Shown: one piece after another, positions 1 to 64,000 of the stretch
Numbering within the stretch: the first letter of the stretch is position 1
Layout of the letters: every line of letters begins with the position of its first letter
From: Streptomyces sp. NBC_01451
GTDB taxonomy: Bacteria; Actinomycetota; Actinomycetes; Streptomycetales; Streptomycetaceae
Reading direction: 5' to 3'
Length of the DNA stretch: 64,000 bases
Assembly (NCBI RefSeq): GCF_036227485.1
Contig: NZ_CP109479.1
Location: 6,882,001 to 6,946,000, forward strand
The notes under the pieces: generated by a model
Told to the model about the DNA's origin: nothing
Databases searched by the model: none
Seen by the model: only the letters and a program-made list of their open reading frames with translations
Made by a program: the position numbers and the translations under genes

Positions 1-943
1 TCTCCAGGCACAGCGCGTCGCCCTGACGGTGGACGGCACCGCCGGTGCCGACGAGGGTGCCGTCGAGGAAGTTGCCCGAGTAGAACTGGAGTCCGGGCTC
101 GGTGGTCGCGATCCGCAGCGTGCGGCCGGACGCCGGGTCCCTGAGGGTGGCCACGTGCTCGGGTTCGGCCGTGACGCCCTTGTCGAGCACCCAGTTGTGG
201 TCGAAACCCTTGGCGTACAGCAGCTGTTGGTGGGCGGCCCGGAGATCCGCGCCGACCGTCTTGGCCGCCCGGAAGTCGAAGGGGGTGCCCGCGACCCCGG
301 CCGGTTCACCGGCGGGGATGAGGCCGGCGTCGACGGGGGTGTAGCGGGCGGCGGCGATCTCCAGCACGTGGTCGTTGATCGAGCCGCTGTTCTCGCCGGC
401 GAGGTTCCAGTAGACGTGACTGGTGAGGTTGACGACCGTGACCTTGTCGGTGGTCGCCTCGTAGTCGATGCGCCAGTCGCCGTCCTCGGTGAGGGTGTAG
501 GTGACCTTCGTCCGCAGCGTGCCGGGGAAGCCCATCTCGCCGTCGGCGCCGGTGTGCCGGAGGACCAGGCCGACGTCCGTGCCCCGGGCGAACGGCTCGA
601 CGTCCCAGACGGCCTTGTCGAAGCCCTCACTGCCGCCGTGCAGGCTGTTCCCGCCGTCGTTGACGGACAGTTGGTACGACGTGCCGTCCAGCGTGAACCG
701 GCCCCCGCCGATGCGGTTGCCGTACCGGCCGATCAGGGCGCCGAAGTAGGGGCTCGATGCGACGTAGTCCTCGACCGTGTCGAAGCCCAGGGAGACGTTG
801 GCGTACCGGCCCTCGCCGTCCGGGATCTCCAGGGACTGCACGATCCCGCCGTACGACAGGACCTTCAGACGGGTGCCGCCGTTCTCCAGCGACCAGCGGT
901 GGATCTCCGTACCGTCGGCGAGTTTGCCGAAGAGTTCCTTCAC
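1..943 (-). CDS. galM: Aldose 1-epimerase (mutarotase), 3' end outside window
   Basis: The frame opens at GTG 943 behind a GGAGG Shine-Dalgarno and stays open to the window edge, so the C-terminus is missing (about 314 residues visible). It reads as a GalM-type mutarotase, which interconverts alpha and beta anomers of aldoses in the cytoplasm. Visible family hallmarks are the N-terminal LFG.L.DG..I.RW segment, the NRI loop, SLHGG with its histidine, the TSHVYWNL segment carrying the second histidine, and a late TTEPGLQFYSGNFLDG. It is the last visible gene of a leftward run behind a ChvE-type sugar importer, which fits processing of the imported sugar. A second mutarotase lies at 28465-29451. 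Function is confident; the sugar is unknown. Confidence 0.9.
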   Translation of the reverse strand, partial: MKELFGKLADGTEIHRWSLENGGTRLKVLSYGGIVQSLEIPDGEGRYANVSLGFDTVEDYVASSPYFGALIGRYGNRIGGGRFTLDGTSYQLSVNDGGNSLHGGSEGFDKAVWDVEPFARGTDVGLVLRHTGADGEMGFPGTLRTKVTYTLTEDGDWRIDYEATTDKVTVVNLTSHVYWNLAGENSGSINDHVLEIAAARYTPVDAGLIPAGEPAGVAGTPFDFRAAKTVGADLRAAHQQLLYAKGFDHNWVLDKGVTAEPEHVATLRDPASGRTLRIATTEPGLQFYSGNFLDGTLVGTGGAVHRQGDALCLE

Positions 944-999
944 GGGTTCCTGCCTCCCACAACACCGTACAAAAACCGGGACAACGTACAAAAGCCGAA

Positions 1000-1029
1000 G
1001 GGTCCCGCGGACGGTTGTCCGCGGGACCC
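1000..1029 (-). terminator. Intercistronic stem-loop between permease and galM
   Basis: Perfect 13-bp inverted repeat (GGGTCCCGCGGAC / GTCCGCGGGACCC) with a 4-nt loop, 15 bp after the permease stop. A weak T-rich stretch follows on the minus strand. It probably reduces, rather than abolishes, read-through into galM, whose start lies 57 bp further on. Confidence 0.6.
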
Positions 1030-1043
1030 ACGACCAGCTGTGC

Positions 1044-2288
1044 CTACGAACCGACCTTGCGCTTGTTCCAGACGTCGAACCCGACCGCCGCCAGCAGCAC
1101 CAGGCCCTTGATGACCTGCTGCCAGTCGGTGCCGACGCCGACGAGGTTCATGCCGTTGTTCAGCACGCCCAGGACCAGACCACCGATGATCGCGCCGAGG
1201 ACGGTGCCCACACCGCCGCTCATCGACGCGCCGCCGATGAACGAGGCCGCGATCGCCTCCAGCTCGAAGTTCAGGCCGGCCTTCGGCGAGGCCGCGTTGA
1301 AGCGGGCCGCGAAGACCAGACCCGCCAGCGCGGCGAGCATGCCCATGTTCACGAAGACCAGGAAGGTGACCTTCTTGTCCTTCACGCCGGACAGCTTGGC
1401 CGCCGGGAGGTTGCCGCCGATGGCGTAGACGTGGCGGCCGATGACCCCGTTGCGCATGATGTAGCCGAAGCCGACCAGCAGCACGCCCAGGATGAGCAGG
1501 ACGACCGGGGCGCCCTTGTAGCTGGCCAGGAGCATCGTGAAGGTCAGGACGGCCGCGCTGAGCGCCGCCAGCTTCACCGCGAACAGCTTGGCCGGCAGCA
1601 CCTCCAGCGAGTACTCCGACTGCCGCTTGCGGTCGCGTACCTCCTGGAGGATCACGAAGCCGCACAGTGCGAGACCGAGCAGCAGCGTGAGGTTGTGATA
1701 GTTGGTGTCCGGGCCGACCTCGGGCAGGAAGCCGTTGGCGGTCTTCTGCAGGCCCTCCGGGAACGGGCCGAGCGTCTGGCCCTCCAGGAACACCTCGGTC
1801 AGACCGCGGAAGATCAGCATGCCGGCGAGGGTCACGATGAACGACGGCATGCCCGCGTAGGCGATCAGGAACCCCTGTGCCGCGCCCGCGGCGGCGCCCA
1901 TGGCCAGGCACAGCAGCACGGCGAGCGGCCAGGGAATGTCGTTCTTGACCATCAGTACCGCCGCCACACCCCCGATGAAGGCGGTGATCGAGCCGACCGA
2001 CAGGTCGATGTGACCCGCGATGATGACGATCATCATGCCGATCGCCAGGATCAGGATGTAGCTGTTCTGCAGCACCAGGTTGGAGACGTTGCGCGGCAGC
2101 AGGAGGTCGCCGTCGGTCCACACCGCGAACAGGGCCACGATCACGCCGAGGGCGATCAGCATGCCGTACTGGCGCATGTTGCGGCGCATACCGTCGAACA
2201 GCAGCCGCAGCAGGCCGTCGGCGGCGGCGCTTCCGCTCTTTCCCGCCGGCGCGGGGGCCGGCGTCTTGGCGGTCACATCCGTGCTCAT
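1044..2288 (-). CDS. mmsB: Monosaccharide ABC transporter permease (MmsB/GguB type)
   Basis: This 414-residue integral membrane protein belongs to the RbsC/XylH-type permease family (BPD_transp_2). It forms the channel of the importer encoded by the two upstream genes. About ten hydrophobic segments are visible, and the family signature [10 protein letters not shown] lies after the second or third one. [19 protein letters not shown] and [14 protein letters not shown] are typical of xylose/multiple-sugar permeases. A longer than usual cytoplasmic insert (about residues 215-240, rich in RKRQ) is common in GguB/XylH proteins. The start overlaps the ATPase stop by 4 bp (ATGA), indicating translational coupling. 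The specific sugar cannot be read from the sequence. Confidence 0.9.
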
Positions 2289-3835
2289 CGCGTTACCTCT
2301 TTGTCCTTCGTCATCTGACGCATCAGCGATTCCTGCGAGGCTTCCGCCCGCGAGAACTCACCGGTCAGCCGCCCTGCGGCCATGGTGTAGATGCGGTCGC
2401 ACATGCCGAGCAGTTCCGGCAGCTCGGAGGAGATGAATACGACCGCCTTGCCCTCGGCGGCCAGCTTGTCGATGACCGTGTAGATCTCGAACTTGGCGCC
2501 CACGTCGATACCGCGCGTCGGTTCGTCCATGATCAGCACGTCCGGACCCGTGAAGATCCACTTGCTGAGGACGACCTTCTGCTGGTTGCCGCCGGACAGC
2601 CTGCCCACGGTTTCGAAGACGTTGGGCGCCTTGATGTTCATGGACTTGCGGAAGCCCTCGGCGACCTTGCGCTCTTCGTGGCTGTCGACGACGCCCCGCT
2701 TGGACACCTTGCCCAGCGCGCTGAGCGAGATGTTGCGGCCCACGGTGTCGTCGAGGTTGAGCCCGTAGTGCTTACGGTCCTCGGTGACGTACGCGATGCC
2801 GTGCGCGACCGCCTGCGGGACGGTCTTCGTACGGATCTCCTCACCGTCCTTGTGGACCGTGCCGCCCGCGTACCGGCCGTACGTCCGCCCGAAGACGCTC
2901 ATCGCGAGTTCGGTGCGGCCGGCGCCCATGAGGCCCGCGATACCCACGATCTCCCCGCGCCGCACGGAAATTGACACATCGTCAACCACTTTGCGCTGCT
3001 GGTCGATCGGGTGATGGACCGTCCAGTTGCGGATCTCCAGGGCCGGTGCCTCGCCCGCCACCGCGTCGTGCGGGGTGCGCTCGGGGAAGCGGTGGTCGAG
3101 GTCCCGGCCGATCATCCCGTTGATGATCCGCTCCTCGGTGGTCTCCGCGGCCTTCACATCGAGCGTCTCGATGGTCCGGCCGTCGCGGAGGATCGTCACC
3201 GAGTCGGCGACCTTCCGGATCTCGTTCAGCTTGTGGGAGATGATGATGGAGGTGATGCCCTGTTCCTTCAACTCCAGGATCAGGTCGACGAGTTTGCCGC
3301 TGTCCTCGTCGTTCAGGGCGGCCGTCGGCTCGTCCAGGACGAGCAGCTTCACCTCCTTCGACAGCGCCTTCGCGATCTCCACGAGCTGCTGCTTGCCGAC
3401 ACCGATGTCGGCCACCCGGGTCTGCGGATGGTCGTCGAGACCGACCCGGCGCATCAGCCGGGTCGCGTGCTTCAGCGTCTCGTTCCAGCTGATGACGCCA
3501 CCGCTGGCCTGCTCGTTGCCGAGGAAGATGTTCTCCGCGATGGACATGTACGGCACCAGGGCCAGTTCCTGATGGATGATCACGATGCCGCGGTGCTCAC
3601 TGGCCCTGATGTCCTTGAAGGAGACGACCTCCCCCTCGAAGAGGATGTCCCCCTCGTAGGTTCCGTGCGGGTGGACGCCGGAGAGGACCTTCATCAAGGT
3701 CGACTTGCCGGCGCCGTTCTCCCCGCAGATGGCGTGGACCTCGCCCTGACGGACGGTCAGGGTGACGTCCGACAGCGCTTTTACGCCGGGAAAGGTCTTG
3801 ACGATAGAGCGCATTTCCAGGACGGGTCCCGCCAT
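2285..3835 (-). CDS. mmsA: Monosaccharide ABC transporter ATPase (MmsA/GguA type)
   Basis: Twin-cassette sugar ABC ATPase. The first nucleotide-binding domain has Walker [10 protein letters not shown], signature-like [13 protein letters not shown] and Walker [12 protein letters not shown]. The second has a degenerate Walker A (GLMGAGRTE), signature LSGGNQQKV and Walker [13 protein letters not shown]. This arrangement is standard for RbsA/XylG/MmsA proteins. I favour ATG 3835, giving [21 protein letters not shown], with AGG seven bases upstream. A TTG at 3850 would add five residues but has a poor ribosome site. It overlaps the permease start by 4 bp and lies 32 bp from the binding-protein stop, so the three genes form one transcription unit. 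Confidence 0.92.
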
Positions 3836-3867
3836 GGTCGTGCCTGCCAATCTCTGGTGTGCGGGGG

Positions 3868-4980
3868 TTACTTGAGGTCGCTTTCCTTGATGTAACCCGA
3901 GTCGACGACAACCTTCTGGTAGTTCGTCTTGTCGACGCTCACCGGGACCAGCAGGTAGGCGGGGACGACCTTCGAACCGTTGTCGTACGTCTTGGTGTCG
4001 TTGGTCTCCGGGGTCTTGCCGGTGAGCGCCGAGTCGACCATGTTCGAGGCCACCTTGGCGAGTTCGCGGGTGTCCTTGTAGACGGTCATCGACTGCTCGT
4101 CGGCGATGATCGACTTCACCGAGGCGACCTCGGCGTCCTGGCCGGTGACGATCGGCAGCGGCTTGTTCTTGGAGCCGTAGTCGTCCGACTTCAGCGAGGA
4201 CAGGATGCCGATGGAGATGCCGTCGTACGGCGAGAGCACCGCGTCGACCCGCTCGGTCTTGTAGGCCGCGGTCAGGATGTCGTCCATGCGCTTCTGCGCG
4301 GTGCCGCCGTCCCAGCGGAGCGTGGTGACCTGGGTCAGCGCGGTCTGGCCGGACCTGACGACGAGCTGCTTCTTGTCGATGTACGGCTGAAGGACCTTCA
4401 TCGCGCCGCCGAAGAAGTACTTCGTGTTGTTGTCGTCGTTCGAGCCGGCGAACAGCTCGATGTTGAACGGGCCCTTCTTCGAGCCGTCCGCGAGGCCGAG
4501 CTTCTCCAGGATGTAGTTGCCCTGGAGCTCGCCGACCTTCTCGTTGTCGAAGGACGCGTAGTAGTCGACGTTCTTCGTGCCGAGGATCAGCCGGTCGTAG
4601 GAGATGACCGGGATCTTGGCGTCGGCGGCCTGCTGAAGCACGTTGTTCAGCGACTTGTTGTCGATGGCCGCGATGATCAGCGCCTTCACGCCCTGCGTGA
4701 TCAGGTTCTCGATCTGCGACACCTGCTGGTCGGGGTCGTCCTCGCCGTAGACCAGCGTGGTCTTGTAGCCCTTCGCCTTCAGGTCCTTGACCACGTTGGC
4801 GCCGTCGGCGATCCAGCGCTCCGAGGACTTGGTGGGCATCGCGATGCCGATGGTGCCGCCCTTGGCGCTGTCTCCGCCGGCGTCGCTGCCACCCTCACTG
4901 TCCTGACCGCAGGCGGAGAGGGAGAGGGCGAGGACGGCCGAGGTGGCTATGGCGGAGAGTGCGGCTCTGCGAGTACGCAT
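3868..4980 (-). CDS. chvE: Sugar-binding lipoprotein of ABC importer (ChvE type)
   Basis: 370-residue extracytoplasmic substrate-binding lipoprotein. The signal peptide [20 protein letters not shown] is followed by lipobox LSAC (Cys 24) and a Gly/Ser/Asp-rich linker. The mature part matches ChvE/XylF periplasmic-binding folds: [59 protein letters not shown] and the late [14 protein letters not shown]. Three Met codons cluster at 4989, 4986 and 4980. I choose 4980 because AAGGA lies eight bases before it, while the others would overlap that site. It delivers a monosaccharide to the MmsA/MmsB pair downstream. Related proteins bind xylose, galactose, glucose or arabinose; which one applies here is unknown. 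Confidence 0.92.
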
Positions 4981-5121
4981 GATCATCATCCTTGATGTCG
5001 TGAGGCCAGGAGCGGTCTGGCGGTTCGGGCGCCCTGTCGGCGGTGCGTAAGGAACCCGAAGGAGTCGTGTCGGAGTCTGTTCGACTGCGTCGTGTTTTGT
5101 GAAGGGGCGTTGTCCGTAACG

Positions 5122-6090
5122 TTATGCAGGCGTTTCGAACCGCTTCAGATCGCCCGGCAGCCGCGAGCCGAGCGGCGCCATGTCGCCATCCGCCCCGTGC
5201 CGCGCGAGCAGGTCCAGAGCGAGCCGGCCGCGCCGCACCCGCTCCTTGGCCGTGTTCAGGGTGAGATCACGCATGTGGTTCCCGTAGGGGTAGATCCCGG
5301 GAGCCTTCGACAGGCCGAACTTCAGATAGAGCGGTGCGCCGCGCCGGATCAGCTCGGCGACCTCGTACATCCGGATGTAGCCGCCGAGATCGTCGGGGGC
5401 CTCGATGTACATGTCCATGGGGGCGGCGGAAACCCGCCGGATCTCGGTGAGGTGATCGAGCGTCAGATCGCTCGGCACGTTGATCGAGTCGCCGCCGAGG
5501 TTCTCGTACACGGCGTACGCGGCCGGGTTCACCGGCCCGATCAGCGCCGACACCTTGAGCGTCGTCTCCGCCGGGATGATCCCGGCCAGCCGCGCCCGGT
5601 GCAGGCTCCACAGCACGCCCTCGTCGGCGACGAGCAGGCACTGCACACCCAGCTCGGTCGCGCGCACGGCGTCCTCGACGCACCCGGCGACCGCGTCGTG
5701 ACCGCGGGCACGCAGACCGCCGCCCCGGGAGTCGGTACGGGTGGAGCCGCCGATGTCCCAGGTGCCGCGCGGACCGGTGAACAGGCAGAGCTCGATGTCG
5801 CGCTCGGCCGTCGCCTCCACCATCTCGGTGATCTCGGCGTCGGTCAGCATCCAGACACCGCTGCCCTGGCTGACCCGGTGGATCGGCACATCGAGCCGCG
5901 AGGACTCCTTGAGGACCACGCCGAGCGCCTCGGGCCCCTCGACGGAGGGGACCTCGGTACGCCAGCGTCCGCCACCCGGGAAGGTGTGCGGAGAGGCGTC
6001 GGCGGGGTCGAGGGCGGGCGCGTCCAGGCCGAGCGCGGCGAGCGCCTGCTCTCCGGGGCGGCGGGCTGCGGAGGCGGTGGTGTCGGTCAC
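5122..6090 (-). CDS. TIM-barrel-like protein of sugar-acid loci (U32-peptidase-like, function unknown)
   Basis: 322 residues, no signal peptide or membrane segment, so cytoplasmic. I recognise it only as a type of protein found beside mandelate-racemase-family and dehydrogenase genes in actinobacterial sugar loci, sometimes labelled peptidase U32. Visible blocks are SRLDVPIHRVSQGSGVWML, LCLFTGPRGTWDIGG, LGVQCLLVADEGVLW, ETTLKVSALIGPVNPAAYAV, INVPSDLTLDHL, MDMYIEAPDDLGGYI and YLKFGLSKAPGIYPYG. The alternation of short beta strands and helices with acidic residues at strand ends suggests a TIM barrel. Position between the importer and the dehydrogenase/dehydratase pair suggests a step in the same pathway, for example an aldolase or isomerase; that is inference only. 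Confidence 0.7.
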   Translation of the reverse strand: MTDTTASAARRPGEQALAALGLDAPALDPADASPHTFPGGGRWRTEVPSVEGPEALGVVLKESSRLDVPIHRVSQGSGVWMLTDAEITEMVEATAERDIELCLFTGPRGTWDIGGSTRTDSRGGGLRARGHDAVAGCVEDAVRATELGVQCLLVADEGVLWSLHRARLAGIIPAETTLKVSALIGPVNPAAYAVYENLGGDSINVPSDLTLDHLTEIRRVSAAPMDMYIEAPDDLGGYIRMYEVAELIRRGAPLYLKFGLSKAPGIYPYGNHMRDLTLNTAKERVRRGRLALDLLARHGADGDMAPLGSRLPGDLKRFETPA

Positions 6091-6191
6091 AATCTGTCCT
6101 TCAGGATCGGCAGGTCCGGCGGGTTCGCGAGGTCCGGCAGGTTCGGTATTTCGGACAAGGTTCGCGGCTCTGGGTGCACAAGGCTTTGGGT

Positions 6192-6233
6192 GTACGCCGG
6201 TACGGAGTCGTCAGGTACCCCGTACCGGCGTAC
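6192..6233 (-). terminator. Stem-loop between dehydrogenase and U32-like gene
   Basis: Perfect 14-bp inverted repeat (GTACGCCGGTACGG / CCGTACCGGCGTAC) with a 14-nt loop, 14 bp beyond the dehydrogenase stop on the minus strand. No T tract follows, so it may be a partial terminator or an mRNA-stabilising hairpin inside the operon. The rest of 6091-6247 holds short GGTCCGGC(A/G)GGTTCG direct repeats. Confidence 0.55.
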
Positions 6234-6247
6234 GGCTCAGGGGTGTG

Positions 6248-7252
6248 TCATGGCCGCAGCAGGACCTTCCCGACCTTCGGATCGCCGGATCCCACCAACT
6301 CGATGGCCTGCGGAAACTCCTCCAGCGGCAGCTCGTGCGTGACGAGCGGCAGCGGGTCGAGGAGCCCGGCCCCGAAGACCCGCACGGTGTGCGCCCAGGC
6401 ATCCGGCGCCGCACCGAACACGGTGTGCACCTCCAGCTGCCGTACGACGAGATCCGTCGGGTCCAGCCCGTCCGCACCCGCCGCCGGGATCCCCGTAAGG
6501 ATCAGCCGGCCGCCGCGCCGCAGCAGGGCGGCGGCGGTGACCGCCGCGTCCGCGGACCCGGCGGTCTCGATGACGACGTCGAAGTCGCCGGGGAGTTCCT
6601 GATCCTTGGTACGGAAGTCCGTGGCGCCGAACCTCTTCGACAGCTCGGCCCGGTCCGGACGCGTCCCCACGACGAGCAGCTCGGACGGCGAGCCCGCCTT
6701 CAGGAACTGAACGGCGAACATCCCGAGCGTGCCCGTGCCCACGACGGCGACCCGCTCACCCGGAACGGCGTTCGCCTTGAGCGCGGCGGCGGCGATGCAC
6801 GCGGCCGGCTCCAGCAGCGCCGCCGCCGTGAGATCCGCGTCGTCCGGCAGAACGTGCAGCAGACGGGCGGGCAGCGTCAGCGTGGTGGCCATCGCGCCGG
6901 GCTCGGTGAACCCGGTCTCCTCGTACCCGGCCGAGCACAGCGTGGTCTCGCCCGCGTGACAGCGGTCGCACACCTGGCAGTTGCGAAAACCCTCGCCAAC
7001 CACCTTGCTGCCTACGAGAGTTGAAGGAACCCCGGCCCCGACGGCGGTCACCGTCCCGGACCACTCGTGGCCCGGTGTGAGGGGGTAACGGACGTACCCC
7101 TCGGGCCGGTTGCCCTGGTAGACCTCGCGGTCGCTGCCGCAGATGCCGACGGCGTGGACCCGGACGAGGGCCTCGCCCGCCTCCGGCTGACGAGGCTCGT
7201 GCGCCACCAGACGGTGCTCGCCCGGAGCCTCGATCACTACCGCGCTGCTCAC
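6248..7252 (-). CDS. Zinc-dependent alcohol/sugar dehydrogenase (MDR family)
   Basis: 334-residue medium-chain dehydrogenase. Catalytic zinc residues are in VGICGSD (Cys 38) and TPGHEWSG (His 62, Glu 63). The structural zinc site is Cys 92, 95, 98 and 106 (CQVCDRCHAGETTLC). The Rossmann motif VGTGTLG precedes a Thr-Arg-Pro segment (VVGTRPDRAEL), which can accept NAD(P). Start chosen is GTG 7252, because it overlaps the upstream stop as GTGA, the usual coupled arrangement. Longer frames would run into the dehydratase gene. Neighbours suggest it oxidises a sugar or sugar acid, with the dehydratase acting next to it in the pathway. Substrate unknown. Confidence 0.9.
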   Translation of the reverse strand: MSSAVVIEAPGEHRLVAHEPRQPEAGEALVRVHAVGICGSDREVYQGNRPEGYVRYPLTPGHEWSGTVTAVGAGVPSTLVGSKVVGEGFRNCQVCDRCHAGETTLCSAGYEETGFTEPGAMATTLTLPARLLHVLPDDADLTAAALLEPAACIAAAALKANAVPGERVAVVGTGTLGMFAVQFLKAGSPSELLVVGTRPDRAELSKRFGATDFRTKDQELPGDFDVVIETAGSADAAVTAAALLRRGGRLILTGIPAAGADGLDPTDLVVRQLEVHTVFGAAPDAWAHTVRVFGAGLLDPLPLVTHELPLEEFPQAIELVGSGDPKVGKVLLRP

Positions 7253-8406
7253 TCGGTCCCCTTGGGCTTGCGCTGCTCCCAGCCCTCGGCCCACAGGTCG
7301 AAGCGGGCCTGCTGCTGCGGGAACTCCGCCGCCGCGTCCACGTCCAGCTCGACACCGAGGCCGGGCTTGTCGGAGAGGTGGAAGTAGCCGTCCACGACCT
7401 CCGGGGCGCCCGAGACGACCTTCTTGATGTCCGCGTCCGCGAAGTCGTTGAAGTGTTCGAGGATCTTGAAGTTGGGCGAGGTGAACCCGACCTGGAGCGA
7501 GGCGGCGGTCAGCACCGGCCCGCCCACGTTGTGCGGCGCGACCAGCACGTAGTGCGCCTCGGCGGTCGCGGCCAGCTTGCGGGTCTCCCAGATGCCGCCG
7601 ATGTGACCGACGTCGGGCTGGATGATGTCCACGGCCTGGCTCTCGAAGAGCTCCCGGAACTCGATCCGGTCGTGGATGCGCTCACCCGTGGCCACCGGGA
7701 TGTCGACCTTGGCGGCGACCTTCTCCAGCGCCTTCAGGTTCTCCGGCGGGCAGGGCTCCTCCAGCCACGCGGGCTTGAAGGGCGCCAGCTCGTTGGCGAG
7801 GCGGATGGCGGTGGCGGGGGAGAAGCGCCCGTGCATCTCCAGCATCAGCTCGGAGTCCGGCCCGATGGCGTCCCGCACGGCCTCGATCAGGGAGACCGCG
7901 TACATGCTCTGCTCGTGGTCCAGCTCGAAGTGGCCGGTCCCGAAGGGGTCGATCTTGAGCGCCTTGTAACCGCGCTCCATGACGCCCTGCGCCGCCTTGT
8001 GGTACGCCTCCGGCGTGCGCTCGGTGGTGTACCAGCCGTTGGCGTACGCCTTGACCTTGTCGGTGACCTTGCCGCCGAGAAGCTGCCACACCGGCACCCC
8101 GAGGGCCTTGCCCTTGATGTCCCAGCACGCCATCTCGATGACGGCGATGCCGGACATCACGATCTCGCCGGCGCGGCCGTAGTCGCCGTACTTCATGCGG
8201 CGGGTCAGATCCTCGACAGCGAACGGGTCCGACCCGAGAATGTGGTTGACCTCGGCCTCGCGCAGATAGCCGAGCAGCGCGTCGGTGTGGCCCAGCATGC
8301 GGGTCTCGCCGACGCCGGTGAGTCCCTCGTCGGTGTGCACCTGGACGTAGGTCAGGTTCCGCCACGGCGTCCCGACCACGTGCGTGCTGATTCCCGTGAT
8401 GCGCAC
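7249..8406 (-). CDS. Mandelate racemase/muconate lactonizing family sugar-acid dehydratase or isomerase
   Basis: 385-residue enolase-superfamily enzyme. The N-terminal capping domain (about 1-120) is followed by a TIM barrel with the three Mg2+ ligands in LMLEMHGR (Glu 190), WLEEP (Glu 216/217) and ATGERIH (Glu 242). KIDPFG supplies the Lys of the KxD/KxK strand. VAPHNVGGPV supplies a C-terminal His, as in galactonate-dehydratase-like members that use a His base. Family members dehydrate galactonate, gluconate, fuconate and related acids, or open anhydro-sugar lactones. The residue pattern does not settle which. It is the first gene of the leftward catabolic run and is divergent from a LacI regulator across a 463-bp region full of palindromes. 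Confidence 0.88.
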   Translation of the reverse strand: MRITGISTHVVGTPWRNLTYVQVHTDEGLTGVGETRMLGHTDALLGYLREAEVNHILGSDPFAVEDLTRRMKYGDYGRAGEIVMSGIAVIEMACWDIKGKALGVPVWQLLGGKVTDKVKAYANGWYTTERTPEAYHKAAQGVMERGYKALKIDPFGTGHFELDHEQSMYAVSLIEAVRDAIGPDSELMLEMHGRFSPATAIRLANELAPFKPAWLEEPCPPENLKALEKVAAKVDIPVATGERIHDRIEFRELFESQAVDIIQPDVGHIGGIWETRKLAATAEAHYVLVAPHNVGGPVLTAASLQVGFTSPNFKILEHFNDFADADIKKVVSGAPEVVDGYFHLSDKPGLGVELDVDAAAEFPQQQARFDLWAEGWEQRKPKGTE

Positions 8407-8431
8407 GGTACTCCCTAAGTCCTGTGTGGCC

Positions 8432-8473
8432 TGTTCGAGATTTCGTCACTTGTTCGAAATGCTGTCGCGACAG
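8432..8473. promoter_or_regulatory. Cluster of operator-like repeats upstream of the dehydratase operon
   Basis: Two direct TGTTCGA motifs (8432-8438 and 8451-8457) are followed by a perfect 12-bp palindrome CTGTCGCGACAG (8462-8473). ATTTCG/CGAAAT also form a 6-bp inverted repeat within the same stretch. It lies 26-67 bp upstream of the dehydratase start, where the promoter must be, so regulator binding is likely. The bound protein is not identified. A third TGTTCGA, inverted, is at 8504-8510. Confidence 0.5.
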
Positions 8474-8642
8474 TAAGGATGCTTCGGGCGGAGTGTCAAT
8501 GGGTCGAACAAACAACCCTTGCCGCGTTTTGGACTGCCGCCGTCCGGTCCCACATTGCCGCACCGACACCCCCGCTGCCCGCCGACTGCCGCGTTATCCA
8601 ACCGTGACGACCTCCCTGACGCAGCCCTCTTGACCGCCGTCG

Positions 8643-8660
8643 ATTGTTAGCGCTCACAAT
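8643..8660. promoter_or_regulatory. LacI-family operator, near-perfect lac-type palindrome
   Basis: The 18-bp ATTGTTAGCGCTCACAAT is palindromic except for one pair and differs at one base from the ideal symmetric lac operator. It sits in the divergent region, 210 bp before the LacI-family start at 8870. The central CG and half-sites are as expected for LacI-family proteins. It is most simply read as the binding site of the neighbouring regulator. The rest of 8407-8869 holds no gene that I can see. Confidence 0.65.
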
Positions 8661-8869
8661 GACCTCCGCATTCACCAGTCGTCGCCCCAGGGCATCGAGG
8701 GAGGTACGAGCGTCATGTCGGCAGTGCCCCAACCTGCTTACCCGCCCGGCGCTTCGGGGCTTTCCGGAAGCCCGGAGTGAGGCCGGCGGCGCGGAGCCGA
8801 CCGCCCGCACCACAGGGCTTACAGGACTTACAGAACCCGTCCGCAGGCAGACGCCAGGGAGGTGCAGCC

Positions 8870-9928
8870 GTGACACACTCGCCGATCCAGTCGCAGGTCC
8901 GGCCGCCCACCATGGCCGACGTGGCACGCCAGGCCGGCGTGTCCCACCAGACCGTGTCCCGTGTCCTGGGGGACCACCCCAATGTGCGCGAGGAGACACG
9001 GGCCAGGGTGCTCCAGGCCATCGAGGAGATGGGCTACCGCCGCAACTCCTCCGCACGGGCGCTGGCGACCCGGCGCACCCTCACCCTGGGTGTGGTCGCC
9101 TCCAACACCACGCTCTACGGGCCGGCCAGCACGCTGTTCGCGCTGGAGGAGGCGGCTCGTGCCGAGGGGTACCTCGTCTCGACGGTCAGCCTGCGCGAAC
9201 TGACGGTCGAGACACTGTCCGAGGCCATGCACCGGCTCAGTGAGGGCGGTGTGGAGGGAGTGATCGCCCTCGCCCCGCAGCGGTCGGCGGTCGAGGCCCT
9301 CACCGAACTGCGCCACCCCTTCCCGGTGGTGGCCGTGGGTACCGGCTCCGGTGTGGAGATCCCCAGCGTCAACGTGGACCAGCGACTGGGCGCGCGGCTG
9401 GCCACCGGTCATCTGCTGGCCACCGGCCACCGCACGGTCTGGCACCTCGCCGGACCCGAGAACTGGCAGGAGGCGGTGGACCGCGCCGACGGCTGGCGGG
9501 AGACCCTCGAAGAGGCCGGCGTCGAACCGCCGGCGCCGCTGCGGGGGGACTGGAGTCCGCTGTCGGGTTATCGTGCGGGCCAGGAACTGGCCGGCTGGGT
9601 GGGCCGGGGCCTGACCGCCGTCTTCGTCGCCAACGACCAGATGGCGCTGGGGGTGTTGTGGGCGCTGCGTGAGGCGGGCGTGCGCACTCCCCAGGACGTC
9701 GCGGTGGTCGGCTTCGACGACATCCCGGAGTCGGAGTTCTTCGCTCCGCCGCTCACCACCGTCCGGCAGGACTTCTCGGCGGTCGGCAAGCAGAGCATCG
9801 CCCTGCTGCTGGACCTCATCGAGGGCCGGCCTCCCTCCGGCACCTCCCAGGTCGCCATCGAACCCCAACTCCTCGTCCGCGCCAGTACTTTCCCCTACGC
9901 CCCTCAGCCGGCGACCGCTCCCGGCTGA
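8870..9928 (+). CDS. LacI-family transcriptional regulator
   Basis: 352 residues starting at GTG 8870, behind a strong AGGGAGGTG. An upstream in-frame ATG at 8777 would place this ribosome site inside the gene and is rejected. The N-terminal LacI helix-turn-helix is TMADVARQAGVSHQTVSRVL, followed by the hinge helix (RRNSSARALAT). The remainder is a periplasmic-binding-protein-like effector domain ending with VVGFDDIPESEFFAPPLTTVRQ. It sits between the leftward dehydrogenase/dehydratase/importer genes and the rightward YtfQ-type importer, so it probably controls both in response to the imported sugar or a derivative. The nearby palindrome at 8643-8660 is its likely operator. Confidence 0.93.
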   Translation: MTHSPIQSQVRPPTMADVARQAGVSHQTVSRVLGDHPNVREETRARVLQAIEEMGYRRNSSARALATRRTLTLGVVASNTTLYGPASTLFALEEAARAEGYLVSTVSLRELTVETLSEAMHRLSEGGVEGVIALAPQRSAVEALTELRHPFPVVAVGTGSGVEIPSVNVDQRLGARLATGHLLATGHRTVWHLAGPENWQEAVDRADGWRETLEEAGVEPPAPLRGDWSPLSGYRAGQELAGWVGRGLTAVFVANDQMALGVLWALREAGVRTPQDVAVVGFDDIPESEFFAPPLTTVRQDFSAVGKQSIALLLDLIEGRPPSGTSQVAIEPQLLVRASTFPYAPQPATAPG

Positions 9929-10142
9929 GGGGGACCGACCGGTTCGACGATCGTTCCCGCCCCACCAGCGTGGTCGATATCTCGAACAATGATCGACAGG
10001 TTGGACGTATCGCAACCTGTCGCACAGAGCCCCACAAGAACCAAAGGCATCACCAGCACCACCAGAAGCCCCACGAGTACCAACGAGCACCACGAGTAAC
10101 AGCGGGCCCATCACCGGGCCGGCTCTTCAAAGGAGAAGACAC

Positions 10143-11144
10143 ATGCTCAACAGACGAAACTTCCTCACTGCGGCGGTCGGCGTGGCGGCTGCGACGGGCC
10201 TGGCGGCCTGCGCCAAGGAGGACGACGGCGGCTCCACCAGCGCCGGCGGCGACGGCAAGATCGTTCTCGGCTTCTCCCAGGTCGGCTCGGAGAGCGGCTG
10301 GCGCAGCGCCAACACCGACTCGGTGAAGGCGGCGGCCAAGGAGGCCGGCTACACCCTGAAGTTCTCCGACGCGCAGCAGAAGCAGGAGAACCAGATCTCC
10401 GCGATCCGCAGCTACATCACCCAGGGCGTGGACGTCATCGCGTTCTCCCCGGTGGTCGTCACCGGCTGGGACGCGGTGCTGAAGGAGGCCAAGGCCAAGA
10501 AGATCCCCGTGGTCCTCACCGACCGCTCCGTCGAGACCTCCGACGAATCCCTGTACGTCACCCTCGTCGGCTCCGACTTCACGGACGAGGGCCGCCGCGC
10601 CGGCAAGATCCTGGAGAAGGTTCTGGAGAAGGCCGGCCACAAGGGCGCCGTGAAGATCGCCCAGCTGGAGGGCACCACCGGTGCCGCCCCCGCGATCGAG
10701 CGCGCCAAGGGCTTCAAGGAGATCCTGGACGCCGACCACGCCTCCGACTGGAAGATCGTCGTCAGCCAGACCGGTGACTTCACCCGCGCCGGCGGCAAGC
10801 AGGTCATGGCCGCCTTCCTCCAGTCCAACCCGGACATCAACGTCCTGTTCGCGCACAACGACGACATGGCCATCGGCGCCATCCAGTCCATCGAGGCGGC
10901 CGGCAAGAAGCCCGGCAAGGACATCCTGATCGTCTCGATCGACGGCGTGAAGGACGGCTTCGTGGCCATGTCCGAGGGCAAGATCAACGCCATCGTCGAG
11001 TGCAACCCGCTGCTCGGCCCCCAGCTGATGGAGGTCGTGAAGAAGGTCAAGGACGGCGAGACGGTCGAGCGCTGGATCAAGACCAAGGAGGGCGACTTCA
11101 TGCAGGACCAGGCTGCCGCCGCACTCCCCACCCGCAAGTACTGA
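10143..11144 (+). CDS. ytfQ: Sugar ABC transporter substrate-binding lipoprotein (YtfQ type)
   Basis: 333-residue lipoprotein. The signal MLNRRNFLTAAVGVAAATGL contains a twin-arginine-like NRRNFL and lipobox LAAC (Cys 23), so it is probably a Tat-exported, lipid-anchored protein. The mature part closely tracks E. coli YtfQ, the galactofuranose-binding protein: GFSQVGSESGWR, the DAQQKQENQI block, PVVVTGWD, LTDRSVE, SQTGDFTR, FAHNDDMAIGAIQSI and DILIVSIDGV. A strong AAAGGAG precedes ATG 10143. The 9929-10142 leader carries an inverted TGTTCGAGAT (9979-9988) shared with the dehydratase promoter. It is followed by two-domain ATPase and two permease genes. Galactofuranose or a related furanose is a reasonable guess for the ligand. 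Confidence 0.9.
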   Translation: MLNRRNFLTAAVGVAAATGLAACAKEDDGGSTSAGGDGKIVLGFSQVGSESGWRSANTDSVKAAAKEAGYTLKFSDAQQKQENQISAIRSYITQGVDVIAFSPVVVTGWDAVLKEAKAKKIPVVLTDRSVETSDESLYVTLVGSDFTDEGRRAGKILEKVLEKAGHKGAVKIAQLEGTTGAAPAIERAKGFKEILDADHASDWKIVVSQTGDFTRAGGKQVMAAFLQSNPDINVLFAHNDDMAIGAIQSIEAAGKKPGKDILIVSIDGVKDGFVAMSEGKINAIVECNPLLGPQLMEVVKKVKDGETVERWIKTKEGDFMQDQAAAALPTRKY

Positions 11145-11160
11145 CCGACCGCACCCATCG

Positions 11161-11220
11161 GCAGGGAGCCTCCGCCCCGACCGGCCCTCCGTACGGAGGG
11201 CGGCCCTGGGGGCTCCCTGC
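11161..11220 (+). terminator. Two-tier stem-loop between binding protein and ATPase genes
   Basis: Outer perfect 10-bp arms (GCAGGGAGCC / GGCTCCCTGC) enclose a perfect 18-bp palindrome GCCCTCCGTACGGAGGGC at 11184-11201. It begins 16 bp after the ytfQ stop and lacks a T tract. Such intercistronic hairpins commonly protect or attenuate mRNA so that the binding protein is made in excess over the membrane components. That role is inferred here. Confidence 0.65.
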
Positions 11221-11292
11221 GGGCCTGAGCGAAATCGCGGGCCCAACCCAAACAACCGTGGGCCTGAACAAGATTCAAAGAGGAGCGCTGCC

Positions 11293-12831
11293 ATGGCAGA
11301 GCCGCGGCCCGTCCTGGAAATGACGGGCATAGTCAAGGAGTTTCCGGGGGTACGGGCTCTGTCGGGTGTCGACTTCCGGCTCTTCCCCGGCGAGATACAC
11401 GCCCTGATGGGCGAGAACGGAGCCGGTAAGTCCACCCTCATCAAGGTGCTGACCGGCGTCTACCCGCTCGACGACGGCAAGATCACCCTCGATGGCCGGC
11501 CCGTGCGGATCGACAGCCCGTTCCAGGCACAGCAGGCCGGCATCAGCACCGTCTACCAGGAGGTGAACCTCTGCCCCAACCTGTCGGTGGCGGAGAACAT
11601 CTTCATCGGACGGGAACCCATCCGCTTCGGCCAGATCCAGTGGTCGCGCATGCGCAAGGACGCGGCGGAACTGGTCGACCGGCTCGGCCTCGACCTCGAC
11701 GTCACCGCGCCCCTGTCCTCGTACCCGCTGGCCGTGCAGCAACTGGTCGCGATCGTACGGGCGGTGGGCACCGGCGACAGCGACGGCGCCGGAACCGGCA
11801 CCAAGGTGCTGGTCCTGGACGAGCCGACGTCCAGCCTCGACCGCGACGAGGTCCTCGAACTGTTCCGCCTGATGCGGCAGTTGAGGGACGAGGGCGTCGC
11901 GATCCTGTTCGTCTCGCACTTCCTCGACCAGATCTACGAGATCTGCGACCGCATGACCGTCCTGCGCAACGGCACCCTCGTCGGCGAGCACCTGGTCAGC
12001 GAGCTCGACCAGGTCGGGCTGATCCAGCTCATGATCGGCAAGGCCATGGACCAGCTGGAGGGGCTCCACGAGCACCAGCTGCACGCCGAGGTCGGCGAGA
12101 CGCTGCTCCACGCGGAAGGCGTCGGCAGGACGGGCGGAGTCGCCCCCTTCGACCTGGAGATCAAGAAGGGCGAGGTCGTGGGCCTGGCCGGTCTCCTCGG
12201 CTCCGGCCGCACCGAACTCGCCCGGCTGCTCTTCGGCGCCGACCAGCCCGACAGCGGCAAGGTCACCATCAACGGCAAGCAGGTCTCGATGAGCGCCCCG
12301 AACGCCGCCATCGGCGCCGGGGTCGCGTTCTGCTCCGAGAACCGCAAGACCGAGGGCCTGGTACCCGACCTGACGGTACGGGAGAACATCATCCTGGCCC
12401 TCCAGGCGGCCCGCGGCTGGACCCGGCCCATCCCGGCCGCCCAGCGTGACGAGCTCGTCGCCAAGTACATCAAGGCTCTGGACATCCGCCCCGCCAACCC
12501 GGAGGCCCGGGTCGGCCGGCTCAGCGGTGGCAACCAGCAGAAGGTGCTGCTCGCCCGCTGGCTCATCACCCAGCCGAAACTGCTGATCCTGGACGAACCG
12601 ACGCGTGGCATCGACGTCGGCGCGAAGGCGGAGATCCAGAAACTCGTGGTCTCTCTCTCCGAGGAAGGCATGTCCGTGCTGTACATCGCGGCCGAACTGG
12701 AGGAGGTGCTCCGGCTCAGCCACACCATCGGCGTACTGCGCGACCGCAAGCTGGTCGCCCAGATCGCCAACGGGCCCGAGATCACCCCCACCCGGATCCT
12801 GGAGACCATCGCGAGCGGAGAGCACCAGTGA
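11293..12831 (+). CDS. ytfR: Sugar ABC transporter ATPase (YtfR type)
   Basis: 512-residue twin-cassette ATPase. Domain 1 has Walker [10 protein letters not shown] and LVLDEPTSSLD. Domain 2 has the degenerate Walker A GLLGSGRTE, signature LSGGNQQKV and [17 protein letters not shown] ribosome site precedes ATG 11293. The first domain carries an insertion (about residues 155-172, TGDSDGAGTGTK) between the degenerate signature region and Walker B; this looks like a surface loop and leaves all motifs intact. Overlaps the next permease by GTGA, so it is coupled. It energises uptake with YtfQ and the two permeases. Confidence 0.92.
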   Translation: MAEPRPVLEMTGIVKEFPGVRALSGVDFRLFPGEIHALMGENGAGKSTLIKVLTGVYPLDDGKITLDGRPVRIDSPFQAQQAGISTVYQEVNLCPNLSVAENIFIGREPIRFGQIQWSRMRKDAAELVDRLGLDLDVTAPLSSYPLAVQQLVAIVRAVGTGDSDGAGTGTKVLVLDEPTSSLDRDEVLELFRLMRQLRDEGVAILFVSHFLDQIYEICDRMTVLRNGTLVGEHLVSELDQVGLIQLMIGKAMDQLEGLHEHQLHAEVGETLLHAEGVGRTGGVAPFDLEIKKGEVVGLAGLLGSGRTELARLLFGADQPDSGKVTINGKQVSMSAPNAAIGAGVAFCSENRKTEGLVPDLTVRENIILALQAARGWTRPIPAAQRDELVAKYIKALDIRPANPEARVGRLSGGNQQKVLLARWLITQPKLLILDEPTRGIDVGAKAEIQKLVVSLSEEGMSVLYIAAELEEVLRLSHTIGVLRDRKLVAQIANGPEITPTRILETIASGEHQ

Positions 12832-13949
12832 CCACCACTCCCCGTTGGCGGGCGCTGACGCAGCATCACCTGTTCTGGCCGGTGGCCGTGCTCATCGTCC
12901 TGCTGCTGATCAACGTTCCCTTCACCCCCGGCTTCTTCTCGATCAAGATGACGGACGGCCACCTCTACGGCAGCCTCGTCTCGATCGTGCTGTTCGGCTC
13001 GCCGCTCATCCTGGTGGCGGTCGGCATGACCCTGGTCATCGCGACCGGCGGCATCGACCTCTCCGTGGGCGCGGTCGTCGCCATCACCGGCGCCCTGACC
13101 TGCTCGTACATCAGTGACCAGGCCGACCAGGACTCCCTGTCCGGAGTCTTCCTGGCCATGGGCATCGGCCTGGTGGCAGCGGTCGTGTGCGGTCTGTGGA
13201 ACGGCTTCCTGGTGGCCCGGATGGGCATCCAGCCGATCATCGCGACCCTCATCATCATGGTCGCGGGCCGAGGCGTCGCCCAGCTGATCACCGACGGCCA
13301 GATCATCACGATCAACAGCGAGCCGTACAAGCTGATCGGCGGCGGCTACTGGCTGACGCTGCCCTTCTCCATCTTCGTGGTGGCCGCGGTCGTGGCCGTC
13401 ACCGTGGCCCTGACCCGCCGCACCGCCCTCGGCCTGCTCGTCGAGTCGGTCGGCGGCAACGCCGAGGCCAGCCGTCTGGTCGGCATCAGGTCCCTGCGCA
13501 TCAAGATCATGGTGTACGTGTTCTGCGCCCTGTGCGCCGGCATCGCGGGCCTGATGATCAGCTCCAACACCTCCGCCGCGGACGGCAACAACGCCGGCCT
13601 GTGGATCGAACTCGACGCGATCCTCGCCGTGGTGATCGGCGGCACCTCACTCCTGGGCGGCCGGTTCTCCATCGGCGGCACGGTGGTGGGCGCCCTCGTC
13701 ATCCAGACCCTGACCACCACGATCTACACCATCGGTGTGCCGACCCAGACCAACCTGGTCTTCAAGGCGGCCGTCGTCATCGTGGTCTGCCTGCTCCAGT
13801 CCCCGAAGTTCCGCACCAAGGTCTTCGGCGGGAAGTTCGGCGGGAAGTTCGGCTCCGGGTCCGGCGCGAAGGGCGGCGGCACCTCGGCCGCCACCCCGGC
13901 GGACACCGCCCCCACGACCGCGGCAGCCCCGAAGATGGAGGTGTCGTGA
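12828..13949 (+). CDS. ytfT: Sugar ABC transporter permease (YtfT type)
   Basis: 373-residue RbsC-like permease starting at GTG 12828 in a 4-bp overlap with ytfR. Multiple transmembrane segments carry the signature ATGGIDLSVGAVVAI and the late segment VVIGGTSLLGG. The C-terminal 45 residues are an unusual low-complexity tail: GGKFGGKFGSGSGAKGGG followed by Ala/Thr/Pro, with two tandem FGGK units. This tail is predicted to be cytoplasmic and disordered and is absent from E. coli YtfT. It pairs with the YjfF-type permease immediately downstream to form a heterodimeric channel. Confidence 0.9.
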   Translation: MTTTPRWRALTQHHLFWPVAVLIVLLLINVPFTPGFFSIKMTDGHLYGSLVSIVLFGSPLILVAVGMTLVIATGGIDLSVGAVVAITGALTCSYISDQADQDSLSGVFLAMGIGLVAAVVCGLWNGFLVARMGIQPIIATLIIMVAGRGVAQLITDGQIITINSEPYKLIGGGYWLTLPFSIFVVAAVVAVTVALTRRTALGLLVESVGGNAEASRLVGIRSLRIKIMVYVFCALCAGIAGLMISSNTSAADGNNAGLWIELDAILAVVIGGTSLLGGRFSIGGTVVGALVIQTLTTTIYTIGVPTQTNLVFKAAVVIVVCLLQSPKFRTKVFGGKFGGKFGSGSGAKGGGTSAATPADTAPTTAAAPKMEVS

Positions 13950-14998
13950 TGAGCACGACCGCCCAGCCCCCCCAGGCCCAGAACAGCCGTAAGACGACCA
14001 CGGGCACCAACGGGTCGACGGCGTCGAAGGCCGCTCGGCTGCTCGGCGACCGGCGGCTGCCCGTCGTGGTGACCGCCACGCTCTTCCTCGTGATGTACCT
14101 CGTTGGCCTCGGCCGCTACCAGAACTTCGGTTTCGGCGAACCGCAGGTCTTCCTCAACCTGTTCATCGACAACGGCTACCTGCTGGTCGCCGCGGTGGGC
14201 GCCACCTTCGTCATCCTCTCGGGCGGCATCGACCTCTCCGTGGGGTCCGTGATCGGTTTCACGACCATGCTCACGGCCTGGCTGGTCGAGAAGCAGGGGC
14301 TGCCCATCGTGGTCGTCATCCCCATCGCGCTGGGCGTGGGAGCCTTCGGCGGCTTCCTGATGGGCTATGTGATCCACAACTTCGAGATCCAGCCCTTCAT
14401 CGTGACCCTCGCCGGCCTCTTCCTCTTCCGGGGCCTGTGCCTGGTCATCAGCAAGGAGTCGATCGCCATCGACGACTCCTCGGTGAGCAGCATGGCGCAG
14501 GCGCAGGCACAACTGGGCGTGGGCTTCCTGTCGATCGGCGCGATCATCGCGCTGGTGGTGCTGGCCGTCGCCTTCTACGTCCTGCATTACACCCGCTTCG
14601 GCCGCCGGGTGTACGCCATCGGCGGCAACGAGCACTCGGCCATGCTGATGGGCCTCCCGCAGGGCGGCACCAAGATCGCGGTGTACACGGTGAGCGGTTT
14701 CTGCTCCGCCCTGGCGGGTCTGCTCTTCACCCTGTACATCCAGTCCGGCGACCCGCTGCACGCGACCGGCATGGAGCTCGACGCGATCGCCGCGGTCGTC
14801 ATCGGCGGCACGCTGCTGACGGGCGGCTCGGGCTATGTCCTGGGCACCCTGTTCGGCGTCCTCGTCCTGGGCCTGATCAAGAGCATCATCCAGTTCGAGG
14901 GCACGCTCAGCTCCTGGTGGACGAAGATCGCCACCGGTGTGCTGCTGTGCGCGTTCATCCTGATCCAGCGGGCCATGACGGCCCGTAAGAAAACCTGA
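13949..14998 (+). CDS. yjfF: Sugar ABC transporter permease (YjfF type)
   Basis: 349-residue permease. ATG 13949 shares one base with the ytfT stop and has GGAGG at a good distance; much longer in-frame extensions run through ytfT and are not real. After a Thr/Ser-rich cytoplasmic N-terminus (about 30 residues) come hydrophobic segments with LSGGIDLSVGSVIGF, the EIQPFIVTLAGLFLFRG block and the YAIGGNEHSAMLMGLP block, typical of YjfF. Together with YtfQ, YtfR and YtfT it completes a four-gene importer of the galactofuranose type. A second sugar importer (ChvE type) lies 9 kb away on the other strand. Confidence 0.9.
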   Translation: MSTTAQPPQAQNSRKTTTGTNGSTASKAARLLGDRRLPVVVTATLFLVMYLVGLGRYQNFGFGEPQVFLNLFIDNGYLLVAAVGATFVILSGGIDLSVGSVIGFTTMLTAWLVEKQGLPIVVVIPIALGVGAFGGFLMGYVIHNFEIQPFIVTLAGLFLFRGLCLVISKESIAIDDSSVSSMAQAQAQLGVGFLSIGAIIALVVLAVAFYVLHYTRFGRRVYAIGGNEHSAMLMGLPQGGTKIAVYTVSGFCSALAGLLFTLYIQSGDPLHATGMELDAIAAVVIGGTLLTGGSGYVLGTLFGVLVLGLIKSIIQFEGTLSSWWTKIATGVLLCAFILIQRAMTARKKT

Positions 14999-15088
14999 GC
15001 CGCGAAGGGACGTTCGTGCCGGAACGGCGTGTCAGGAGATGACGTGTAATGGTCGGGCTTGACCTCGACCGGCCAAACCCGAAAGAGC

Positions 15089-15104
15089 GGTTCTGCACAG
15101 AACC
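15089..15104. promoter_or_regulatory. Palindrome upstream of SCO2400-type gene
   Basis: GGTTCTG-CA-CAGAACC, perfect 7-bp arms with a 2-bp spacer, lies 54 bp before the next start codon. A TTGACC hexamer (15060-15065) upstream could be a -35 element, placing the palindrome near the promoter. Possible operator; the regulator is unknown. Confidence 0.35.
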
Positions 15105-15157
15105 TTCACAGGAGTCTCTAGGAATGGTCCCTGTGCGGAACCTACTCTTCGCGCGTC

Positions 15158-16015
15158 ATGGACTACTGCCACACCTGCCAACGGCACCTCGACAAGGCAC
15201 TTGCCTGCCCGGAGTGCGGCGCGTCGGACGAACCCCTCCGCACCCACGGGGAGGAGGACCGCGTGCGCTCGGAAGCGGGGGCTGAGGCGGACGAGGACGG
15301 TTCGGATGAGCCGCGCCCCCTTGGGCGGGCGGCTGCCCGGAACCGCGGACGCGGCCGTGCTCGTGGCCGTGGCCGCGGCCGTACGCGGGCCATGGCTCAG
15401 GACACCGAGGAAGCCCAGGACGCCGAAGACGCCCAGGGCGCACACGACGCCCAGGACACCGAGGGCGTCGAGGGCTCGGAGGGCGTGGAGGGCACCGGCC
15501 GGGTCGGCGCCAGCAGGCGCGACCGCAAAGCCGCAGCGCATCGACGGCGACGGCGGCGGACGCTGTTCGTCCTCGCGGGGTTCGTGCTCGCGGCGGGCGG
15601 ACTGAGCCTTGCCGAGCTGGGTACGGACGCTCCGGGGTCGACCCCGGAGCCCGCGACGGTGACCGGCGAGGCGTCGGACGGCAAGGCGAAGGCGGAGGCC
15701 GACGACACGGAGTCCCCCGGGTCCGAGGAGTCGGCCTCGGCCGACAGCCAGGCGCCGGACTCGGCGTCCGCGGACACATCGACGTCACGGTCCGCGCCGG
15801 AGGGCACGGGATCGCCGTCCCCCTCGGCCTCGTCGAGCAGAAGCACGGGCCCGCAGCCGGCACCGGACGTCACGGCGCCCGAGCCGACCAGGGCCGAGTC
15901 CTCGACCACCCCGACTGACTCGACGACCCCGTCCCCGGACGGGACGACGGCGGACCCGACTCCGGAACCGTCCCCCTCGGACACGTGCGTGGACATTCTC
16001 CTGGGGTGCGGCTAG
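15158..16015 (+). CDS. SCO2400-family zinc-ribbon membrane protein
   Basis: 285 residues. The N-terminal zinc-ribbon signature MDYCHTCQRHLDKALACPEC has Cys pairs spaced C-x2-C-x10-C-x2-C. It is followed by an acidic low-complexity stretch with repeating AQDAED/AQGAHD units, a basic cluster (RDRKAAAHRRRRRR) and one transmembrane helix (TLFVLAGFVLAAGGLSLAEL, about 130-150). The extracytoplasmic tail is Ser/Thr/Pro-rich and ends CVDILLGCG with two cysteines. This layout matches the Streptomyces SCO2400 family as I remember it; its function is not known. The zinc ribbon would be cytoplasmic and the tail outside. No clear ribosome site precedes ATG 15158. A strong shared terminator follows. Confidence 0.8.
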   Translation: MDYCHTCQRHLDKALACPECGASDEPLRTHGEEDRVRSEAGAEADEDGSDEPRPLGRAAARNRGRGRARGRGRGRTRAMAQDTEEAQDAEDAQGAHDAQDTEGVEGSEGVEGTGRVGASRRDRKAAAHRRRRRRTLFVLAGFVLAAGGLSLAELGTDAPGSTPEPATVTGEASDGKAKAEADDTESPGSEESASADSQAPDSASADTSTSRSAPEGTGSPSPSASSSRSTGPQPAPDVTAPEPTRAESSTTPTDSTTPSPDGTTADPTPEPSPSDTCVDILLGCG

Positions 16016-16024
16016 GTCTGTCGT

Positions 16025-16078
16025 CAGGGGCAGGGGCAGGGGCAGGGGCAGGGGCAGGGGCAGGGGCAGGGGCAGGGG
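16025..16078. repeat. Hexanucleotide tandem repeat (CAGGGG)9
   Basis: Nine perfect, uninterrupted copies of CAGGGG, beginning 10 bp after the SCO2400-type stop codon. Nine runs of four G on the + strand make it a strong candidate for G-quadruplex formation. Such perfect short repeats vary in copy number by slippage. It lies between two convergent genes, just before their shared terminator, and is non-coding. Confidence 0.95.
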
Positions 16079-16101
16079 CGCCGGGGGACCGTGATGAAGG
16101 C

Positions 16102-16141
16102 CGTGGTGCCGAGCCTGACAGAGAAGGGGCTCGGCACCACG
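16102..16141. terminator. Bidirectional terminator between convergent genes
   Basis: Perfect 14-bp arms (CGTGGTGCCGAGCC / GGCTCGGCACCACG) with a 12-nt loop, between the SCO2400-type gene (+) and the tannase-like gene (-). Confidence 0.85.
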
Positions 16142-16199
16142 ACCGCGGACACCGGGACGGGAAGAACCGGTGCCGCGTCCTCGCGGGACGGGCGGTGGG

Positions 16200-17807
16200 C
16201 TACTCGGACTTGGTCCTGTACCCCGTCACCTTCGCGATCCACGTGATGAAGTCCGCCGCGTCGTCGTTCGCCCCGTGCCCCGAGTCCCAGTACATGGCCG
16301 CGTTCACGTCGTCGCCCAGCCCCTCAAGGCTCGCCGCGAGGTTGCCCACCACCGACAGCGACGTGTCGCTGTCCTTCGTGCCGACCCGGATCCACCAGTG
16401 CTTCGCCCGCGACGGATTCCGCTTCGCAAGGAACGGCATCGGGTTCATCAGCGTCAGCTTCTCGGGCAGGTCGCTGTCCAGTCGCGCACTGCTGCTGCCC
16501 TCGTGCCGCAGGCTGTACAGCGTGAAGTGGCGGGCCTTCGTCGTCCCCGTCCCGAAGAGGTTGTTCTCGCCCGAGGACAGGTCGAACGCGTCGAACGCCG
16601 GCGTGTCCTTCTTCCGTGCCCCCACATGCGTCAGGAAGTCGGCCCACGTGAAGGTGGCCTTCCCGCCGGACCACGTAATGAAGGTGTTCGCCGCCAGATA
16701 TGTCGAACGCGCCGTCTCCGAAAGGGACTTGAGGTACTTGGTGGCGGCCGGCTGGAGGAAGGTCCGCAGCAGGTAGTCGTCCAGGTTGCGTGCCGTCAGC
16801 GCGCCGAACCCCCGTGCCCGGAGCTTGAGCGACGCCTGGTACTCGGTGAACGCCGTGCTCAGTTCCTTCGACACCGTCTGGTCCACCAGCGAACCCGAAC
16901 TCAGCTTGTTGGCGCCCCAGTTCCACTCGTACGCCATGTCCGCGTGTTCGAGGTCGGTGATCGGGCACCAGTCGCCGCTGGCGAAGATCGCGTCGCTCGC
17001 GTCCGCCGCGCCCAGCGCCTTCAGGTACTTGGCGTACAGCGGGCTGTCGCCGGACGCCCCGAGCAGTGCGGACAGAGCGCCGCCTGCGCTCGTGCCGGAG
17101 GAGACGATCCGGTCGGTGTTGCCCGGGATGCGGCCCTTGTTGAAGCGGACGTAGCGTACGGCGGCCTTGAGGTCGACGATCGCGGCGGGCGCGGTGCCGT
17201 AGTAGGTGCCGGACGAGTCGACGAGCGTACGGCCGCGTGCCCCCGGTTCCACGACCACGTATCCCGCGGCCAGTCCCAGTTTGGCGTTGCTCACCATTTC
17301 GCCCTGGCCGTCCACCTGGGCGTTGCCGCCGGACTCCACCTCGCCCGATCCGGTCGAGGCCGAGGCGGAGGGGGACGCCGTGGGGGCGCCGCCTCCGGGC
17401 GTGCCGGTCATCTCGGCGCCGCCCACTCCGGTCGCGTCCGCAACCGACGACGGCATGTATCCGCCCACCGAGTTGGCGAACAGGATGGGCGCGCGGGTCG
17501 CGTCGACCGCCGTGCCGTCGATCTCGACGGGGACGCTGACGTTCAGGCTCTGGTACTTCTCGTCCACCGGGTTCGTGACGTACGTGATCGCCTTGTAGAA
17601 GTGGTACTTCACCGACTTGTCGCCGGCGTCCGTGGTGATCGTCGTGGTCAGCTCGGTGTACGCGTCCTTGTCGAAGGCGAGCGCGCCCGACGAGGAGGCC
17701 GACGACGTGGACGTCCCGGTCGCCATGGCCTCGTTGCTCATGAAGGTGGCGATCGCCGGGACTGCGACGGCCGCGCCGAGTCCTCCGATTACGGTCCTGC
17801 GCTTCAC
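16200..17807 (-). CDS. Secreted alpha/beta hydrolase, subtype B tannase-like
   Basis: 535 residues starting at GTG 17807 behind GAGGAG. The signal MKRRTVIGGLGAAVAVPAIA has RRTVI, suggesting Tat export. The fold is an alpha/beta hydrolase with the nucleophile elbow GTSAGGALSALLG and a late catalytic His in DSGHGAND. The spacing and flanking sequence recall bacterial subtype B tannases (TanLp1 type), which cleave galloyl esters; feruloyl-esterase-like activity is an alternative. A Thr/Ser/Pro/Gly-rich insertion (about residues 135-165, including TASPSASASTGSG) interrupts the N-terminal half and looks like a flexible linker. It is followed at a distance by marR on the same strand but has its own leader. 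Confidence 0.8.
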   Translation of the reverse strand: MKRRTVIGGLGAAVAVPAIATFMSNEAMATGTSTSSASSSGALAFDKDAYTELTTTITTDAGDKSVKYHFYKAITYVTNPVDEKYQSLNVSVPVEIDGTAVDATRAPILFANSVGGYMPSSVADATGVGGAEMTGTPGGGAPTASPSASASTGSGEVESGGNAQVDGQGEMVSNAKLGLAAGYVVVEPGARGRTLVDSSGTYYGTAPAAIVDLKAAVRYVRFNKGRIPGNTDRIVSSGTSAGGALSALLGASGDSPLYAKYLKALGAADASDAIFASGDWCPITDLEHADMAYEWNWGANKLSSGSLVDQTVSKELSTAFTEYQASLKLRARGFGALTARNLDDYLLRTFLQPAATKYLKSLSETARSTYLAANTFITWSGGKATFTWADFLTHVGARKKDTPAFDAFDLSSGENNLFGTGTTKARHFTLYSLRHEGSSSARLDSDLPEKLTLMNPMPFLAKRNPSRAKHWWIRVGTKDSDTSLSVVGNLAASLEGLGDDVNAAMYWDSGHGANDDAADFITWIAKVTGYRTKSE

Positions 17808-17954
17808 GATGTCTCCTCGGGTCCGTGAGGGGGGTGTCTGCGCATGCGAACGTATTTTGGTGGCGGCGAAATCGTCAACAATTTCGTCGAACTCATCACC
17901 GACGCACAGCTGCCCCTCATGGAACGTAAAGCCGTCCCGCGCCCGTGCCGGTGG

Positions 17955-18413
17955 CTAGGCCTGGGGTCGCGCCTCCGTCATCCGCAGCAACAGGCCCCGC
18001 AACAGCACCCGTTCCTCGTCGGACAGCCCGGCCAGTGGCTCCCGGGCGAAGTCCAGCGAGTCGCGCAGGCTCCGTGCGACCCGGAGTCCCTCGTCCGTGC
18101 AGGCGGCCAGTTTCACCCGGCGGTCCGAGGGGTCGGGGCGGCGCTCGACCAGGTCCCGGGACTCCAGCCGGTCCACGATCCCGGTGACGTTCGACGGCTC
18201 GCACCGCAGCTTCCGTGCCAGCTGCCGCATCGGCAGTGGCCCCAGCGAGAGCAGGCTCAGCAGGCGGGCCTGTGCTCCGGTGAGGGAGTGCTGGGTGGCC
18301 GCCTCCTCGTACTCCTCGTGATAGCGGGCCACGACCGCGCCGATGAGGTCGATGACCTCCAGGGTCAGGGGGTCGCGGCGGCGGGTCTTCTCCGGTGTGG
18401 CCATGCTCTCCAC
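17955..18413 (-). CDS. MarR-family transcriptional regulator
   Basis: 152 residues from GTG 18413 (AAGGG upstream); ATG 18404 is an alternative that removes three residues. The winged helix-turn-helix is clear: LTGAQARLLSLLSLGPLPMRQLARKL, recognition region CEPSNVTGIVDRLESRDLVER, and wing RRPDPSDRRVKLAACTDEG. It is divergent from an NADP-dependent oxidoreductase, with a strong inverted repeat between them. This is the usual layout in which MarR represses itself and its target and is released by a small electrophile or phenolic. Confidence 0.93.
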   Translation of the reverse strand: MESMATPEKTRRRDPLTLEVIDLIGAVVARYHEEYEEAATQHSLTGAQARLLSLLSLGPLPMRQLARKLRCEPSNVTGIVDRLESRDLVERRPDPSDRRVKLAACTDEGLRVARSLRDSLDFAREPLAGLSDEERVLLRGLLLRMTEARPQA

Positions 18414-18455
18414 ACTACCCTTTTACTTGACATCATGAAATATTCAGGAGCATCA

Positions 18456-18476
18456 TTGTTTCAGGTAGTGAAACAA
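18456..18476. promoter_or_regulatory. MarR operator between divergent genes
   Basis: TTGTTTCA-GGTAG-TGAAACAA, perfect 8-bp arms. It lies 17-24 bp downstream of a TTGACA (18427-18432) that can serve as -35 for the oxidoreductase gene, so a bound dimer would cover the -10 and start site. A smaller TGAA-ATA-TTCA palindrome at 18436-18446 lies between -35 and -10. Confidence 0.75.
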
Positions 18477-18516
18477 GTGAGCCTGAACATCTGAGCCGCA
18501 CCGGAAGGCCCCCCTC

Positions 18517-19545
18517 ATGTCCGACGCCCCCGCCCCCGCCCTCCCCGCCGTCAACCGCGAATGGCACCTGCTCAGCCGTCCGGTCGGCGTGCCCAAGGCC
18601 GAGGACTTCGCCCTCGTCGAGGCCGAGGTCCCGCAGCCCCGCGAGGGCCAGGTGCTGGTGCGGAACCTGTACGTGTCCGTGGACCCCTACATGCGCGGCC
18701 GGATGAGTGACGCCAAGTCGTACGTCGCCCCCTTCGAGCTGGGCAAGGTCATGCAGGGCGGGGCCGTCGGCGTGGTCGTCGAATCCAACGCCGAGGGCCT
18801 GTCCGTCGGCGACCACGTCCTGCACTTCCTCGGCTGGCGCGAGTACGCGGCCGTGAACGCGAAGGACGCCGTCAAGGTCGACCCCGAGGCCGCGCCGCTG
18901 TCCGCGTACCTCGGTGTTCTCGGCATGACCGGCCTCACCGCCTACGCGGGCCTCCTGCGCACCGCCTCCTTCAAGGAGGGCGACGTGGTGTTCGTGTCCG
19001 GCGCGGCCGGTGCCGTGGGCGGCCAGGTCGGCCAGATCGCCAAGCTGAAGGGCGCCTCCCGGGTCATCGGCTCCGCCGGCTCCGCCGAGAAGGTCAAGCT
19101 GCTGGTGGAGGAGTACGGCTTCGACGCCGCCTTCAACTACAAGGACGGGCCGGTCGGTTCGCAGCTGCGCGAGGCCGCTCCCGACGGCATCGACGTGTAC
19201 TTCGACAACGTGGGCGGCGACCACCTGGAGGCGGCCATCGGTTCCCTCAAGCACGCCGGCCGTATCGCCATCTGCGGCATGATCTCCGTCTACAACAACA
19301 CGGAGCCCGCCCCCGGCCCGAGGAACCTCGCCCGCCTCATCGCCACCCGTGGCCGCATCGAGGGCCTCCTCGTGGGCGACCACTACGACCTCCAGGCCCA
19401 GTTCGTCGAGGAGGTCGGCGCCTGGGTCCGCTCCGGCGAGCTCAAGTACCGCGAGACGGTCGTCGAGGGCATCGAGAACAACCTGGAGGCGTTCTTCGGG
19501 GTGCTGCGCGGCGACAACACCGGCAAGATGATCGTCAAGTTCTGA
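18517..19545 (+). CDS. NADP-dependent oxidoreductase (zinc-less MDR, leukotriene B4 dehydrogenase/CurA type)
   Basis: 342 residues with no zinc ligands, so a reductase rather than an alcohol dehydrogenase. Hallmarks are YVSVDPYMRGRM near residue 60, the cofactor-binding GAAGAVGGQVGQIAKLKG and the IDVYFDNVGG block. These match 2-alkenal reductases/prostaglandin-reductase-like enzymes, which reduce the C=C bond of alpha,beta-unsaturated carbonyls using NADPH. Divergent MarR control fits a response to reactive electrophiles. A perfect terminator hairpin follows at 19610-19642. Confidence 0.92.
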   Translation: MSDAPAPALPAVNREWHLLSRPVGVPKAEDFALVEAEVPQPREGQVLVRNLYVSVDPYMRGRMSDAKSYVAPFELGKVMQGGAVGVVVESNAEGLSVGDHVLHFLGWREYAAVNAKDAVKVDPEAAPLSAYLGVLGMTGLTAYAGLLRTASFKEGDVVFVSGAAGAVGGQVGQIAKLKGASRVIGSAGSAEKVKLLVEEYGFDAAFNYKDGPVGSQLREAAPDGIDVYFDNVGGDHLEAAIGSLKHAGRIAICGMISVYNNTEPAPGPRNLARLIATRGRIEGLLVGDHYDLQAQFVEEVGAWVRSGELKYRETVVEGIENNLEAFFGVLRGDNTGKMIVKF

Positions 19546-19609
19546 GCCGACAGCCCTTCTGCACGGCCTTCTTGACGGCCGTCTGCGCGGCCTTCCTGAC
19601 GGTATGACC

Positions 19610-19642
19610 GAGGCCGCACCCCTGGACGTGGGGTGCGGCCTC
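19610..19642. terminator. Bidirectional terminator
   Basis: GAGGCCGCACCCC / GGGGTGCGGCCTC, perfect 13-bp arms and a 7-nt loop, between the convergent oxidoreductase and serine hydrolase genes. A 20-bp direct repeat with two mismatches (CTGCaCGGCCTTCtTGACGG) occurs at 19559-19578 and 19583-19602 just before it. Confidence 0.85.
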
Positions 19643-19664
19643 CGCCGCCGGACGGGAGAACGGG

Positions 19665-20876
19665 TCAGCCGCGCAGCGCCGCTGTGTGCGCGGCCCGTAC
19701 GAACCGCTCGTTCTCCGGCGCCGCTCCGCCCGGGAAGGCGTAGCGGCGGCGGGTGTAGCCGTAGGCCAGACCGCTGTGCGGGTCGGCGAAGGCCTGGGAG
19801 CCGCCCGCGCCGCTGTGACCGATCGTCCCCGCGCCCAGGAACGGGTAGGCGACGTCGGCGGTCTTCTGGAAGCCCAGGCCGAACGACTTGTGGGTCCGGG
19901 CCACCAGGTCGTAGCCGGCCGAGTGGAACTGGCCGAACTCCGCCACCGTGTCCGGCTTCAGCAGCGGCGCGTGCTCGCCCACCTCACTGATCGCCGCCGC
20001 GTACAGCCCGGCCAGCCCACGCGCCGACGCCACCCCGCCGACGGACGCCGGACCCTTGGCGCGGACCACCCGGTGGTTGGGGAGCGATTCGATGTCGGTG
20101 GGCTCGACCCCGTTGCGGTTGAAGGCGACCGACGCGAGCGTGTGCGGTCCGGAGGGCAGCGAGTCCAGCAACTCCCGTTCCTCCGGCGTCGGCAGCATCG
20201 GCTGGACGGTACGGAAGCGCGGCTCCAGTGCCTCCGGCAGCCCCAGGTGGAAGTCGAGGCCGTAAGGGGCGCGCACCCGCTCCTCGTGGACCTCCTGGAG
20301 CGTACGGCCCGTGGCGCGCCGTACGATCTCGCCGGTCAACGCGCCGATGACCAGGGCGTGGTAGCCGAAGGCGGTGCCCGGGCGCCAGAACGGGCGCTGG
20401 TCCGCGAGGCGTTCGGCGATCAGCCGGTCGCAGGCCAGCTCCTCCAGGGTGAAACCGGCGTCCGCGCCGACCAGACCGGCCCGGTGCGCGAGCAGGTCGC
20501 GCAGGGTCAGCGCGGCCTTGCCCTCGGCGGCGAACTCCGGCCAGTAGTAGGTGACTTTGCGATCCAGTTCCAGCGTGCCCTCCTGGACCAGCAGGGCGAC
20601 CACGAGGTGGGCGGCGCCCTTCGTCGACGAGTACACGCCGTAGAGGCTGTCCGGCCCCGGGCCCGGTTCGGTGTCCGGCCCGGAGTCCGGGGCCGCCCAC
20701 AGGTCGACGACCCGCCGGCCGTGCACATACGCGCACAACTGGCCTTCATAGTCCGGCAGTTCACCGGCGACGAAGGCGGCGAACTCCTCCCGCACCGCCT
20801 CGAAGCCCTCGGCGACCGTGCCCCGGACGAGTCGTCCTGCGGCCCCGGTGGTCTCCTGCGTCATCCCCTGTGTCAT
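19665..20876 (-). CDS. Serine hydrolase, beta-lactamase/esterase (class C-like) family
   Basis: 403 residues, no signal peptide, so probably cytoplasmic. ATG 20876 overlaps the M14 peptidase stop as ATGA, with GGAG upstream, so translation is coupled. The nucleophile motif SxxK is YSSTK (Ser 83, Lys 86). A downstream FGYHALVIGALTGEI block supplies the Tyr of the second motif, and GHSGAGG near the end acts as the KTG-equivalent. This is the EstB/LovD-like esterase pattern rather than a true beta-lactamase. A much longer frame through the upstream gene is an artefact. Confidence 0.9.
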   Translation of the reverse strand: MTQGMTQETTGAAGRLVRGTVAEGFEAVREEFAAFVAGELPDYEGQLCAYVHGRRVVDLWAAPDSGPDTEPGPGPDSLYGVYSSTKGAAHLVVALLVQEGTLELDRKVTYYWPEFAAEGKAALTLRDLLAHRAGLVGADAGFTLEELACDRLIAERLADQRPFWRPGTAFGYHALVIGALTGEIVRRATGRTLQEVHEERVRAPYGLDFHLGLPEALEPRFRTVQPMLPTPEERELLDSLPSGPHTLASVAFNRNGVEPTDIESLPNHRVVRAKGPASVGGVASARGLAGLYAAAISEVGEHAPLLKPDTVAEFGQFHSAGYDLVARTHKSFGLGFQKTADVAYPFLGAGTIGHSGAGGSQAFADPHSGLAYGYTRRRYAFPGGAAPENERFVRAAHTAALRG

Positions 20877-23491
20877 CGGCTCTCCTTGCTCGTCGTACCG
20901 GTCGGCGCGGTCGGCACGCTCAGCAGAGCACGTGCCACCTGCGCGAACTCCCCCTTGGGATGGTCCCGGAACAGCGGCTCGGTACCGAACAGCACCGCGT
21001 GCGGCCCGCTGACCACCGACGCCTGTCCCGCCGCTGCCGCCGGCCCCCCGGACCCGTCCGCCAACGGCCGCCAGTGCCCGGCGACGAGAGGGTTCCCCGC
21101 CGCGTACGACTGGTCGACCCGCACGCCGGGTCCCAGGTCCGTGAACCAGACGGGCGCGTAGACGAACCCGTGGTCCGGCGCCCCGCCGGTGACCGGGCTC
21201 CGGCCCGAATTCACCACCCGGACAACGCCGTTGGCGTCCCCGTTGCCCTCGACCGGCCTGACGGCCAGCAGCCCGGCGGCGGAGTTCAGCGCGGCTCCGT
21301 CGGCACCCCGGCCGACCAGCCCCCGGGAGCCGAGGAAGGCGTCGAGCGCCGTACGGGCGGCCGGATTCAGACCCTCGTACGCCACACCCTGCGACACGAA
21401 CAGCACATCCACCGCCGACCAGTCGAAACCGGCGTTGAGGACGGCCGTCGACACCGGCGTGACCTCGAAGTCCATCTCGCGCAGCGCGAACAGCTCCCCG
21501 GGCGTGACGGCCGCGGCGACCCGGGTGCGTCGCAGGGCCGCCGTACCGGTCGCCTTCGTCGCGTCGAAGGCCACGTCGTACCTGCGGGCCAGCGCGACCG
21601 CCCTCCCGCGCGCCGACGCCGGGACGATCGCACTGCCGTCCGCTGCCCGCTGTACCGAAACCCCGTCCCGGAGAAGGGAGTTGAGGGCGGCGATCGCACG
21701 CGGGTCGTCCAGCCGCAGCCGGAGTCTCCCCTGCGGAGCGACATAACCGACCCGCGCGGCAGCGGTGACCGCCCGCAGGGGAACGCCCGACAGGCTGACC
21801 CCGTCGACCGGTTGGACGGTCGCGCCCCACAACCGGCCGAGACTCCAGCCCGAGATGTCGTACATCACCGACACCTTGTCGCTGATGTCCCGCCCGTCGG
21901 CGAGCAGCACGTTCGCGAGCCCGCGCTTCGGCTGGCGCATGTCGACGACGTACGAGCCCTTCGCGTACGTCCGTCCGCCGAGCCGGAACGCATGGCTCGC
22001 GCGGGTGACCCGGACGTCGTTGGCGAGCAGGTGGTCCACCAGCCGGGCGGCGGCGGGCCCGGAGCGCTGGGCCGTGGCGCCGGCCGGAATGACGTACGCA
22101 CGGGGGAAGGCGGTCGTGTAGACGTCCTCCGGCCCGATCCCCGGCACCCCGGGGACGGTCGCCGCCGACACCGGCACCTGCGCGGCCCCCGAAGCGCCGC
22201 GCCGGAAGACCTCGATCTGGTCGGCGACGAGCGAAGTCCGGTGCTCCCGCACGTAGTCGAGGGTCGCCGTGATGGCCGCGCCGGCCACGGCGACGTTGAT
22301 CGCGCTGCGGCGGCGCAGCTCCTCCACCGGCAGGGTGTCGTAGGCCCGGTTGTTGACCGTCATGGGGATCTCGACGGTGTGCGCGGCGACCGTGCCGTGG
22401 AAGGCCGCGTACTGCGGGGTGAAGATCGGCGGCCAGTCGTCCCAGCCCTCCTCCTGGTCACGGAACGGGATCTGGGCGGGCTCGACGCCGTCCTTCGCCG
22501 GCGTGTAGCCGAGGCCGTTGACCGCTGCCTCCATCCCGAGGGCGTTGGCGTAGGTGTTCTTCAGGAAGAGGTCGTACTCGTAGTTCTCGCCGTGCGGGGG
22601 AGTGGTGGGCTCGATGAGGGTGCCGTTGACGTACCCGTGCAGATCGAGCATCACGGTCGGCTGCTTGTCGATCTCGATCTGCCGCATCGCCCGCCCCTCG
22701 GGCTGCGAGGAGGTGACGAAGTCCCGGTTCAGATCGAACCCGTTGGCGTTGGCACGGGTGCCCGCGATACGGCCGTCCGGGTTGGCGGTGATGTTGAAGT
22801 AGAGCCGGCTGTGCGCCAGCAGGTCCCGCGTCCCGGCGTCGGTGGCCGTCGCGAGCCGCTCGACGAGCTTCAGGGAGGCGTCGGTGCCCTCCCACTCGTT
22901 GCCGTGGATGTTGTTGTTGACGAAGACGGGTGCCTTGTAACTCCGCTTCACCGCCTGGCTCCTGGCGGCGGCCGAGGGCGCGTTCTCGATCAGCTCGCGC
23001 ATGTCCTCCTGGGCGCGCGTCTGCGCCGCGCTCTCCGGCGCGGTGACCGTGACGAGATACAGCCGGTGCCCGCCCGCGGAACGGCCCGCGACCTCGACGC
23101 TCACCCGGTCGCCCAGCTTCTGGAGGGCGTTCAGCTTCGGCGCGATGGCGTGGTACGGGGTCAGGCCCAGCTTGATGGACCTGTCCGCCGGGTTCTCCGG
23201 GTCGGGGGACAGGGTCTGCTCGCGGGGGTAGCCGCGCCCCCTGTCGGAGAGGTCGGTGACGGGGGCGGTGAGGGCGCGGACGGCGGCCCCGGCGGGGGTC
23301 CTCGCGGCGCGCGGGCCGTCCGCGGACCGCGCGGCCTCCGCCTCCGTGCCGGCGCCCTCCACCCCCTCACGGGTGACGGGCCTGCGGTCGGCGGTGGCGC
23401 TGTGGGGGGTGAGCAGGAGTGAACCCGCCGTGGTGACGGCGAGGACGGTGAGCAGAACAGGGCTCGGTGGAACGGGTCTTGTGCGACGCAC
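20873..23491 (-). CDS. Secreted M14-family zinc carboxypeptidase
   Basis: 872 residues from GTG 23491 with GAGAAGG upstream. The signal peptide occupies about residues 1-34 (PVLLTVLAVTTAGSLLL). The M14 catalytic domain (about 105-400) has the zinc ligands HGNEWEG (His 196, Glu 199) and LDLHGYVN (His 285), the substrate-binding TRANANGFDLNRDF, and the catalytic Glu candidate in HTVEIPMT. The second half (about 430-870) is a long extension with glutamine-amidotransferase-like beta/alpha character, ending near VWFTDLGPGVRVDQSYAAG, as seen in other large Streptomyces M14 proteins. It cleaves C-terminal residues outside the cell. Coupled to the serine hydrolase downstream. Confidence 0.9.
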   Translation of the reverse strand: MRRTRPVPPSPVLLTVLAVTTAGSLLLTPHSATADRRPVTREGVEGAGTEAEAARSADGPRAARTPAGAAVRALTAPVTDLSDRGRGYPREQTLSPDPENPADRSIKLGLTPYHAIAPKLNALQKLGDRVSVEVAGRSAGGHRLYLVTVTAPESAAQTRAQEDMRELIENAPSAAARSQAVKRSYKAPVFVNNNIHGNEWEGTDASLKLVERLATATDAGTRDLLAHSRLYFNITANPDGRIAGTRANANGFDLNRDFVTSSQPEGRAMRQIEIDKQPTVMLDLHGYVNGTLIEPTTPPHGENYEYDLFLKNTYANALGMEAAVNGLGYTPAKDGVEPAQIPFRDQEEGWDDWPPIFTPQYAAFHGTVAAHTVEIPMTVNNRAYDTLPVEELRRRSAINVAVAGAAITATLDYVREHRTSLVADQIEVFRRGASGAAQVPVSAATVPGVPGIGPEDVYTTAFPRAYVIPAGATAQRSGPAAARLVDHLLANDVRVTRASHAFRLGGRTYAKGSYVVDMRQPKRGLANVLLADGRDISDKVSVMYDISGWSLGRLWGATVQPVDGVSLSGVPLRAVTAAARVGYVAPQGRLRLRLDDPRAIAALNSLLRDGVSVQRAADGSAIVPASARGRAVALARRYDVAFDATKATGTAALRRTRVAAAVTPGELFALREMDFEVTPVSTAVLNAGFDWSAVDVLFVSQGVAYEGLNPAARTALDAFLGSRGLVGRGADGAALNSAAGLLAVRPVEGNGDANGVVRVVNSGRSPVTGGAPDHGFVYAPVWFTDLGPGVRVDQSYAAGNPLVAGHWRPLADGSGGPAAAAGQASVVSGPHAVLFGTEPLFRDHPKGEFAQVARALLSVPTAPTGTTSKESR

Positions 23492-23652
23492 GCGTACCTT
23501 CTCCCATGCTTCCTGAACGTCCTGTGCTTCCTGAGATCGGTACGGCGAGATGTACCCTCTCGACTCAACGCCAACAAGAGGGTCTCCGCGCCACGGATGC
23601 CCCGGACGGCGGATGCGGAGGGGGCCGGAAGGGTCCCCGATAGAGTTCCCCC

Positions 23653-24468
23653 ATGAGCGATCTCGCGGCAGGTTTCCGCTACCTCCTGAAGGGCCAGCGC
23701 TGGGTCGCCCGACACGGCAGGCAGTACGGATTCGGGCTGCTCCCCGGCCTCCTCACGCTCGTCCTCTACCTCGCCGCCCTGACCGCCCTCGCCCTCTACG
23801 GCACCGATCTCACCGCCTGGGCCACCCCCTTCGCCGACGGCTGGCCGAGCCCCTGGCTCGGCCTCTTCCGCGGCTTCCTCACCGCCCTCCTCTTCGCCCT
23901 CGCCCTGCTCCTCTCGGTCCTCACCTTCACCGCGATGACCCTCCTCATAGGCCAGCCCTTCTACGAGAACCTCTCCGAGAAGGTCGACCGGGACGTGTCA
24001 CCCGACGGCACGGCCCCCGAGTCGGGCCTGCCGCTGCTCAGGGAGTTGTGGATCTCGGCCCGCGACAGCCTCCGGGTCCTCGTACGGGCCCTGTGCTGGG
24101 CCCTGCTCCTCTTCGCCCTCGGCTTCGTCCCGGTCGCCGGGCAGACCGTCGTCCCCGTGCTCGGCTTCATGGTCACCGGCTTCTTCCTCACCGAGGAGCT
24201 GACCGGCGTCGCCCTCCAGCGCCGCAGGGTCGAACTCCGTGAGCGCCTGGCCCTGTTGCGCTCCCGCAGGCTGCTCGTGTGGGGCTTCGGCACGCCGCTC
24301 GCCCTGGCCTTCGTGGTGCCCTTCGTCGCCGTCTTCCTGATGCCGGGCGCGGTCGCGGGCGCCACGATGATGGCCCGCGACCTGCTCGGCGAGGAGACCC
24401 GGGAGTCCTCGGACGCCGAGGACGACGAGGACGCCGACGATCAGGAGACGTCGGCCTCGTCCTCCTGA
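23653..24468 (+). CDS. EI24 domain-containing membrane protein
   Basis: 271 residues with about four hydrophobic segments (residues 27-48, 68-95, 142-185 and 215-240) and an acidic C-terminus rich in Asp/Glu (EDDEDADDQETSASSS). The opening LAAGFRYLLKGQRWVARHGRQYGFGLLPGLLTL and the LIGQPFYENLSEKVD block are typical of the EI24/CysZ-like family; the role in actinobacteria is unknown. No ribosome site is seen. A TAGAGT -10-like hexamer ends only 6 bp before ATG 23653, so the transcript may be leaderless. Its 3' end overlaps the convergent gene by 28 bp. Confidence 0.85.
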   Translation: MSDLAAGFRYLLKGQRWVARHGRQYGFGLLPGLLTLVLYLAALTALALYGTDLTAWATPFADGWPSPWLGLFRGFLTALLFALALLLSVLTFTAMTLLIGQPFYENLSEKVDRDVSPDGTAPESGLPLLRELWISARDSLRVLVRALCWALLLFALGFVPVAGQTVVPVLGFMVTGFFLTEELTGVALQRRRVELRERLALLRSRRLLVWGFGTPLALAFVVPFVAVFLMPGAVAGATMMARDLLGEETRESSDAEDDEDADDQETSASSS

Positions 24469-25727
24469 CCGGCGGAGTCACCGGAGGCGTCCACCGCCAC
24501 GGTCAGGATCGACCGGACCTGGGCGATGATGTCCAGCCGGTTCCGCACGAACTCGGGGTCGGTCACGGCCCCGGTCGCCGGGTCGGTGTTGCCCGTCCCG
24601 AACTGAAGCACCGGCGTGTGCACATGTCCGCCGGGCAGCGTGGCGCCCAGACCGAGCCGGTCGCGCAACAGGGTCGCCCGGTAGGCGATCTCGTTGGACA
24701 GGTAGTTCCCGCCGCCCCCGGCCCGAGCCGTCGACCCGTCGGTGGGCCCGTCGGCCCGGACGACGGGATCGGTGCCGCCGGCCGGTATCTCGGTCACGCT
24801 CGTGTTGTCGTACACGGGGAACCGCCCGGTGTTCGCGGCGACAATCGCCTTGTAGGGCAGGGTCGTCGACGTCCACTGCGGCTGCGAGGCCGGGTCGCCG
24901 ACCGGAACGGTCTCCGTCCGGCCGATGTTCTCGTTGTCCGGGAAGCCGCCCCGCCAGGCCCCGTTGGTCCGCTCCACGTCGAACCGCCCGACCCGCCCCT
25001 GACTCACGGTGGCGAACAGATCGACCTTCGGCAGGACCGGCTTCAGCGCCCGCTCCACCGTGCCCTCCGCGAAGTCCTGCCAGCGCACCGGGAACACGAC
25101 GGTCTCGATCCTGACCCGGCCCTCCGCGGTCTCGATCACCGTGCCGTCGAGGGCGAGCGCGGTGGCACCGGACGGGTTGGAGATCCGTATGTCCCGGTCG
25201 AGCGTGAACGGATCGAACCCGGTGACGAGCACCCGCTTCAGCGCCCCGCCGCACGGATACCGGACCGACGTCTGCCCGCGCGAGTTCCGCTCCAACTCGG
25301 TCGACAGCGAAGCCCGTTGAGCGTCACTGAGCCCGAACGACGGCTCCCAAAGCCGCAGTTCACGAATCATGGCGAGCCGCGCCCAGTACAGCGGCCGGTC
25401 GTCGTCCCGGCTCAATCCGCCATCGGCCGGCCCGCGTCCCTGCGCCCGGTCGACGGCCCGCTGCCACAGCGCCGCTCCCTGGCGTACGACCAGTCCGCGG
25501 GCCTGCGCGTACGAGCGCGCGCCGCCGAGCGCCCGGGCGAACGCCGGGGCCACGGCGTCGAACCCGGAACGCCTGAGGATCTCCTGCGGCGCCGCCCCGT
25601 CGAGCCGCCGCTCCTCGACCGTGGGTGGTGCGGCCGAGGTGTCCGCCGCCGAGGCCGTGGCGGGCGCGGAGAGCCCCGCCAGCAGTGCGAGTCCGAGTAT
25701 GCCGATCCGAACACGTGGGGAATCCAA
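24441..25727 (-). CDS. Secreted pyroglutamyl-peptidase (C15)-like protein lacking the catalytic Cys
   Basis: 428 residues with an N-terminal signal (IGILGLALLAGLSAPATASA). The first 140 residues are unique. The rest aligns with pyroglutamyl peptidase I: VLVTGFDPFTLDRDIRISNP, then GRFDVERTNGAWRGGFPDNE carrying the Glu. NYLSNEIAYRA lies where the family has NYxCN, and GHVHTPVL carries the catalytic His. At residue 344 (codon 24696-24698, TCC) the nucleophilic Cys is Ser. The family is normally about 215 residues and cytoplasmic, so this is a double-length exported variant. It may be a serine-type enzyme or a binding protein. Divergent from a GH3 glycosidase gene. Confidence 0.75.
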   Translation of the reverse strand: MDSPRVRIGILGLALLAGLSAPATASAADTSAAPPTVEERRLDGAAPQEILRRSGFDAVAPAFARALGGARSYAQARGLVVRQGAALWQRAVDRAQGRGPADGGLSRDDDRPLYWARLAMIRELRLWEPSFGLSDAQRASLSTELERNSRGQTSVRYPCGGALKRVLVTGFDPFTLDRDIRISNPSGATALALDGTVIETAEGRVRIETVVFPVRWQDFAEGTVERALKPVLPKVDLFATVSQGRVGRFDVERTNGAWRGGFPDNENIGRTETVPVGDPASQPQWTSTTLPYKAIVAANTGRFPVYDNTSVTEIPAGGTDPVVRADGPTDGSTARAGGGGNYLSNEIAYRATLLRDRLGLGATLPGGHVHTPVLQFGTGNTDPATGAVTDPEFVRNRLDIIAQVRSILTVAVDASGDSAGQEDEADVS

Positions 25728-25865
25728 GGGAGTTCAGCCTTCCGTCGTCGTGGGGACACAGCAGTGGGGTGCTGCCGGACGGCCGCAGTATCGCGTGGCG
25801 GAAGTGGTCTACGCCATAGTGGGAGCCGGGGAGACGTTCATGCACTTCGACGAGGAGGCGCCCAC

Positions 25866-28334
25866 GTGACGGAGACACCGCAGGGATCGCAGGCACCGAG
25901 CGACAAGGCACGTGAGGCGGCCGTCGAGGCTGCTCTCGGCAGGCTCGACCTGGACGACAAGGCCCGGCTGCTGGCCGGGCAGGACATGTGGTCGCTGCCC
26001 GAGCTGCCCGGGATCGGACTGCGGTCCCTGGTCATGTCCGACGGCCCGATCGGTGTCCGCGGTACCCGCTGGACCGCCGACGACCCTTCCGTCGCGCTGC
26101 CCTCCCCGACCGCCCTCGCCGCCACCTGGGACCCCGAACTCGCCCACAGGGCAGGCGTTCTGCTGGCCCAGGAGGCCCGCCGCAAGGGCGTCCACGTGCT
26201 CCTCGCGCCCACCGTCAACCTGCACCGCTCCCCGCTCGGCGGCCGGCACTTCGAGGCGTACAGCGAGGACCCGTACCTCACCGGGCGGATCGGCGCCGGC
26301 TATGTGAACGGCGTCCAGTCCGGCGGCGTCGCCACCACCGTCAAGCACTTCGTCGCCAACGACGCCGAGACCGACCGCTTCACCGTGGACAACCAGGTCT
26401 CCGCCCGCGCCCTGCGCGAGCTCTACCTGGCCCCCTTCGAGGCCATCGTCGAGAACGCCCACCCCTGGGGCATCATGACCGCCTACAACACGGTCAACGG
26501 CACGACGATGAGTGAGCACCGCTACCTGGTCAACGAGGTCCTGCGCGGCGAATGGGGCTTCGACGGCTACAACGTCTCCGACTGGATGGCCGCCCGCTCG
26601 ACCACCGGCGCCATCGACGGCGGCCTCGACGTCGCCATGCCCGGCCCGAGGACGGTGTACGGAGCCCCCCTCGCCCGGGCCGTACGGGACGGACGCGTGG
26701 CCGAGGCCACCCTCGACGGGGCCGTACGCAACGTGCTGCGCCTCGCCGCCCGCGTCGGCATCCTGGCGGGCGCCGAACCGGCCGTCGCCGACACCGGCCT
26801 CCCCGCGCCGGTCGACGGGGAGGCCCTGGCCCGCGAGATCGCCCACCGCTCCTTCGTCCTGGTCCGCAACCAGGGCGCCCTCCCGCTGCCCGAAGGGCGA
26901 ACGGTCGCCCTCATCGGCGCCGCCGCCCGCGACGCCCGCGTCCTCGGCGGCGGCTCCGCCACCGTCTTCCCGGCCCGTGTCGTCTCCCCGCTCGACGGCC
27001 TCACCGCCGCCCTCCCCGAAGGCACCCTGACCTACGCCGTCGGCGCCGACCCGAACACCGAACTCGCCGTCGCCGACAAGGGGTTCGCGCTGCGCGCCGT
27101 CTGCCGCGACACCGCCGGCACGGTCCTCGGCACCGGTTCCGCGCCCAGCGGCCAGATCAACTGGATGGGCGCGGACCTCCCCGACGGCGTCACCCACGAC
27201 CGGCTCCACACCGTCGAACTCACCGGCACCTTCACCCCGCGCGCCACCGGCCCGCACACCTTCGGCATCAAGGGCCTCGGCGCCTTCACCTTCACCGTCG
27301 ACGGCACGACGTACTACGACGACGTCCAGACCACCGACAGCGACGACCCCTTCATCTCGTTCTTCGGCGACCCCGAGCCCCGCGCCGAGGTCCGACTCAC
27401 CGCGGACACACCGGTCGAGGTGTCCCTCACCCACGCCGTCGTCTTCCCCGCCGACGCCGCGATGAAGTCCGTCGGCTTCAGCCTGTGCCACCAGGAACCG
27501 CGGCGCGACCCCGACGAACTGATCGCCGAGGCCGCCGAGGCCGCCCGCGCCGCGGACACCGCCGTCGTCGTGGTCGCCACCACCGACCGCGTCGAGTCGG
27601 AGGGCTTCGACCGCGCCGACCTCCGGCTCCCGGGCCACCAGGACGACCTGGTGCGCGCCGTCGCCGCCGCCAACCCGAACACCGTCGTGGTCGTCAACTC
27701 CGGCTCCCCGGTGGAGCTGCCCTGGCGCGACGAGGTCGCCGCCGTGCTGCTGAGCTGGTTCCCCGGCCAGGAGGGCGGCGCGGCCCTGGCGGACGTACTC
27801 ACCGGCGACCGGGAACCCGGCGGCCGGCTCCCCACCACCTGGGGCGCGCTCACCGACGCCCCGGTCACCCGGGTGACCCCGACCGATGGCGAACTCCCTT
27901 ACAGCGAGGGCGTGTTCATCGGCTACCGCGCCTGGGAGAAGGAGGGCAGGACACCCTCGTACCCCTTCGGCCACGGCCTCGGCTACACCGACTGGACGTA
28001 CGGGACGGCCGAGGCGGAGGCGAGCCGGGAGGACGGCGTGACGGTCACCGTCCGGGTCACCAACTCGGGTGCGCGCGCCGGCCGGGAGGTCGTCCAGGCG
28101 TACCTCGCACCGGTCGCTCCGGACCCCGACCGCCCGGCCCGCTGGCTCGCCGCCTTCGCCGGGATCGAGGCCGGGCCGGGCGAAACGGTGGAAGCGGTCC
28201 TCGAACTCCAGCGCCGCGCCTTCGAGATCTGGGACGAGTCCGCCGACGCCTGGGCCTTTGTGAAGGGTTCGTACGAAATCCAGGTGGGTCGCTCGATCAC
28301 CGACCGCAGGCTCACCGCGCCGATTACGGTCTAA
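25866..28334 (+). CDS. Glycoside hydrolase family 3 beta-glucosidase with PA14 insert
   Basis: 822 residues from GTG 25866 behind GAGGAGG. No signal peptide, so cytoplasmic. Domain order: GH3 (beta/alpha) barrel (about 20-300) with KHFVANDAETDR and the nucleophile Asp 239 in YNVSDWMA; GH3 alpha/beta sandwich beginning near 340 and interrupted by a PA14 domain (about 400-530, GTFTPRATGPHTFGIKG); then the sandwich continues (VVVATTDRVESEGFDRADLRLPG) and a C-terminal fibronectin-like domain follows. The acid/base Glu is expected in the sandwich or PA14-proximal loop. Such intracellular enzymes release glucose or other sugars from imported beta-glycosides, which fits a mutarotase gene immediately downstream on the other strand. 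Confidence 0.93.
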   Translation: MTETPQGSQAPSDKAREAAVEAALGRLDLDDKARLLAGQDMWSLPELPGIGLRSLVMSDGPIGVRGTRWTADDPSVALPSPTALAATWDPELAHRAGVLLAQEARRKGVHVLLAPTVNLHRSPLGGRHFEAYSEDPYLTGRIGAGYVNGVQSGGVATTVKHFVANDAETDRFTVDNQVSARALRELYLAPFEAIVENAHPWGIMTAYNTVNGTTMSEHRYLVNEVLRGEWGFDGYNVSDWMAARSTTGAIDGGLDVAMPGPRTVYGAPLARAVRDGRVAEATLDGAVRNVLRLAARVGILAGAEPAVADTGLPAPVDGEALAREIAHRSFVLVRNQGALPLPEGRTVALIGAAARDARVLGGGSATVFPARVVSPLDGLTAALPEGTLTYAVGADPNTELAVADKGFALRAVCRDTAGTVLGTGSAPSGQINWMGADLPDGVTHDRLHTVELTGTFTPRATGPHTFGIKGLGAFTFTVDGTTYYDDVQTTDSDDPFISFFGDPEPRAEVRLTADTPVEVSLTHAVVFPADAAMKSVGFSLCHQEPRRDPDELIAEAAEAARAADTAVVVVATTDRVESEGFDRADLRLPGHQDDLVRAVAAANPNTVVVVNSGSPVELPWRDEVAAVLLSWFPGQEGGAALADVLTGDREPGGRLPTTWGALTDAPVTRVTPTDGELPYSEGVFIGYRAWEKEGRTPSYPFGHGLGYTDWTYGTAEAEASREDGVTVTVRVTNSGARAGREVVQAYLAPVAPDPDRPARWLAAFAGIEAGPGETVEAVLELQRRAFEIWDESADAWAFVKGSYEIQVGRSITDRRLTAPITV

Positions 28335-28464
28335 CCGAGGGCAGTCCGCCCCACCAGCCGGCCCCGGCCCGGGACCTGACCCCCGGACCGGGGCTCGCCG
28401 GCGGCCGGTGCGGGCAATGGACCGCGCACCCCAAAAGCCGCGCGCCGCACCCCGTACCTCGCTC

Positions 28465-29451
28465 TCAGTCCCGTACCCCGAACCCGAACACCGTCTCCGA
28501 GCGGAACGTGTCACCCGGCCGCAGTTCCGTGCTCGGGAAATCGGGCCGGTTCGGCGAGTCGGGGAAGTGCTGCGTCTCCAGGGCGATGCCGCGCCTGGGG
28601 CCGAACGGCTCGCCCAAGTGGTCGGCGGTGTAGAGCTGAAGGCCGGGCTCCGTCGTCGCCACGGTCAGGAACCGCCCCGAGGCCGGGTCGTGGAGCTCGG
28701 CGACCGCGACCGCGTCAGCCGTCCGCCCCTTGTCGAGGACGAAGTTGTGGTCGTACCAGGCACCCACCTCCCGCTCCCCACGGAAGTCGAAGCGGGTACC
28801 CGCCACCGGCTCGACTCCCGTCGGGATCAGGTCCGCGTCGACCGGGGTGTACCGCGAGGCGTCGATGCGCAGTGCGTGCCCGGCCGCGCTGCCGGAGGCA
28901 TGCCCCGCCACGTTCCAGTACGTGTGGTTCGTCAGGTTGATCACCGTCGGCGCGTCCGTGACCGCCTCGTACCCGATCCGCAGCGCCCCGGCCGCGTCCA
29001 GCGTGTACGTCGCCGACAGCTCCAGGCGCCCCGGGAACCCCTCCTCGCCGTCCGGGCTCACCCGGGACAGCCGCACCCCGTGCTCGACCGGCTCCGCGTC
29101 CCACACCCGCTTGTCGAAACCGTGGACGCCCCCGTGCAGGCAGTTGGGCGCGTTGTTGCGCGCGAGCCGGTACGTCCGGCCGTCCAGCGCGAAGGCGCCG
29201 CCCGCGATGCGGTTCGCGTACCGACCCACCAGCGCGCCGAAGTACGGCTCCGGGTGCGCCAGATAACCGTCCAGGTCCGGGAAGCCCAGCACCACGTCCA
29301 CGAGCCGCCCGGCCCGGTCCGGAACCTCGACCGACTGCACGATCCCGCCGTACGACAGCACGCGCACCCGGACCCCGGAACGCTCCAGCGTCCAGCGGTG
29401 GACGGGGGTGCCGTCGGAAAGTGTGCCGAAGAGTTCGTTCATGTGGGCCAT
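28465..29451 (-). CDS. galM: Aldose 1-epimerase (second copy)
   Basis: 328 residues, full length for the family. Hallmarks are LSYGGIVQSVEVPDR, GRYANRIAGG, NCLHGGVHGFDK with the first catalytic His, NLTNHTYWNVAG with the second His, and the catalytic Glu region ALETQHFPDSPNRPDF. It is paralogous to the truncated gene at 1-943 (same N-terminal layout LFGTL.DGT.VHRW and the same TTEPGLQ block). Start ATG 29451 is 10 bp from the stop of the SGNH gene on the same strand; ATG 29442 is an alternative. It probably serves the glycosidase encoded convergently. The 130-bp gap to that gene is GC-rich with hairpin potential but no gene. Confidence 0.93.
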   Translation of the reverse strand: MAHMNELFGTLSDGTPVHRWTLERSGVRVRVLSYGGIVQSVEVPDRAGRLVDVVLGFPDLDGYLAHPEPYFGALVGRYANRIAGGAFALDGRTYRLARNNAPNCLHGGVHGFDKRVWDAEPVEHGVRLSRVSPDGEEGFPGRLELSATYTLDAAGALRIGYEAVTDAPTVINLTNHTYWNVAGHASGSAAGHALRIDASRYTPVDADLIPTGVEPVAGTRFDFRGEREVGAWYDHNFVLDKGRTADAVAVAELHDPASGRFLTVATTEPGLQLYTADHLGEPFGPRRGIALETQHFPDSPNRPDFPSTELRPGDTFRSETVFGFGVRD

Positions 29452-29461
29452 GCGGAAAACC

Positions 29462-30364
29462 CTAGGTCACCGCCTTCTCGCCGGTGACCCCGCGGTACGC
29501 CAACTCGGCCAGCCGCGCCTGCCCGTCGCGGCTCGGATGGAACCAGTCCCAGGGACTCAGCTGTCGTACGCCGAAGTCGAAGTCGAAGACCGCGCCGCCG
29601 TCGAACCGGCACAGCCGATCCGTGGCGCACACCTCTTTCAGCGCCGAGTTGTACGCCTCCACCCGCGCCCGCACCTCGTCCCGCCGCGCGGTCGCCGCCG
29701 CGTCGACGGCGTCCGGGTCGGCGAGCATCGACTGACAGATCCCCAGCTTCCACACCGCCTTGCCCGTCGCACTGGTCCGCCCCTGCGACCAGAGCCGCTT
29801 CAGATCCGGCACGCTCGCCACATACACCTGGCTCCTGGGCGCGGCCGTACGCAGGGTCCGCAACGCCTCCTCGAACGAGGACCGGAAGGCGGCCACCGGC
29901 GTCATCTCCGCCACCGACGCCCGGCACGCGTCGTTGGCCCCCGTCATGACCGTCACCAGCGCCGGCTTCCGGGCGGCGGCCTGCGTCATCTGGGCGGGCA
30001 GACCGGCCATCCGGGACCCGCTGACCGCGTAGTTCCAGCTGCGCGAGGCAGCCCCGGACGCCCCCAGCAGCCGTACGGCCAGACTGTTCACTTCCTTGTC
30101 GCTGCCGGTCGCCCAGGACGCCTCGGGGCAGTCGGACAGCACCGAACAGGCGTCGAAACCGCGCGTGATGGAGTCGCCAACGGCGGCTATGGAAGCCGGG
30201 CCGGTGTCCCAGCCCGGCGTCGGGGTGGCGGACGGCTTCGCCTGCGCCCGCGTGCCGTCCGGAGCCGGAGACGTGCCACCGGCGGCGTCACACCCGGCGA
30301 CGCCCAGCAGGGCCGCCGACACCACGGCGACGACGGCCCGCGAACGGTGACTTCGTTTCCGCAT
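29462..30364 (-). CDS. SGNH/GDSL-family esterase lipoprotein
   Basis: 300 residues from ATG 30364; longer frames lack a ribosome site and would bury the signal peptide. The signal MRKRSHRSRAVVAVVSAALL leads to lipobox LGVAGC (Cys 25), then a Pro/Thr/Ala-rich linker. SGNH blocks are present: VGDSITRGF (Ser 65), the Gly in SGSRMAGL, GANDACR (Asn) and WDWFHPS with Asp and His near the C-terminus. It is an extracytoplasmic esterase or lipase of unknown substrate, anchored to the membrane. Cysteine pairs (CSVLSDC, CATDRLC) suggest disulfides, as in secreted Streptomyces SGNH enzymes. Confidence 0.88.
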   Translation of the reverse strand: MRKRSHRSRAVVAVVSAALLGVAGCDAAGGTSPAPDGTRAQAKPSATPTPGWDTGPASIAAVGDSITRGFDACSVLSDCPEASWATGSDKEVNSLAVRLLGASGAASRSWNYAVSGSRMAGLPAQMTQAAARKPALVTVMTGANDACRASVAEMTPVAAFRSSFEEALRTLRTAAPRSQVYVASVPDLKRLWSQGRTSATGKAVWKLGICQSMLADPDAVDAAATARRDEVRARVEAYNSALKEVCATDRLCRFDGGAVFDFDFGVRQLSPWDWFHPSRDGQARLAELAYRGVTGEKAVT

Positions 30365-30635
30365 CCTTCGGGTCCCCTCGGTCGGCGTGCAATGGCTCTC
30401 GCCCTTAACAACGCACGACAGTTCCCGAACCGAAAACAACTAATGCACCAGACATCGCAACGTCGCACACCCGTACAAGCGTCCCCCTGGGTGAATGGCA
30501 GGCGTTTCATGGCATCGGGACCGACGGTACGTCACACTCCTTGCGCCGTCGCACGGTAGCCTCGCCATCAACGCGGCTGCCCGTCGGCGCTGCTCAGCCA
30601 GTCCGCAAGATGTCCCGCTCTGTCCGGAGGTTGCA

Positions 30636-31130
30636 GTGACGACACGTGGAGTTCTGTACGTGCACTCCGCGCCGCGCGCGCTGTGCCCGCACGTCGAGTG
30701 GGCCGTCGCCGGAGTGCTCGGCACACGCGTCAGCCTCGACTGGATCCGCCAGCCCGCCGCACCGGGCACCTGGCGCTCCGAGTTCTCCTGGAAGGGCCAG
30801 GTCGGCACCGCGTCCAAGCTCGCGTCGGCCCTGCGCGGCTGGCAGCTGCTCCGCTTCGAGGTCACCGCGGAACCCTGTGCCACCGCCGAGGGCGAGCGCT
30901 ATAGCTGCACCCCCGACCTCGGCATCTACCACGCCGTCACCGGCATCCACGGCGACATCCTCATCCCCGAGGACCGCCTCCGCGCCGCCCTCACCCGTTC
31001 CCAGCGGGGCGAGACGGACCTGGAGGCCGAACTGGCCAAGCTTCTGGGCAAACCCTGGGACGACGAACTGGAGCCGTTCAGATACGCGGGCGAGGGTGCC
31101 CCGGTGAGATGGCTGCACCAGGTGGTGTGA
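30636..31130 (+). CDS. DUF3145 family protein
   Basis: 164 residues from GTG 30636 with GGAGG upstream. Conserved actinobacterial protein that is regularly encoded beside the fatty acid synthesis genes; its function is unknown. Recognisable blocks are GVLYVHSAPRALCPHVEWA, the WRSEFSWKGQVGTASKLAS block, LRFEVTAEP and the C-terminal AGEGAPVRWLHQVV. No signal peptide, no membrane segment. The upstream 30365-30635 gap carries only its promoter region. It would normally share a terminator with convergent fabF; here an IS30-type element separates the two halves of that hairpin. Confidence 0.88.
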   Translation: MTTRGVLYVHSAPRALCPHVEWAVAGVLGTRVSLDWIRQPAAPGTWRSEFSWKGQVGTASKLASALRGWQLLRFEVTAEPCATAEGERYSCTPDLGIYHAVTGIHGDILIPEDRLRAALTRSQRGETDLEAELAKLLGKPWDDELEPFRYAGEGAPVRWLHQVV

Positions 31131-31135
31131 TCTCC

Positions 31136-31155
31136 GTACGCGAAGGCCCCCACCG
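31136..31155 (+). terminator. Left arm of a terminator split by the IS element
   Basis: The 20-nt GTACGCGAAGGCCCCCACCG starts 5 bp after the DUF3145 stop. Its exact reverse complement stands at 32457-32476, on the other side of the IS. Together they would form a 20-bp perfect stem, with the AAGGCCCC/GGGGCCTT core typical of Streptomyces terminators. Confidence 0.75.
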
Positions 31156-31164
31156 AGGGCACTT

Positions 31165-31188
31165 GGGTTCTAGGAGTCGTCGCAACAC
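31165..31188 (+). repeat. Left terminal inverted repeat of IS30-type element
   Basis: GGGTTCTAGGAGTCGTCGCA followed by ACAC; pairs with 32425-32448 at 20 of 24 positions. The inner ...GTCGT(C/T)GCAACAC is the best conserved part. Confidence 0.7.
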
Positions 31189-31204
31189 CCCAGCTCAAGG
31201 GGTG
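31186..31204 (+). promoter_or_regulatory. Hairpin hiding the transposase ribosome site
   Basis: CACCCC-AGCTCAA-GGGGTG stem-loop. Its 3' arm contains the AAGGGG-type Shine-Dalgarno just before ATG 31207. A transcript entering from outside could fold this way and block translation, a known protection against read-through activation in several IS families. Its operation here is inferred. Confidence 0.5.
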
Positions 31205-31206
31205 CG

Positions 31207-32412
31207 ATGGAGTTCGAGATCCGCAAGGTGCGGACGGTGGCGCAAGGGCGTAGGCAGCTGGTCCGTGAGCGGGAGGAATACTTCCGGCTCATGGATCAGG
31301 GCCTGAGCAGCTTGGAAGCCTGCCGACGCGTCGGGATCAATATCCGGACGGGCAAGCGGTGGCGCAACGGCCGCAACCCGTCGGGCAGGCACAAGGCGGC
31401 GCCACCGGTCAAAGCGGTGGCGCCGTCTCCCGGTCCGTCCCGGTATCTGCGTGAGGCCGACCGGATCCACATCGCCGACCGGCTGCGGGAGAAGGCCACG
31501 GTCCGCACGATCGCCGCCGAGCTGGGTCGCAGCCCGTCCACCATCAGCCGGGAGATCTGCCGCAACCGGCACCCCGGCAACGGCCAGTACCGGCCCTTCG
31601 CCGCCCAGGCCCGCGCCGACTCCCGCCGGCCCCGGCCCAAAACCGGCAAGATCGGCCAGAACCCGCAGTTGCGGGACTTCATCCAGAACCACCTGGACAT
31701 ACGGTGGAGCCCGGAGCAGATCTGCCAGGCTCTGCGGGCACAGTTCCCCCGGCGGCCGGAGATGCACGTGGTCCACGAGACGGTCTACCAGGCCCTCTAC
31801 GTCCAAGGACGCGGCGAACTCCGCCGCGAACTGGCCAAAGCCCTCCGCTCGGGCCGCACCCGCCGCAAACCCCAGCAGCGCCAGCCGCGGTTCTCCACCC
31901 CCATGGTCATGATCAGTGAACGCCCCGCCGAAGCCGAGGACCGGGCCGTTCCCGGCCACTGGGAAGGCGACCTGATCATCGGCAAGGACGGCGCCTCCGC
32001 CATCGGCACGCTGGTCGAGCGCGCCACCCGCTACGTGATGCTGCTGCACCTGCCCGACGGCCGAACCGCCGAACATGTCCGCGACGCCCTGGTCGAAACC
32101 GCCCAGACCCTGCCCGCCCACCTGGTGCGGTCACTGACCTGGGACCAGGGCTCCGAGATGGCCGCCCACGCCTCCTTCACCCTGGCCACCGACATCCCGG
32201 TCTACTTCTGCGACCCGGCCAGCCCCTGGCAGCGCGGTTCGAACGAGAACACCAACGGCCTGCTGCGGCAGTACTTCCCCAAAGGCACCGACCTTGCGGT
32301 CCACACCCGCGAACGCCTGGACGCCGTTGCCGCCGAGCTCAACGGCCGCCCACGCAAAACACTCGACTGGGAAACCCCAGCCGAGCGCCTGCATAAACTG
32401 CTCGCGGCCTGA
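31207..32412 (+). CDS. IS30-family transposase
   Basis: 401 residues. The N-terminal part (about 1-60) has an additional helix-turn-helix-like region (LDQGLSSLEACRRVGINIRTGKRW). The IS30 HTH follows (RTIAAELGRSPSTISREICRN). The catalytic DDE core (rve type) has Asp in HWEGDLIIGK, Asp in LTWDQGSEM and Glu in QRGSNENTNGLLRQYFPKGT, the latter being the IS30 signature. The frame is complete, with no frameshift. ATG 31207 is preceded by AAGGGG, which is partly sequestered in a hairpin. Confidence 0.96.
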   Translation: MEFEIRKVRTVAQGRRQLVREREEYFRLMDQGLSSLEACRRVGINIRTGKRWRNGRNPSGRHKAAPPVKAVAPSPGPSRYLREADRIHIADRLREKATVRTIAAELGRSPSTISREICRNRHPGNGQYRPFAAQARADSRRPRPKTGKIGQNPQLRDFIQNHLDIRWSPEQICQALRAQFPRRPEMHVVHETVYQALYVQGRGELRRELAKALRSGRTRRKPQQRQPRFSTPMVMISERPAEAEDRAVPGHWEGDLIIGKDGASAIGTLVERATRYVMLLHLPDGRTAEHVRDALVETAQTLPAHLVRSLTWDQGSEMAAHASFTLATDIPVYFCDPASPWQRGSNENTNGLLRQYFPKGTDLAVHTRERLDAVAAELNGRPRKTLDWETPAERLHKLLAA

Positions 32413-32424
32413 TCAACCGACCAC

Positions 32425-32448
32425 GTGTTGCAACGACCCCTCGAATCC
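32425..32448 (+). repeat. Right terminal inverted repeat of IS30-type element
   Basis: Begins GTGTTGCAACGACCCCTCGA, ends ATCC, 13 bp after the transposase stop. Reverse complement matches 31165-31188 at 20 of 24 bases. Confidence 0.7.
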
Positions 32449-32456
32449 GCCAAATC

Positions 32457-32476
32457 CGGTGGGGGCCTTCGCGTAC
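32457..32476 (-). terminator. Right arm of the split DUF3145/fabF terminator
   Basis: CGGTGGGGGCCTTCGCGTAC, the exact reverse complement of 31136-31155, 21 bp beyond the fabF stop on the minus strand. With its partner 1.3 kb away, neither DUF3145 nor fabF now has a local copy of this stem. Confidence 0.75.
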
Positions 32477-32497
32477 TCATGTATGTGCCGGTGTCCG

Positions 32498-33763
32498 TCA
32501 GACCGACCTGAACGCCAGCACCACGTTGTGCCCGCCGAATCCGAACGAGTCGTTGAGCGCGGCGATACGCCCGTCGACAGGCAACTTGCGAGCCTCCCCA
32601 CGCACGATGTCCGCGTCGGCCTCGGGGTCGAGGTTCTCGACGTTGATCGTCGGCGGCGCGACCCGGTGATACAGCGCGAGCACCGTCGCCACCGTCTCGA
32701 CCCCGCCGGCCCCACCGAGCAGATGCCCGGTCATCGACTTGGTCGCGGACACGGCCATGTGGTCGACGTCCGCGCCGAACACATTGCGCAGCGCCTTGAG
32801 TTCGGCCACATCGCCCGCAGGAGTCGACGTCGCGTGCGCGTTGACGTGCACGATCTCCGCCGGGTCCAGGTCGTTGTTGGCCAGCAGGTTCCGCAGGGCC
32901 GCCGAGATACCGCGCCCCTCCGGCTCCGGCTGCACGATGTCGTGGCCGTCGGCCGAGATGCCCTGGCCGATCGCCTCGGCGTAGACCCGCGCACCGCGTG
33001 CGGCGGCGTGCTCGGCGGACTCCAGGACGACCACACCGGAGCCCTCGCCCATCACGAAGCCGTCGCGGCCCGTGTCGTAGGGGCGGGACGCGCCCTGCGG
33101 GTTCTCGTTGTTCTTGGACATCGCCATCATGTTGCCGAACGCGGCGATGGGCAGCGGGTGGATGGCCGCCTCGGTGCCACCGGCGATGACGACGTCGGCG
33201 CGGCCGGTGCGGATCATCTCGATGGCGTAGCCGATGGCCTCGGCGCCCGACGCGCAGGCGGAGACCGGGGTGTGCACGCCGGCGCGGGCACCGACGAGCA
33301 GACCCACGTTGGCGGAGGGGCTGTTGGGCATCAGCATCGGGACGGTGTGCGGGGAGACGCGGCGTACGCCCTTCTCCTTCATCACGTCGTACTGGTCGAG
33401 CAGGGTCGTGACCCCGCCGATGCCCGACGCGATGACCGCGCCGAGCCGGTCCGGGTCGACAGCCGGGTCCTCGCCGGCGCGGTCGGTGAAGCCCGCGTCG
33501 GCCCACGCCTCCTTGGCGGCGATCAGCGCGAACTGCGCCGACCGGTCCAGCCGGCGGGCCTGGGGCCGCGGGATGACCTCGGACGGTTCCACGGCGATCT
33601 GCGCGGCGATCCGGACGGCCTGCTCGGCCGCCCACTCCTGCTCCAGGGGACGGACACCGGACTTGCCGGCGACCAGACCCTCCCAGGTAGAGGCCGCGTC
33701 GCCACCCAACGGTGTGGTTGCGCCGATACCGGTGACGACCACGGTGCGATTGGTCGGGCTCAC
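32498..33763 (-). CDS. fabF: Beta-ketoacyl-ACP synthase II
   Basis: 421 residues from GTG 33763 with GGAGAAGGA upstream. Condenses malonyl-ACP with acyl-ACP in fatty acid elongation. Catalytic Cys 170 in VSACASGAEA; His in NAHATSTPAGD; His in SATKSMTGHLLGGAGG; C-terminal NDSFGFGGHN. Full-length, no changes in the active site. It is the last gene of the fabD-fabH-acpP-fabF operon. A stem-loop after acpP may set its lower expression. The IS30-type element downstream has removed the intact terminator. Confidence 0.96.
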   Translation of the reverse strand: MSPTNRTVVVTGIGATTPLGGDAASTWEGLVAGKSGVRPLEQEWAAEQAVRIAAQIAVEPSEVIPRPQARRLDRSAQFALIAAKEAWADAGFTDRAGEDPAVDPDRLGAVIASGIGGVTTLLDQYDVMKEKGVRRVSPHTVPMLMPNSPSANVGLLVGARAGVHTPVSACASGAEAIGYAIEMIRTGRADVVIAGGTEAAIHPLPIAAFGNMMAMSKNNENPQGASRPYDTGRDGFVMGEGSGVVVLESAEHAAARGARVYAEAIGQGISADGHDIVQPEPEGRGISAALRNLLANNDLDPAEIVHVNAHATSTPAGDVAELKALRNVFGADVDHMAVSATKSMTGHLLGGAGGVETVATVLALYHRVAPPTINVENLDPEADADIVRGEARKLPVDGRIAALNDSFGFGGHNVVLAFRSV

Positions 33764-33847
33764 GGGAATTCCTTCTCCAACGGATACGGGAGGACAACCC
33801 CCGCACAGGCGGGGAGAACGGCGCCACCGCCGGGTGGCGGGGCTGAG

Positions 33848-33871
33848 GGGGCCGGCCGAGGAGCCGGCCCC
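33848..33871 (-). terminator. Intercistronic hairpin between acpP and fabF
   Basis: GGGGCCGGC / GCCGGCCCC, 9-bp perfect arms and a 6-nt loop, starting 6 bp after the acpP stop. Acyl carrier protein is needed in far greater amount than FabF, so partial termination or processing here is plausible. Confidence 0.6.
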
Positions 33872-33876
33872 GGCGG

Positions 33877-34125
33877 TCAGGCCTGGTTCTTGAGGATGTA
33901 CTCGGTGGCGTCGCCGACCGTCTTGAGGTTCTTGACGTCCTCGTCGGGGATCTTGACGTCGAAACGCTCTTCGGCGGCGACGACGACCTCGACCATGGAC
34001 AGCGAGTCGACGTCCAGGTCGTCGGTGAAGGACTTGTCCAGCTGGACGTCCTCAACCGGGATGCCGGCGATCTCGTTCACGATGTCGGCGAGACCGGCGA
34101 CGATCTCTTCCTGAGTGGCGGCCAT
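33877..34125 (-). CDS. acpP: Acyl carrier protein
   Basis: 82 residues from ATG 34125 with AAGGAG upstream; a longer in-frame extension to 34599 runs into fabH and is not real. Acidic four-helix ACP with the phosphopantetheine attachment Ser 41 in DDLDVDSLSMVE. Carries the growing acyl chain between FabD, FabH and FabF, encoded on either side. C-terminal TVGDATEYILKNQA is the family-typical ending. Confidence 0.97.
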   Translation of the reverse strand: MAATQEEIVAGLADIVNEIAGIPVEDVQLDKSFTDDLDVDSLSMVEVVVAAEERFDVKIPDEDVKNLKTVGDATEYILKNQA

Positions 34126-34214
34126 GGCAGGCGCTCCTTCTTGTGTATCTATCCAGAGAGGGTTGGCAGTTGTCCCCGTTCCGGTTCCGGGGATCCGGAT
34201 CCGGCGCGGGGTGC

Positions 34215-35210
34215 CTAGGGGAGGGTAACGACCGTCGCGGCGTACACGAGACCCGCCCCGAAGCCGATGACGAGCGCGGTGTCGCCGCTCTTCGCCTCGC
34301 CGGTCGCCAGGAGCCGCTCCATCGCGAGCGGGATCGAGGCTGCCGACGTGTTGCCGGTGGTGCGCACGTCGCGTGCGACCGTGACGTGCTCCGGCAGTTT
34401 GAGTGTCTTCACCATCGAGTCGATGATCCGCTCGTTGGCCTGGTGGGGAATGAAGACGTCCAGGTCGTCCGGGGTGATCCCGGCCGCGTCCAGCGCCTGC
34501 TGGGCGACCTTCGCCATCTCGAACACGGCCCAGCGGAACACCGCCTGGCCCTCCTGCGTGATCGCAGGAAACTTGCCGGAACTGTCGTACTCGTTCCACG
34601 GTACGGTCTGTTTGATCGTGTCCGACTTGTCACCCTCGGAGCCCCACACGGTCGGACCGATGTGCGGTTCCTGGGAGGGGCCCACGACGACCGCGCCCGC
34701 GCCGTCACCGAACAGGAAGGCGGTCGCGCGGTCCTCCAGGTCGGTCAGGTCGGACAGCCGTTCGACGCCGATGACGAGGACGTACTCCGCCGACCCGTCG
34801 ACGATCATCCCCTTGGCCAGGGTCAGGCCGTAGCCGAAGCCCGCGCAGCCGGCCGAGATGTCGAACGCGGCGGCCTTGGCCGTGCCGAGCCGGTCGGCGA
34901 TCTCGGTGGCCACGGCCGGGGTCTGCTTGAAGTGCGAGACGGTGGCGACGACCACGCCGCCGATCTGCTCGGCGCTGATCCCCGCGTCGGCGATCGCCTT
35001 GCCGGACGCCTCGATGGACATCGCGGCGACGGTCTCCTCGTCCGAGGCCCAGTGCCGGGTCTCGATGCCGGAGCGCGAGCGGATCCACTCGTCGGACGAG
35101 TCGATCGTCTCCAGGATCACCTCGTTGGGCACGACCCGGACCGGCCGGTACCCGCCCACCCCCAGGATGCGCGCGTACGGGGCACCCTTACTGGGCTTGA
35201 TCTTCGACAT
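34215..35210 (-). CDS. fabH: Beta-ketoacyl-ACP synthase III
   Basis: 331 residues. Starts fatty acid synthesis by condensing acyl-CoA primers with malonyl-ACP; in Streptomyces branched primers are favoured. Catalytic triad: Cys 122 in ISAGCAGFGYG, His in FIPHQANERII, Asn in RTTGNTSAAS. The C-terminal GFGAGLVYAATVV is typical. Located 15 bp after fabD and 89 bp before acpP in one leftward operon. Confidence 0.96.
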   Translation of the reverse strand: MSKIKPSKGAPYARILGVGGYRPVRVVPNEVILETIDSSDEWIRSRSGIETRHWASDEETVAAMSIEASGKAIADAGISAEQIGGVVVATVSHFKQTPAVATEIADRLGTAKAAAFDISAGCAGFGYGLTLAKGMIVDGSAEYVLVIGVERLSDLTDLEDRATAFLFGDGAGAVVVGPSQEPHIGPTVWGSEGDKSDTIKQTVPWNEYDSSGKFPAITQEGQAVFRWAVFEMAKVAQQALDAAGITPDDLDVFIPHQANERIIDSMVKTLKLPEHVTVARDVRTTGNTSAASIPLAMERLLATGEAKSGDTALVIGFGAGLVYAATVVTLP

Positions 35211-35225
35211 TGCTCGGGGCTCCTT

Positions 35226-36182
35226 TCAGGCGCCCGCCGCGTCAGCGGCAGAGGTCGAGGTCAACGACTCGGCGATGAGCTCACGAGCGGCGTCGAGGTC
35301 GGCGGGGGTCTTCAGGGCCAGCGTCTTCACACCGGGCAGCGCGCGCTTGGCGAGACCGGTGAGGGTGCCGCCCGGGCACACCTCGACGAACGCGGTCACG
35401 CCCAGCTTCTTGAACGTCTCCATGCACAGGTCCCAGCGCACCGGGTTGGCGACCTGCCCGACCAGCCGGGCGAGCACCTCGGAGCCGTCCGCGACCGTCT
35501 GTCCGTCCTTGTTCGAGACGTACGTGACGGCCGGGTCGCCGGGCGTCAGCGACGCGGCGGCCGACGCGAGGGCGTCGACGGCGGGAGCCATGTGGTGCGT
35601 GTGGAAGGCACCGGCCACCTGCAGCTTGACGACCTTGCGCACCCCTTCGGGCCTGTCCTCGACGAGTGCCTCGATCTGCTCGACCGTGCCCGCGGCGACG
35701 ATCTGCCCGGCGCCGTTCACGTTCGCCGGGGTCAGCCCCAGCTTCTCCAGGTGCGGCACGGTCACCTCGGGGTCACCGCCGAGGAGCGCCGCCATCCCGG
35801 TCCTGGTGACGGCGGCGGCCTCGGCCATGGCCAGACCGCGCGTGCGTACGAGGGCCAGGGCGGCCGTGTCGTCGAGCACGCCCGCGAAGGCGGCGGCGGT
35901 GATCTCACCGACGCTGTGTCCGGCGACGGCGCCCGGTGTGAAGCCACCGCCCATGGCACCCAGTGCCGAGGCGGACAGTATCCCGGCCGCGACCAGCAGC
36001 GGCTGGGCGACGGCGGTGTCGCGGATCGCGTCGGCGTCGGCCTCGGTGCCGTAGTGGGCGAGGTCGAGCCCGATGACGTCGGACCACGCGGCGACGCGCT
36101 CGGCGGCACCGGGCAGTTCGAGCCAGGGAGTCAGGAAGCCGGGCGTCTGAGCGCCTTGGCCGGGAGCGACGAGTACGAGCAC
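35226..36182 (-). CDS. fabD: Malonyl-CoA:ACP transacylase
   Basis: 318 residues starting at GTG 36182 (VLVLVAPGQGAQTPGFL). AGAGAG lies about seven bases upstream; the GTG at 36188 would leave no spacing, and longer frames cross the promoter region. Loads malonate on ACP. Oxyanion-hole Gln in APGQGAQ; nucleophile Ser 90 in GHSVGE; catalytic His in VAGAFHTHHM. First gene of the fabD-fabH-acpP-fabF operon, downstream of the regulator gene fasR with a long palindrome between them. Confidence 0.95.
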   Translation of the reverse strand: MLVLVAPGQGAQTPGFLTPWLELPGAAERVAAWSDVIGLDLAHYGTEADADAIRDTAVAQPLLVAAGILSASALGAMGGGFTPGAVAGHSVGEITAAAFAGVLDDTAALALVRTRGLAMAEAAAVTRTGMAALLGGDPEVTVPHLEKLGLTPANVNGAGQIVAAGTVEQIEALVEDRPEGVRKVVKLQVAGAFHTHHMAPAVDALASAAASLTPGDPAVTYVSNKDGQTVADGSEVLARLVGQVANPVRWDLCMETFKKLGVTAFVEVCPGGTLTGLAKRALPGVKTLALKTPADLDAARELIAESLTSTSAADAAGA

Positions 36183-36245
36183 TCTCACACTCTCTCTTGG
36201 GTACGGGCACGGCCGCCCGTGGGGACAGGGACGAAGAACAGGAGG

Positions 36246-36272
36246 GGGTTTTGTTGGACCCCGACAAAACCC
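36246..36272 (-). promoter_or_regulatory. Candidate FasR-binding palindrome upstream of fabD
   Basis: GGGTTTTGT-N9-ACAAAACCC, perfect 9-bp arms, 64 bp before the fabD start and touching the fasR stop codon. It is conspicuously AT-rich for this genome. The S. coelicolor homologue FasR is known to bind and activate this promoter. The precise site here is inferred from the palindrome. Confidence 0.7.
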
Positions 36273-37477
36273 TAGGGCTGGTGATCCCCATCGGCCAGGC
36301 GCCCCAGGATCAGCGCGATCCGAAGTGTGAATGCGGATCGTACATCTGAAGGTGACCAACCGGTGACGTCAGTCACACGTCGAAGCCGGTAGCGCACGGT
36401 GTTGGGGTGAACGAACAACATGCGCGCCGCACCCTCCAGACTGCTCGCCTGTTCGAGATAGACGGCGAGGGTCTCAAGGAGCGCGGATCCGGCCTCCTCC
36501 AGCGGTCTGTAGATCTCCTCCACCAACTGGTCGCGCGCCCCCGGGTCACCGGCGATCGCGCGCTCCGGAAGGAGATCGTCCGACAGCACCGGACGCGGTG
36601 CGTCCTGCCAGGCGGAACACGCCTTGAGCCCCGCGGCGGCGGCCTGCGCGGACCGGGTGGCGGCGAGCAGATCGGGCACGATCGGCCCCGCGACCACGGG
36701 CCCGGCGGCATAGGGGCCGATCAGCGACTTGGCGACGGCGAGCGGATTGTCGTCGCCCCCCGCGATGACGACGAGCCGATCGCCCAGCACACCCGTCAGT
36801 ACCTGCAGCTTGGCGTGCCGGGCGGCCCGCCGGATCGCCTCGACGGTCAGTTCACTGTCGCCGTCGGGCGCGGTCCCCAGCACCACGCAGACGTGCTCGG
36901 GCGAGTTCCAGCCGAGCGCGGCGGCCCGCGAGACCGCCCCCTCGTCGGCCTCACCGCTGAGCACGGCGTTGACGACGAGCGACTCCAGCCGGGCGTCCCA
37001 GGCACCCCGTGCCTCGGCGGCCTGTGCGTACACCTGTGCGGTGGCGAAGGCGATCTCACGTGCGTAGACGAGCAGCGCCTCGCGCAGCACGGACTCGTCA
37101 CCGGGAGCGGCCACCTCGTCGATGGCGCTCTCCATGACCTCGATGGTCGTACGGACCATCTCGACGGTCTGGCGCAGGGTGATCGCCCTGGTCAGCTCAC
37201 GGGGAGCGGTGCCGAAGACATCGGTGGAGATGGCCTGTGGGGCATCAGGATGCCGAAACCACTCGGTGAAGGCGGCGATACCGGCCTGGGCGACCAGCCC
37301 GATCCAGGAACGGTTCTCCGGGGGCATGGCCCGGTACCACGACAGCGTCTCGTCCATGCGCGTGATCGCCTGCGCGGCGAGACTCCCGGACGACTTCTCC
37401 AGCCGCCTCAGGGTCGCCGGGTGCGGGTGCTCGGGACGTGCGGTGGGCTCGGGGCGGTGGGATTCGGGTTCGGGCAC
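36272..37477 (-). CDS. fasR: PucR-family activator of fatty acid synthesis
   Basis: 401 residues from GTG 37477; longer frames overlap the divergent pirin gene. The N-terminal half is helical and specific (LAAQAITRMDETLSWYRAMPPENRSWIGLVAQ). The middle carries a GGDEF-like fold region typical of PucR/CdaR proteins. The C-terminus has the PucR helix-turn-helix: LAVYLEQASSLEGAARMLFVHPNTVRYRLRRVTDVTG. By sequence and position directly ahead of fabD it is the orthologue of S. coelicolor FasR, which activates the fab operon. The start has only a weak ribosome site, so a few residues of uncertainty remain. Confidence 0.93.
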   Translation of the reverse strand: MPEPESHRPEPTARPEHPHPATLRRLEKSSGSLAAQAITRMDETLSWYRAMPPENRSWIGLVAQAGIAAFTEWFRHPDAPQAISTDVFGTAPRELTRAITLRQTVEMVRTTIEVMESAIDEVAAPGDESVLREALLVYAREIAFATAQVYAQAAEARGAWDARLESLVVNAVLSGEADEGAVSRAAALGWNSPEHVCVVLGTAPDGDSELTVEAIRRAARHAKLQVLTGVLGDRLVVIAGGDDNPLAVAKSLIGPYAAGPVVAGPIVPDLLAATRSAQAAAAGLKACSAWQDAPRPVLSDDLLPERAIAGDPGARDQLVEEIYRPLEEAGSALLETLAVYLEQASSLEGAARMLFVHPNTVRYRLRRVTDVTGWSPSDVRSAFTLRIALILGRLADGDHQP

Positions 37478-37537
37478 GGAACAAGACTGCCTTATCCGGA
37501 CGGCGGCGTGCGGCCTCGGGTCTACGGTGGGTGGGTG

Positions 37538-38191
37538 ATGGACGTACGGCGCGCGCACGAGCGCTATCCAGGGGGCGACCGGGCGGCGGGCATCGAATCC
37601 CGGCACGCCTTCTCCTTCGGCCCGCACTACGACCCCGGCAACCTCCGTTTCGGCGCGATGATCGCCTGCAACGAGGAACGCCTCGCGCCCGGCGCCGGTT
37701 TCGACGAACACCCGCACAGCCACACGGAGATCGTGACGTGGGTGACGGAGGGGGCGCTCACCCACCGCGACTCGACGGGCCACGAGACGGTGGTGCTCCC
37801 GGGGGACGTGCAACGCCTGAGCGCGGCGGCGGGCGTGCGCCACGTCGAGCGCAACGAGGGGGCCACCCCCCTGACCTTCGTCCAGACCTGGCTGGCCCCG
37901 CTCACCCCCGGCGGCACCCCGTCCTACGAGACGGTCCACGGCATCGCGGACTCCACGCCGTACGCCGTCCCCGAGGCGGGCGCGATGCTGCACATACGCA
38001 GGCTGACGGCGGGGGAGCGCACGGCGGTACCGGACGCGGCGTACGTGTACGTCCATGTCGTACGGGGCGAGGTGCGCCTGGGCCCGGAAAAGCTGGGCCC
38101 GGGCGACGCGGCACGGATCACGGAGGCGGAGGGCGTGGAGGCGGTAGGGGTGACACAGGCGGAGCTGCTGCTGTGGGAGATGGGGCCCTGA
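37538..38191 (+). CDS. Pirin-family bicupin protein
   Basis: 217 residues from ATG 37538, 60 bp from divergent fasR. The N-terminal cupin has the pirin motif FDEHPHSHTEIVTWVTEGALTHRDS with the metal-binding His residues and a Glu/His later in RHVERNE. Short for a pirin (usually 230-290), as in the YhhW-like group. Related proteins bind Fe and oxidise quercetin or act as redox sensors. No neighbour defines the role here. Confidence 0.87.
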   Translation: MDVRRAHERYPGGDRAAGIESRHAFSFGPHYDPGNLRFGAMIACNEERLAPGAGFDEHPHSHTEIVTWVTEGALTHRDSTGHETVVLPGDVQRLSAAAGVRHVERNEGATPLTFVQTWLAPLTPGGTPSYETVHGIADSTPYAVPEAGAMLHIRRLTAGERTAVPDAAYVYVHVVRGEVRLGPEKLGPGDAARITEAEGVEAVGVTQAELLLWEMGP

Positions 38192-38246
38192 ACTGGGGCG
38201 TTTCGGCCCGTCCGGCGGCTGAGGGCGAGGCCCGTTCGGGGCGGCC

Positions 38247-39077
38247 TCAGCCCCGCACCTCCGCCAGCACCGCGTCCGTGAACCCCGGCCACACCTCCAC
38301 CGCCCACGCCCCGAACGCCCGGTCGGTCAGCGCGACGCACGCCACCCCCGCCACCGGGTCGACCCACAGGAACGTACCGGACTGCCCGAAATGCCCGAAC
38401 GTCCGGGCCGACGACGAACTCCCCGTCCAGTGCGGCGACTTCGCCCCCCGGATCTCGAACCCGAGCCCCCAGTCGTTGGGGTTCTGGTGCCCGTACCCGG
38501 GCAGGACGCCCTTCGTCCCCGGGTACTGCACGGTCATCGCCTCCGCGACCGTACGCGGATCGAGCAGCCGGGGAGCCTGCACCTCGGCGGCGAACCGCAG
38601 CAGATCCCCGACGGTCGACACGCCGTCCTTCGCGGGCGACCCCTCCACCCCGGTCGACGTCATCCCGAGCGGCTCCAGCACCGCCTGCCGCACGTACTCC
38701 GCGAACGGCATCTCCGCCGCCTTCGCCACGTGATCCCCCAGCACCTCGAACCCGGCGTTGGAGTACAGCCGCCGCTCCCCGGGCGGAGCCGTCACCCGGT
38801 GCTCGTCGAAGGCGAGCCCCGAGGTGTGCGCGAGGAGATGGCGGACCGTCGATCCGGGCGGCCCGGCCGGCTCGTCGAGCTCGACGGCCCCCTCCTCGTA
38901 CGCGACAAGGGCCGCGTAGGCGGCGAGCGGCTTGGTGACCGAGGCGAGGGGGAACCGGTGGTCGAGGGGGCCGTGGCCGCCGAGAACGGCACCGTCCGCC
39001 CGTACGACGGCAGCGGCGGCGGTGGGCACGGGCCAGTTCTCGATCAGCGCGAGGCTCTGCAACGACTTCGACGACAT
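38247..39077 (-). CDS. Serine hydrolase, beta-lactamase-like
   Basis: 276 residues, no signal peptide. SxxK nucleophile motif in FPLASVTKP (Ser 46, Lys 49), Tyr motif RLYSNAGFEVLG (YSN) and a C-terminal FGHFGQSGTFLW in place of KTG. This is the compact cytoplasmic esterase/peptidase group of the beta-lactamase superfamily; the substrate is unknown. It is unrelated in position to the serine hydrolase at 19665-20876, though from the same family. Confidence 0.88.
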   Translation of the reverse strand: MSSKSLQSLALIENWPVPTAAAAVVRADGAVLGGHGPLDHRFPLASVTKPLAAYAALVAYEEGAVELDEPAGPPGSTVRHLLAHTSGLAFDEHRVTAPPGERRLYSNAGFEVLGDHVAKAAEMPFAEYVRQAVLEPLGMTSTGVEGSPAKDGVSTVGDLLRFAAEVQAPRLLDPRTVAEAMTVQYPGTKGVLPGYGHQNPNDWGLGFEIRGAKSPHWTGSSSSARTFGHFGQSGTFLWVDPVAGVACVALTDRAFGAWAVEVWPGFTDAVLAEVRG

Positions 39078-39096
39078 GACGTCGAGCTTAGGAGGC

Positions 39097-39567
39097 TCAG
39101 AACCGCAGCCGCATGAAGGGGTCGGGTTGCCGGACGAAGCCCAGCGACGCGTACAGCGGGACCGCGTCCGCGGAGGCGGTGAGGTCGATCTGGCCGACGT
39201 CCTGCTCCCGGAACCAGCCGACCAGCGCCTCCATGCAGGCCCGCGCGTACCCTCGGCGGCGCGCGTCCGGATCGGTTGCGACGCTGAAGACGTAGCCGAT
39301 CCGCCCGTGCGGATTGCCCGCCCGCCCGATCCGGTACTCGACGGTCCCCGCGACCAGCGCGGCCAGTGAACCGGGCCGCTCCGGATGGTCGACGACGAAC
39401 GCGGCGAAGCCGCCCGCCGGGTCGGCCAGCCTGCCGGTCACCGTCGGCAGGGACGCGGACTGCCAGCCGGCGTCGGTGTTCGCCCCGGGCATCGAGTCGA
39501 TCATCACCTGGCGCAGTCGCAGCAGCTCCGCGGCGTCCCCGGGTGTGGCACGGCGTACGAGAGTCAT
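39097..39567 (-). CDS. GNAT-family N-acetyltransferase
   Basis: 156 residues from ATG 39567; the longer frame to 39639 would run through the promoter of the divergent gene. Acetyl-CoA binding motif A is VFSVATDPDARRRGYARACMEAL (R-R-x-G-Y/A), followed by LTASADAVPLYASLGFVRQPDPFMRL, the usual beta-bulge and C-terminal strand. Acceptor unknown. Lies 19 bp from the serine hydrolase on the same strand. Confidence 0.88.
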   Translation of the reverse strand: MTLVRRATPGDAAELLRLRQVMIDSMPGANTDAGWQSASLPTVTGRLADPAGGFAAFVVDHPERPGSLAALVAGTVEYRIGRAGNPHGRIGYVFSVATDPDARRRGYARACMEALVGWFREQDVGQIDLTASADAVPLYASLGFVRQPDPFMRLRF

Positions 39568-39624
39568 GATCCGTACGGTAATGAGCCCGGACCGGCCAAG
39601 TCTCTGCAATATCGCGGTATCCGC

Positions 39625-39655
39625 TTGCTTGGAGTGCACTCCAGGGTTTTAGCGT
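39625..39655 (+). promoter_or_regulatory. MerR-type promoter with 19-bp spacer and operator
   Basis: TTGCTT (-35, 39625-39630), 19-bp spacer, TAGCGT (-10, 39650-39655). The spacer holds the perfect 14-bp palindrome TGGAGTGCACTCCA (39630-39643). The over-long spacer is the hallmark of promoters that MerR proteins activate by DNA distortion. The -10 ends 7 bp before ATG 39663, so the mRNA is probably leaderless. Confidence 0.85.
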
Positions 39656-39662
39656 GGGGGTC

Positions 39663-40184
39663 ATGACGGTGCTGGAGACCACAGACCCCACCACGGACAC
39701 CCCGACAGCCCTCGCGGTCCCCGCCGCGGCCGACAGTTGTGCGGTGCCGAGACGGCCCGACCGGCGCCCGGACGGACAGGACCGGTACACGATCAGCGAG
39801 GTCGTCCTCTTCACCGGACTGACCGCGCACACCCTGCGCTGGTACGAGCGCATCGGGCTGATGCCGCACATCGACCGTTCGCACACCGGCCAGCGCCGCT
39901 ACAGCAACCGCGACCTCGACTGGCTCGACCTCGTCGGCAAGCTCCGGCTCACCGGTATGCCGGTCGCGGACATGGTGCGCTACGCCGAACTCGTGCGCGA
40001 GGGCGACCACACGTACGGCGAGCGGTTCGAACTGCTCGAATCGACCCGCAGGGCCGTCCTGGACCGGATCGCCGAACTCCAGGACACGCTCGCGGTACTC
40101 GACCGGAAGATCAGTTTCTACGCGGAGGCGGACCAGGACGCGGGCCTTGTCCGCGTCGTCCGTGAGATGGAGAGGGTTCGATGA
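39663..40184 (+). CDS. MerR-family transcriptional regulator
   Basis: 173 residues. An N-terminal low-complexity segment (about 1-40) precedes the MerR winged helix: RYTISEVVLFTGLTAHTLRWYERIGLMP, wing RSHTGQRRYSNRDLDWL, and a coiled-coil dimerisation helix (STRRAVLDRIAELQDTLAVLDRKI). There is no C-terminal effector domain or cysteine metal site, as in SoxR/NmlR-like aldehyde or small-molecule responders. No Shine-Dalgarno is visible, in line with a leaderless transcript. It overlaps the aldo-keto reductase gene by 4 bp (ATGA) and likely activates both from the palindromic promoter. Confidence 0.93.
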   Translation: MTVLETTDPTTDTPTALAVPAAADSCAVPRRPDRRPDGQDRYTISEVVLFTGLTAHTLRWYERIGLMPHIDRSHTGQRRYSNRDLDWLDLVGKLRLTGMPVADMVRYAELVREGDHTYGERFELLESTRRAVLDRIAELQDTLAVLDRKISFYAEADQDAGLVRVVREMERVR

Positions 40185-41215
40185 CGAACGACGACACCGC
40201 CGGCAGGCTCCCCACGGCCCCGCTGGGCACCGGCGGCCCCGAGGTCGGCGTACAGGGCCTCGGCTGCATGGGCATGAGCTTCGCGTACGGCCCCACCGAC
40301 GCCGGCGAGGCCCGCGCCACGCTCGAACGCGCGCTCGAACTGGGCGTGACCCTCTACGACACGGCCGACGCCTACGCCGACGGGGAGAACGAACGATTCC
40401 TGTCCCCGTTCTTCCGGGCCCACCGCGACGAGGTCGTCGTCGCGACGAAGTTCGCCCTGGCGATCCCGCCCGGCGAGCCGACCCGGCGGATCATCCGCAA
40501 CGACGCGCCCTACATACGCCAGGCCGTCGAGGCCAGCCTCAAGCGCCTCGACCTCGATGTCATCGACCTCTACTACATGCACCGGCGCGATGTGAACGTC
40601 CCGATCGAGGAGTCGGTCGGGGTCATGGCCGAGCTGGTGCGCGAGGGCAAGGTCAAGCAGCTGGGCCTGAGCGAGGTCACGGGCCCGGAGCTGCGCGCGG
40701 CCCAGGCCGTGCACCCGATCGCCGCCCTCCAGTCGGAGTGGTCCCTGTTCAGCCGGGACATCGAGGCGGGCGTGGTCCCGGCGGCCCGCGAACTGGGCGT
40801 CACCCTGGTCCCGTACTCCCCGCTCGGCCGGGGCTTCCTGACCGGCTCGTTCACCGACGCCGACCAGGAACTGACCGCGGACGACTACCGCCGCACGCAG
40901 CCCCGCTTCACGGGTACCAACGCCTCGGCGAACGCCGCACTGCTGGCCCCCGTCAGGACGGTCGCGGAAGCCCACGGCGCCTCCCTCGGCCAGATCGCCC
41001 TGGCCTGGGTCCAGCAGCAGGCGACCGTCCACGACCTCCCGGTCGTGCCGATCCCGGGCACGCGCAGCCGTTCGAGGGTGGAGGAGAACACGGCGGCGAC
41101 CCGCATCGTCCTGGGCGAGAAGGATCTGGCCCTGCTGGAACCCATCGCGGCCCAGGTCACGGGAGCCCGCTACGCCGACATGACCTTCACATCGGCGGCC
41201 AGGGAAACCCCCTAG
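40181..41215 (+). CDS. Aldo/keto reductase
   Basis: 344 residues. Catalytic tetrad Asp 60 and Tyr 65 (LYDTADAYADGENE), Lys 90 (VVATKFAL) and His 134 (DLYYMHRRD). Cofactor-binding C-terminus VVPIPGTRSRSRVEENTAA matches NADPH-using AKR13-like enzymes. Reduces aldehydes or ketones; control by a MerR protein in the same transcript suggests inducible carbonyl detoxification. The interspersed GGGGCGCGGGGAAC repeat begins at its stop codon. Confidence 0.94.
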   Translation: MTNDDTAGRLPTAPLGTGGPEVGVQGLGCMGMSFAYGPTDAGEARATLERALELGVTLYDTADAYADGENERFLSPFFRAHRDEVVVATKFALAIPPGEPTRRIIRNDAPYIRQAVEASLKRLDLDVIDLYYMHRRDVNVPIEESVGVMAELVREGKVKQLGLSEVTGPELRAAQAVHPIAALQSEWSLFSRDIEAGVVPAARELGVTLVPYSPLGRGFLTGSFTDADQELTADDYRRTQPRFTGTNASANAALLAPVRTVAEAHGASLGQIALAWVQQQATVHDLPVVPIPGTRSRSRVEENTAATRIVLGEKDLALLEPIAAQVTGARYADMTFTSAARETP

Positions 41216-41241
41216 GGGCGCGGGGAACTGCGCGACAAGCC
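41214..41241 (+). repeat. Interspersed repeat copy a (GGGGCGCGGGGAACTGCGCGA core)
   Basis: AGGGGCGCGGGGAACTGCGC followed by GACAAGCC, beginning inside the aldo-keto reductase stop codon. Four related copies are at 47494, 55358, 58343 and 60960. Confidence 0.85.
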
Positions 41242-41293
41242 ACGTCGGACGGGCACCCGCGAACCCACAGAACTCCCCACCCCGTTGGGCGGG

Positions 41294-42166
41294 CTACAAC
41301 TCCGCCAACAACTCGGCCTTCTTCACCGAGAACTCCTCATCGGTGACCAACCCGGCCTCGTGCAACTCCCCGAGATGCCGGATCCGTTCGGCGACATCCG
41401 CGGGATCACGCCGACCGGAGTTCAGCTGAACCGCCGCCGCCCCACCCGCGGAGCGAACGGCGGCCAGCACCGCCGCCGCGAAGGGCAACGACTCGTGCAC
41501 AGGCCCGTATCCCAGCCCGAACACCACCGAGGCGGGGTCCTGGTCGACCGGCGCGACAGAATCGGTACGCCTCAGCAGCCGCAGATGGCCCTCGAACACC
41601 TCGGGGGACCGCCACTCCACTCCGATCAGGTCGGCGACCGGAAACGTCTGGTCGCCGGCCTTCCACTTCGCCGACGACGCGCCCGTCCAGAACCACCGGA
41701 AGGACACGGCGCGCCCGTCGAAGGACGCCTTCGCGTCGTACGCCTTGAACGCCCGCGGCACCTCGGGCGCATCCACCAGGAACCTTTCAGCAGGCCCCTG
41801 TTGGGTCAGCTGGGCCCGCAGCTCGTCCGCGTAGTACTCGGCGAGCGTCTCCCGCTCGGCGGGCAGCACCAGCCGGTACGGGTCGCAGGCCTCCTTGAGC
41901 TGGCCGTCGGCCGCCTCCATCAACGGGTCGGCGCCCGGGCGGGGTTCGGCACGCAGGATCACCGTTCCGCGCTTGCCCGGGGTCAGTGTCACCCCCGCGA
42001 TCGCCTCCAACGGGATACGGCGTTCGCCGAGCGCCTGGAACAGCTTCGGCGTGCGGATGCCCCGTTCGAAGCGGATGAGCACGGAGTCGGACTCGAACTC
42101 CCAGGCGGCATGAAATCCGGCCAGTACGTCACCCATGCGGCTCATCGTATGCGGCGCGAGCTTCAT
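41294..42166 (-). CDS. DUF4429 domain protein with C-terminal SHOCT motif
   Basis: 290 residues with GGGAGGGA before ATG 42166. Two beta-rich PH-like repeats (about 15-110 and 135-230; the first has FERGIRTPKLFQALGERRIPLEAIAGV, the second has FPVADLIGVEW) form the DUF4429 region. The C-terminus DVAERIRHLGELHEAGLVTDEEFSVKKAELLAEL is a SHOCT oligomerisation motif. Cytoplasmic; function unknown. Confidence 0.87.
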   Translation of the reverse strand: MKLAPHTMSRMGDVLAGFHAAWEFESDSVLIRFERGIRTPKLFQALGERRIPLEAIAGVTLTPGKRGTVILRAEPRPGADPLMEAADGQLKEACDPYRLVLPAERETLAEYYADELRAQLTQQGPAERFLVDAPEVPRAFKAYDAKASFDGRAVSFRWFWTGASSAKWKAGDQTFPVADLIGVEWRSPEVFEGHLRLLRRTDSVAPVDQDPASVVFGLGYGPVHESLPFAAAVLAAVRSAGGAAAVQLNSGRRDPADVAERIRHLGELHEAGLVTDEEFSVKKAELLAEL

Positions 42167-42202
42167 AGTCCCTCCCCGGGCACACCGTGAATTCTGCGTC
42201 CT

Positions 42203-43447
42203 CTACGCGCGTCCGGCCATAGCCCCGTCGGGCAAACCCTTCAGACACACGTCATCCTTGCGGTTCCGCTGATCGTTCTGATCCCGCTGAGCGCACCGCA
42301 CGGCGCGATACGCGCCGACGCCGATCTCCGCGAAGTTGTGCAGACTCTCCGTACCCGGCTCGAAATAGCCGCCGTGCCCTTTCGCGCCCCGCGCGGACAG
42401 CACGCGTGCGCCGAACGCCGCCGACACCGGATCGGCGCCGTGTCCGAGACCGCCGACCTCCAGGTACGGCACGTCCTGGATCCAGTCGTCGGCGTCCCGC
42501 ATCGCCCACACCCGGGCGTGGGTGCGCAGCCCCGCGGAGTTCTCGGCCCGCATGCCGGGGCTGCCGGCCACCGCGATGTCGGTCACCCGGCGCGGCAGCG
42601 CGTGCGCGGCGACGCCGCACACCACCGAGCCGTAGCTGTGGCAGTACAGCGCGACCGGTGCCCGGCCGGGCAGCCCGCGCACCAGCGCGTTCAGCCGCAG
42701 CGCACCGGAGTTGGCGCGCATCGCCGTCGCCGCGTCCATGCCGAGCCCGCTGGGCGCGGTGTAGTCGGCCCAGGCGATCACTGCCGTACGGGTCGTGGGG
42801 CTCGTCTCCCACTCGGCGCGGTACAGCGCCGAGGCCATGCCGACGGGCGCCGAGTACTTGCGGTTGGTGCGCTGGAAGGTGAGCAGGTCGGTGTCCACGC
42901 CGGGGACCACGACCGAGACGCGCTGCGCCTTGTCGAGGTCGCCGAAGACCTCGGCGACGCGGCCCGAGCCCTCGGGGTCGAACGCCAGGATCTGGCGGCC
43001 GTTCTCCAGCAGCGCTTCGTAGCGGTGCATGCGACGCCCCGCCGCGTACTGGCCGACGGCCGACAGCCGGTCGTCGTGCATGCGCGTCCGCTCGGTCTCG
43101 CGGGCGGTGTACAGCGCGACGCGGTTGGCGCGGTAGCGCAGTACGACGGGCGCGCCGTTCATGTTGCCGAGCGCCAGCGGGTAGCGCCGGACGAGCCGGT
43201 CGCGCTGGCGGTCGGTGAGCGAGGTGAAGAACCGGGCCAGCCGGGCGGGGGTCTCGTCCGGGTCGGGCAGCGCGTGGCCGCCGATCCGTCCGTGCTCCCA
43301 CGCGGAGAGCGACGCCTGGAGCGGCGACGGCGTGCGATGACTGCGGACCGCGGTCCAGCCGGTCGTCGCGAGCATCACGAAGACCACGGCCAGCGCGAGC
43401 AGTGCGCGCCAGACGTTCAGTTGCGGGGAGGTGTCGAAGGAAGTCAC
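42203..43447 (-). CDS. Membrane-anchored alpha/beta hydrolase (DUF1023 type)
   Basis: 414 residues from GTG 43447. One N-terminal membrane helix (ALLALAVVFVMLATTGWTAV, about 15-35) anchors an extracytoplasmic domain. The DUF1023-type hydrolase core has VSVVVPGVDTDLLTF, the nucleophile elbow VALYCHSYGSVVCG (Ser in HSYGS), the Asp candidate in WAMRDADDWIQDVP and a late His in LHNFAEIG. Substrate unknown. The Asn/Asp/Arg-rich C-terminal tail is low complexity. Confidence 0.87.
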   Translation of the reverse strand: MTSFDTSPQLNVWRALLALAVVFVMLATTGWTAVRSHRTPSPLQASLSAWEHGRIGGHALPDPDETPARLARFFTSLTDRQRDRLVRRYPLALGNMNGAPVVLRYRANRVALYTARETERTRMHDDRLSAVGQYAAGRRMHRYEALLENGRQILAFDPEGSGRVAEVFGDLDKAQRVSVVVPGVDTDLLTFQRTNRKYSAPVGMASALYRAEWETSPTTRTAVIAWADYTAPSGLGMDAATAMRANSGALRLNALVRGLPGRAPVALYCHSYGSVVCGVAAHALPRRVTDIAVAGSPGMRAENSAGLRTHARVWAMRDADDWIQDVPYLEVGGLGHGADPVSAAFGARVLSARGAKGHGGYFEPGTESLHNFAEIGVGAYRAVRCAQRDQNDQRNRKDDVCLKGLPDGAMAGRA

Positions 43448-43559
43448 TGAAAGGACACACTAGGAGAACGAGAGGGTCTCGCGTTAACCGAGTGACGGGG
43501 ATCACGTTTCGATAACCGGCGCCGGGCAAGTCACTCCGTACGCACGCCGATACGAGGTG

Positions 43560-44228
43560 TCACGGCTGCTCCGTGCGCCAGTTCCCCGCCAGCGCCGGCC
43601 CCATCGCGTCGAGATATGTGCTGGTCAGCTCCCGCATCGCCGCCACGCTCATGTCCGAGCCCGCGCCCCACCGCCGTTCCGCCAGCCGCATCAGCCCGCT
43701 GAACAGGGCCACCACGACCCGCGGCCGGAGGTCGCGGTCCACGTCGACGCCCTCGCGCTCGGCGATCAGCCGTGCCACCGCCTCCTCCGTCTCCGCGGAG
43801 CGGCGCATGTGCGCGGCGAGCAGTGTCGGCGTCGACTCGACCAGGTGGAAGATGCGCATCTGCAACTCCGCCGGAACGACGGACTCCACGGCCTCGTGAA
43901 TGGTGTGCCAGCCCTCCAGCACGGCCTGGCGCAGCGCCTCCAGCGGGGCCTCGTGCGGCGGGCGGTCGCGTACCGCCTGGATGAAGTGCTCCTCGGCGAT
44001 GCGGTGCACGGCGAAGGCGGCGTCCTCCTTGCCGGCGAAGTAGCGGAAGAAGGTGCGCTGCGAGACCTCGACCGCCTCGGCGATCTCGTCGACGGTCGTG
44101 CTCTCGTACCCGTTGCTGGTGAACAGGGTGAGGGCGGCGCGCAGCAGCGCGTCCCGGGTGCGCTGCTTCTTGCGCTCGCGCAGGCCGGGTCCGGAGCCCG
44201 GGACCACCTCGGTTTCGGCGGCGCTCAT
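43560..44228 (-). CDS. TetR-family transcriptional regulator
   Basis: 222 residues from ATG 44228; the 18-residue longer frame is not preferred. TetR helix-turn-helix: TRDALLRAALTLFTSNGYES, then TTVDEIAEAVEVSQRTFFRYFAGKEDA. The ligand domain follows without recognisable specificity. Divergent from a DHA2-type efflux gene, so it most probably represses that gene and itself until a toxic substrate binds. Confidence 0.93.
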   Translation of the reverse strand: MSAAETEVVPGSGPGLRERKKQRTRDALLRAALTLFTSNGYESTTVDEIAEAVEVSQRTFFRYFAGKEDAAFAVHRIAEEHFIQAVRDRPPHEAPLEALRQAVLEGWHTIHEAVESVVPAELQMRIFHLVESTPTLLAAHMRRSAETEEAVARLIAEREGVDVDRDLRPRVVVALFSGLMRLAERRWGAGSDMSVAAMRELTSTYLDAMGPALAGNWRTEQP

Positions 44229-44307
44229 GACGATCGGGCCTCTCCCTTCTTCTCGTGCTTCTCGCACTTCTCGTTGCTTCACGCTCGTCGGGCTTCTTCT
44301 CGGTGAG

Positions 44308-44368
44308 TGACGTGTCAGTTACCGACTTGTGAACTGGTTTGTCAATTGTCAGTGGCTGTCACTAGCCT
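44308..44368 (+). promoter_or_regulatory. Promoter/operator of the DHA2 efflux gene
   Basis: TTGTCA (-35, 44339-44344), 18-bp spacer, TAGCCT (-10, 44363-44368); the -10 ends 7 bp before ATG 44376, so the transcript is likely leaderless. TGTCA occurs at 44313, 44340, 44347 and 44357, and TGAC-GT-GTCA (44308-44317) is palindromic. These are candidate TetR-protein contacts. The remainder of 44229-44307 is a CTTCTCG-type direct-repeat stretch. Confidence 0.6.
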
Positions 44369-44375
44369 CGAACGC

Positions 44376-45992
44376 ATGACTAGTCAGACCATCGACACGA
44401 CGGAGCCGGGGGACGGGACGCCGGCCGCTCCGTCGGACCACACGCCTGCCAAGGGGTTGCGCGGCCATCCGTGGCTGACCCTGATATCCGTGGCCGTCGG
44501 GGTCATGATGGTGGCCCTGGACGGCACCATCGTGGCCATCGCCAACCCGGCCATCCAGAAGGACCTGGGCGCGAGTTTCGCCGACGTCCAGTGGATCACC
44601 AACGGCTACTTCCTCGCGCTCGCGGTCACGCTGATCACCGCGGGCAAGCTCGGTGACCGGTTCGGGCACCGGCAGACCTTCCTCATCGGCATCGTCGGCT
44701 TCGCGACCGCGTCGGCGGCCATCGGCCTGTCCAGCAGTATCGCCCTGGTCGTCACCTTCCGGGTGTTCCAGGGACTGTTCGGCGCGCTGCTGATGCCGGC
44801 CGCGCTCGGTCTGCTGCGGGCCACGTTCCCCGCCGACAAGCTGAACATGGCCATCGGCATCTGGGGCATGGTCATCGGCGCGTCCACCGCGGGCGGCCCG
44901 ATCCTCGGCGGACTGCTCGTCGAGCACGTCAGCTGGCAGTCGGTGTTCTTCATCAACGTGCCGGTGGGCATCCTGGCGCTCGTCATCGGCCTGGTGATCC
45001 TGGTCGACCACCGCGCCGAGAACGCCCCGCGCTCCTTCGACGTCCTCGGTATCGCCCTGCTCTCCGGCGCGATGTTCTGCCTGGTGTGGGCGCTCATCAA
45101 GGCTCCGGCGTGGGGCTGGGGCGACGGCAGGACCTGGCTGTTCCTCGTCCTGGCGGTGGCCGGCTTCGCCTTCTTCGCCCTCTGGGAGCAGCGGGTCAAG
45201 GAGCCGCTCATCCCGCTCGGCCTGTTCCGGTCGGTCCCGCTCTCGGCGGGCGTGGTGCTGATGGTCCTGATGGCCATCGCCTTCATGGGCGGCCTCTTCT
45301 TCGTCACCTTCTATCTGCAGAACGTGCACGGTATGAGCCCGATCGACGCGGGTCTGCACCTGCTCCCACTCACCGGGATGATGATCGTCGGCTCGCCCCT
45401 GGCCGGCGCCATGATCAGCAGGACGGGGCCGCGTATCCCGCTCGCGGGCGGTATGGCGTGCGTCGCGATCGCCATGTTCGGCATGTCCACGCTGGAGACG
45501 GACACCGGCAGCGGCATCATGTCGGTCTGGTTCGCCCTGCTCGGCCTCGGCCTCGCCCCGGTCATGGTCGGTGCGACGGAGGTCATCGTCGGCAACGCCC
45601 CGATGGAGCTCTCCGGTGTCGCCGGCGGTCTCCAGCAGGCGGCGATGCAGATCGGCGGCAGCCTCGGTACGGCGGTACTGGGCGCGGTCATGGCCTCCAA
45701 GGTCGACAACGACCTCGCGGGCAACTGGACGGCCGCGGGCCTCCCGGAACTCACCCCGGAACAGCAGGCGCAGGCCTCGGAAGCGGTCCAGGTCGGCGTG
45801 CCGCCGGTGGCCGAGGGGACGCCGGAGACGGTCGTCGCCCAGATCACCAAGGTCGCCCACGACACGTTCATCTCCGGCATGAGCCTGGCCTGTCTGGTGG
45901 CGGCGGGCGTCGCCGTGGCCGCGATCCTGGTCGCGCTCCTGACGAAGCGTGGCGAGAACGTGGAGGCGGGTGCGGGGGCAGCGCACATCTGA
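44376..45992 (+). CDS. DHA2-family MFS multidrug transporter (14 TM)
   Basis: 538 residues, start ATG 44376; the longer frame crosses the promoter. EmrB/QacA-type proton antiporter. Motif A GKLGDRFGHRQTF lies between TM2 and TM3, motif C (MVIGASTAGGPILGGLL) in TM5, and motif D1 MVALDGTIVAIANPAI in TM1. A long extracellular loop with Glu/Gln/Pro/Ala (about residues 455-495) precedes the last helix. It exports lipophilic toxicants; the divergent TetR gene is its probable sensor. Followed by the inverted repeat at 46029-46057. Confidence 0.95.
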   Translation: MTSQTIDTTEPGDGTPAAPSDHTPAKGLRGHPWLTLISVAVGVMMVALDGTIVAIANPAIQKDLGASFADVQWITNGYFLALAVTLITAGKLGDRFGHRQTFLIGIVGFATASAAIGLSSSIALVVTFRVFQGLFGALLMPAALGLLRATFPADKLNMAIGIWGMVIGASTAGGPILGGLLVEHVSWQSVFFINVPVGILALVIGLVILVDHRAENAPRSFDVLGIALLSGAMFCLVWALIKAPAWGWGDGRTWLFLVLAVAGFAFFALWEQRVKEPLIPLGLFRSVPLSAGVVLMVLMAIAFMGGLFFVTFYLQNVHGMSPIDAGLHLLPLTGMMIVGSPLAGAMISRTGPRIPLAGGMACVAIAMFGMSTLETDTGSGIMSVWFALLGLGLAPVMVGATEVIVGNAPMELSGVAGGLQQAAMQIGGSLGTAVLGAVMASKVDNDLAGNWTAAGLPELTPEQQAQASEAVQVGVPPVAEGTPETVVAQITKVAHDTFISGMSLACLVAAGVAVAAILVALLTKRGENVEAGAGAAHI

Positions 45993-46028
45993 GGCGCATA
46001 TATCGCGCATATATCTACGGTCTTGGCG

Positions 46029-46057
46029 GGGGAGTTCCCCTATCAGGGTGACTCCCC
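46029..46057 (+). terminator. Inverted repeat after the efflux gene
   Basis: GGGGAGT / ACTCCCC with a 15-nt spacer that itself contains CCCCT/AGGG. It lies 37 bp after the stop. The gap 45993-46295 also holds a tandem CGCATATAT pair (45995 and 46006) and a repeated ACGACATGGT (near 46113-46137); no gene is seen. Confidence 0.5.
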
Positions 46058-46295
46058 TAAAGATTCCTCCCCTTCCGCCCACGAGGCAGGTCACAGTTAG
46101 TCAAGTCCTCCGCACGACATGGTCTGTACGACATGGTTCGTACGTGGCGGGAGGACGGCCGGGCCGCGGCGCGCTGCCGGAGGGGGACAGCGCGCCGGCG
46201 GGCCCGCCGAAGAGCGGGACGGCTGGAACCGCGCGGCGGGGGTACCCGCCTCATCGACCCCGAACTACCGACAAGTTCCAGGGAGTTGATGAGAC

Positions 46296-46607
46296 ATGGC
46301 GGCCTTCGGACGGCAGCACCCCACCAGCAGGCATCCCGGCGCGCGCGGCAGGAGCCGGCAGCGCACCACCCCGGACGGCGCGACGCTCGGAATCATCGGG
46401 CTCATCTGCGCCGTCGCGGGCTTCTTCGTCCTCGGCATCGTCCTGGGCCCCGTGGCCGTCATCTGCGGATGGCTGGCGATGGGCCGGACCTGGAAGGGCC
46501 CGCACCCGATACCGCCCCTGGTGGCCGTGGTCCTCGGTGCGATCGACACCCTCCTGGCCGTCATCTGGCTGGTGAGCGCCACAGGCCCGACAACCGGCTT
46601 CTTCTGA
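46296..46607 (+). CDS. Small two-helix membrane protein (DUF4190-like)
   Basis: 103 residues. An Arg/Pro-rich N-terminus (about 1-28) is followed by two transmembrane helices (LGIIGLICAVAGFFVLGIVLGPVAVICGWLAM as a broken pair, and VVLGAIDTLLAVIWLV). The GxxxG-rich hydrophobic part with the WLAMGR turn resembles DUF4190 proteins, which are of unknown function. AGGGAG precedes ATG 46296. Confidence 0.75.
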   Translation: MAAFGRQHPTSRHPGARGRSRQRTTPDGATLGIIGLICAVAGFFVLGIVLGPVAVICGWLAMGRTWKGPHPIPPLVAVVLGAIDTLLAVIWLVSATGPTTGFF

Positions 46608-46677
46608 CCGTCCGTCAGTCCCTCTGTATGTCTCTCTGTCTGTCCTTCTGCCCGTCCGTCCGGCCGGCGAGGGCCCG

Positions 46678-47442
46678 CTAACGGGAAGGGTCCTCGCCGA
46701 CCCGCTCCCTCGTGACGGTCAGAGCCGCGACCTCCGCCCGCAGCGCCCGTACCTCGTCCGTCAGTGCCGCGATCGCCGCCGTCTGGCGCCTCTCCTCCAC
46801 GTCGTCCATCTCGAACCGGGAGATGAACCAGGCGGCGATGTTCGCGGTGACGAGACCGAGCAGCGCGATCCCGGACAGCATCAGCCCGACCGCGAGCATC
46901 CGGCCCACTCCGGTCGTCGGCGCGTGGTCCCCGTACCCCACTGTCGTCATCGTCGTGAACGACCACCACAGCGCGTCATCCAGCGTGCGGATGTTCCCTT
47001 CCGGTGACGCGCGTTCCACCGACAGCACGGCCAGCGAACCGAACATCAGCAGCCCCACCACGGCCCCGCCGACATACGTCGTCAGCCGGACCTGGGACGC
47101 CATCTGGGCCCGCCGGCCCACCAGCATCAGCGTGGAGACGACCCGCAGCAGCCGCAGCGGCTGGAGCAGCGGCAGCAGCACGGCGAACAGGTCCAGCCAG
47201 TGCCGTCGTACGTACTCCCGGCGCCGGTCGGCGAGAGCGATCCGGACGAGATAGTCGACCGCGAACGCGCCCCACACCATCCACTCCGTGATCGTGCAGG
47301 CGACCGACACGGACCGGCTCGCGGGGCTGTCCACGATCGGCACCGCGTAGGCGACGGTGAACACGACCGCGAGCCCCATCAGAGGCCGCTGGGTGTGCCG
47401 TTCCCAGCGGGCCTGTGCCGATGGTTCCTTCATGCCTCGCAT
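46678..47442 (-). CDS. Voltage-gated-like potassium channel subunit
   Basis: 254 residues. The N-terminal voltage-sensor-like helices include VDYLVRIALADRRREYVRRHW and an S4-like PLRLLRVVSTLMLVGRRAQMASQVRL with spaced Arg. The pore helix and selectivity filter are DALWWSFTTMTTVGYGD, then S6 (MLAVGLMLSGIALLGLVTANIAAWFI). A cytoplasmic C-terminal coiled coil (LTDEVRALRAEVAALTV) follows. Full-length Kv-type subunit. ATG 47442 is used; ATG 47433 is possible. Confidence 0.92.
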   Translation of the reverse strand: MRGMKEPSAQARWERHTQRPLMGLAVVFTVAYAVPIVDSPASRSVSVACTITEWMVWGAFAVDYLVRIALADRRREYVRRHWLDLFAVLLPLLQPLRLLRVVSTLMLVGRRAQMASQVRLTTYVGGAVVGLLMFGSLAVLSVERASPEGNIRTLDDALWWSFTTMTTVGYGDHAPTTGVGRMLAVGLMLSGIALLGLVTANIAAWFISRFEMDDVEERRQTAAIAALTDEVRALRAEVAALTVTRERVGEDPSR

Positions 47443-47459
47443 CGTAGGGGTCGGGAACG

Positions 47460-47499
47460 CCCCTGTAAGGCGCCCTCGAAGGGGACCGCCTTACAGGGG
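47460..47499 (-). terminator. aceE terminator
   Basis: CCCCTGTAAGGCG / CGCCTTACAGGGG, perfect 13-bp arms with a 14-nt loop that contains a smaller CCCT-CGA-AGGG hairpin. It starts 76 bp after the aceE stop on the minus strand and abuts the interspersed repeat. Confidence 0.75.
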
Positions 47500-47522
47500 C
47501 GCGGGGAACTGCGCGACCAGCC
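47494..47522 (+). repeat. Interspersed repeat copy b
   Basis: AGGGGCGCGGGGAACTGCGC followed by GACCAGCC, in the gap between the K+ channel and aceE genes. It shares 20 identical leading bases with copy a and extends into GCGACGGCCCCGCAGACGAA. Confidence 0.9.
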
Positions 47523-47575
47523 GCGACGGCCCCGCAGACGAACTACCGCCTTCCCGCGGAGCGCGACGCGGAGCG

Positions 47576-50308
47576 CTACGCGTCTCCGCCCGCGGCGCCC
47601 GGGTCCGCCGCCGTCACGTCGAGCAGCTGGTAACGGTCGATCGCCTGCTTCAGCACCGAACGGTCGACCTTGCCCTCCCGTGCCAGCTCGGTCAGTACCC
47701 CCACCACGATCGACTGCGCGTCGATGTGGAAGAACCGCCGGGCCGCGCCCCGCGTGTCCGCGAAGCCGAAGCCGTCCGCGCCCAGCGACTGGTACGTCCC
47801 CGGGACCCACCGCGAGATCTGGTCGGGAACCGAGCGCATCCAGTCGGACACGGCCACGAACGGACCCTCGGCACCGCTCAGCTTCCGCGTCACGTACGGG
47901 ACGCGCTGCTCCTCCTCCGGGTGCAGCAGGTTGTGCTGCTCCACCGCGACCGCCTCGCGCCGCAGCTCGTTCCAGGAGGTCGCCGACCAGACGTCCGCCT
48001 TCACGTCCCAGTCCTCGGCGAGGATCCGCTGCGCCTCCAGAGCCCACGGCACCGCGACACCGGACGCGATGACCTGGGCCGGAATGGTGCCCGAAGTCGC
48101 TTGGCCCACCCGGTGGATGCCCTTGAGGATGCCGTCGACGTCGACGTTCTCGGGCTCGGCCGGGTGCTGGATCGGCTCGTTGTAGACGGTGAGGTAGTAG
48201 AAGACGTCCTCACTGTCGGGCCCGTACATCCGGCGCAGACCGTCCTGCACGATGTACGCGATCTCGTACGAGTACGCCGGGTCGTACGCCACACAGCCCG
48301 GGTTCGTCGAGGCCAGCAGCTGCGAGTGGCCGTCGGCGTGCTGAAGCCCCTCACCGGTCAGAGTCGTACGGCCGGCGGTCGCGCCCAGCACGAAACCGCG
48401 CGCCAACTGGTCCGCCATCTGCCAGAACTGGTCGCCGGTGCGCTGGAAACCGAACATCGAGTAGAAGACGTAGACGGGGATCAGCGGCTCGCCGTGCGTG
48501 GCGTACGCCGAACCCGCCGCGATCAGCGAGGCGGTGCAGCCCGCCTCCGAGATGCCGTCGTGCAGCATCTGGCCGGTCGGGGACTCCTTGTACGCGAGCA
48601 GCAGCTCCCGGTCGACCGACTCGTACTGCTGGCCGAGCGGGTTGTAGATCTTCGCGCTCGGGAAGAACGAGTCCATGCCGAACGTGCGGTACTCGTCCGG
48701 CGCGATCAGCACGAAACGCTTGCCGATCTCCTTGTCCCGCATGAGGTCCTTGAGCAGCCGGACGAACGCCATGGTCGTGGCGATCGACTGCTGACCCGAA
48801 CCCTTCTTCACACTCGCGTACGTCTTCTCCGGCGGCAGGGCCAGCGGCTTGGCGCGGACGACGCGGGTCGGGACGTAACCGCCGAGCGACTTGCGGCGGT
48901 CGTGCATGTACTGGATCTCTTCCGAGTTCCGGCCCGGGTGGAAGTACGGCGGCGCGCCGCCCTCCAGCTCCTTGTCGGAGATGGGCAGGTGAAGCCGGTC
49001 GCGGAAGCCCTTGAGGTCGGCCGCCGTCAGCTTCTTCATCTGGTGCGTGGCGTTGCGGCCCTCGAAGTTGGGTCCGAGCGTCCAGCCCTTGACGGTCTTG
49101 GCGAGGATGACCGTCGGCTGGCCCTTGTGCGCCTTGGCCGCCGCGAACGCCGCGAAGATCTTCTTGTGGTCGTGGCCGCCGCGGCCCAGGTGCAGGACCT
49201 GGTCGTCGGTCATGTTCTCGACCATCGCGCGCAGCCGGGTGTCGTCCCCGAAGAAGTGGTCGCGGATGTACTCGCCGGTCTCGGTGGCGTACGTCTGGAA
49301 CTGACCGTCCGGGGTCGTGTTCATCTTGTTGACCAGCACGCCGTCCCGGTCCTGCGCGAGCAGCGGGTCCCAGCTGCGGTCCCACACCAGCTTGACGACG
49401 TTCCAGCCGGCGCCCCGGAACTGCGACTCCAGCTCCTGGATGATCTTGCCGTTGCCGCGCACCGGGCCGTCGAGCCGCTGGAGGTTGCAGTTGACGACGA
49501 AGGTCAGGTTGTCGAGGCCCTCGCGCGCGGCGATCGACAGCTGGCCGAGCGACTCCGGCTCGTCCATCTCGCCGTCCCCGAGGAACGCCCACACGTGCGA
49601 CTTGGAGGTGTCCGCGATACCGCGCGCCTCCATGTAGCGGTTCATCCGCGCCTGGAAGATCGCGCCGAGCGGGCCGAGGCCCATCGAGACGGTCGGGAAC
49701 TCCCAGAAGTCCGGCATCAGCCGCGGGTGCGGGTACGAGGACAGACCGTACGGCGCCTTCGACTTCTCCTGGCGGAACGCGTCGAGCTGCTGCTCGCTGA
49801 GCCGGTCGAGAAGGAACGCGCGGGCGTAGATACCGGGGGAGGCGTGCCCCTGGAAGAAGATCTGGTCGCCGCCGTCGCCCTCGTCCTTGCCCCGGAAGAA
49901 GTGGTTGAAGCCCACGTCGTAGAGGGAGGCGGAGGAGGCGAAGGTCGCGATGTGGCCGCCGACGCCGATGCCGGGCCGCTGGGCGCGCGACACCATCACG
50001 GCCGCGTTCCAGCGGGTCGCGTTGAGGATGCGGCGCTCGATCTCCTCGTTGCCGGGGAAGAAGGGCTCGTCCTTCGTCGCGATCGTGTTGACGTAGTCCG
50101 TGCTCCGCATCTCGGGCACGGCCACGCGCTTCTCGCGGGCCCGCTCGATCAGCCGCAGCATCAGATAGCGCGCCCGCTCCCGGCCGCGCTCGTCAACGGC
50201 GGCGTCGAGCGAGTCGAGCCATTCCTGGGTTTCTTCGGGATCGAAGTCAGGAACCTGACTCGGAAGGCCGCCAATGATGATCGGGTTGCGATCTGATCCG
50301 GAAGCCAC
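47576..50308 (-). CDS. aceE: Pyruvate dehydrogenase E1 component, homodimeric type
   Basis: 910 residues from GTG 50308 with GAAGGA upstream. Decarboxylates pyruvate and passes the acetyl group to E2 lipoyl domains. Hallmarks: thiamine-diphosphate motif [18 protein letters not shown]...NCN, active-site block [16 protein letters not shown] with the catalytic His, and C-terminal [20 protein letters not shown]. Length and sequence match the single-chain AceE of actinobacteria rather than the alpha/beta type. Monocistronic here, leftward, with a separate upstream region shared with DUF3052 in divergent arrangement. Confidence 0.97.
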
Positions 50309-50775
50309 GCTGTTCCTTCGCTCTCGGAGGGCTTGATCCGGGACACGCCACGAGCGCGCCCCGGGGCTGCGAATGCACTGGCCCCATCGTGTACCCCGAG
50401 GCCGGGTACGTCACCTCTACTCAGAAGTAGTCCCGGTGAAGATCGCCGGGCGGGGTGTCCGCAGCCAAATCGCAACGATACGCCCAGTCCGTGACGTGTT
50501 CCGTAAAGCGATTCGGATCTCGCACGCATGTATGAGAGGTTCGGGAGTCACTCGGGAGCAGCAAAACCGCAAAGCGGGCAGAATGGTGTGGTGTGCGTCA
50601 CTGGTTCTCGGGAGTCGCTGTCTGAAGTTGCGGCGACACCGCCGGGATCGTCACCGTTTCGGCGGTCTCGACGGCTGGGTACTTGCGCGATCCGCCCCGC
50701 CCGTGTGGACTACGGCCAATGCTTCGCGCACGCGCGTGGCTGGACAATTCTCGAAACATGATCAGGAGGCAACCC
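50309..50775. other. 467-bp divergent intergenic region, no gene seen
   Basis: Lies between aceE (-) and the DUF3052 gene (+), so it must hold both promoters. The only symmetrical element noted is CTACT-CAGA-AGTAG near 50415. Short frames here lack ribosome sites and coding character. No RNA gene is recognised. Confidence 0.6.
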
Positions 50776-51213
50776 GTGAGCGCGACCGCGGACCACGCGG
50801 AGGAGCGGACTAACCCTGCCGCAAGGCTGGGGTTCCAGCCCGAGCAGGTGGTCCAGGAGATCGGCTACGACGACGACGTCGACCAGGAGCTCCGCGAGGC
50901 CATTGAGGAAGTCATCGGCAGCGATCTCGTTGACGAGGAGTACGACGACGTCGCAGATGCCGTGGTGCTCTGGTTCCGCGACGACGACGGCGACCTGACC
51001 GATTCGCTGGTGGATGCCACCACGTACATCGAAGAAGGCGGCGCGATCCTGCTCCTCACGCCCAAGACGGGCCGTGAAGGCTACGTGGAGCCGAGCGACA
51101 TCTCTGAAGCCGCGACGACGGCGGGTCTGTCGGCGACCAAGAGCGTCAGCGTGGGCAAGGACTGGAGTGGCAGCCGTCTGGCGACGCCCAAGGCGGCGAA
51201 GTCGAAGAAGTAG
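50776..51213 (+). CDS. DUF3052 family protein
   Basis: 145 residues from GTG 50776 behind AGGAGG. Small acidic cytoplasmic protein with the conserved blocks ARLGFQPEQVVQEIGYDDDVD, YDDVADAVVLWFRDDDGDL and GAILLLTPKTGREGYVEPSDISEAA. The C-terminal tail is Lys-rich (AAKSKK). Conserved in actinobacteria beside aceE; the role is unknown. It ends with a good terminator, so it is monocistronic. Confidence 0.88.
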   Translation: MSATADHAEERTNPAARLGFQPEQVVQEIGYDDDVDQELREAIEEVIGSDLVDEEYDDVADAVVLWFRDDDGDLTDSLVDATTYIEEGGAILLLTPKTGREGYVEPSDISEAATTAGLSATKSVSVGKDWSGSRLATPKAAKSKK

Positions 51214-51224
51214 GCAGTGACCGT

Positions 51225-51278
51225 GGCCGAAGCGGGCCGTCTGCTGGGGGTTGCCGCCCCTGGACCCCCGCTTCGGCC
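51225..51278 (+). terminator. Terminator after DUF3052 gene
   Basis: GGCCGAAGCGGG / CCCGCTTCGGCC, perfect 12-bp arms, 12 bp after the stop; the intervening 30 nt can fold further (GGGGG/CCCCC). Confidence 0.75.
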
Positions 51279-51384
51279 CTGAACGGGCCACGTCCTCACA
51301 GGTACCGCGGCCTGCCACTGCCCCTGCGGTCGGTGCTCACTAGGGTGTTCTCACCCGAACAGCCCACCGAAGGGATGCAGGATC

Positions 51385-51843
51385 ATGGCGATCGAGGTCG
51401 GCGACAAGGCCCCGGACTTCGAGCTCAAGGACAACCACGGCGCCACCGTGCGGCTCTCGGACTTCCGCGGCGCGAAGAACGTGGTGCTCCTCTTCTACCC
51501 CTTCGCCTTCACCGGTGTGTGCACCGGTGAACTCTGCGACCTGCGGGACAACCTGCCGAGGTTCTCCGACCGGGACACCCAGGTGCTCGCCGTCTCCAAC
51601 GACTCCATCCACACCCTGCGCGTCTTCGGCGAGCAGGAGGGCTTCGACTACCCCCTGCTGTCCGACTTCTGGCCGCACGGCAACACTTCGCGCGCGTACG
51701 GAGTCTTCGACGAGGACAAGGGTTGTGCGGTGCGCGGGACCTTCATCATCGACAAGGAGGGCGTCGTGCGGTGGACCGTGGTCAACGGACTGCCGGACGC
51801 GCGTGACCTGAACGAGTACGTGAAGGCCCTCGACACCCTGTGA
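51385..51843 (+). CDS. ahpE: AhpE-type one-cysteine-like peroxiredoxin
   Basis: 152 residues. Reduces hydroperoxides and peroxynitrite in the cytoplasm. Peroxidatic Cys 46 in the PxxxTxxC motif ([14 protein letters not shown]); there is a further Cys at 51 and one in DKGCAVRG, so an intramolecular resolving Cys is possible. The blocks [18 protein letters not shown] and GTFIIDKEG are close to mycobacterial AhpE. A TAGGGT -10-like hexamer lies at 51341-51346. It immediately precedes the Ter genes, which fits an oxidative/metal stress locus. Confidence 0.92.
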
Positions 51844-51965
51844 TTCTTCGGTTCCACCCCTGCGTGGGGCGGGAACCCGTCACTAGGATCGACACGTTGA
51901 TCCGATAACGGCGCACGACGGGGCACACCGCACCCGGAAGCAGACGAGACACAAATGGAGGACTC

Positions 51966-52541
51966 GTGGGAGTCAGCCTCAGCAAGGGCGGCAACGTATC
52001 GCTGACCAAGGAGGCCCCGGGTCTCACCGCGGTCATCGTTGGTCTGGGATGGGACGCGCGTTCCACCACCGGCACCGACTTCGACCTCGACGCCAGCGCG
52101 ATCCTGACGAACGCGGACGGCAAGGTCAGTTCCGACGCCAACTTCGTGTTCTTCAACAACCTCAAGAGCCCGGACGGCTCCGTCGAACACACCGGCGACA
52201 ACATCACCGGTGAGGGCGAGGGCGACGACGAGCAGATCAAGGTCAATCTCGCGGCGGTCCCGGCCGACGTCGACAAGATCGTGTTCCCGGTCTCGATCTA
52301 CGAAGCCGAGAGCCGTCAGCAGTCCTTCGGCCAGGTGCGCAACGCGTTCATCCGCGTCGTGAACCAGGCGGGCGAGGCGGAGCTCGCGCGCTACGACCTC
52401 TCCGAGGACGCCTCGACGGAGACCGCCATGGTCTTCGGCGAGCTGTACCGGCACGGCACGGAGTGGAAGTTCCGCGCCATCGGCCAGGGATACGCGTCCG
52501 GTCTGCGCGGCATCGCGCAGGACTTCGGCGTGAACGTCTGA
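51966..52541 (+). CDS. terD: TerD-family protein, copy 1
   Basis: 191 residues from GTG 51966 with GGAGG upstream. Cytoplasmic beta-sandwich protein of the tellurium/stress response family that binds Ca2+. Both acidic loops are intact: [10 protein letters not shown] and the [12 protein letters not shown] / GEGEGDDE block. Length is the usual 191-192. Tandem with a close paralogue 101 bp downstream; shared runs such as [11 protein letters not shown] and [17 protein letters not shown] indicate gene duplication. Probably acts with the TerC-type protein at the membrane. Confidence 0.95.
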
Positions 52542-52642
52542 GCCGGACTTCCTCCGGTTCCGTCGTCCGGCGTCGCACTCCCGGTGCGGCGCCGGACGCG
52601 CTCGGTACATCTGTTCGCATCACCTCGGGGAGGACCAGCACT

Positions 52643-53218
52643 ATGGGCGTCACGCTTGCCAAGGGGGGCAATGTCTCCCTCTCCAAAGCCGCACCGAACC
52701 TCACCCAGGTGTTGGTCGGGCTCGGCTGGGACGCGCGTTCCACCACCGGCGCGCCCTTCGACCTCGACGCCAGTGCCCTGCTGTGCGGCGGTGGAAGGGT
52801 GCTCGGCGACGAGTGGTTCATCTTCTACAACCAGCTCACGAGCCCCGACGGCTCTGTGGAGCACACCGGCGACAACCTCACCGGTGAGGGCGAGGGCGAC
52901 GACGAGTCGCTGATCGTCGACCTGCCCAGGGTGCCGGCCGCCTGCGACAAGATCATCTTTCCGGTCTCGATCCACGACGCGGACAACCGCGGCCAGACCT
53001 TCGGCCAGGTCGGCAACGCCTTCATCCGGGTCGTCAACCAGGCCGACGGCCAGGAACTGGCGCGTTACGACCTGAGTGAGGACGCTTCGACGGAGACCGC
53101 CATGATCTTCGGTGAGTTGTACCGCTACCAGGGCGAGTGGAAGTTCCGTGCAGTTGGACAGGGGTACGCGTCGGGTCTGAAGGGCATCGCTCTAGACTTC
53201 GGAGTCAACGTTTCGTAA
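52643..53218 (+). CDS. terD: TerD-family protein, copy 2
   Basis: 191 residues, GGGGAGGA before ATG 52643. Same architecture as copy 1, with calcium loops [10 protein letters not shown] and [12 protein letters not shown] / GEGEGDDE. It differs mainly around residues 48-60 ([18 protein letters not shown]), where copy 1 has a different loop, and in the centre. The DNA of both copies keeps long identical stretches, so they diverged by tandem duplication. It precedes the TerC-type gene by 50 bp and probably shares its transcript. Confidence 0.95.
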
Positions 53219-53268
53219 AGCCGAGTACGGCAGCGGGGGAGACCCGTAAACACACGATTGGGTAGCCA

Positions 53269-54417
53269 GTGATTCTGAAAACCTTCGGCTGGTCGTTCGC
53301 GGTCACCGCGCTCGGCCTGGTCGCGGCGGTCTTCTACGGGGGGTGGACCGGCTTCGGCATCGTGGCGATCCTCTCCATCCTCGAGATCTCGCTGTCCTTC
53401 GACAACGCGGTGGTCAACGCCGGAATCCTGAAGAAGATGAGTGCCTTCTGGCAGAAGATCTTCCTCACGGTCGGTGTCCTCATCGCCGTCTTCGGTATGC
53501 GGCTCGTCTTCCCCGTCGTGATTGTGGCCATCAGCGCCAAGATCGGTCCGATCGACGCGGTCGACCTCGCTCTCAACAACAAGGACCAGTACCAGCAGCT
53601 GGTCACCGACGCCCACCCGGCGATCGCCGCCTTCGGTGGCATGTTCCTGTTGATGATCTTCCTCGACTTCATCTTCGAGGACCGGGACATCAAGTGGCTC
53701 GGCTGGCTGGAACGCCCGCTCGCCAAGCTCGGCAAGGTCGACATGCTGTCGGTCTGCATCGCCCTGATCGTGCTCATGATCTCCGCCATGACGTTCGCGA
53801 CCAACGCCCACCAGCACGGTGGCGCCCACGTCGACAAGGCGCAGACGGTGCTCATCTCCGGTATCGCCGGTCTGATCACGTACATGATCGTCGGCGGGCT
53901 CTCCGGCTACTTCGAGGACAAGCTGGAGGAAGAGGAGGAGCGCGAGCACGAGGCCGACGAGGAGGCCGAGCGCACCGGCAAGAAGAGGCCGGCCGTCGTT
54001 CTCGCCGGCCAGGCCGCGTTCTTCATGTTCCTCTACCTCGAAGTGCTGGACGCGTCCTTCTCCTTCGACGGTGTGATCGGCGCCTTCGCCGTCACCAACG
54101 ACATCGTGCTGATGGCCCTGGGCCTCGGTATCGGCGCCATGTACGTCCGGTCGCTCACGGTCTACCTGGTCCGCCAGGGCACCCTCGACGACTACGTCTA
54201 CCTGGAGCACGGCGCGCACTACGCGATCGGCGCCCTCGCCGCCATCCTGCTCGTCACCATCCAGTACGAGATCCACGAGGTCATCACCGGCCTGGTGGGC
54301 GTCGTCCTGATCGCCTGGTCCTTCTGGTCCTCCGTGCGCCGCAACACCAAACTGGCGGCGGCCGAGGGAAAAGCGGCGGGCTCGGACGAGAAGACTGAGG
54401 TCTCGTCCGGGGTGTGA
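53269..54417 (+). CDS. TerC-related integral membrane protein (DUF475)
   Basis: 382 residues from GTG 53269 (weak ribosome site). About nine transmembrane helices. Conserved acidic membrane motifs ILEISLSFDNAVVNA (TM2) and EVLDASFSFDGVIGAF (TM7) are those of the TerC superfamily. They form the predicted metal-ion site. A charged cytoplasmic loop (EDKLEEEEEREHEADEEAERTGKK) separates the halves. Known TerC-family members export Mn2+ or work with TerD. Cotranscribed with the two TerD genes and followed by a strong hairpin. Confidence 0.93.
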   Translation: MILKTFGWSFAVTALGLVAAVFYGGWTGFGIVAILSILEISLSFDNAVVNAGILKKMSAFWQKIFLTVGVLIAVFGMRLVFPVVIVAISAKIGPIDAVDLALNNKDQYQQLVTDAHPAIAAFGGMFLLMIFLDFIFEDRDIKWLGWLERPLAKLGKVDMLSVCIALIVLMISAMTFATNAHQHGGAHVDKAQTVLISGIAGLITYMIVGGLSGYFEDKLEEEEEREHEADEEAERTGKKRPAVVLAGQAAFFMFLYLEVLDASFSFDGVIGAFAVTNDIVLMALGLGIGAMYVRSLTVYLVRQGTLDDYVYLEHGAHYAIGALAAILLVTIQYEIHEVITGLVGVVLIAWSFWSSVRRNTKLAAAEGKAAGSDEKTEVSSGV

Positions 54418-54444
54418 CAACCTCCGGTGTGAGGAACGCTCTGA

Positions 54445-54485
54445 GCGGGGCGGCTACGAGGAATCGTCCTCGTCGGCCGCCCCGC
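54445..54485 (+). terminator. Terminator after TerC-type gene
   Basis: GCGGGGCGGC / GCCGCCCCGC outer arms (10 bp) with inner GAGGA/TCCTC, 27 bp after the stop; it separates the terD-terD-terC unit from the next TerD-like gene. Confidence 0.75.
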
Positions 54486-54549
54486 GGTCTTGCGGGCGGC
54501 CGACTGACGGCATGGACGAATGTGCGGGGGCTGGACGGGTGGGGGCGGG

Positions 54550-55287
54550 ATGAGTTTCTGGGACGACCTGTGGCGCGGCCGTACGACGGACTTCGACGCC
54601 GGCAGCGCGGCGAGCAACTCCATCGAGCTGACCAAGCGGCACCAACGGGTATCGCTCACGAGGCAGGGCGCCGCGACCGGCCACCTGCGCATCAATCTGT
54701 CCTGGCGGATGCGTACGTCGGACATCGGCGGCCCCAAGCGGCAGAGCCTGTGGCGACACCCCTTCCAGGCCCTGCGGCCGGAGGAGGTCAAGGGCCACAC
54801 CCAGAGCATGGTGAACGTCGACCTCGACCTGGGCATCCTGTACGAGCTGACGGACGGCACCAAAGGGGTCGTACAGCCCCTGGGCGGGTTCCTCGGCGAC
54901 ACGAACGTGCCGCCGTACGTCAAGCTCAGCGGGGACGACCGGTTCGGGTCGGCGTCCGGGGAGACGGCGTACGTCAATCTCGACCACCGGGACGAGATCA
55001 AGCGGCTGCTGGTGTTCGTGTACATCTACGACCAGACGCCGGCGTTCGACCGGACCCACGCGATCGTGACGCTCTACCCCAGCAACGGGCCGCGCATCGA
55101 GATCGGCCTCGACGAGCGGCACTCGCAGGCCCGGTCCTGTGCGGTGGTGCTGATCGAGAACGTGAAGAACGAGCTGATCGTCCGGCGGGAAGTGAAGTTC
55201 GTCTACGGGTTCCAGGCGGAGCTCGACCGGTTGTACGGGTGGGGGCTGCAGTGGGGCAGGGGATACAAGACCAAGGCTGAGCGCTGA
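54550..55287 (+). CDS. Divergent TerD-like protein
   Basis: 245 residues, start ATG 54550 (MSFWDDLWRG); a frame from 54520 adds ten unlikely residues. The N-terminal about 70 residues are basic and specific. The rest is a TerD-like beta sandwich: VNVDLDLGILYELTDG, the loop KLSGDDRFGSASGETAYV with acidic ligands, and VIVTLYPSNG-like block AIVTLYPSNGPRIEIGLDE. It ends GWGLQWGRGYKTKAER, a C-terminus seen in long TerD-like proteins. Probably a metal-binding member of the Ter system with a different partner from the 191-residue copies. Confidence 0.88.
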   Translation: MSFWDDLWRGRTTDFDAGSAASNSIELTKRHQRVSLTRQGAATGHLRINLSWRMRTSDIGGPKRQSLWRHPFQALRPEEVKGHTQSMVNVDLDLGILYELTDGTKGVVQPLGGFLGDTNVPPYVKLSGDDRFGSASGETAYVNLDHRDEIKRLLVFVYIYDQTPAFDRTHAIVTLYPSNGPRIEIGLDERHSQARSCAVVLIENVKNELIVRREVKFVYGFQAELDRLYGWGLQWGRGYKTKAER

Positions 55288-55357
55288 CGCTTGGTCTTGG
55301 CGGGGCGCCCTGGAGCTCGGGGGGTTCTGTGGAGTGGCGGCTGCGGGCTGTGTGTGG

Positions 55358-55384
55358 TTGATCGCGCAGTTCCCCGCGCCCCTC
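55358..55384 (-). repeat. Interspersed repeat copy c (inverted)
   Basis: On the minus strand AGGGGCGCGGGGAACTGCGC followed by GATCAAC, identical to copies a and b over 20 bases. Its outer end forms GCGCCCC-TCA-GGGGCGC (55376-55392), so here it doubles as a terminator-like hairpin between two convergent genes. Confidence 0.88.
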
Positions 55385-55397
55385 AGGGGCGCCTGTC

Positions 55398-56177
55398 CTA
55401 CCGGCTGATGAACTGTGGGCCCTGGGGCGGCAGGCGGAAGTCCGGGGACGGGTTCGGGGATGCTCCCACCGGTTGGGGGTACCCGTACGCCGGCTGGTTC
55501 GCGTTCGGGCTCGTGGGCTGCGGGTAGCCGTAGGTCGGCTGCGGAGGGAGAGTGGGCGGATGCTGGACCGTGGTGACCGCCGAGGTGTCCGTGGGCGGGG
55601 CGTTGGTGGTGTCCGGGAACGGCTCCTCGGCCGGCGGGTCCTCCACCGAGATGCCGAAGTCCGTCGCCAGGCCCTCCAGGCCGTTCGAATAGCCCTCACC
55701 CAGGGCGCGGAACTTCCAGCCGTCGCCGCGCCGGTACAGCTCGCCGCAGATCAGCGCCGTTTCCTCGCCCGTCTCCGGTTTGACGTCGAAGTACGCCAGC
55801 GGTTCGCCGTCCGCGACGGCACCGTCGTACAGCAGGATGCGCAGAGACCGTACGCGGTCGAAGGTCACGCCGTCCGCCGAGGCGATCAGCATAATCTGGC
55901 CGACCGCTGACTCGACACCGGTCAGATCCGTCTGGATCGTGTCGGTCAGGCCCTCGGCCACCCGTTTCTTGCCGAGGCGCCAGACCTTGCCCGAGGGGTG
56001 GCGGGGTTGGTTGTAGAAGACGAAGTCCTCGTCGGAGCGCACACGACCGTCGGGGCCGAGGAGCAGCGCCGAGGCGTCGACATCCGGAACCCCCTGCCCG
56101 GGCGTCCAGCGCAGGACGGCGCGCACCGTCGTCGCTTCGAGCGGGACGTTCGACCCCTTCAGCATCGCGTGCGTCAT
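55398..56177 (-). CDS. TerD-family protein with degenerate metal loops and Pro-rich tail
   Basis: 259 residues. Residues 1-180 are a TerD domain ([60 protein letters not shown]). The acidic loop found in the other copies ([19 protein letters not shown]) is replaced by [20 protein letters not shown], so the calcium site looks partly lost. The last 75 residues are disordered and Pro-rich with two YGYPQP units, a possible interaction tail. Convergent with the TerD-like gene and divergent from the CitE-like gene. Confidence 0.9.
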
Positions 56178-56372
56178 GCGGTCATCCTGCCTTCTCGGTC
56201 CTGGTCACGACAACGCGGGGGCATCGGTTCTGCGTGTCCGCGTTACCTGAACTTCATTCTCAGTGGGAACCCCCGACATGGATCCCTACGTACTATTACC
56301 GGCCACCCATCAACACTCGACCGACACCCGATCACCACTCGACCGGCCGTCCAGCCGCCACGGGGGAATTTC

Positions 56373-57545
56373 ATGCGTCATTTCGGGCACATCGCGCCTG
56401 AGGTACGGCAGCGCCTGTTCCACCAGGAGCCGTGCGAGTTCACCGCCGACTCCCCGGCCCGGCTGCTCGCCACGGCCCTGGGGGCCACCCTGTACAGCCC
56501 GGCCACCCGCCCGCGCCTCGCCGACGCCATCGTCAAGCAGGTCGCCCGCGGTGTCGTCTCGATGGTGCTGTGCCTGGAGGACTCCATCGACGACTCGGAG
56601 GTCGCCGACGCCGAGGAGAACCTGGTGCGGGAGTTCGGCGTGCTCGACGAGCGCCCCGACGCCACCACCGGGCTGCCGCTGCTGTTCATCCGGGTCCGTA
56701 CGCCGGAACAGATCCCCGACCTCGTACGCCGCCTCGGGCCGACCGCCAGGCTGCTCTCCGGGTTCGTGATGCCGAAGTTCACCGAGGAACGCGGGATGCC
56801 GTTCCTGGAGGCACTCGCCGACGCCGAGGCCGCCAGCGGCCGACGGCTGTTCGGCATGCCCGTGCTCGAATCGCCCGAGCTGATGTACCGGGAGACGCGG
56901 GTGGAGACCCTGGAGGGCATCTCCCGCGCCGTCGACAAGTACCGCGACCGCGTCCTCGCCCTGCGCCTCGGCGTCACCGACTTCTGCTCCTCGTACGGGC
57001 TGCGCAGAGCCCCGGATATGACCGCGTACGACGTCCACGTCGTCGCCTCCGTCATCGCCGACGTCGTCAACATGATGGGACGGGCCGACGGCACCGGGTT
57101 CACCGTCACCGGGCCCGTCTGGGAGTACTTCCGGGTCCAGGAGCGCATGTTCAAGCCACAGCTGCGCCGCAGCCCCTTCCTGGACGGCCAGGCCGAGGAA
57201 CTGCGTGAGACGCTGATCGAGCACGCCATGGACGGGCTGCTCCGCGAGATCAGCCTCGACCAGGCCAACGGGCTGCTCGGCAAGACCTGCATCCACCCCT
57301 CGCACGTACTGCCCGTGCACACACTGTCCGTGGTCAGTCACGAGGAGTTCAGTGACGCCCAGGACATCCTGCGGCCCGAGCGCTGCGGCGGAGGCGTCCT
57401 GCGGTCGGCGTACACGAACAAGATGAACGAGGTGAAGCCGCACCGCGCCTGGGCCGAGCGGACCCTGCTGCGCGCCGAGGTCTTCGGCGTCGCCAACGAG
57501 GACATCGGCTTCGTGGAGCTGCTCACCGCCGGTATCCCCGACTGA
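56373..57545 (+). CDS. HpcH/HpaI aldolase / CitE-like lyase of the Ter biosynthetic module
   Basis: 390 residues. TIM-barrel lyase of the citrate-lyase-beta superfamily: VVSMVLCLEDSIDDSEVADAE with the Glu/Asp pair, LPLLFIRVRTPEQI, GFVMPKFT and MPVLESPELMYRET carrying the second metal-binding acidic residue; RLGVTDFCSSYGLRR follows. Longer than stand-alone CitE (about 290). This variant occurs with Ter genes and PRTase/HAD genes and is thought to supply a carbon unit for a nucleoside-like product. ATG 56373 lacks a strong ribosome site (CGGGGGAA upstream). The 56178-56372 region is the divergent promoter zone. Confidence 0.87.
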   Translation: MRHFGHIAPEVRQRLFHQEPCEFTADSPARLLATALGATLYSPATRPRLADAIVKQVARGVVSMVLCLEDSIDDSEVADAEENLVREFGVLDERPDATTGLPLLFIRVRTPEQIPDLVRRLGPTARLLSGFVMPKFTEERGMPFLEALADAEAASGRRLFGMPVLESPELMYRETRVETLEGISRAVDKYRDRVLALRLGVTDFCSSYGLRRAPDMTAYDVHVVASVIADVVNMMGRADGTGFTVTGPVWEYFRVQERMFKPQLRRSPFLDGQAEELRETLIEHAMDGLLREISLDQANGLLGKTCIHPSHVLPVHTLSVVSHEEFSDAQDILRPERCGGGVLRSAYTNKMNEVKPHRAWAERTLLRAEVFGVANEDIGFVELLTAGIPD

Positions 57546-57617
57546 CATCCGCTCTCGATCGCCTGGGCGGCCGACACCACCGACCTGGCACCCCCCGACG
57601 AACACACATAGGGATTC

Positions 57618-60098
57618 ATGAACAACGCTGTGCACAACGGGGTCTGGTCCGGCACCTGGGTCGCCGAGCGGCTCGGGGTCGAGCTGGTCGGCGGCGACGA
57701 CCTGCGCGAGCTGCTCGGCCTCGCCCTGCGCCGCAACCCCAAGCGGGCGCACCTGCTGGTGTCGAACGTACTCGGCAAGCATGTCCCGCAGTCACCCGCC
57801 GTCGTCTACGGCCACGGCTTCGCCCTCGGCGAGCGCGTCCGCGAGCTGCTGGGCGCCCACGAGTCGCGGCGCGCGGTCGTCGTCGGGTACGCCGAGACGG
57901 CCACCGGGCTCGGCCACTGCGTCGCCGACGGCGTGGGCCTCGCGCCCTACCTCCACTCCACCCGGCGCCCGGTCGACGGCGTCGACCGCGCGGGCGGCTT
58001 CGAGGAGGCACACTCGCACGCCACCTCCCACCTCCTCCTCCCCGAGAACCCCGCGCTGCTGGCCGGCCCCGGCCCGCTGGTCCTCGTCGACGACGAGTTC
58101 TCCACCGGCAACACCGTCCTCAACACCATCCGCGCGCTGCACGAGCGCTACCCGCGCGAGCGGTACGTCATAGTCGCCCTCGTCGACATGCGCTCCGCCG
58201 CCGACACCGGCCGCCTGGACGAGTTCGCCGACGAGATCGGCGCCCGCGTCGACCTGGTCACCACGGCGGACGGAACGGTTCGCCTGCCGGAGGGCGTGCT
58301 GGAGAAGGGGCAGGAACTCGTCGAGCGTTACGAGAACCCCCCGGGGGCGCGGGGAACCGCGCGAACGGCCCCCACCGGACCGCAGCCGTCACACAACCGG
58401 CACACCCGAGTCGAACTGCGCTGGCCCCGAGGCATCCCGGACGGCGCCCGCCACGGCTTCACGCCCGGGCACCGAATACGCATGGAGGCCGCGCTGCCCG
58501 CGATGGCGGCGAGGCTCGCCGAGAGCCTCCCCGCAGACGCCCGCCGCGTCCTCGTCCTCGGCTTCGAGGAGCTGATGTACGCCCCGCTGCGCCTCGCCCA
58601 GGAGCTGGAGCGGGTGCTGGAGGGCGCCGAGGTCCGCTACTCGACGACCACCAGGTCACCCGTCCTCGCCGTGGACGACCCGGGGTACGCGATCCGCAGC
58701 CGCCTCGTCTTCCCGGCCCACGACGACCCGGCCGACGGGCCCGGCGACCGCTACGCCTACAACGTGGCCGGCGCCGGCTTCGACGCCGTCGTCGCGGTCG
58801 TGGACTCCACCGCCGACACACCCGAACTGCACGCCCCCGACGGCCTGTTGGCCACGCTCGCCGCGCACACGCCGAACGTCGTGCTCGCCGTCGTCCCCTC
58901 GTACGTACCCGCACGTCCGCACGTACCCGAAAGGCCCCGCATGCTGCCCGAGCCCCTCCGCGGTCCCGCGTTCTCCTCGTATCCACCGGACGAGGTCGGC
59001 TGGCTGCTGCGGGATCTCTCGGACGTGAGCCTGGAGGCGCCCACCGAGGAGCGGGAGGAGGCGATCCAGGCGGGCGGCGCCCACTACGCCGAGTCGCTGC
59101 CGGTCGAGTACCAGCCCAGCGACCAGTACCAGGAGCTGTTCCGCGCCGCCCTCGACACCTCCGCCGCCCGTATCGCCCAAGCCGTGGGCGCGGTCACCGA
59201 GTTGGTGCTCGCCGAGCGCTCACCGCGTCCGGTGCTCGTCTCGCTGGCGCGGGCCGGAACACCCGTCGGGGTCCTCATGCGGCGCTGGGCCCAGCACCGC
59301 CACGGGCTCGAACTGCCCCACTACGCCGTGTCGATCGTCCGGGGCCGGGGCATCGACGCCAACGCGCTGCGCTGGCTGGCAGCCCACCACGACCCCGCCG
59401 ACGTCGTGTTCGTCGACGGCTGGACCGGCAAGGGCGCCATCACCCGCGAACTCGCCGACGCCATCGAGGAGTTCGAGGCTTCCGACGGCATCACCGGCTT
59501 CGACCCGGAGATCGCGGTCCTGGCCGACCCGGGCTCCTGCGTCCGGACGTACGGCACCCGCGAGGACTTCCTCATCCCCTCCGCCTGCCTCAACTCCACG
59601 GTGTCCGGCCTGATTTCGCGGACCGTCCTGCGCGCTGACCTGGTCGGCCCGAACGACTTCCACGGCGCCAAGTTCTACCGCGAACTCGCCGGCGCCGACG
59701 TCTCGGTGGACTTCCTCGACGCCGTCGCCGCCCGCTTCCCCGAGGTCGCGGACGCCGTCGGCACCTCGGTCAAGGAGCTGCTGGCCGCGGACCGGGAACC
59801 GACCTGGGAGGGCTGGGCGGCCGTCGAGCGGATCAGCGAGGAGTACGAGATCCACGACGTGAACCTCGTCAAGCCCGGCGTCGGCGAGACCACCCGGGTG
59901 CTGCTGCGCCGCGTCCCCTGGAAGATCCTGGCCCGGGCCGGAGCGGGCGCCGACCTCGACCACGTACGCCTGCTCGCCGAGCAGCGGGGCGTACCCGTCG
60001 AGGAGGTGGCCGAACTCCCGTACACCTGCGTCGGGTTGATCCACCCCAAGTACACGCGGGGCGCGACCGGCGCCGACGGCAGGGCGGTGTCGGCATGA
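57618..60098 (+). CDS. Fused phosphoribosyltransferase-TRSP-phosphoribosyltransferase of the Ter module
   Basis: 826 residues, three parts. (1) About 1-235, PRTase with the PRPP loop VLVDDEFSTGNTV (158-166). (2) About 260-450, TRSP-like domain: LGFEELMYAPLRLAQELE and STTTRSPVLAVDD. (3) About 451-826, second PRTase-type domain starting SSYPPDEVGWLLRDL with a VFVDGWTGKGAI loop. These correspond, as I recall the families, to PRTase_2, TRSP and PRTase_1, enzymes predicted to build a nucleoside-like metabolite in Ter systems. Between parts 1 and 2, residues about 242-251 are encoded by an in-frame copy of the interspersed GC repeat (NPPGARGTARTAP). The gene overlaps the HAD gene by ATGA. Confidence 0.88.
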   Translation: MNNAVHNGVWSGTWVAERLGVELVGGDDLRELLGLALRRNPKRAHLLVSNVLGKHVPQSPAVVYGHGFALGERVRELLGAHESRRAVVVGYAETATGLGHCVADGVGLAPYLHSTRRPVDGVDRAGGFEEAHSHATSHLLLPENPALLAGPGPLVLVDDEFSTGNTVLNTIRALHERYPRERYVIVALVDMRSAADTGRLDEFADEIGARVDLVTTADGTVRLPEGVLEKGQELVERYENPPGARGTARTAPTGPQPSHNRHTRVELRWPRGIPDGARHGFTPGHRIRMEAALPAMAARLAESLPADARRVLVLGFEELMYAPLRLAQELERVLEGAEVRYSTTTRSPVLAVDDPGYAIRSRLVFPAHDDPADGPGDRYAYNVAGAGFDAVVAVVDSTADTPELHAPDGLLATLAAHTPNVVLAVVPSYVPARPHVPERPRMLPEPLRGPAFSSYPPDEVGWLLRDLSDVSLEAPTEEREEAIQAGGAHYAESLPVEYQPSDQYQELFRAALDTSAARIAQAVGAVTELVLAERSPRPVLVSLARAGTPVGVLMRRWAQHRHGLELPHYAVSIVRGRGIDANALRWLAAHHDPADVVFVDGWTGKGAITRELADAIEEFEASDGITGFDPEIAVLADPGSCVRTYGTREDFLIPSACLNSTVSGLISRTVLRADLVGPNDFHGAKFYRELAGADVSVDFLDAVAARFPEVADAVGTSVKELLAADREPTWEGWAAVERISEEYEIHDVNLVKPGVGETTRVLLRRVPWKILARAGAGADLDHVRLLAEQRGVPVEEVAELPYTCVGLIHPKYTRGATGADGRAVSA
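58343..58370 (+). repeat. Interspersed repeat copy d, inside a coding sequence
   Basis: GGGGGCGCGGGGAACCGCGC followed by GAACGGCC; it differs from the other copies at T-to-C (AACCGCGCG), shared with copy e. The reading frame passes through it, encoding GARGTAR. Confidence 0.88.
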
Positions 60099-60901
60099 GT
60101 CCCGTCCTGGTCGCCAGCGATCTCGACCGTACGCTCATCTACTCCGCCGCGGCCCTCGCGCTGACCATGCCGGACGCCCGCGCGCCCCGGCTGCTCTGCG
60201 TCGAGGTGCACGAGGCCCGGCCGCTGTCGTACATGACGGAGGTGGCCGCCGGACTGCTCACCGAACTCGGCGACACCGCCGTCTTCGTGCCGACGACCAC
60301 CCGGACCCGTAAGCAGTACCTGCGCATCAACCTGCCGGGCCCGGCACCCAAGTACGCGATCTGCGCGAACGGCGGTCACCTCCTCGTCGACGGTGTCGCC
60401 GACCAGGACTGGCACGACCGGGTGCAGACACGGCTCGCGGACGAGTGCGCGCCCCTGGACGAGGTCCGGGACCATCTCGCGGCCACCACCGACCCGCTCT
60501 GGGTGCGCAAGCACCGGATCGCCGAGGACTTCTTCGCCTACCTCGTCGTCGAGCGAGAACTGCTCCCCGAGGAGTGGGTGAAGGAACTGGCGGTCTGGGC
60601 GGAGGTCCGCGGCTGGACCATCTCCCTCCAGGGCCGCAAGATCTACGCCGTGCCGAAGCCGCTCACCAAGAGCGCGGCCATGCGCGAGGTCGCGCGCCGC
60701 ACCGGCGCGACGCTCACTCTCGCCGCCGGTGACTCCCTCCTCGACGCCGATCTGCTCCTCGCCGCCGACCGGGGCTGGCGCCCGGGCCACGGCGAGCTGG
60801 CGGAGGCGGGGTGGGTGGCCGACACGGTCACGGCGCTTCCCGAACGGGGGGTCGCGGCGGGGGAGCGGATCCTGCGGGAGTTCCTGCGGGAGACGCGCTA
60901 G
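60095..60901 (+). CDS. HAD-superfamily phosphatase of the Ter module
   Basis: 268 residues. HAD motifs: I ASDLDRTLIYS (Asp 9, Asp 11), II Thr in VPTTTRTRKQY, III Lys in PKPLTKSAAM, IV GDSLLDADLLL. The cap is of the Cof/trehalose-phosphatase type (C2), which acts on sugar phosphates or nucleotides. ATG 60095 overlaps the PRTase fusion stop by 4 bp, so both are made together; it likely removes a phosphate from the product. Its 3' end overlaps the convergent DedA gene by 74 bp. Confidence 0.9.
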   Translation: MSPVLVASDLDRTLIYSAAALALTMPDARAPRLLCVEVHEARPLSYMTEVAAGLLTELGDTAVFVPTTTRTRKQYLRINLPGPAPKYAICANGGHLLVDGVADQDWHDRVQTRLADECAPLDEVRDHLAATTDPLWVRKHRIAEDFFAYLVVERELLPEEWVKELAVWAEVRGWTISLQGRKIYAVPKPLTKSAAMREVARRTGATLTLAAGDSLLDADLLLAADRGWRPGHGELAEAGWVADTVTALPERGVAAGERILREFLRETR

Positions 60902-61610
60902 CGCTCCGCCGGGGGTGGCGTCGCGGTGAGGGGTTGTCGGGTCGCCGTGGCGCCGTCGTGGCCGGTCGCGCGGTTCCCCGCGCCCCTTCGGGACGCTGCC
61001 GTGCCGGTCGGACGATTCGTACGGCGACGAAGGCGGCCAGTGCCACGGCCGCCCCGGCGAGCACCACCTTCGAGTACGCGGAGACGACGGTCGTGACCTC
61101 GGCCCAGTTGTCGCCCAGCAGATAGCCCGCGCACACGAAGGCGGTGTTCCACAGGGCGCTGCCGAGGGTGGTGAGGCCGAGGAACACCGGCAGGGGCATG
61201 CGTTCGACGCCGGCCGGTACGGAGATCAGGCTGCGGAAGACGGGGATCATCCGCCCGAAGAACACCGCCTTCGTGCCGTGCCGCAGGAACCACGCCTCGG
61301 TCCTCTCGACGTCCGCAGCCTTGACCAGCGGCAGCCGGGCGGCGAGGGCGACGGTGCGGTCGCGGCCGAGCAGCGCGCCGACCCCGTACAGGGCGAGCGC
61401 GCCGACGACCGAGCCCGCCGTGGTCCACAGCAGCGCGGCGAGCAGGCTCATCTGCCCGGTGCTCGCCGCGAAACCGGCGAGCGGCAGGATCACCTCGCTC
61501 GGCAGTGGCGGGAAGAGGTTCTCCAGCGCGATGGCGAGGCCCGCGCCGGGGGCGCCCAGGGTGTCCATGAGGTCGGAGACCCATGGGGGTGCGGCCGTCG
61601 TGGCTGTCAT
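60828..61610 (-). CDS. DedA-family membrane protein with repeat-derived C-terminal extension
   Basis: 260 residues. The DedA/VTT core (about 1-200) has LENLFPPLPSEVILPLAGF, GALLGRDR, FGRMIPVFRSLISVPAGVERMP and four or five membrane segments; family members translocate undecaprenyl phosphate or phospholipids. The last about 60 residues (RQRPEGARGTARPATTAPRR onward) are Arg/Pro/Ala-rich. They come from an interspersed repeat plus sequence antisense to the HAD gene. Most DedA proteins end near residue 200-215, so this tail is probably an accretion after the original stop was lost. Confidence 0.88.
   Translation of the reverse strand: MTATTAAPPWVSDLMDTLGAPGAGLAIALENLFPPLPSEVILPLAGFAASTGQMSLLAALLWTTAGSVVGALALYGVGALLGRDRTVALAARLPLVKAADVERTEAWFLRHGTKAVFFGRMIPVFRSLISVPAGVERMPLPVFLGLTTLGSALWNTAFVCAGYLLGDNWAEVTTVVSAYSKVVLAGAAVALAAFVAVRIVRPARQRPEGARGTARPATTAPRRPDNPSPRRHPRRSASASPAGTPAGSAPPPRPPVREAP
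60960..60988 (-). repeat. Interspersed repeat copy e (inverted), in the DedA C-terminus
   Basis: On the minus strand AAGGGGCGCGGGGAACCGCG followed by CGACCGGCC. It is read in the same frame as copy d, giving GARGTAR again, within the tail of the DedA gene. Confidence 0.88.
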
Positions 61611-61680
61611 ACGGCCACGCTAGGAAACCGAACCTGAACCCAGCCTGAAGGCCCCCCGAACCGTCCGGCGGTGCGGGCTC

Positions 61681-61911
61681 TCAGCCGCAGCAGCCCCCGC
61701 CGCAGCAACCGCCTCCGCCGCCGCCACCGCCGCTCGCGCGCGGTGCGGACGCCGGTGCGGACGCGGAGCCGCCGACGGCGACCGTCGACAGGAGCTTCAC
61801 GGTGTCGTCATGACCGGCGGGGCAGTCCGCGGGGGCGGCCGACTCGGCCATCGGGCGGCTCAGTTCGAAGGTGTCGCCGCAGGTGCGGCAGCGGTACTCG
61901 TAGCGAGGCAT
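61681..61911 (-). CDS. FmdB-family zinc-ribbon protein with Gly/Cys tail
   Basis: 76 residues. The FmdB-type ribbon MPRYEYRCRTCGDTFELSRP has one CxxC; the partner is ADCPAGHDD (Cys plus His), so zinc ligation is C-x2-C-xn-C-x2-H-like. A Ser/Ala/Pro linker leads to a tail of eight Gly followed by CCGGGCCG, with four cysteines. The tail could bind additional metal. Regulatory or chaperone-like role unknown. Located 70 bp from the DedA start on the same strand. Confidence 0.87.
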   Translation of the reverse strand: MPRYEYRCRTCGDTFELSRPMAESAAPADCPAGHDDTVKLLSTVAVGGSASAPASAPRASGGGGGGGGCCGGGCCG

Positions 61912-62087
61912 GCGGACAGATTAGTCCCCAATTGCTCGCCGTGCGGAGCCCGAAGGTTTCGATGGTGATCCTTTTCCTTCATTCCCCATGTGGAGAACCT
62001 GCGAAGGTCGCTGGTAATTTGTGTACGCCGCGATGAGCCGTGAGGTCGGGGAATTCAGGGATTGCACGGAGTGCGGAGGGGTGTGTC

Positions 62088-64000
62088 GTGACCCAGAAAC
62101 CGGATGAATCGGACGCGACTCTGCATTTGCGGATATCGGATCTGGACATTCCTGGCGGCGGGAAAGAATCGCCCGCGCCGGGAACCGTGGCGCCCACAGA
62201 CATCGCACCGGGAAATAGGCGCAAGGCCCGATTAGCCCGCAAAACCCGCCGGGCGTCCCTCCCGTTGCTCCTGGCCCGGATCGGGCCCCTCGTCGCGTCC
62301 CACGCGCCGAGGTACCCGCGGCCCGGCCGCACCGGCTGGCGGCGCTGGACACCCTCCTGGCGCCAGTGGCTGGGCGGCGCGCTGTCGTCCCTCGGGCTGA
62401 GTTCCCTGCTCCTGGGCATCGCCTACGCGGCCACCGACATCCCCGAGAACCTGAACACGTACGCCACCCAGCAGGACAACGTGTACTTCTGGGCCGACGG
62501 CACACCCATGGCCCGGACCGGCTGGGTCCAACGGCAGGCGATGCCGCTGAAGGAGATTCCGGAGGATGTCCGCTGGGCGGTCCTCGCCGCCGAGAACGCG
62601 AGTTTCTACAGCGATTCCGGCATTTCCGTCAAGGGCATCAGCCGCGCCCTTTTCCGTACTCTCGGCCAGGGTGACACCCAGGGCGGATCCACCATCACCC
62701 AGCAGTACGTCAAAAACGTCTATCTCACCCAGAACCAGACGATCAGCCGTAAGTTCACCGAGGCGATGATCGCCCTCAAACTCGACAACCGGATGAGCAA
62801 GGACGACATCCTTGAGGGTTACCTCAACACCAGCTGGTTCGGCCGCGGCTGCTACGGCATCCAGCGCGCCGCCCAGGCCTACTACGGCAAGGACGTCAGC
62901 CAGCTCGACGCCGGCGAGGGCGCGTTCCTCGCCTCCCTCCTCAAGGGCGCGGGCCTGTACGACCCGACGCTGAGCAGCGCCAACCGGGCCCGCGCGGTGG
63001 AGCGCTGGTCCTGGACCCTCGACCGGATGGTCGACATCGGCAGACTGACGAAGGCCGAGCGGGCCACGTACACGAAGTTCCCCGAGCCGCTGAAGAGCAA
63101 CCCGCTGTACGACACCGGTGAGCAGACCGACTACCTGGTGGAGGTGGCCTCGCAGTACGCCAGGAAGGCCGGGGGAATCTCCGACAAGGACTTCGACCTC
63201 GGCGGCTACCAGGTCTACACGACGTTCGACCGCACCCGGGAACGCAGGCTCGCCGACGCCGTGGCCAAGGCCCGCAAGCAGGCCCTGAAGGACGATCCGA
63301 ACGCCGCGAGGACCGCCCACTACGGCGCCGCCTCGGTGACCGCCGACGGCCGGATCCTCGCCGTCTACGGCGGCCCCGACCACCGTACCCAGGGCTACAA
63401 CGAGTCCAACTCCACCACCGTCCCCGCCGGTTCGGCCTTCCTGCCGTTCGTCTACGCCGCCGGCCTGGAGCACGGCGTCCACGAGAGCCGCGACGACGAG
63501 GCGACACGTGTCACGGGGGAGACCTTGTACAACGGCAACGACGACGTGCCGGTGACCACGCCCGAGGGGCCCTACTGGGACCGCAGCGGCAAGAAGGTGT
63601 CCGCCAGCAACGACGGCGACCTGTCCTACGGGCAGATCTCCCTGCACCGGGCACTGGAGCTGTCCGTGAACACGCCGTTCATGCAGCTCGGCATGGACAC
63701 CGGCCTGGACAACGTCCGCGCGACCGCCGAGGCCGCCGGACTCCTGCCCGCCAGCATCGGGGCGCAGGTGCCCGCCCTGTCGACGGGCACCTCCACCCCC
63801 AGCGCGATCCGCATGGCCGGCGGCTACACCACGTTCATCGCCGGCGGCAAGCGAACCGAGCCGTACTCGGTGCGCAAGATCACCCGCAACGGCCTCGGCG
63901 TCGTCCTGGACACCCCCGCCCCGACCCGCGCGATCGGCGCCGACGTGGCCGAGGAGGTCACCTCGGCGCTCACCGACGCCTTCAGCACCGCCCACCCCGA
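62088..64000 (+). CDS. Class A penicillin-binding protein-like transglycosylase, 3' end outside window
   Basis: The frame starts at GTG 62088 (GGAGGGG upstream) and remains open to the edge: 637 residues visible. A cytoplasmic N-terminus of about 90 residues (basic, RKARLARKTRR) precedes one membrane helix (WLGGALSSLGLSSLLLGIAYA). The GT51 glycosyltransferase domain has AVLAAENASFYSDSGISVKG with Glu, QGGSTITQQYVKN, and RKFTEAMIALKLD. The transpeptidase-like domain follows, but the SxxK motif is SAFL (63432-63443); the SxN motif SVN is present (ELSVNTPFMQLG). The KTG region lies beyond the window. Likely an active transglycosylase with an impaired or inactive transpeptidase half. Confidence 0.9.
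   Translation, partial: MTQKPDESDATLHLRISDLDIPGGGKESPAPGTVAPTDIAPGNRRKARLARKTRRASLPLLLARIGPLVASHAPRYPRPGRTGWRRWTPSWRQWLGGALSSLGLSSLLLGIAYAATDIPENLNTYATQQDNVYFWADGTPMARTGWVQRQAMPLKEIPEDVRWAVLAAENASFYSDSGISVKGISRALFRTLGQGDTQGGSTITQQYVKNVYLTQNQTISRKFTEAMIALKLDNRMSKDDILEGYLNTSWFGRGCYGIQRAAQAYYGKDVSQLDAGEGAFLASLLKGAGLYDPTLSSANRARAVERWSWTLDRMVDIGRLTKAERATYTKFPEPLKSNPLYDTGEQTDYLVEVASQYARKAGGISDKDFDLGGYQVYTTFDRTRERRLADAVAKARKQALKDDPNAARTAHYGAASVTADGRILAVYGGPDHRTQGYNESNSTTVPAGSAFLPFVYAAGLEHGVHESRDDEATRVTGETLYNGNDDVPVTTPEGPYWDRSGKKVSASNDGDLSYGQISLHRALELSVNTPFMQLGMDTGLDNVRATAEAAGLLPASIGAQVPALSTGTSTPSAIRMAGGYTTFIAGGKRTEPYSVRKITRNGLGVVLDTPAPTRAIGADVAEEVTSALTDAFSTAHP

Follow-up and report, generated by a model that had tools for sequence, protein, structure and literature searches.

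The nine-gene island described here, part of a 64,000-nt stretch of a Streptomyces genome (hereafter the window), is an actinobacterial variant of an already known, predicted kind of Ter-linked biosynthetic module. We put the probability that it is a ligase-free form of that module, working as proposed below, at about 0.6. In it, genes for a C-C bond lyase, an adenine phosphoribosyltransferase (APRT)-like PRTase_2 fused to a StiP part, and a HAD phosphatase form one tight string that adjoins genes for TerD, TerA-like and DUF475/TerC proteins. Domains were assigned with Pfam at E≤0.01. All nine genes listed in the initial annotation are open reading frames at the places given there, and Pfam confirmed the two TerD proteins, DUF475/TerC and the TerD with a tail. 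Details were corrected in four cases, namely the starts of the second TerD and, probably, of the lyase gene, the strand of the tailed TerD, and the junction between the HAD gene and the fused gene, which overlap by 4 bases (Table 1).

Table 1. Features of the island, in window coordinates
Feature	Position	Strand	Evidence
AhpE-like peroxiredoxin	51385..51843	+	PF00578 AhpC-TSA 6e-41
TerD, first	51966..52541	+	PF02342 7e-88
TerD, second	52643..53218	+	PF02342 4e-81
DUF475/TerC membrane protein	53269..54417	+	PF04332 9e-139, PF03741 3e-19
TerA-like protein	54520..55287 (alternative start 54550 possible)	+	34% identity across 219 residues with TerA of a Klebsiella plasmid
TerD with proline-rich tail	55398..56177	-	PF02342 1e-43
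Promoter-like site of the enzyme operon, GGGAAC-N18-CGTAC	56265..56293	+	Motif conservation
C-C bond lyase	56373 (probable start)..57545	+	PF15617 C-C_Bond_Lyase 1e-121; residue conservation
Fused PRTase_2-TRSP-StiP-PELOTA protein, 826 aa	57618..60098	+	Pfam, structure models
PRTase_2 domain	57711..58274	+	PF15609 2e-68; APRT fold (model)
TRSP domain	58440..58853	+	PF12500 2e-39
StiP domain	58974..59726	+	PF11202 5e-106; PyrR/HGPRT-like fold (model)
PELOTA domain	59805..60044	+	PF15608 PELOTA_1 5e-35; L7Ae-like (model)
HAD phosphatase	60095..60901	+	Sequence matches to PDB trehalose phosphatase and plasmid-module HAD

The Ter-dependent biosynthetic module, as papers citing its original description present it, combines TerD/TerC genes with PRTases, HAD enzymes and a predicted nucleoside-like product (Anantharaman, Iyer and Aravind 2012, PMID 23044854). 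The island likewise joins TerD/TerC genes to PRTases and a HAD enzyme, but it differs from the module so described in having no linked ATP-grasp gene, in carrying PRTase_2-TRSP and StiP-PELOTA on a single chain, in its DUF475 protein and in its own promoter-like site. The product is still termed predicted in passages of PMC8115787 and PMC7824862; in a passage of PMC12054061 functions of this kind 'were shown', the source cited again being the 2012 analysis. The ter locus of a Klebsiella plasmid (L027), which includes a 'putative biosynthetic cluster' according to a passage of PMC8115787, has consecutive PRTase, HAD-like, StiP and lyase genes adjoining Ter genes. Unlike the island, it also harbours ATP-grasp, TerB, VWA/TerY, phosphatase and kinase genes, and its PRTase and StiP are unfused. 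A Tsukamurella plasmid (L026) resembles the island in its two TerD, DUF475, lyase, PRTase, StiP and HAD genes and in having no ATP-grasp gene, but its enzymes are unfused, and the position of the TerA-like gene is taken by a gene for a 399-residue protein without a Pfam match, which is not similar to the TerA-like protein.

The initial annotation had assigned the enzymes to the module tied to Ter genes by comparative genomics, and this assignment is borne out. Among 80 proteobacterial loci collected around StiP, TerD was found in 78, PRTase-TRSP and the lyase in all 80, the HAD enzyme in 79 and ATP-grasp in 62. The PRTase_2, TRSP and StiP domains expected in the island were all detected, the lyase domain being the exception (see below). 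These gene counts separate the core enzymes of the module from the optional ones. Because ATP-grasp is common but not universal, we did not take it as defining the module; 10 of the 18 proteobacterial loci devoid of it have full flanks. The ligase looks optional.

That no ATP-grasp gene is visible around the island had been noted at the outset and ascribed to either a minimal version of the module or a distant ligase. A search of the whole genome with the PF15632 (ATPgrasp_Ter) profile (E≤0.001) gave five matches, none of them inside the window; the genome does, however, hold an ATPgrasp_Ter gene 5.6 Mb from the island. This gene might supply a ligase that the pathway requires, and its product scores strongly against PF15632 (116-119 bits), but we consider such an arrangement improbable, as the gene adjoins phosphopantetheinyl transferase and metallophosphoesterase genes rather than Ter genes and its occurrence across the genus does not track the module. 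Its relatives were found in 79 of 199 Streptomyces genomes, namely in 77 of the 195 with StiP and 2 of the 4 without. The ATP-grasp search had a cut-off of 1e-10 and nine candidates scored per genome, settings that might overlook a strongly divergent ligase. Around eight such ATP-grasp genes, 17-kb neighbourhoods hold no gene of the StiP module. In a tree of ATP-grasp proteins, the eight Streptomyces sequences group together (99/96), separate from the Ter-linked ones; the five outgroup sequences are poor, with end branches 6 to 10 in length and several probably in a wrong frame, and the tree speaks neither for nor against the Streptomyces sequences being the same gene as the Ter ATP-grasps. 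Among 21 StiP-carrying genomes that lack the distant-type ATP-grasp, the best PF15632 match scored 51 bits, compared with 76-138 bits for four proteins linked to the module; 16 of these 21 genomes, and 12 of 14 control genomes, have at least one match above the Pfam cut-off. Of the two explanations first offered, the minimal version fits better.

The fused protein had been described as a PRTase-TRSP-PRTase fusion. Its PRTase_2, TRSP and StiP domains were all recovered by Pfam, StiP (PF11202) being the former PRTase_1 family, and a C-terminal PELOTA domain had been overlooked. No solved structure matched the protein in a sequence search, and its parts were characterized from structure models. 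The PRTase_2 part is predicted to adopt the APRT fold and harbours a PRPP loop, which usually carries two acidic residues, in its two-acid form. The structure matches listed for the N-terminal model extend over residues 25-231 and gave no fold for TRSP. The StiP part of the model has a PRTase-like fold resembling PyrR/HGPRT. The Foldseek matches to the StiP half all had E values above 0.001, and some PLP enzymes appear beside PRTases, with low probability, among the matches listed. In contrast with PyrR/HGPRT, an invariant VFVDGWTGKGAI loop with a single acid (43 sequences) stands where the two-acid PRPP loop is expected, which makes the use of PRPP by StiP unsure.

The modelled PELOTA part matches L7Ae-like folds, and a search of solved chains with the family profile ranked L7Ae first, albeit weakly (E 0.0085). 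Four residues that align with the L7Ae motif, K320, E325, T327 and R328 (numbering of the 394-residue StiP piece), are invariant in the 43 sequences. The Asn-Glu-x-x-Lys motif, its Asn included, has a role in those L7Ae proteins that bind kink-turns. The PELOTA part shares with the L7Ae family the fold and part of this motif, but it is fused to a PRTase-like enzyme, and in the common sequences its Glu is kept, its Lys is replaced by Arg and its Asn by Ala or Gly. Judging from the models, the StiP enzyme resembles a ribose-phosphate transferase to which a domain of RNA-binding type is attached. The fused protein might act on RNA, with the PELOTA domain holding a structured RNA on which the PRTase-fold parts would exchange, add or remove a base, such that the 'metabolite' would be a modified or released RNA nucleoside. 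The L7Ae-like fold and the invariant residues speak for this reading, which we nevertheless regard as unlikely given the replaced Asn and the lyase and HAD partners, better suited to a small molecule. Likewise unlikely is a more specific version, an RNA-directed phosphoribosyl enzyme whose APRT-like and PyrR-like domains, the latter with its unusual invariant loop, would work on structured RNA held by the L7Ae-like domain, the Ter 'metabolite' then being either an RNA base that has been modified or exchanged or a nucleoside set free from RNA, in a genus-wide Streptomyces stress response.

Pfam and NCBI records label StiP a cysteine protease, and the family might as its name implies be a stress-response protease. 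We deem this highly improbable. None of the Cys residues is invariant in the 43 sequences, the richest Cys column (30/43) has Ala in the window protein, and the model combines PyrR/HGPRT-like and L7Ae-like folds, all of which leaves 'cysteine protease StiP' as a name without support. Protease folds are not among the fold matches listed, a listing which in itself excludes nothing. The family numbers at least 7,890 relatives, and the label, which many of the members listed carry, warrants caution.

The lyase had been called CitE-like. It is a lyase, identified by PF15617, but HpcH_HpaI is not among its Pfam matches at E≤0.01. It keeps the residues invariant in 19 relatives, and a sequence search of solved structures gave a short match to acyl-CoA lyase beta chains (9nzb and 8khl). 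The HAD protein had no Pfam match at E≤0.01; its identification as a phosphatase is supported by its similarity to trehalose phosphatase in the PDB (1e-11) and to the HAD protein (1e-17) encoded in a Ter module on a Pseudomonas plasmid.

Upstream of the enzyme operon, the promoter-like site GGGAAC-N18-CGTAC is present in 23 of 26 genomes. Across five genomes this motif has 49 matches versus 17 for the reversed control, the operon site being included in each genome. A longer form ending in CGTACTA has 1, 1, 1, 2 and 1 matches versus 1, 1, 0, 0 and 0 for the reversed control, counts so close that rarity alone proves nothing, and for the loose form GGAAC-N16-19-CGTM the window contains 10 matches, with 7.2 expected. 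The first TerD of the island corresponds, we assume, to sco2368. A passage of PMC6767563 lists sco2368 as a Sigma-E target; the main text of that paper makes no mention of sco2362, sco2363 or sco2364.

In the mechanism that we favour, stress would lead an ECF-kind sigma factor to turn the operon on. The lyase would produce or trim a small acceptor, which PRTase_2 would couple to the phosphoribose of PRPP; StiP might then carry out a second transfer or exchange, and the HAD enzyme would strip the phosphate. TerD/TerA proteins would read the predicted product at the membrane protein DUF475/TerC. In many Proteobacteria an ATP-grasp enzyme is encoded next to the module; it would attach an amide-linked group and would be dispensable for the core product. 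The Streptomyces form has four core enzymes, largely on one chain, one likely promoter and no ligase linked to it, and is a simple place to seek the predicted product, in a genus that is easily grown, whose genes are easily deleted and in which nearly every sampled genome has the module. Our literature search found no article joining TerD, ATP-grasp and Streptomyces, or PELOTA, phosphoribosyltransferase and TerD, or StiP, tellurite and cysteine protease.

Two further genes of the island were reinterpreted. The protein first labelled divergent TerD-like is indeed encoded there and lacks a Pfam match at E≤0.01, but it is TerA-like rather than TerD-like, as evidenced by its match to TerA of a Klebsiella plasmid (5e-36). 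The peroxiredoxin, counted as an island member in the initial annotation, was found in none of 85 related loci and is also missing from L124, L125 and L026, which are actinobacterial. A functional role for it within the island, which would then be a peroxide defence unit, is quite improbable on these grounds, even though its gene directly precedes TerD in the window. The peroxiredoxin is probably a syntenic neighbour and not part of the module; its gene also adjoins TerD, directly before it, in the Streptomyces loci L127, L128 and L131.

All nine genes that the initial annotation had assigned to the peroxiredoxin and Ter island (window positions 51385..60901) were found where it had placed them, in a host genome consisting of a single contig of 10.27 Mb; the nearest protein matches come from Streptomyces. 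Pfam signatures on the island comprise TerD (twice), DUF475/TerC, C-C_Bond_Lyase, a tailed TerD and an 826-aa multidomain fused protein. Two proteins, the 'divergent TerD-like' one and the HAD, matched no Pfam family at E≤0.01. The gene for the former is present, but its label needs correction, as its relationship is with TerA. Relatives of the HAD are a trehalose phosphatase and the HAD in the Ter module of a Pseudomonas plasmid. A gap of 72 bases separates the lyase gene from the fused gene, whose last 4 bases are shared with the start of the HAD gene, a spacing that suggests an operon-like arrangement. Genome-wide, 15 TerD-domain matches were identified, several of them in long open reading frames (400 to 700 aa) distant from the island.

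Domains of the 826-aa fused protein and the tailed TerD of the island
Feature	Residues	Strand	Remarks
PRTase_2	32-219		fused protein; Pfam
TRSP	275-412		fused protein; Pfam
StiP	453-703		fused protein; Pfam
PELOTA_1	730-809		fused protein; Pfam
Tailed TerD		minus	proline-rich tail; TerD by Pfam

In some Streptomyces, StiP lies in a short open frame (382 aa in G280, 406 aa in G301 and 481 aa in G377; loci L126, L127 and L128), and thus PRTase_2-TRSP and StiP-PELOTA do not always form a single chain. Across the 43 sequences compared no Cys residue is invariant, and the richest Cys column (30/43) has Ala in the window protein. The conserved block VFVDGWTGKGA occupies the position of the PRPP loop of a PRTase, with one acidic residue; the usual PRPP loop has two. 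By its fold StiP looks related to PRTases; as an enzyme it is a putative PRTase. With variable cysteines and a PRTase-like fold, the name 'cysteine protease' finds no support in these data.

To separate core from optional genes, species genomes were scanned with a five-sequence StiP alignment, and neighbours were collected by tblastn (E≤1e-4) up to 10 kb on either side of StiP. The 80 loci analysed, the best of 591 confirmed stretches, are all proteobacterial because the first row of the alignment is a Pseudomonas protein. Among these best 80, PRTase-TRSP and the lyase are present in all, HAD in 79 (the exception being L107) and TerD in 78, the two others lying on contigs of 8.6 and 4.6 kb (L039 and L044). 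ATP-grasp genes were found in 62; the 18 loci without one comprise 10 in which both flanks are complete and 8 truncated by a contig boundary. The peroxiredoxin, which had been counted as an island member, occurs in none of 85 loci (these 80 and five plasmid stretches). Three actinobacterial loci outside Streptomyces (L124, L125 and L026, a Tsukamurella plasmid) encode the four enzymes, TerD and DUF475, with neither peroxiredoxin nor ATP-grasp found in the stretch examined. Between DUF475 and the lyase, the Tsukamurella plasmid codes for a 399-aa protein (L026:8371-9570) without Pfam match and not similar to the TerA-like protein of the island. The Pseudomonas plasmid module has an additional trypsin-like protein and a second HAD (L028:6881-8020 and L028:12000-12728); such a second HAD is present in many of the proteobacterial loci. 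All five Xenorhabdus loci (L100, L102, L103, L104 and L105) harbour the module and Ter genes with no adjoining ATP-grasp found, representing a second lineage without linked ligase.

The initial annotation had proposed a minimal module or a distant ligase. A distant ATPgrasp_Ter (PF15632) protein does exist, the only strong one in the host genome (118.7 bits); its gene lies at 1.368 Mb, a distance of 5.6 Mb from the island, but across the genus the presence of such proteins does not track StiP. By comparison, scores range from 76 to 138 bits for four module-linked ATP-grasps and are 108 and 112 for two distant Streptomyces copies. In the phylum, StiP was found in 12/246 genomes (8 of the 12 Streptomyces) and ATP-grasp in 7/246 (6 of the 7 Streptomyces). 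Within the genus, 195/199 genomes have StiP (the other four are drafts split into 550 to 1420 contigs), and 79/199 have ATP-grasp, namely 77/195 with StiP and 2/4 without; five of these 79 matches are weak, four of them at 36-41% identity and the fifth a fragment of 51 aa. No StiP-module genes were found in eight 17-kb neighbourhoods of such ATP-grasps, and in the host genome and S. fungicidicus the distant gene adjoins those for a phosphopantetheinyl transferase and a metallophosphoesterase. In 21 Streptomyces genomes with StiP but no distant-type ATP-grasp, no PF15632 match exceeds 51 bits; some match above the Pfam cut-off occurs in 16 of them, versus 12/14 control genomes. Many such matches sit in frames of about 1100 aa, the length we would expect of carbamoyl-phosphate synthase. 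Together, these counts, neighbourhoods and scores make the ligase look optional and unneeded for the core product, which it may tailor in some strains.

The favoured explanation is a small-molecule pathway, whose steps and product we infer: the lyase, the two PRTase-fold parts and the phosphatase would form its core, and the TerD/TerA/DUF475 proteins would sense the product. In the main rival explanation, the L7Ae-like part of the fused protein delivers the enzyme to RNA; this part keeps the Glu and a basic residue, but not the Asn, of the L7Ae motif. The association of such enzymes with Ter genes and a 'nucleoside-like metabolite' were already published in a 2012 analysis, as cited in PMC7824862, PMC8115787 and PMC12054061. 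Our additions are the core/optional split with counts, the near-universal presence of the module in Streptomyces, the promoter-like site described below, the check on whether StiP deserves its protease name and the residue-by-residue comparison with L7Ae; none was found in the passages of these three papers examined, and the 2012 analysis itself may precede them.

The 260 bases 5' of the lyase gene were scanned in 26 genomes (the window, 20 additional ones and five loci already compared). The pattern GG[GA]AAC-N16-20-CGTA[CT] is present in 23, always with a spacing of 18, and the remaining three have GGAAC-N18-CGT. The pattern was defined after inspecting five of these genomes; it occurs in 18/21 others. 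It was found on the reverse strand in 0/26 and in 0.08% of mononucleotide shuffles per sequence, a control that overstates the surprise because the genomes are related. The boxes are kept while much of the spacer varies. The exact GGGAAC-N17-19-CGTAC occurs once in the window, before the lyase (0.12 expected; 11/100 shuffles had one), and relative to a reversed control it shows no striking rarity across the genome. The site resembles ECF sigma-factor promoters, in part judging by the sigma-E targets listed in PMC6767563. In the interval that separates the lyase gene from the divergent TerD (window 56178-56372), further conserved blocks around GTTACC...TTCA and GACAACGCGGGG are possible regulator sites.
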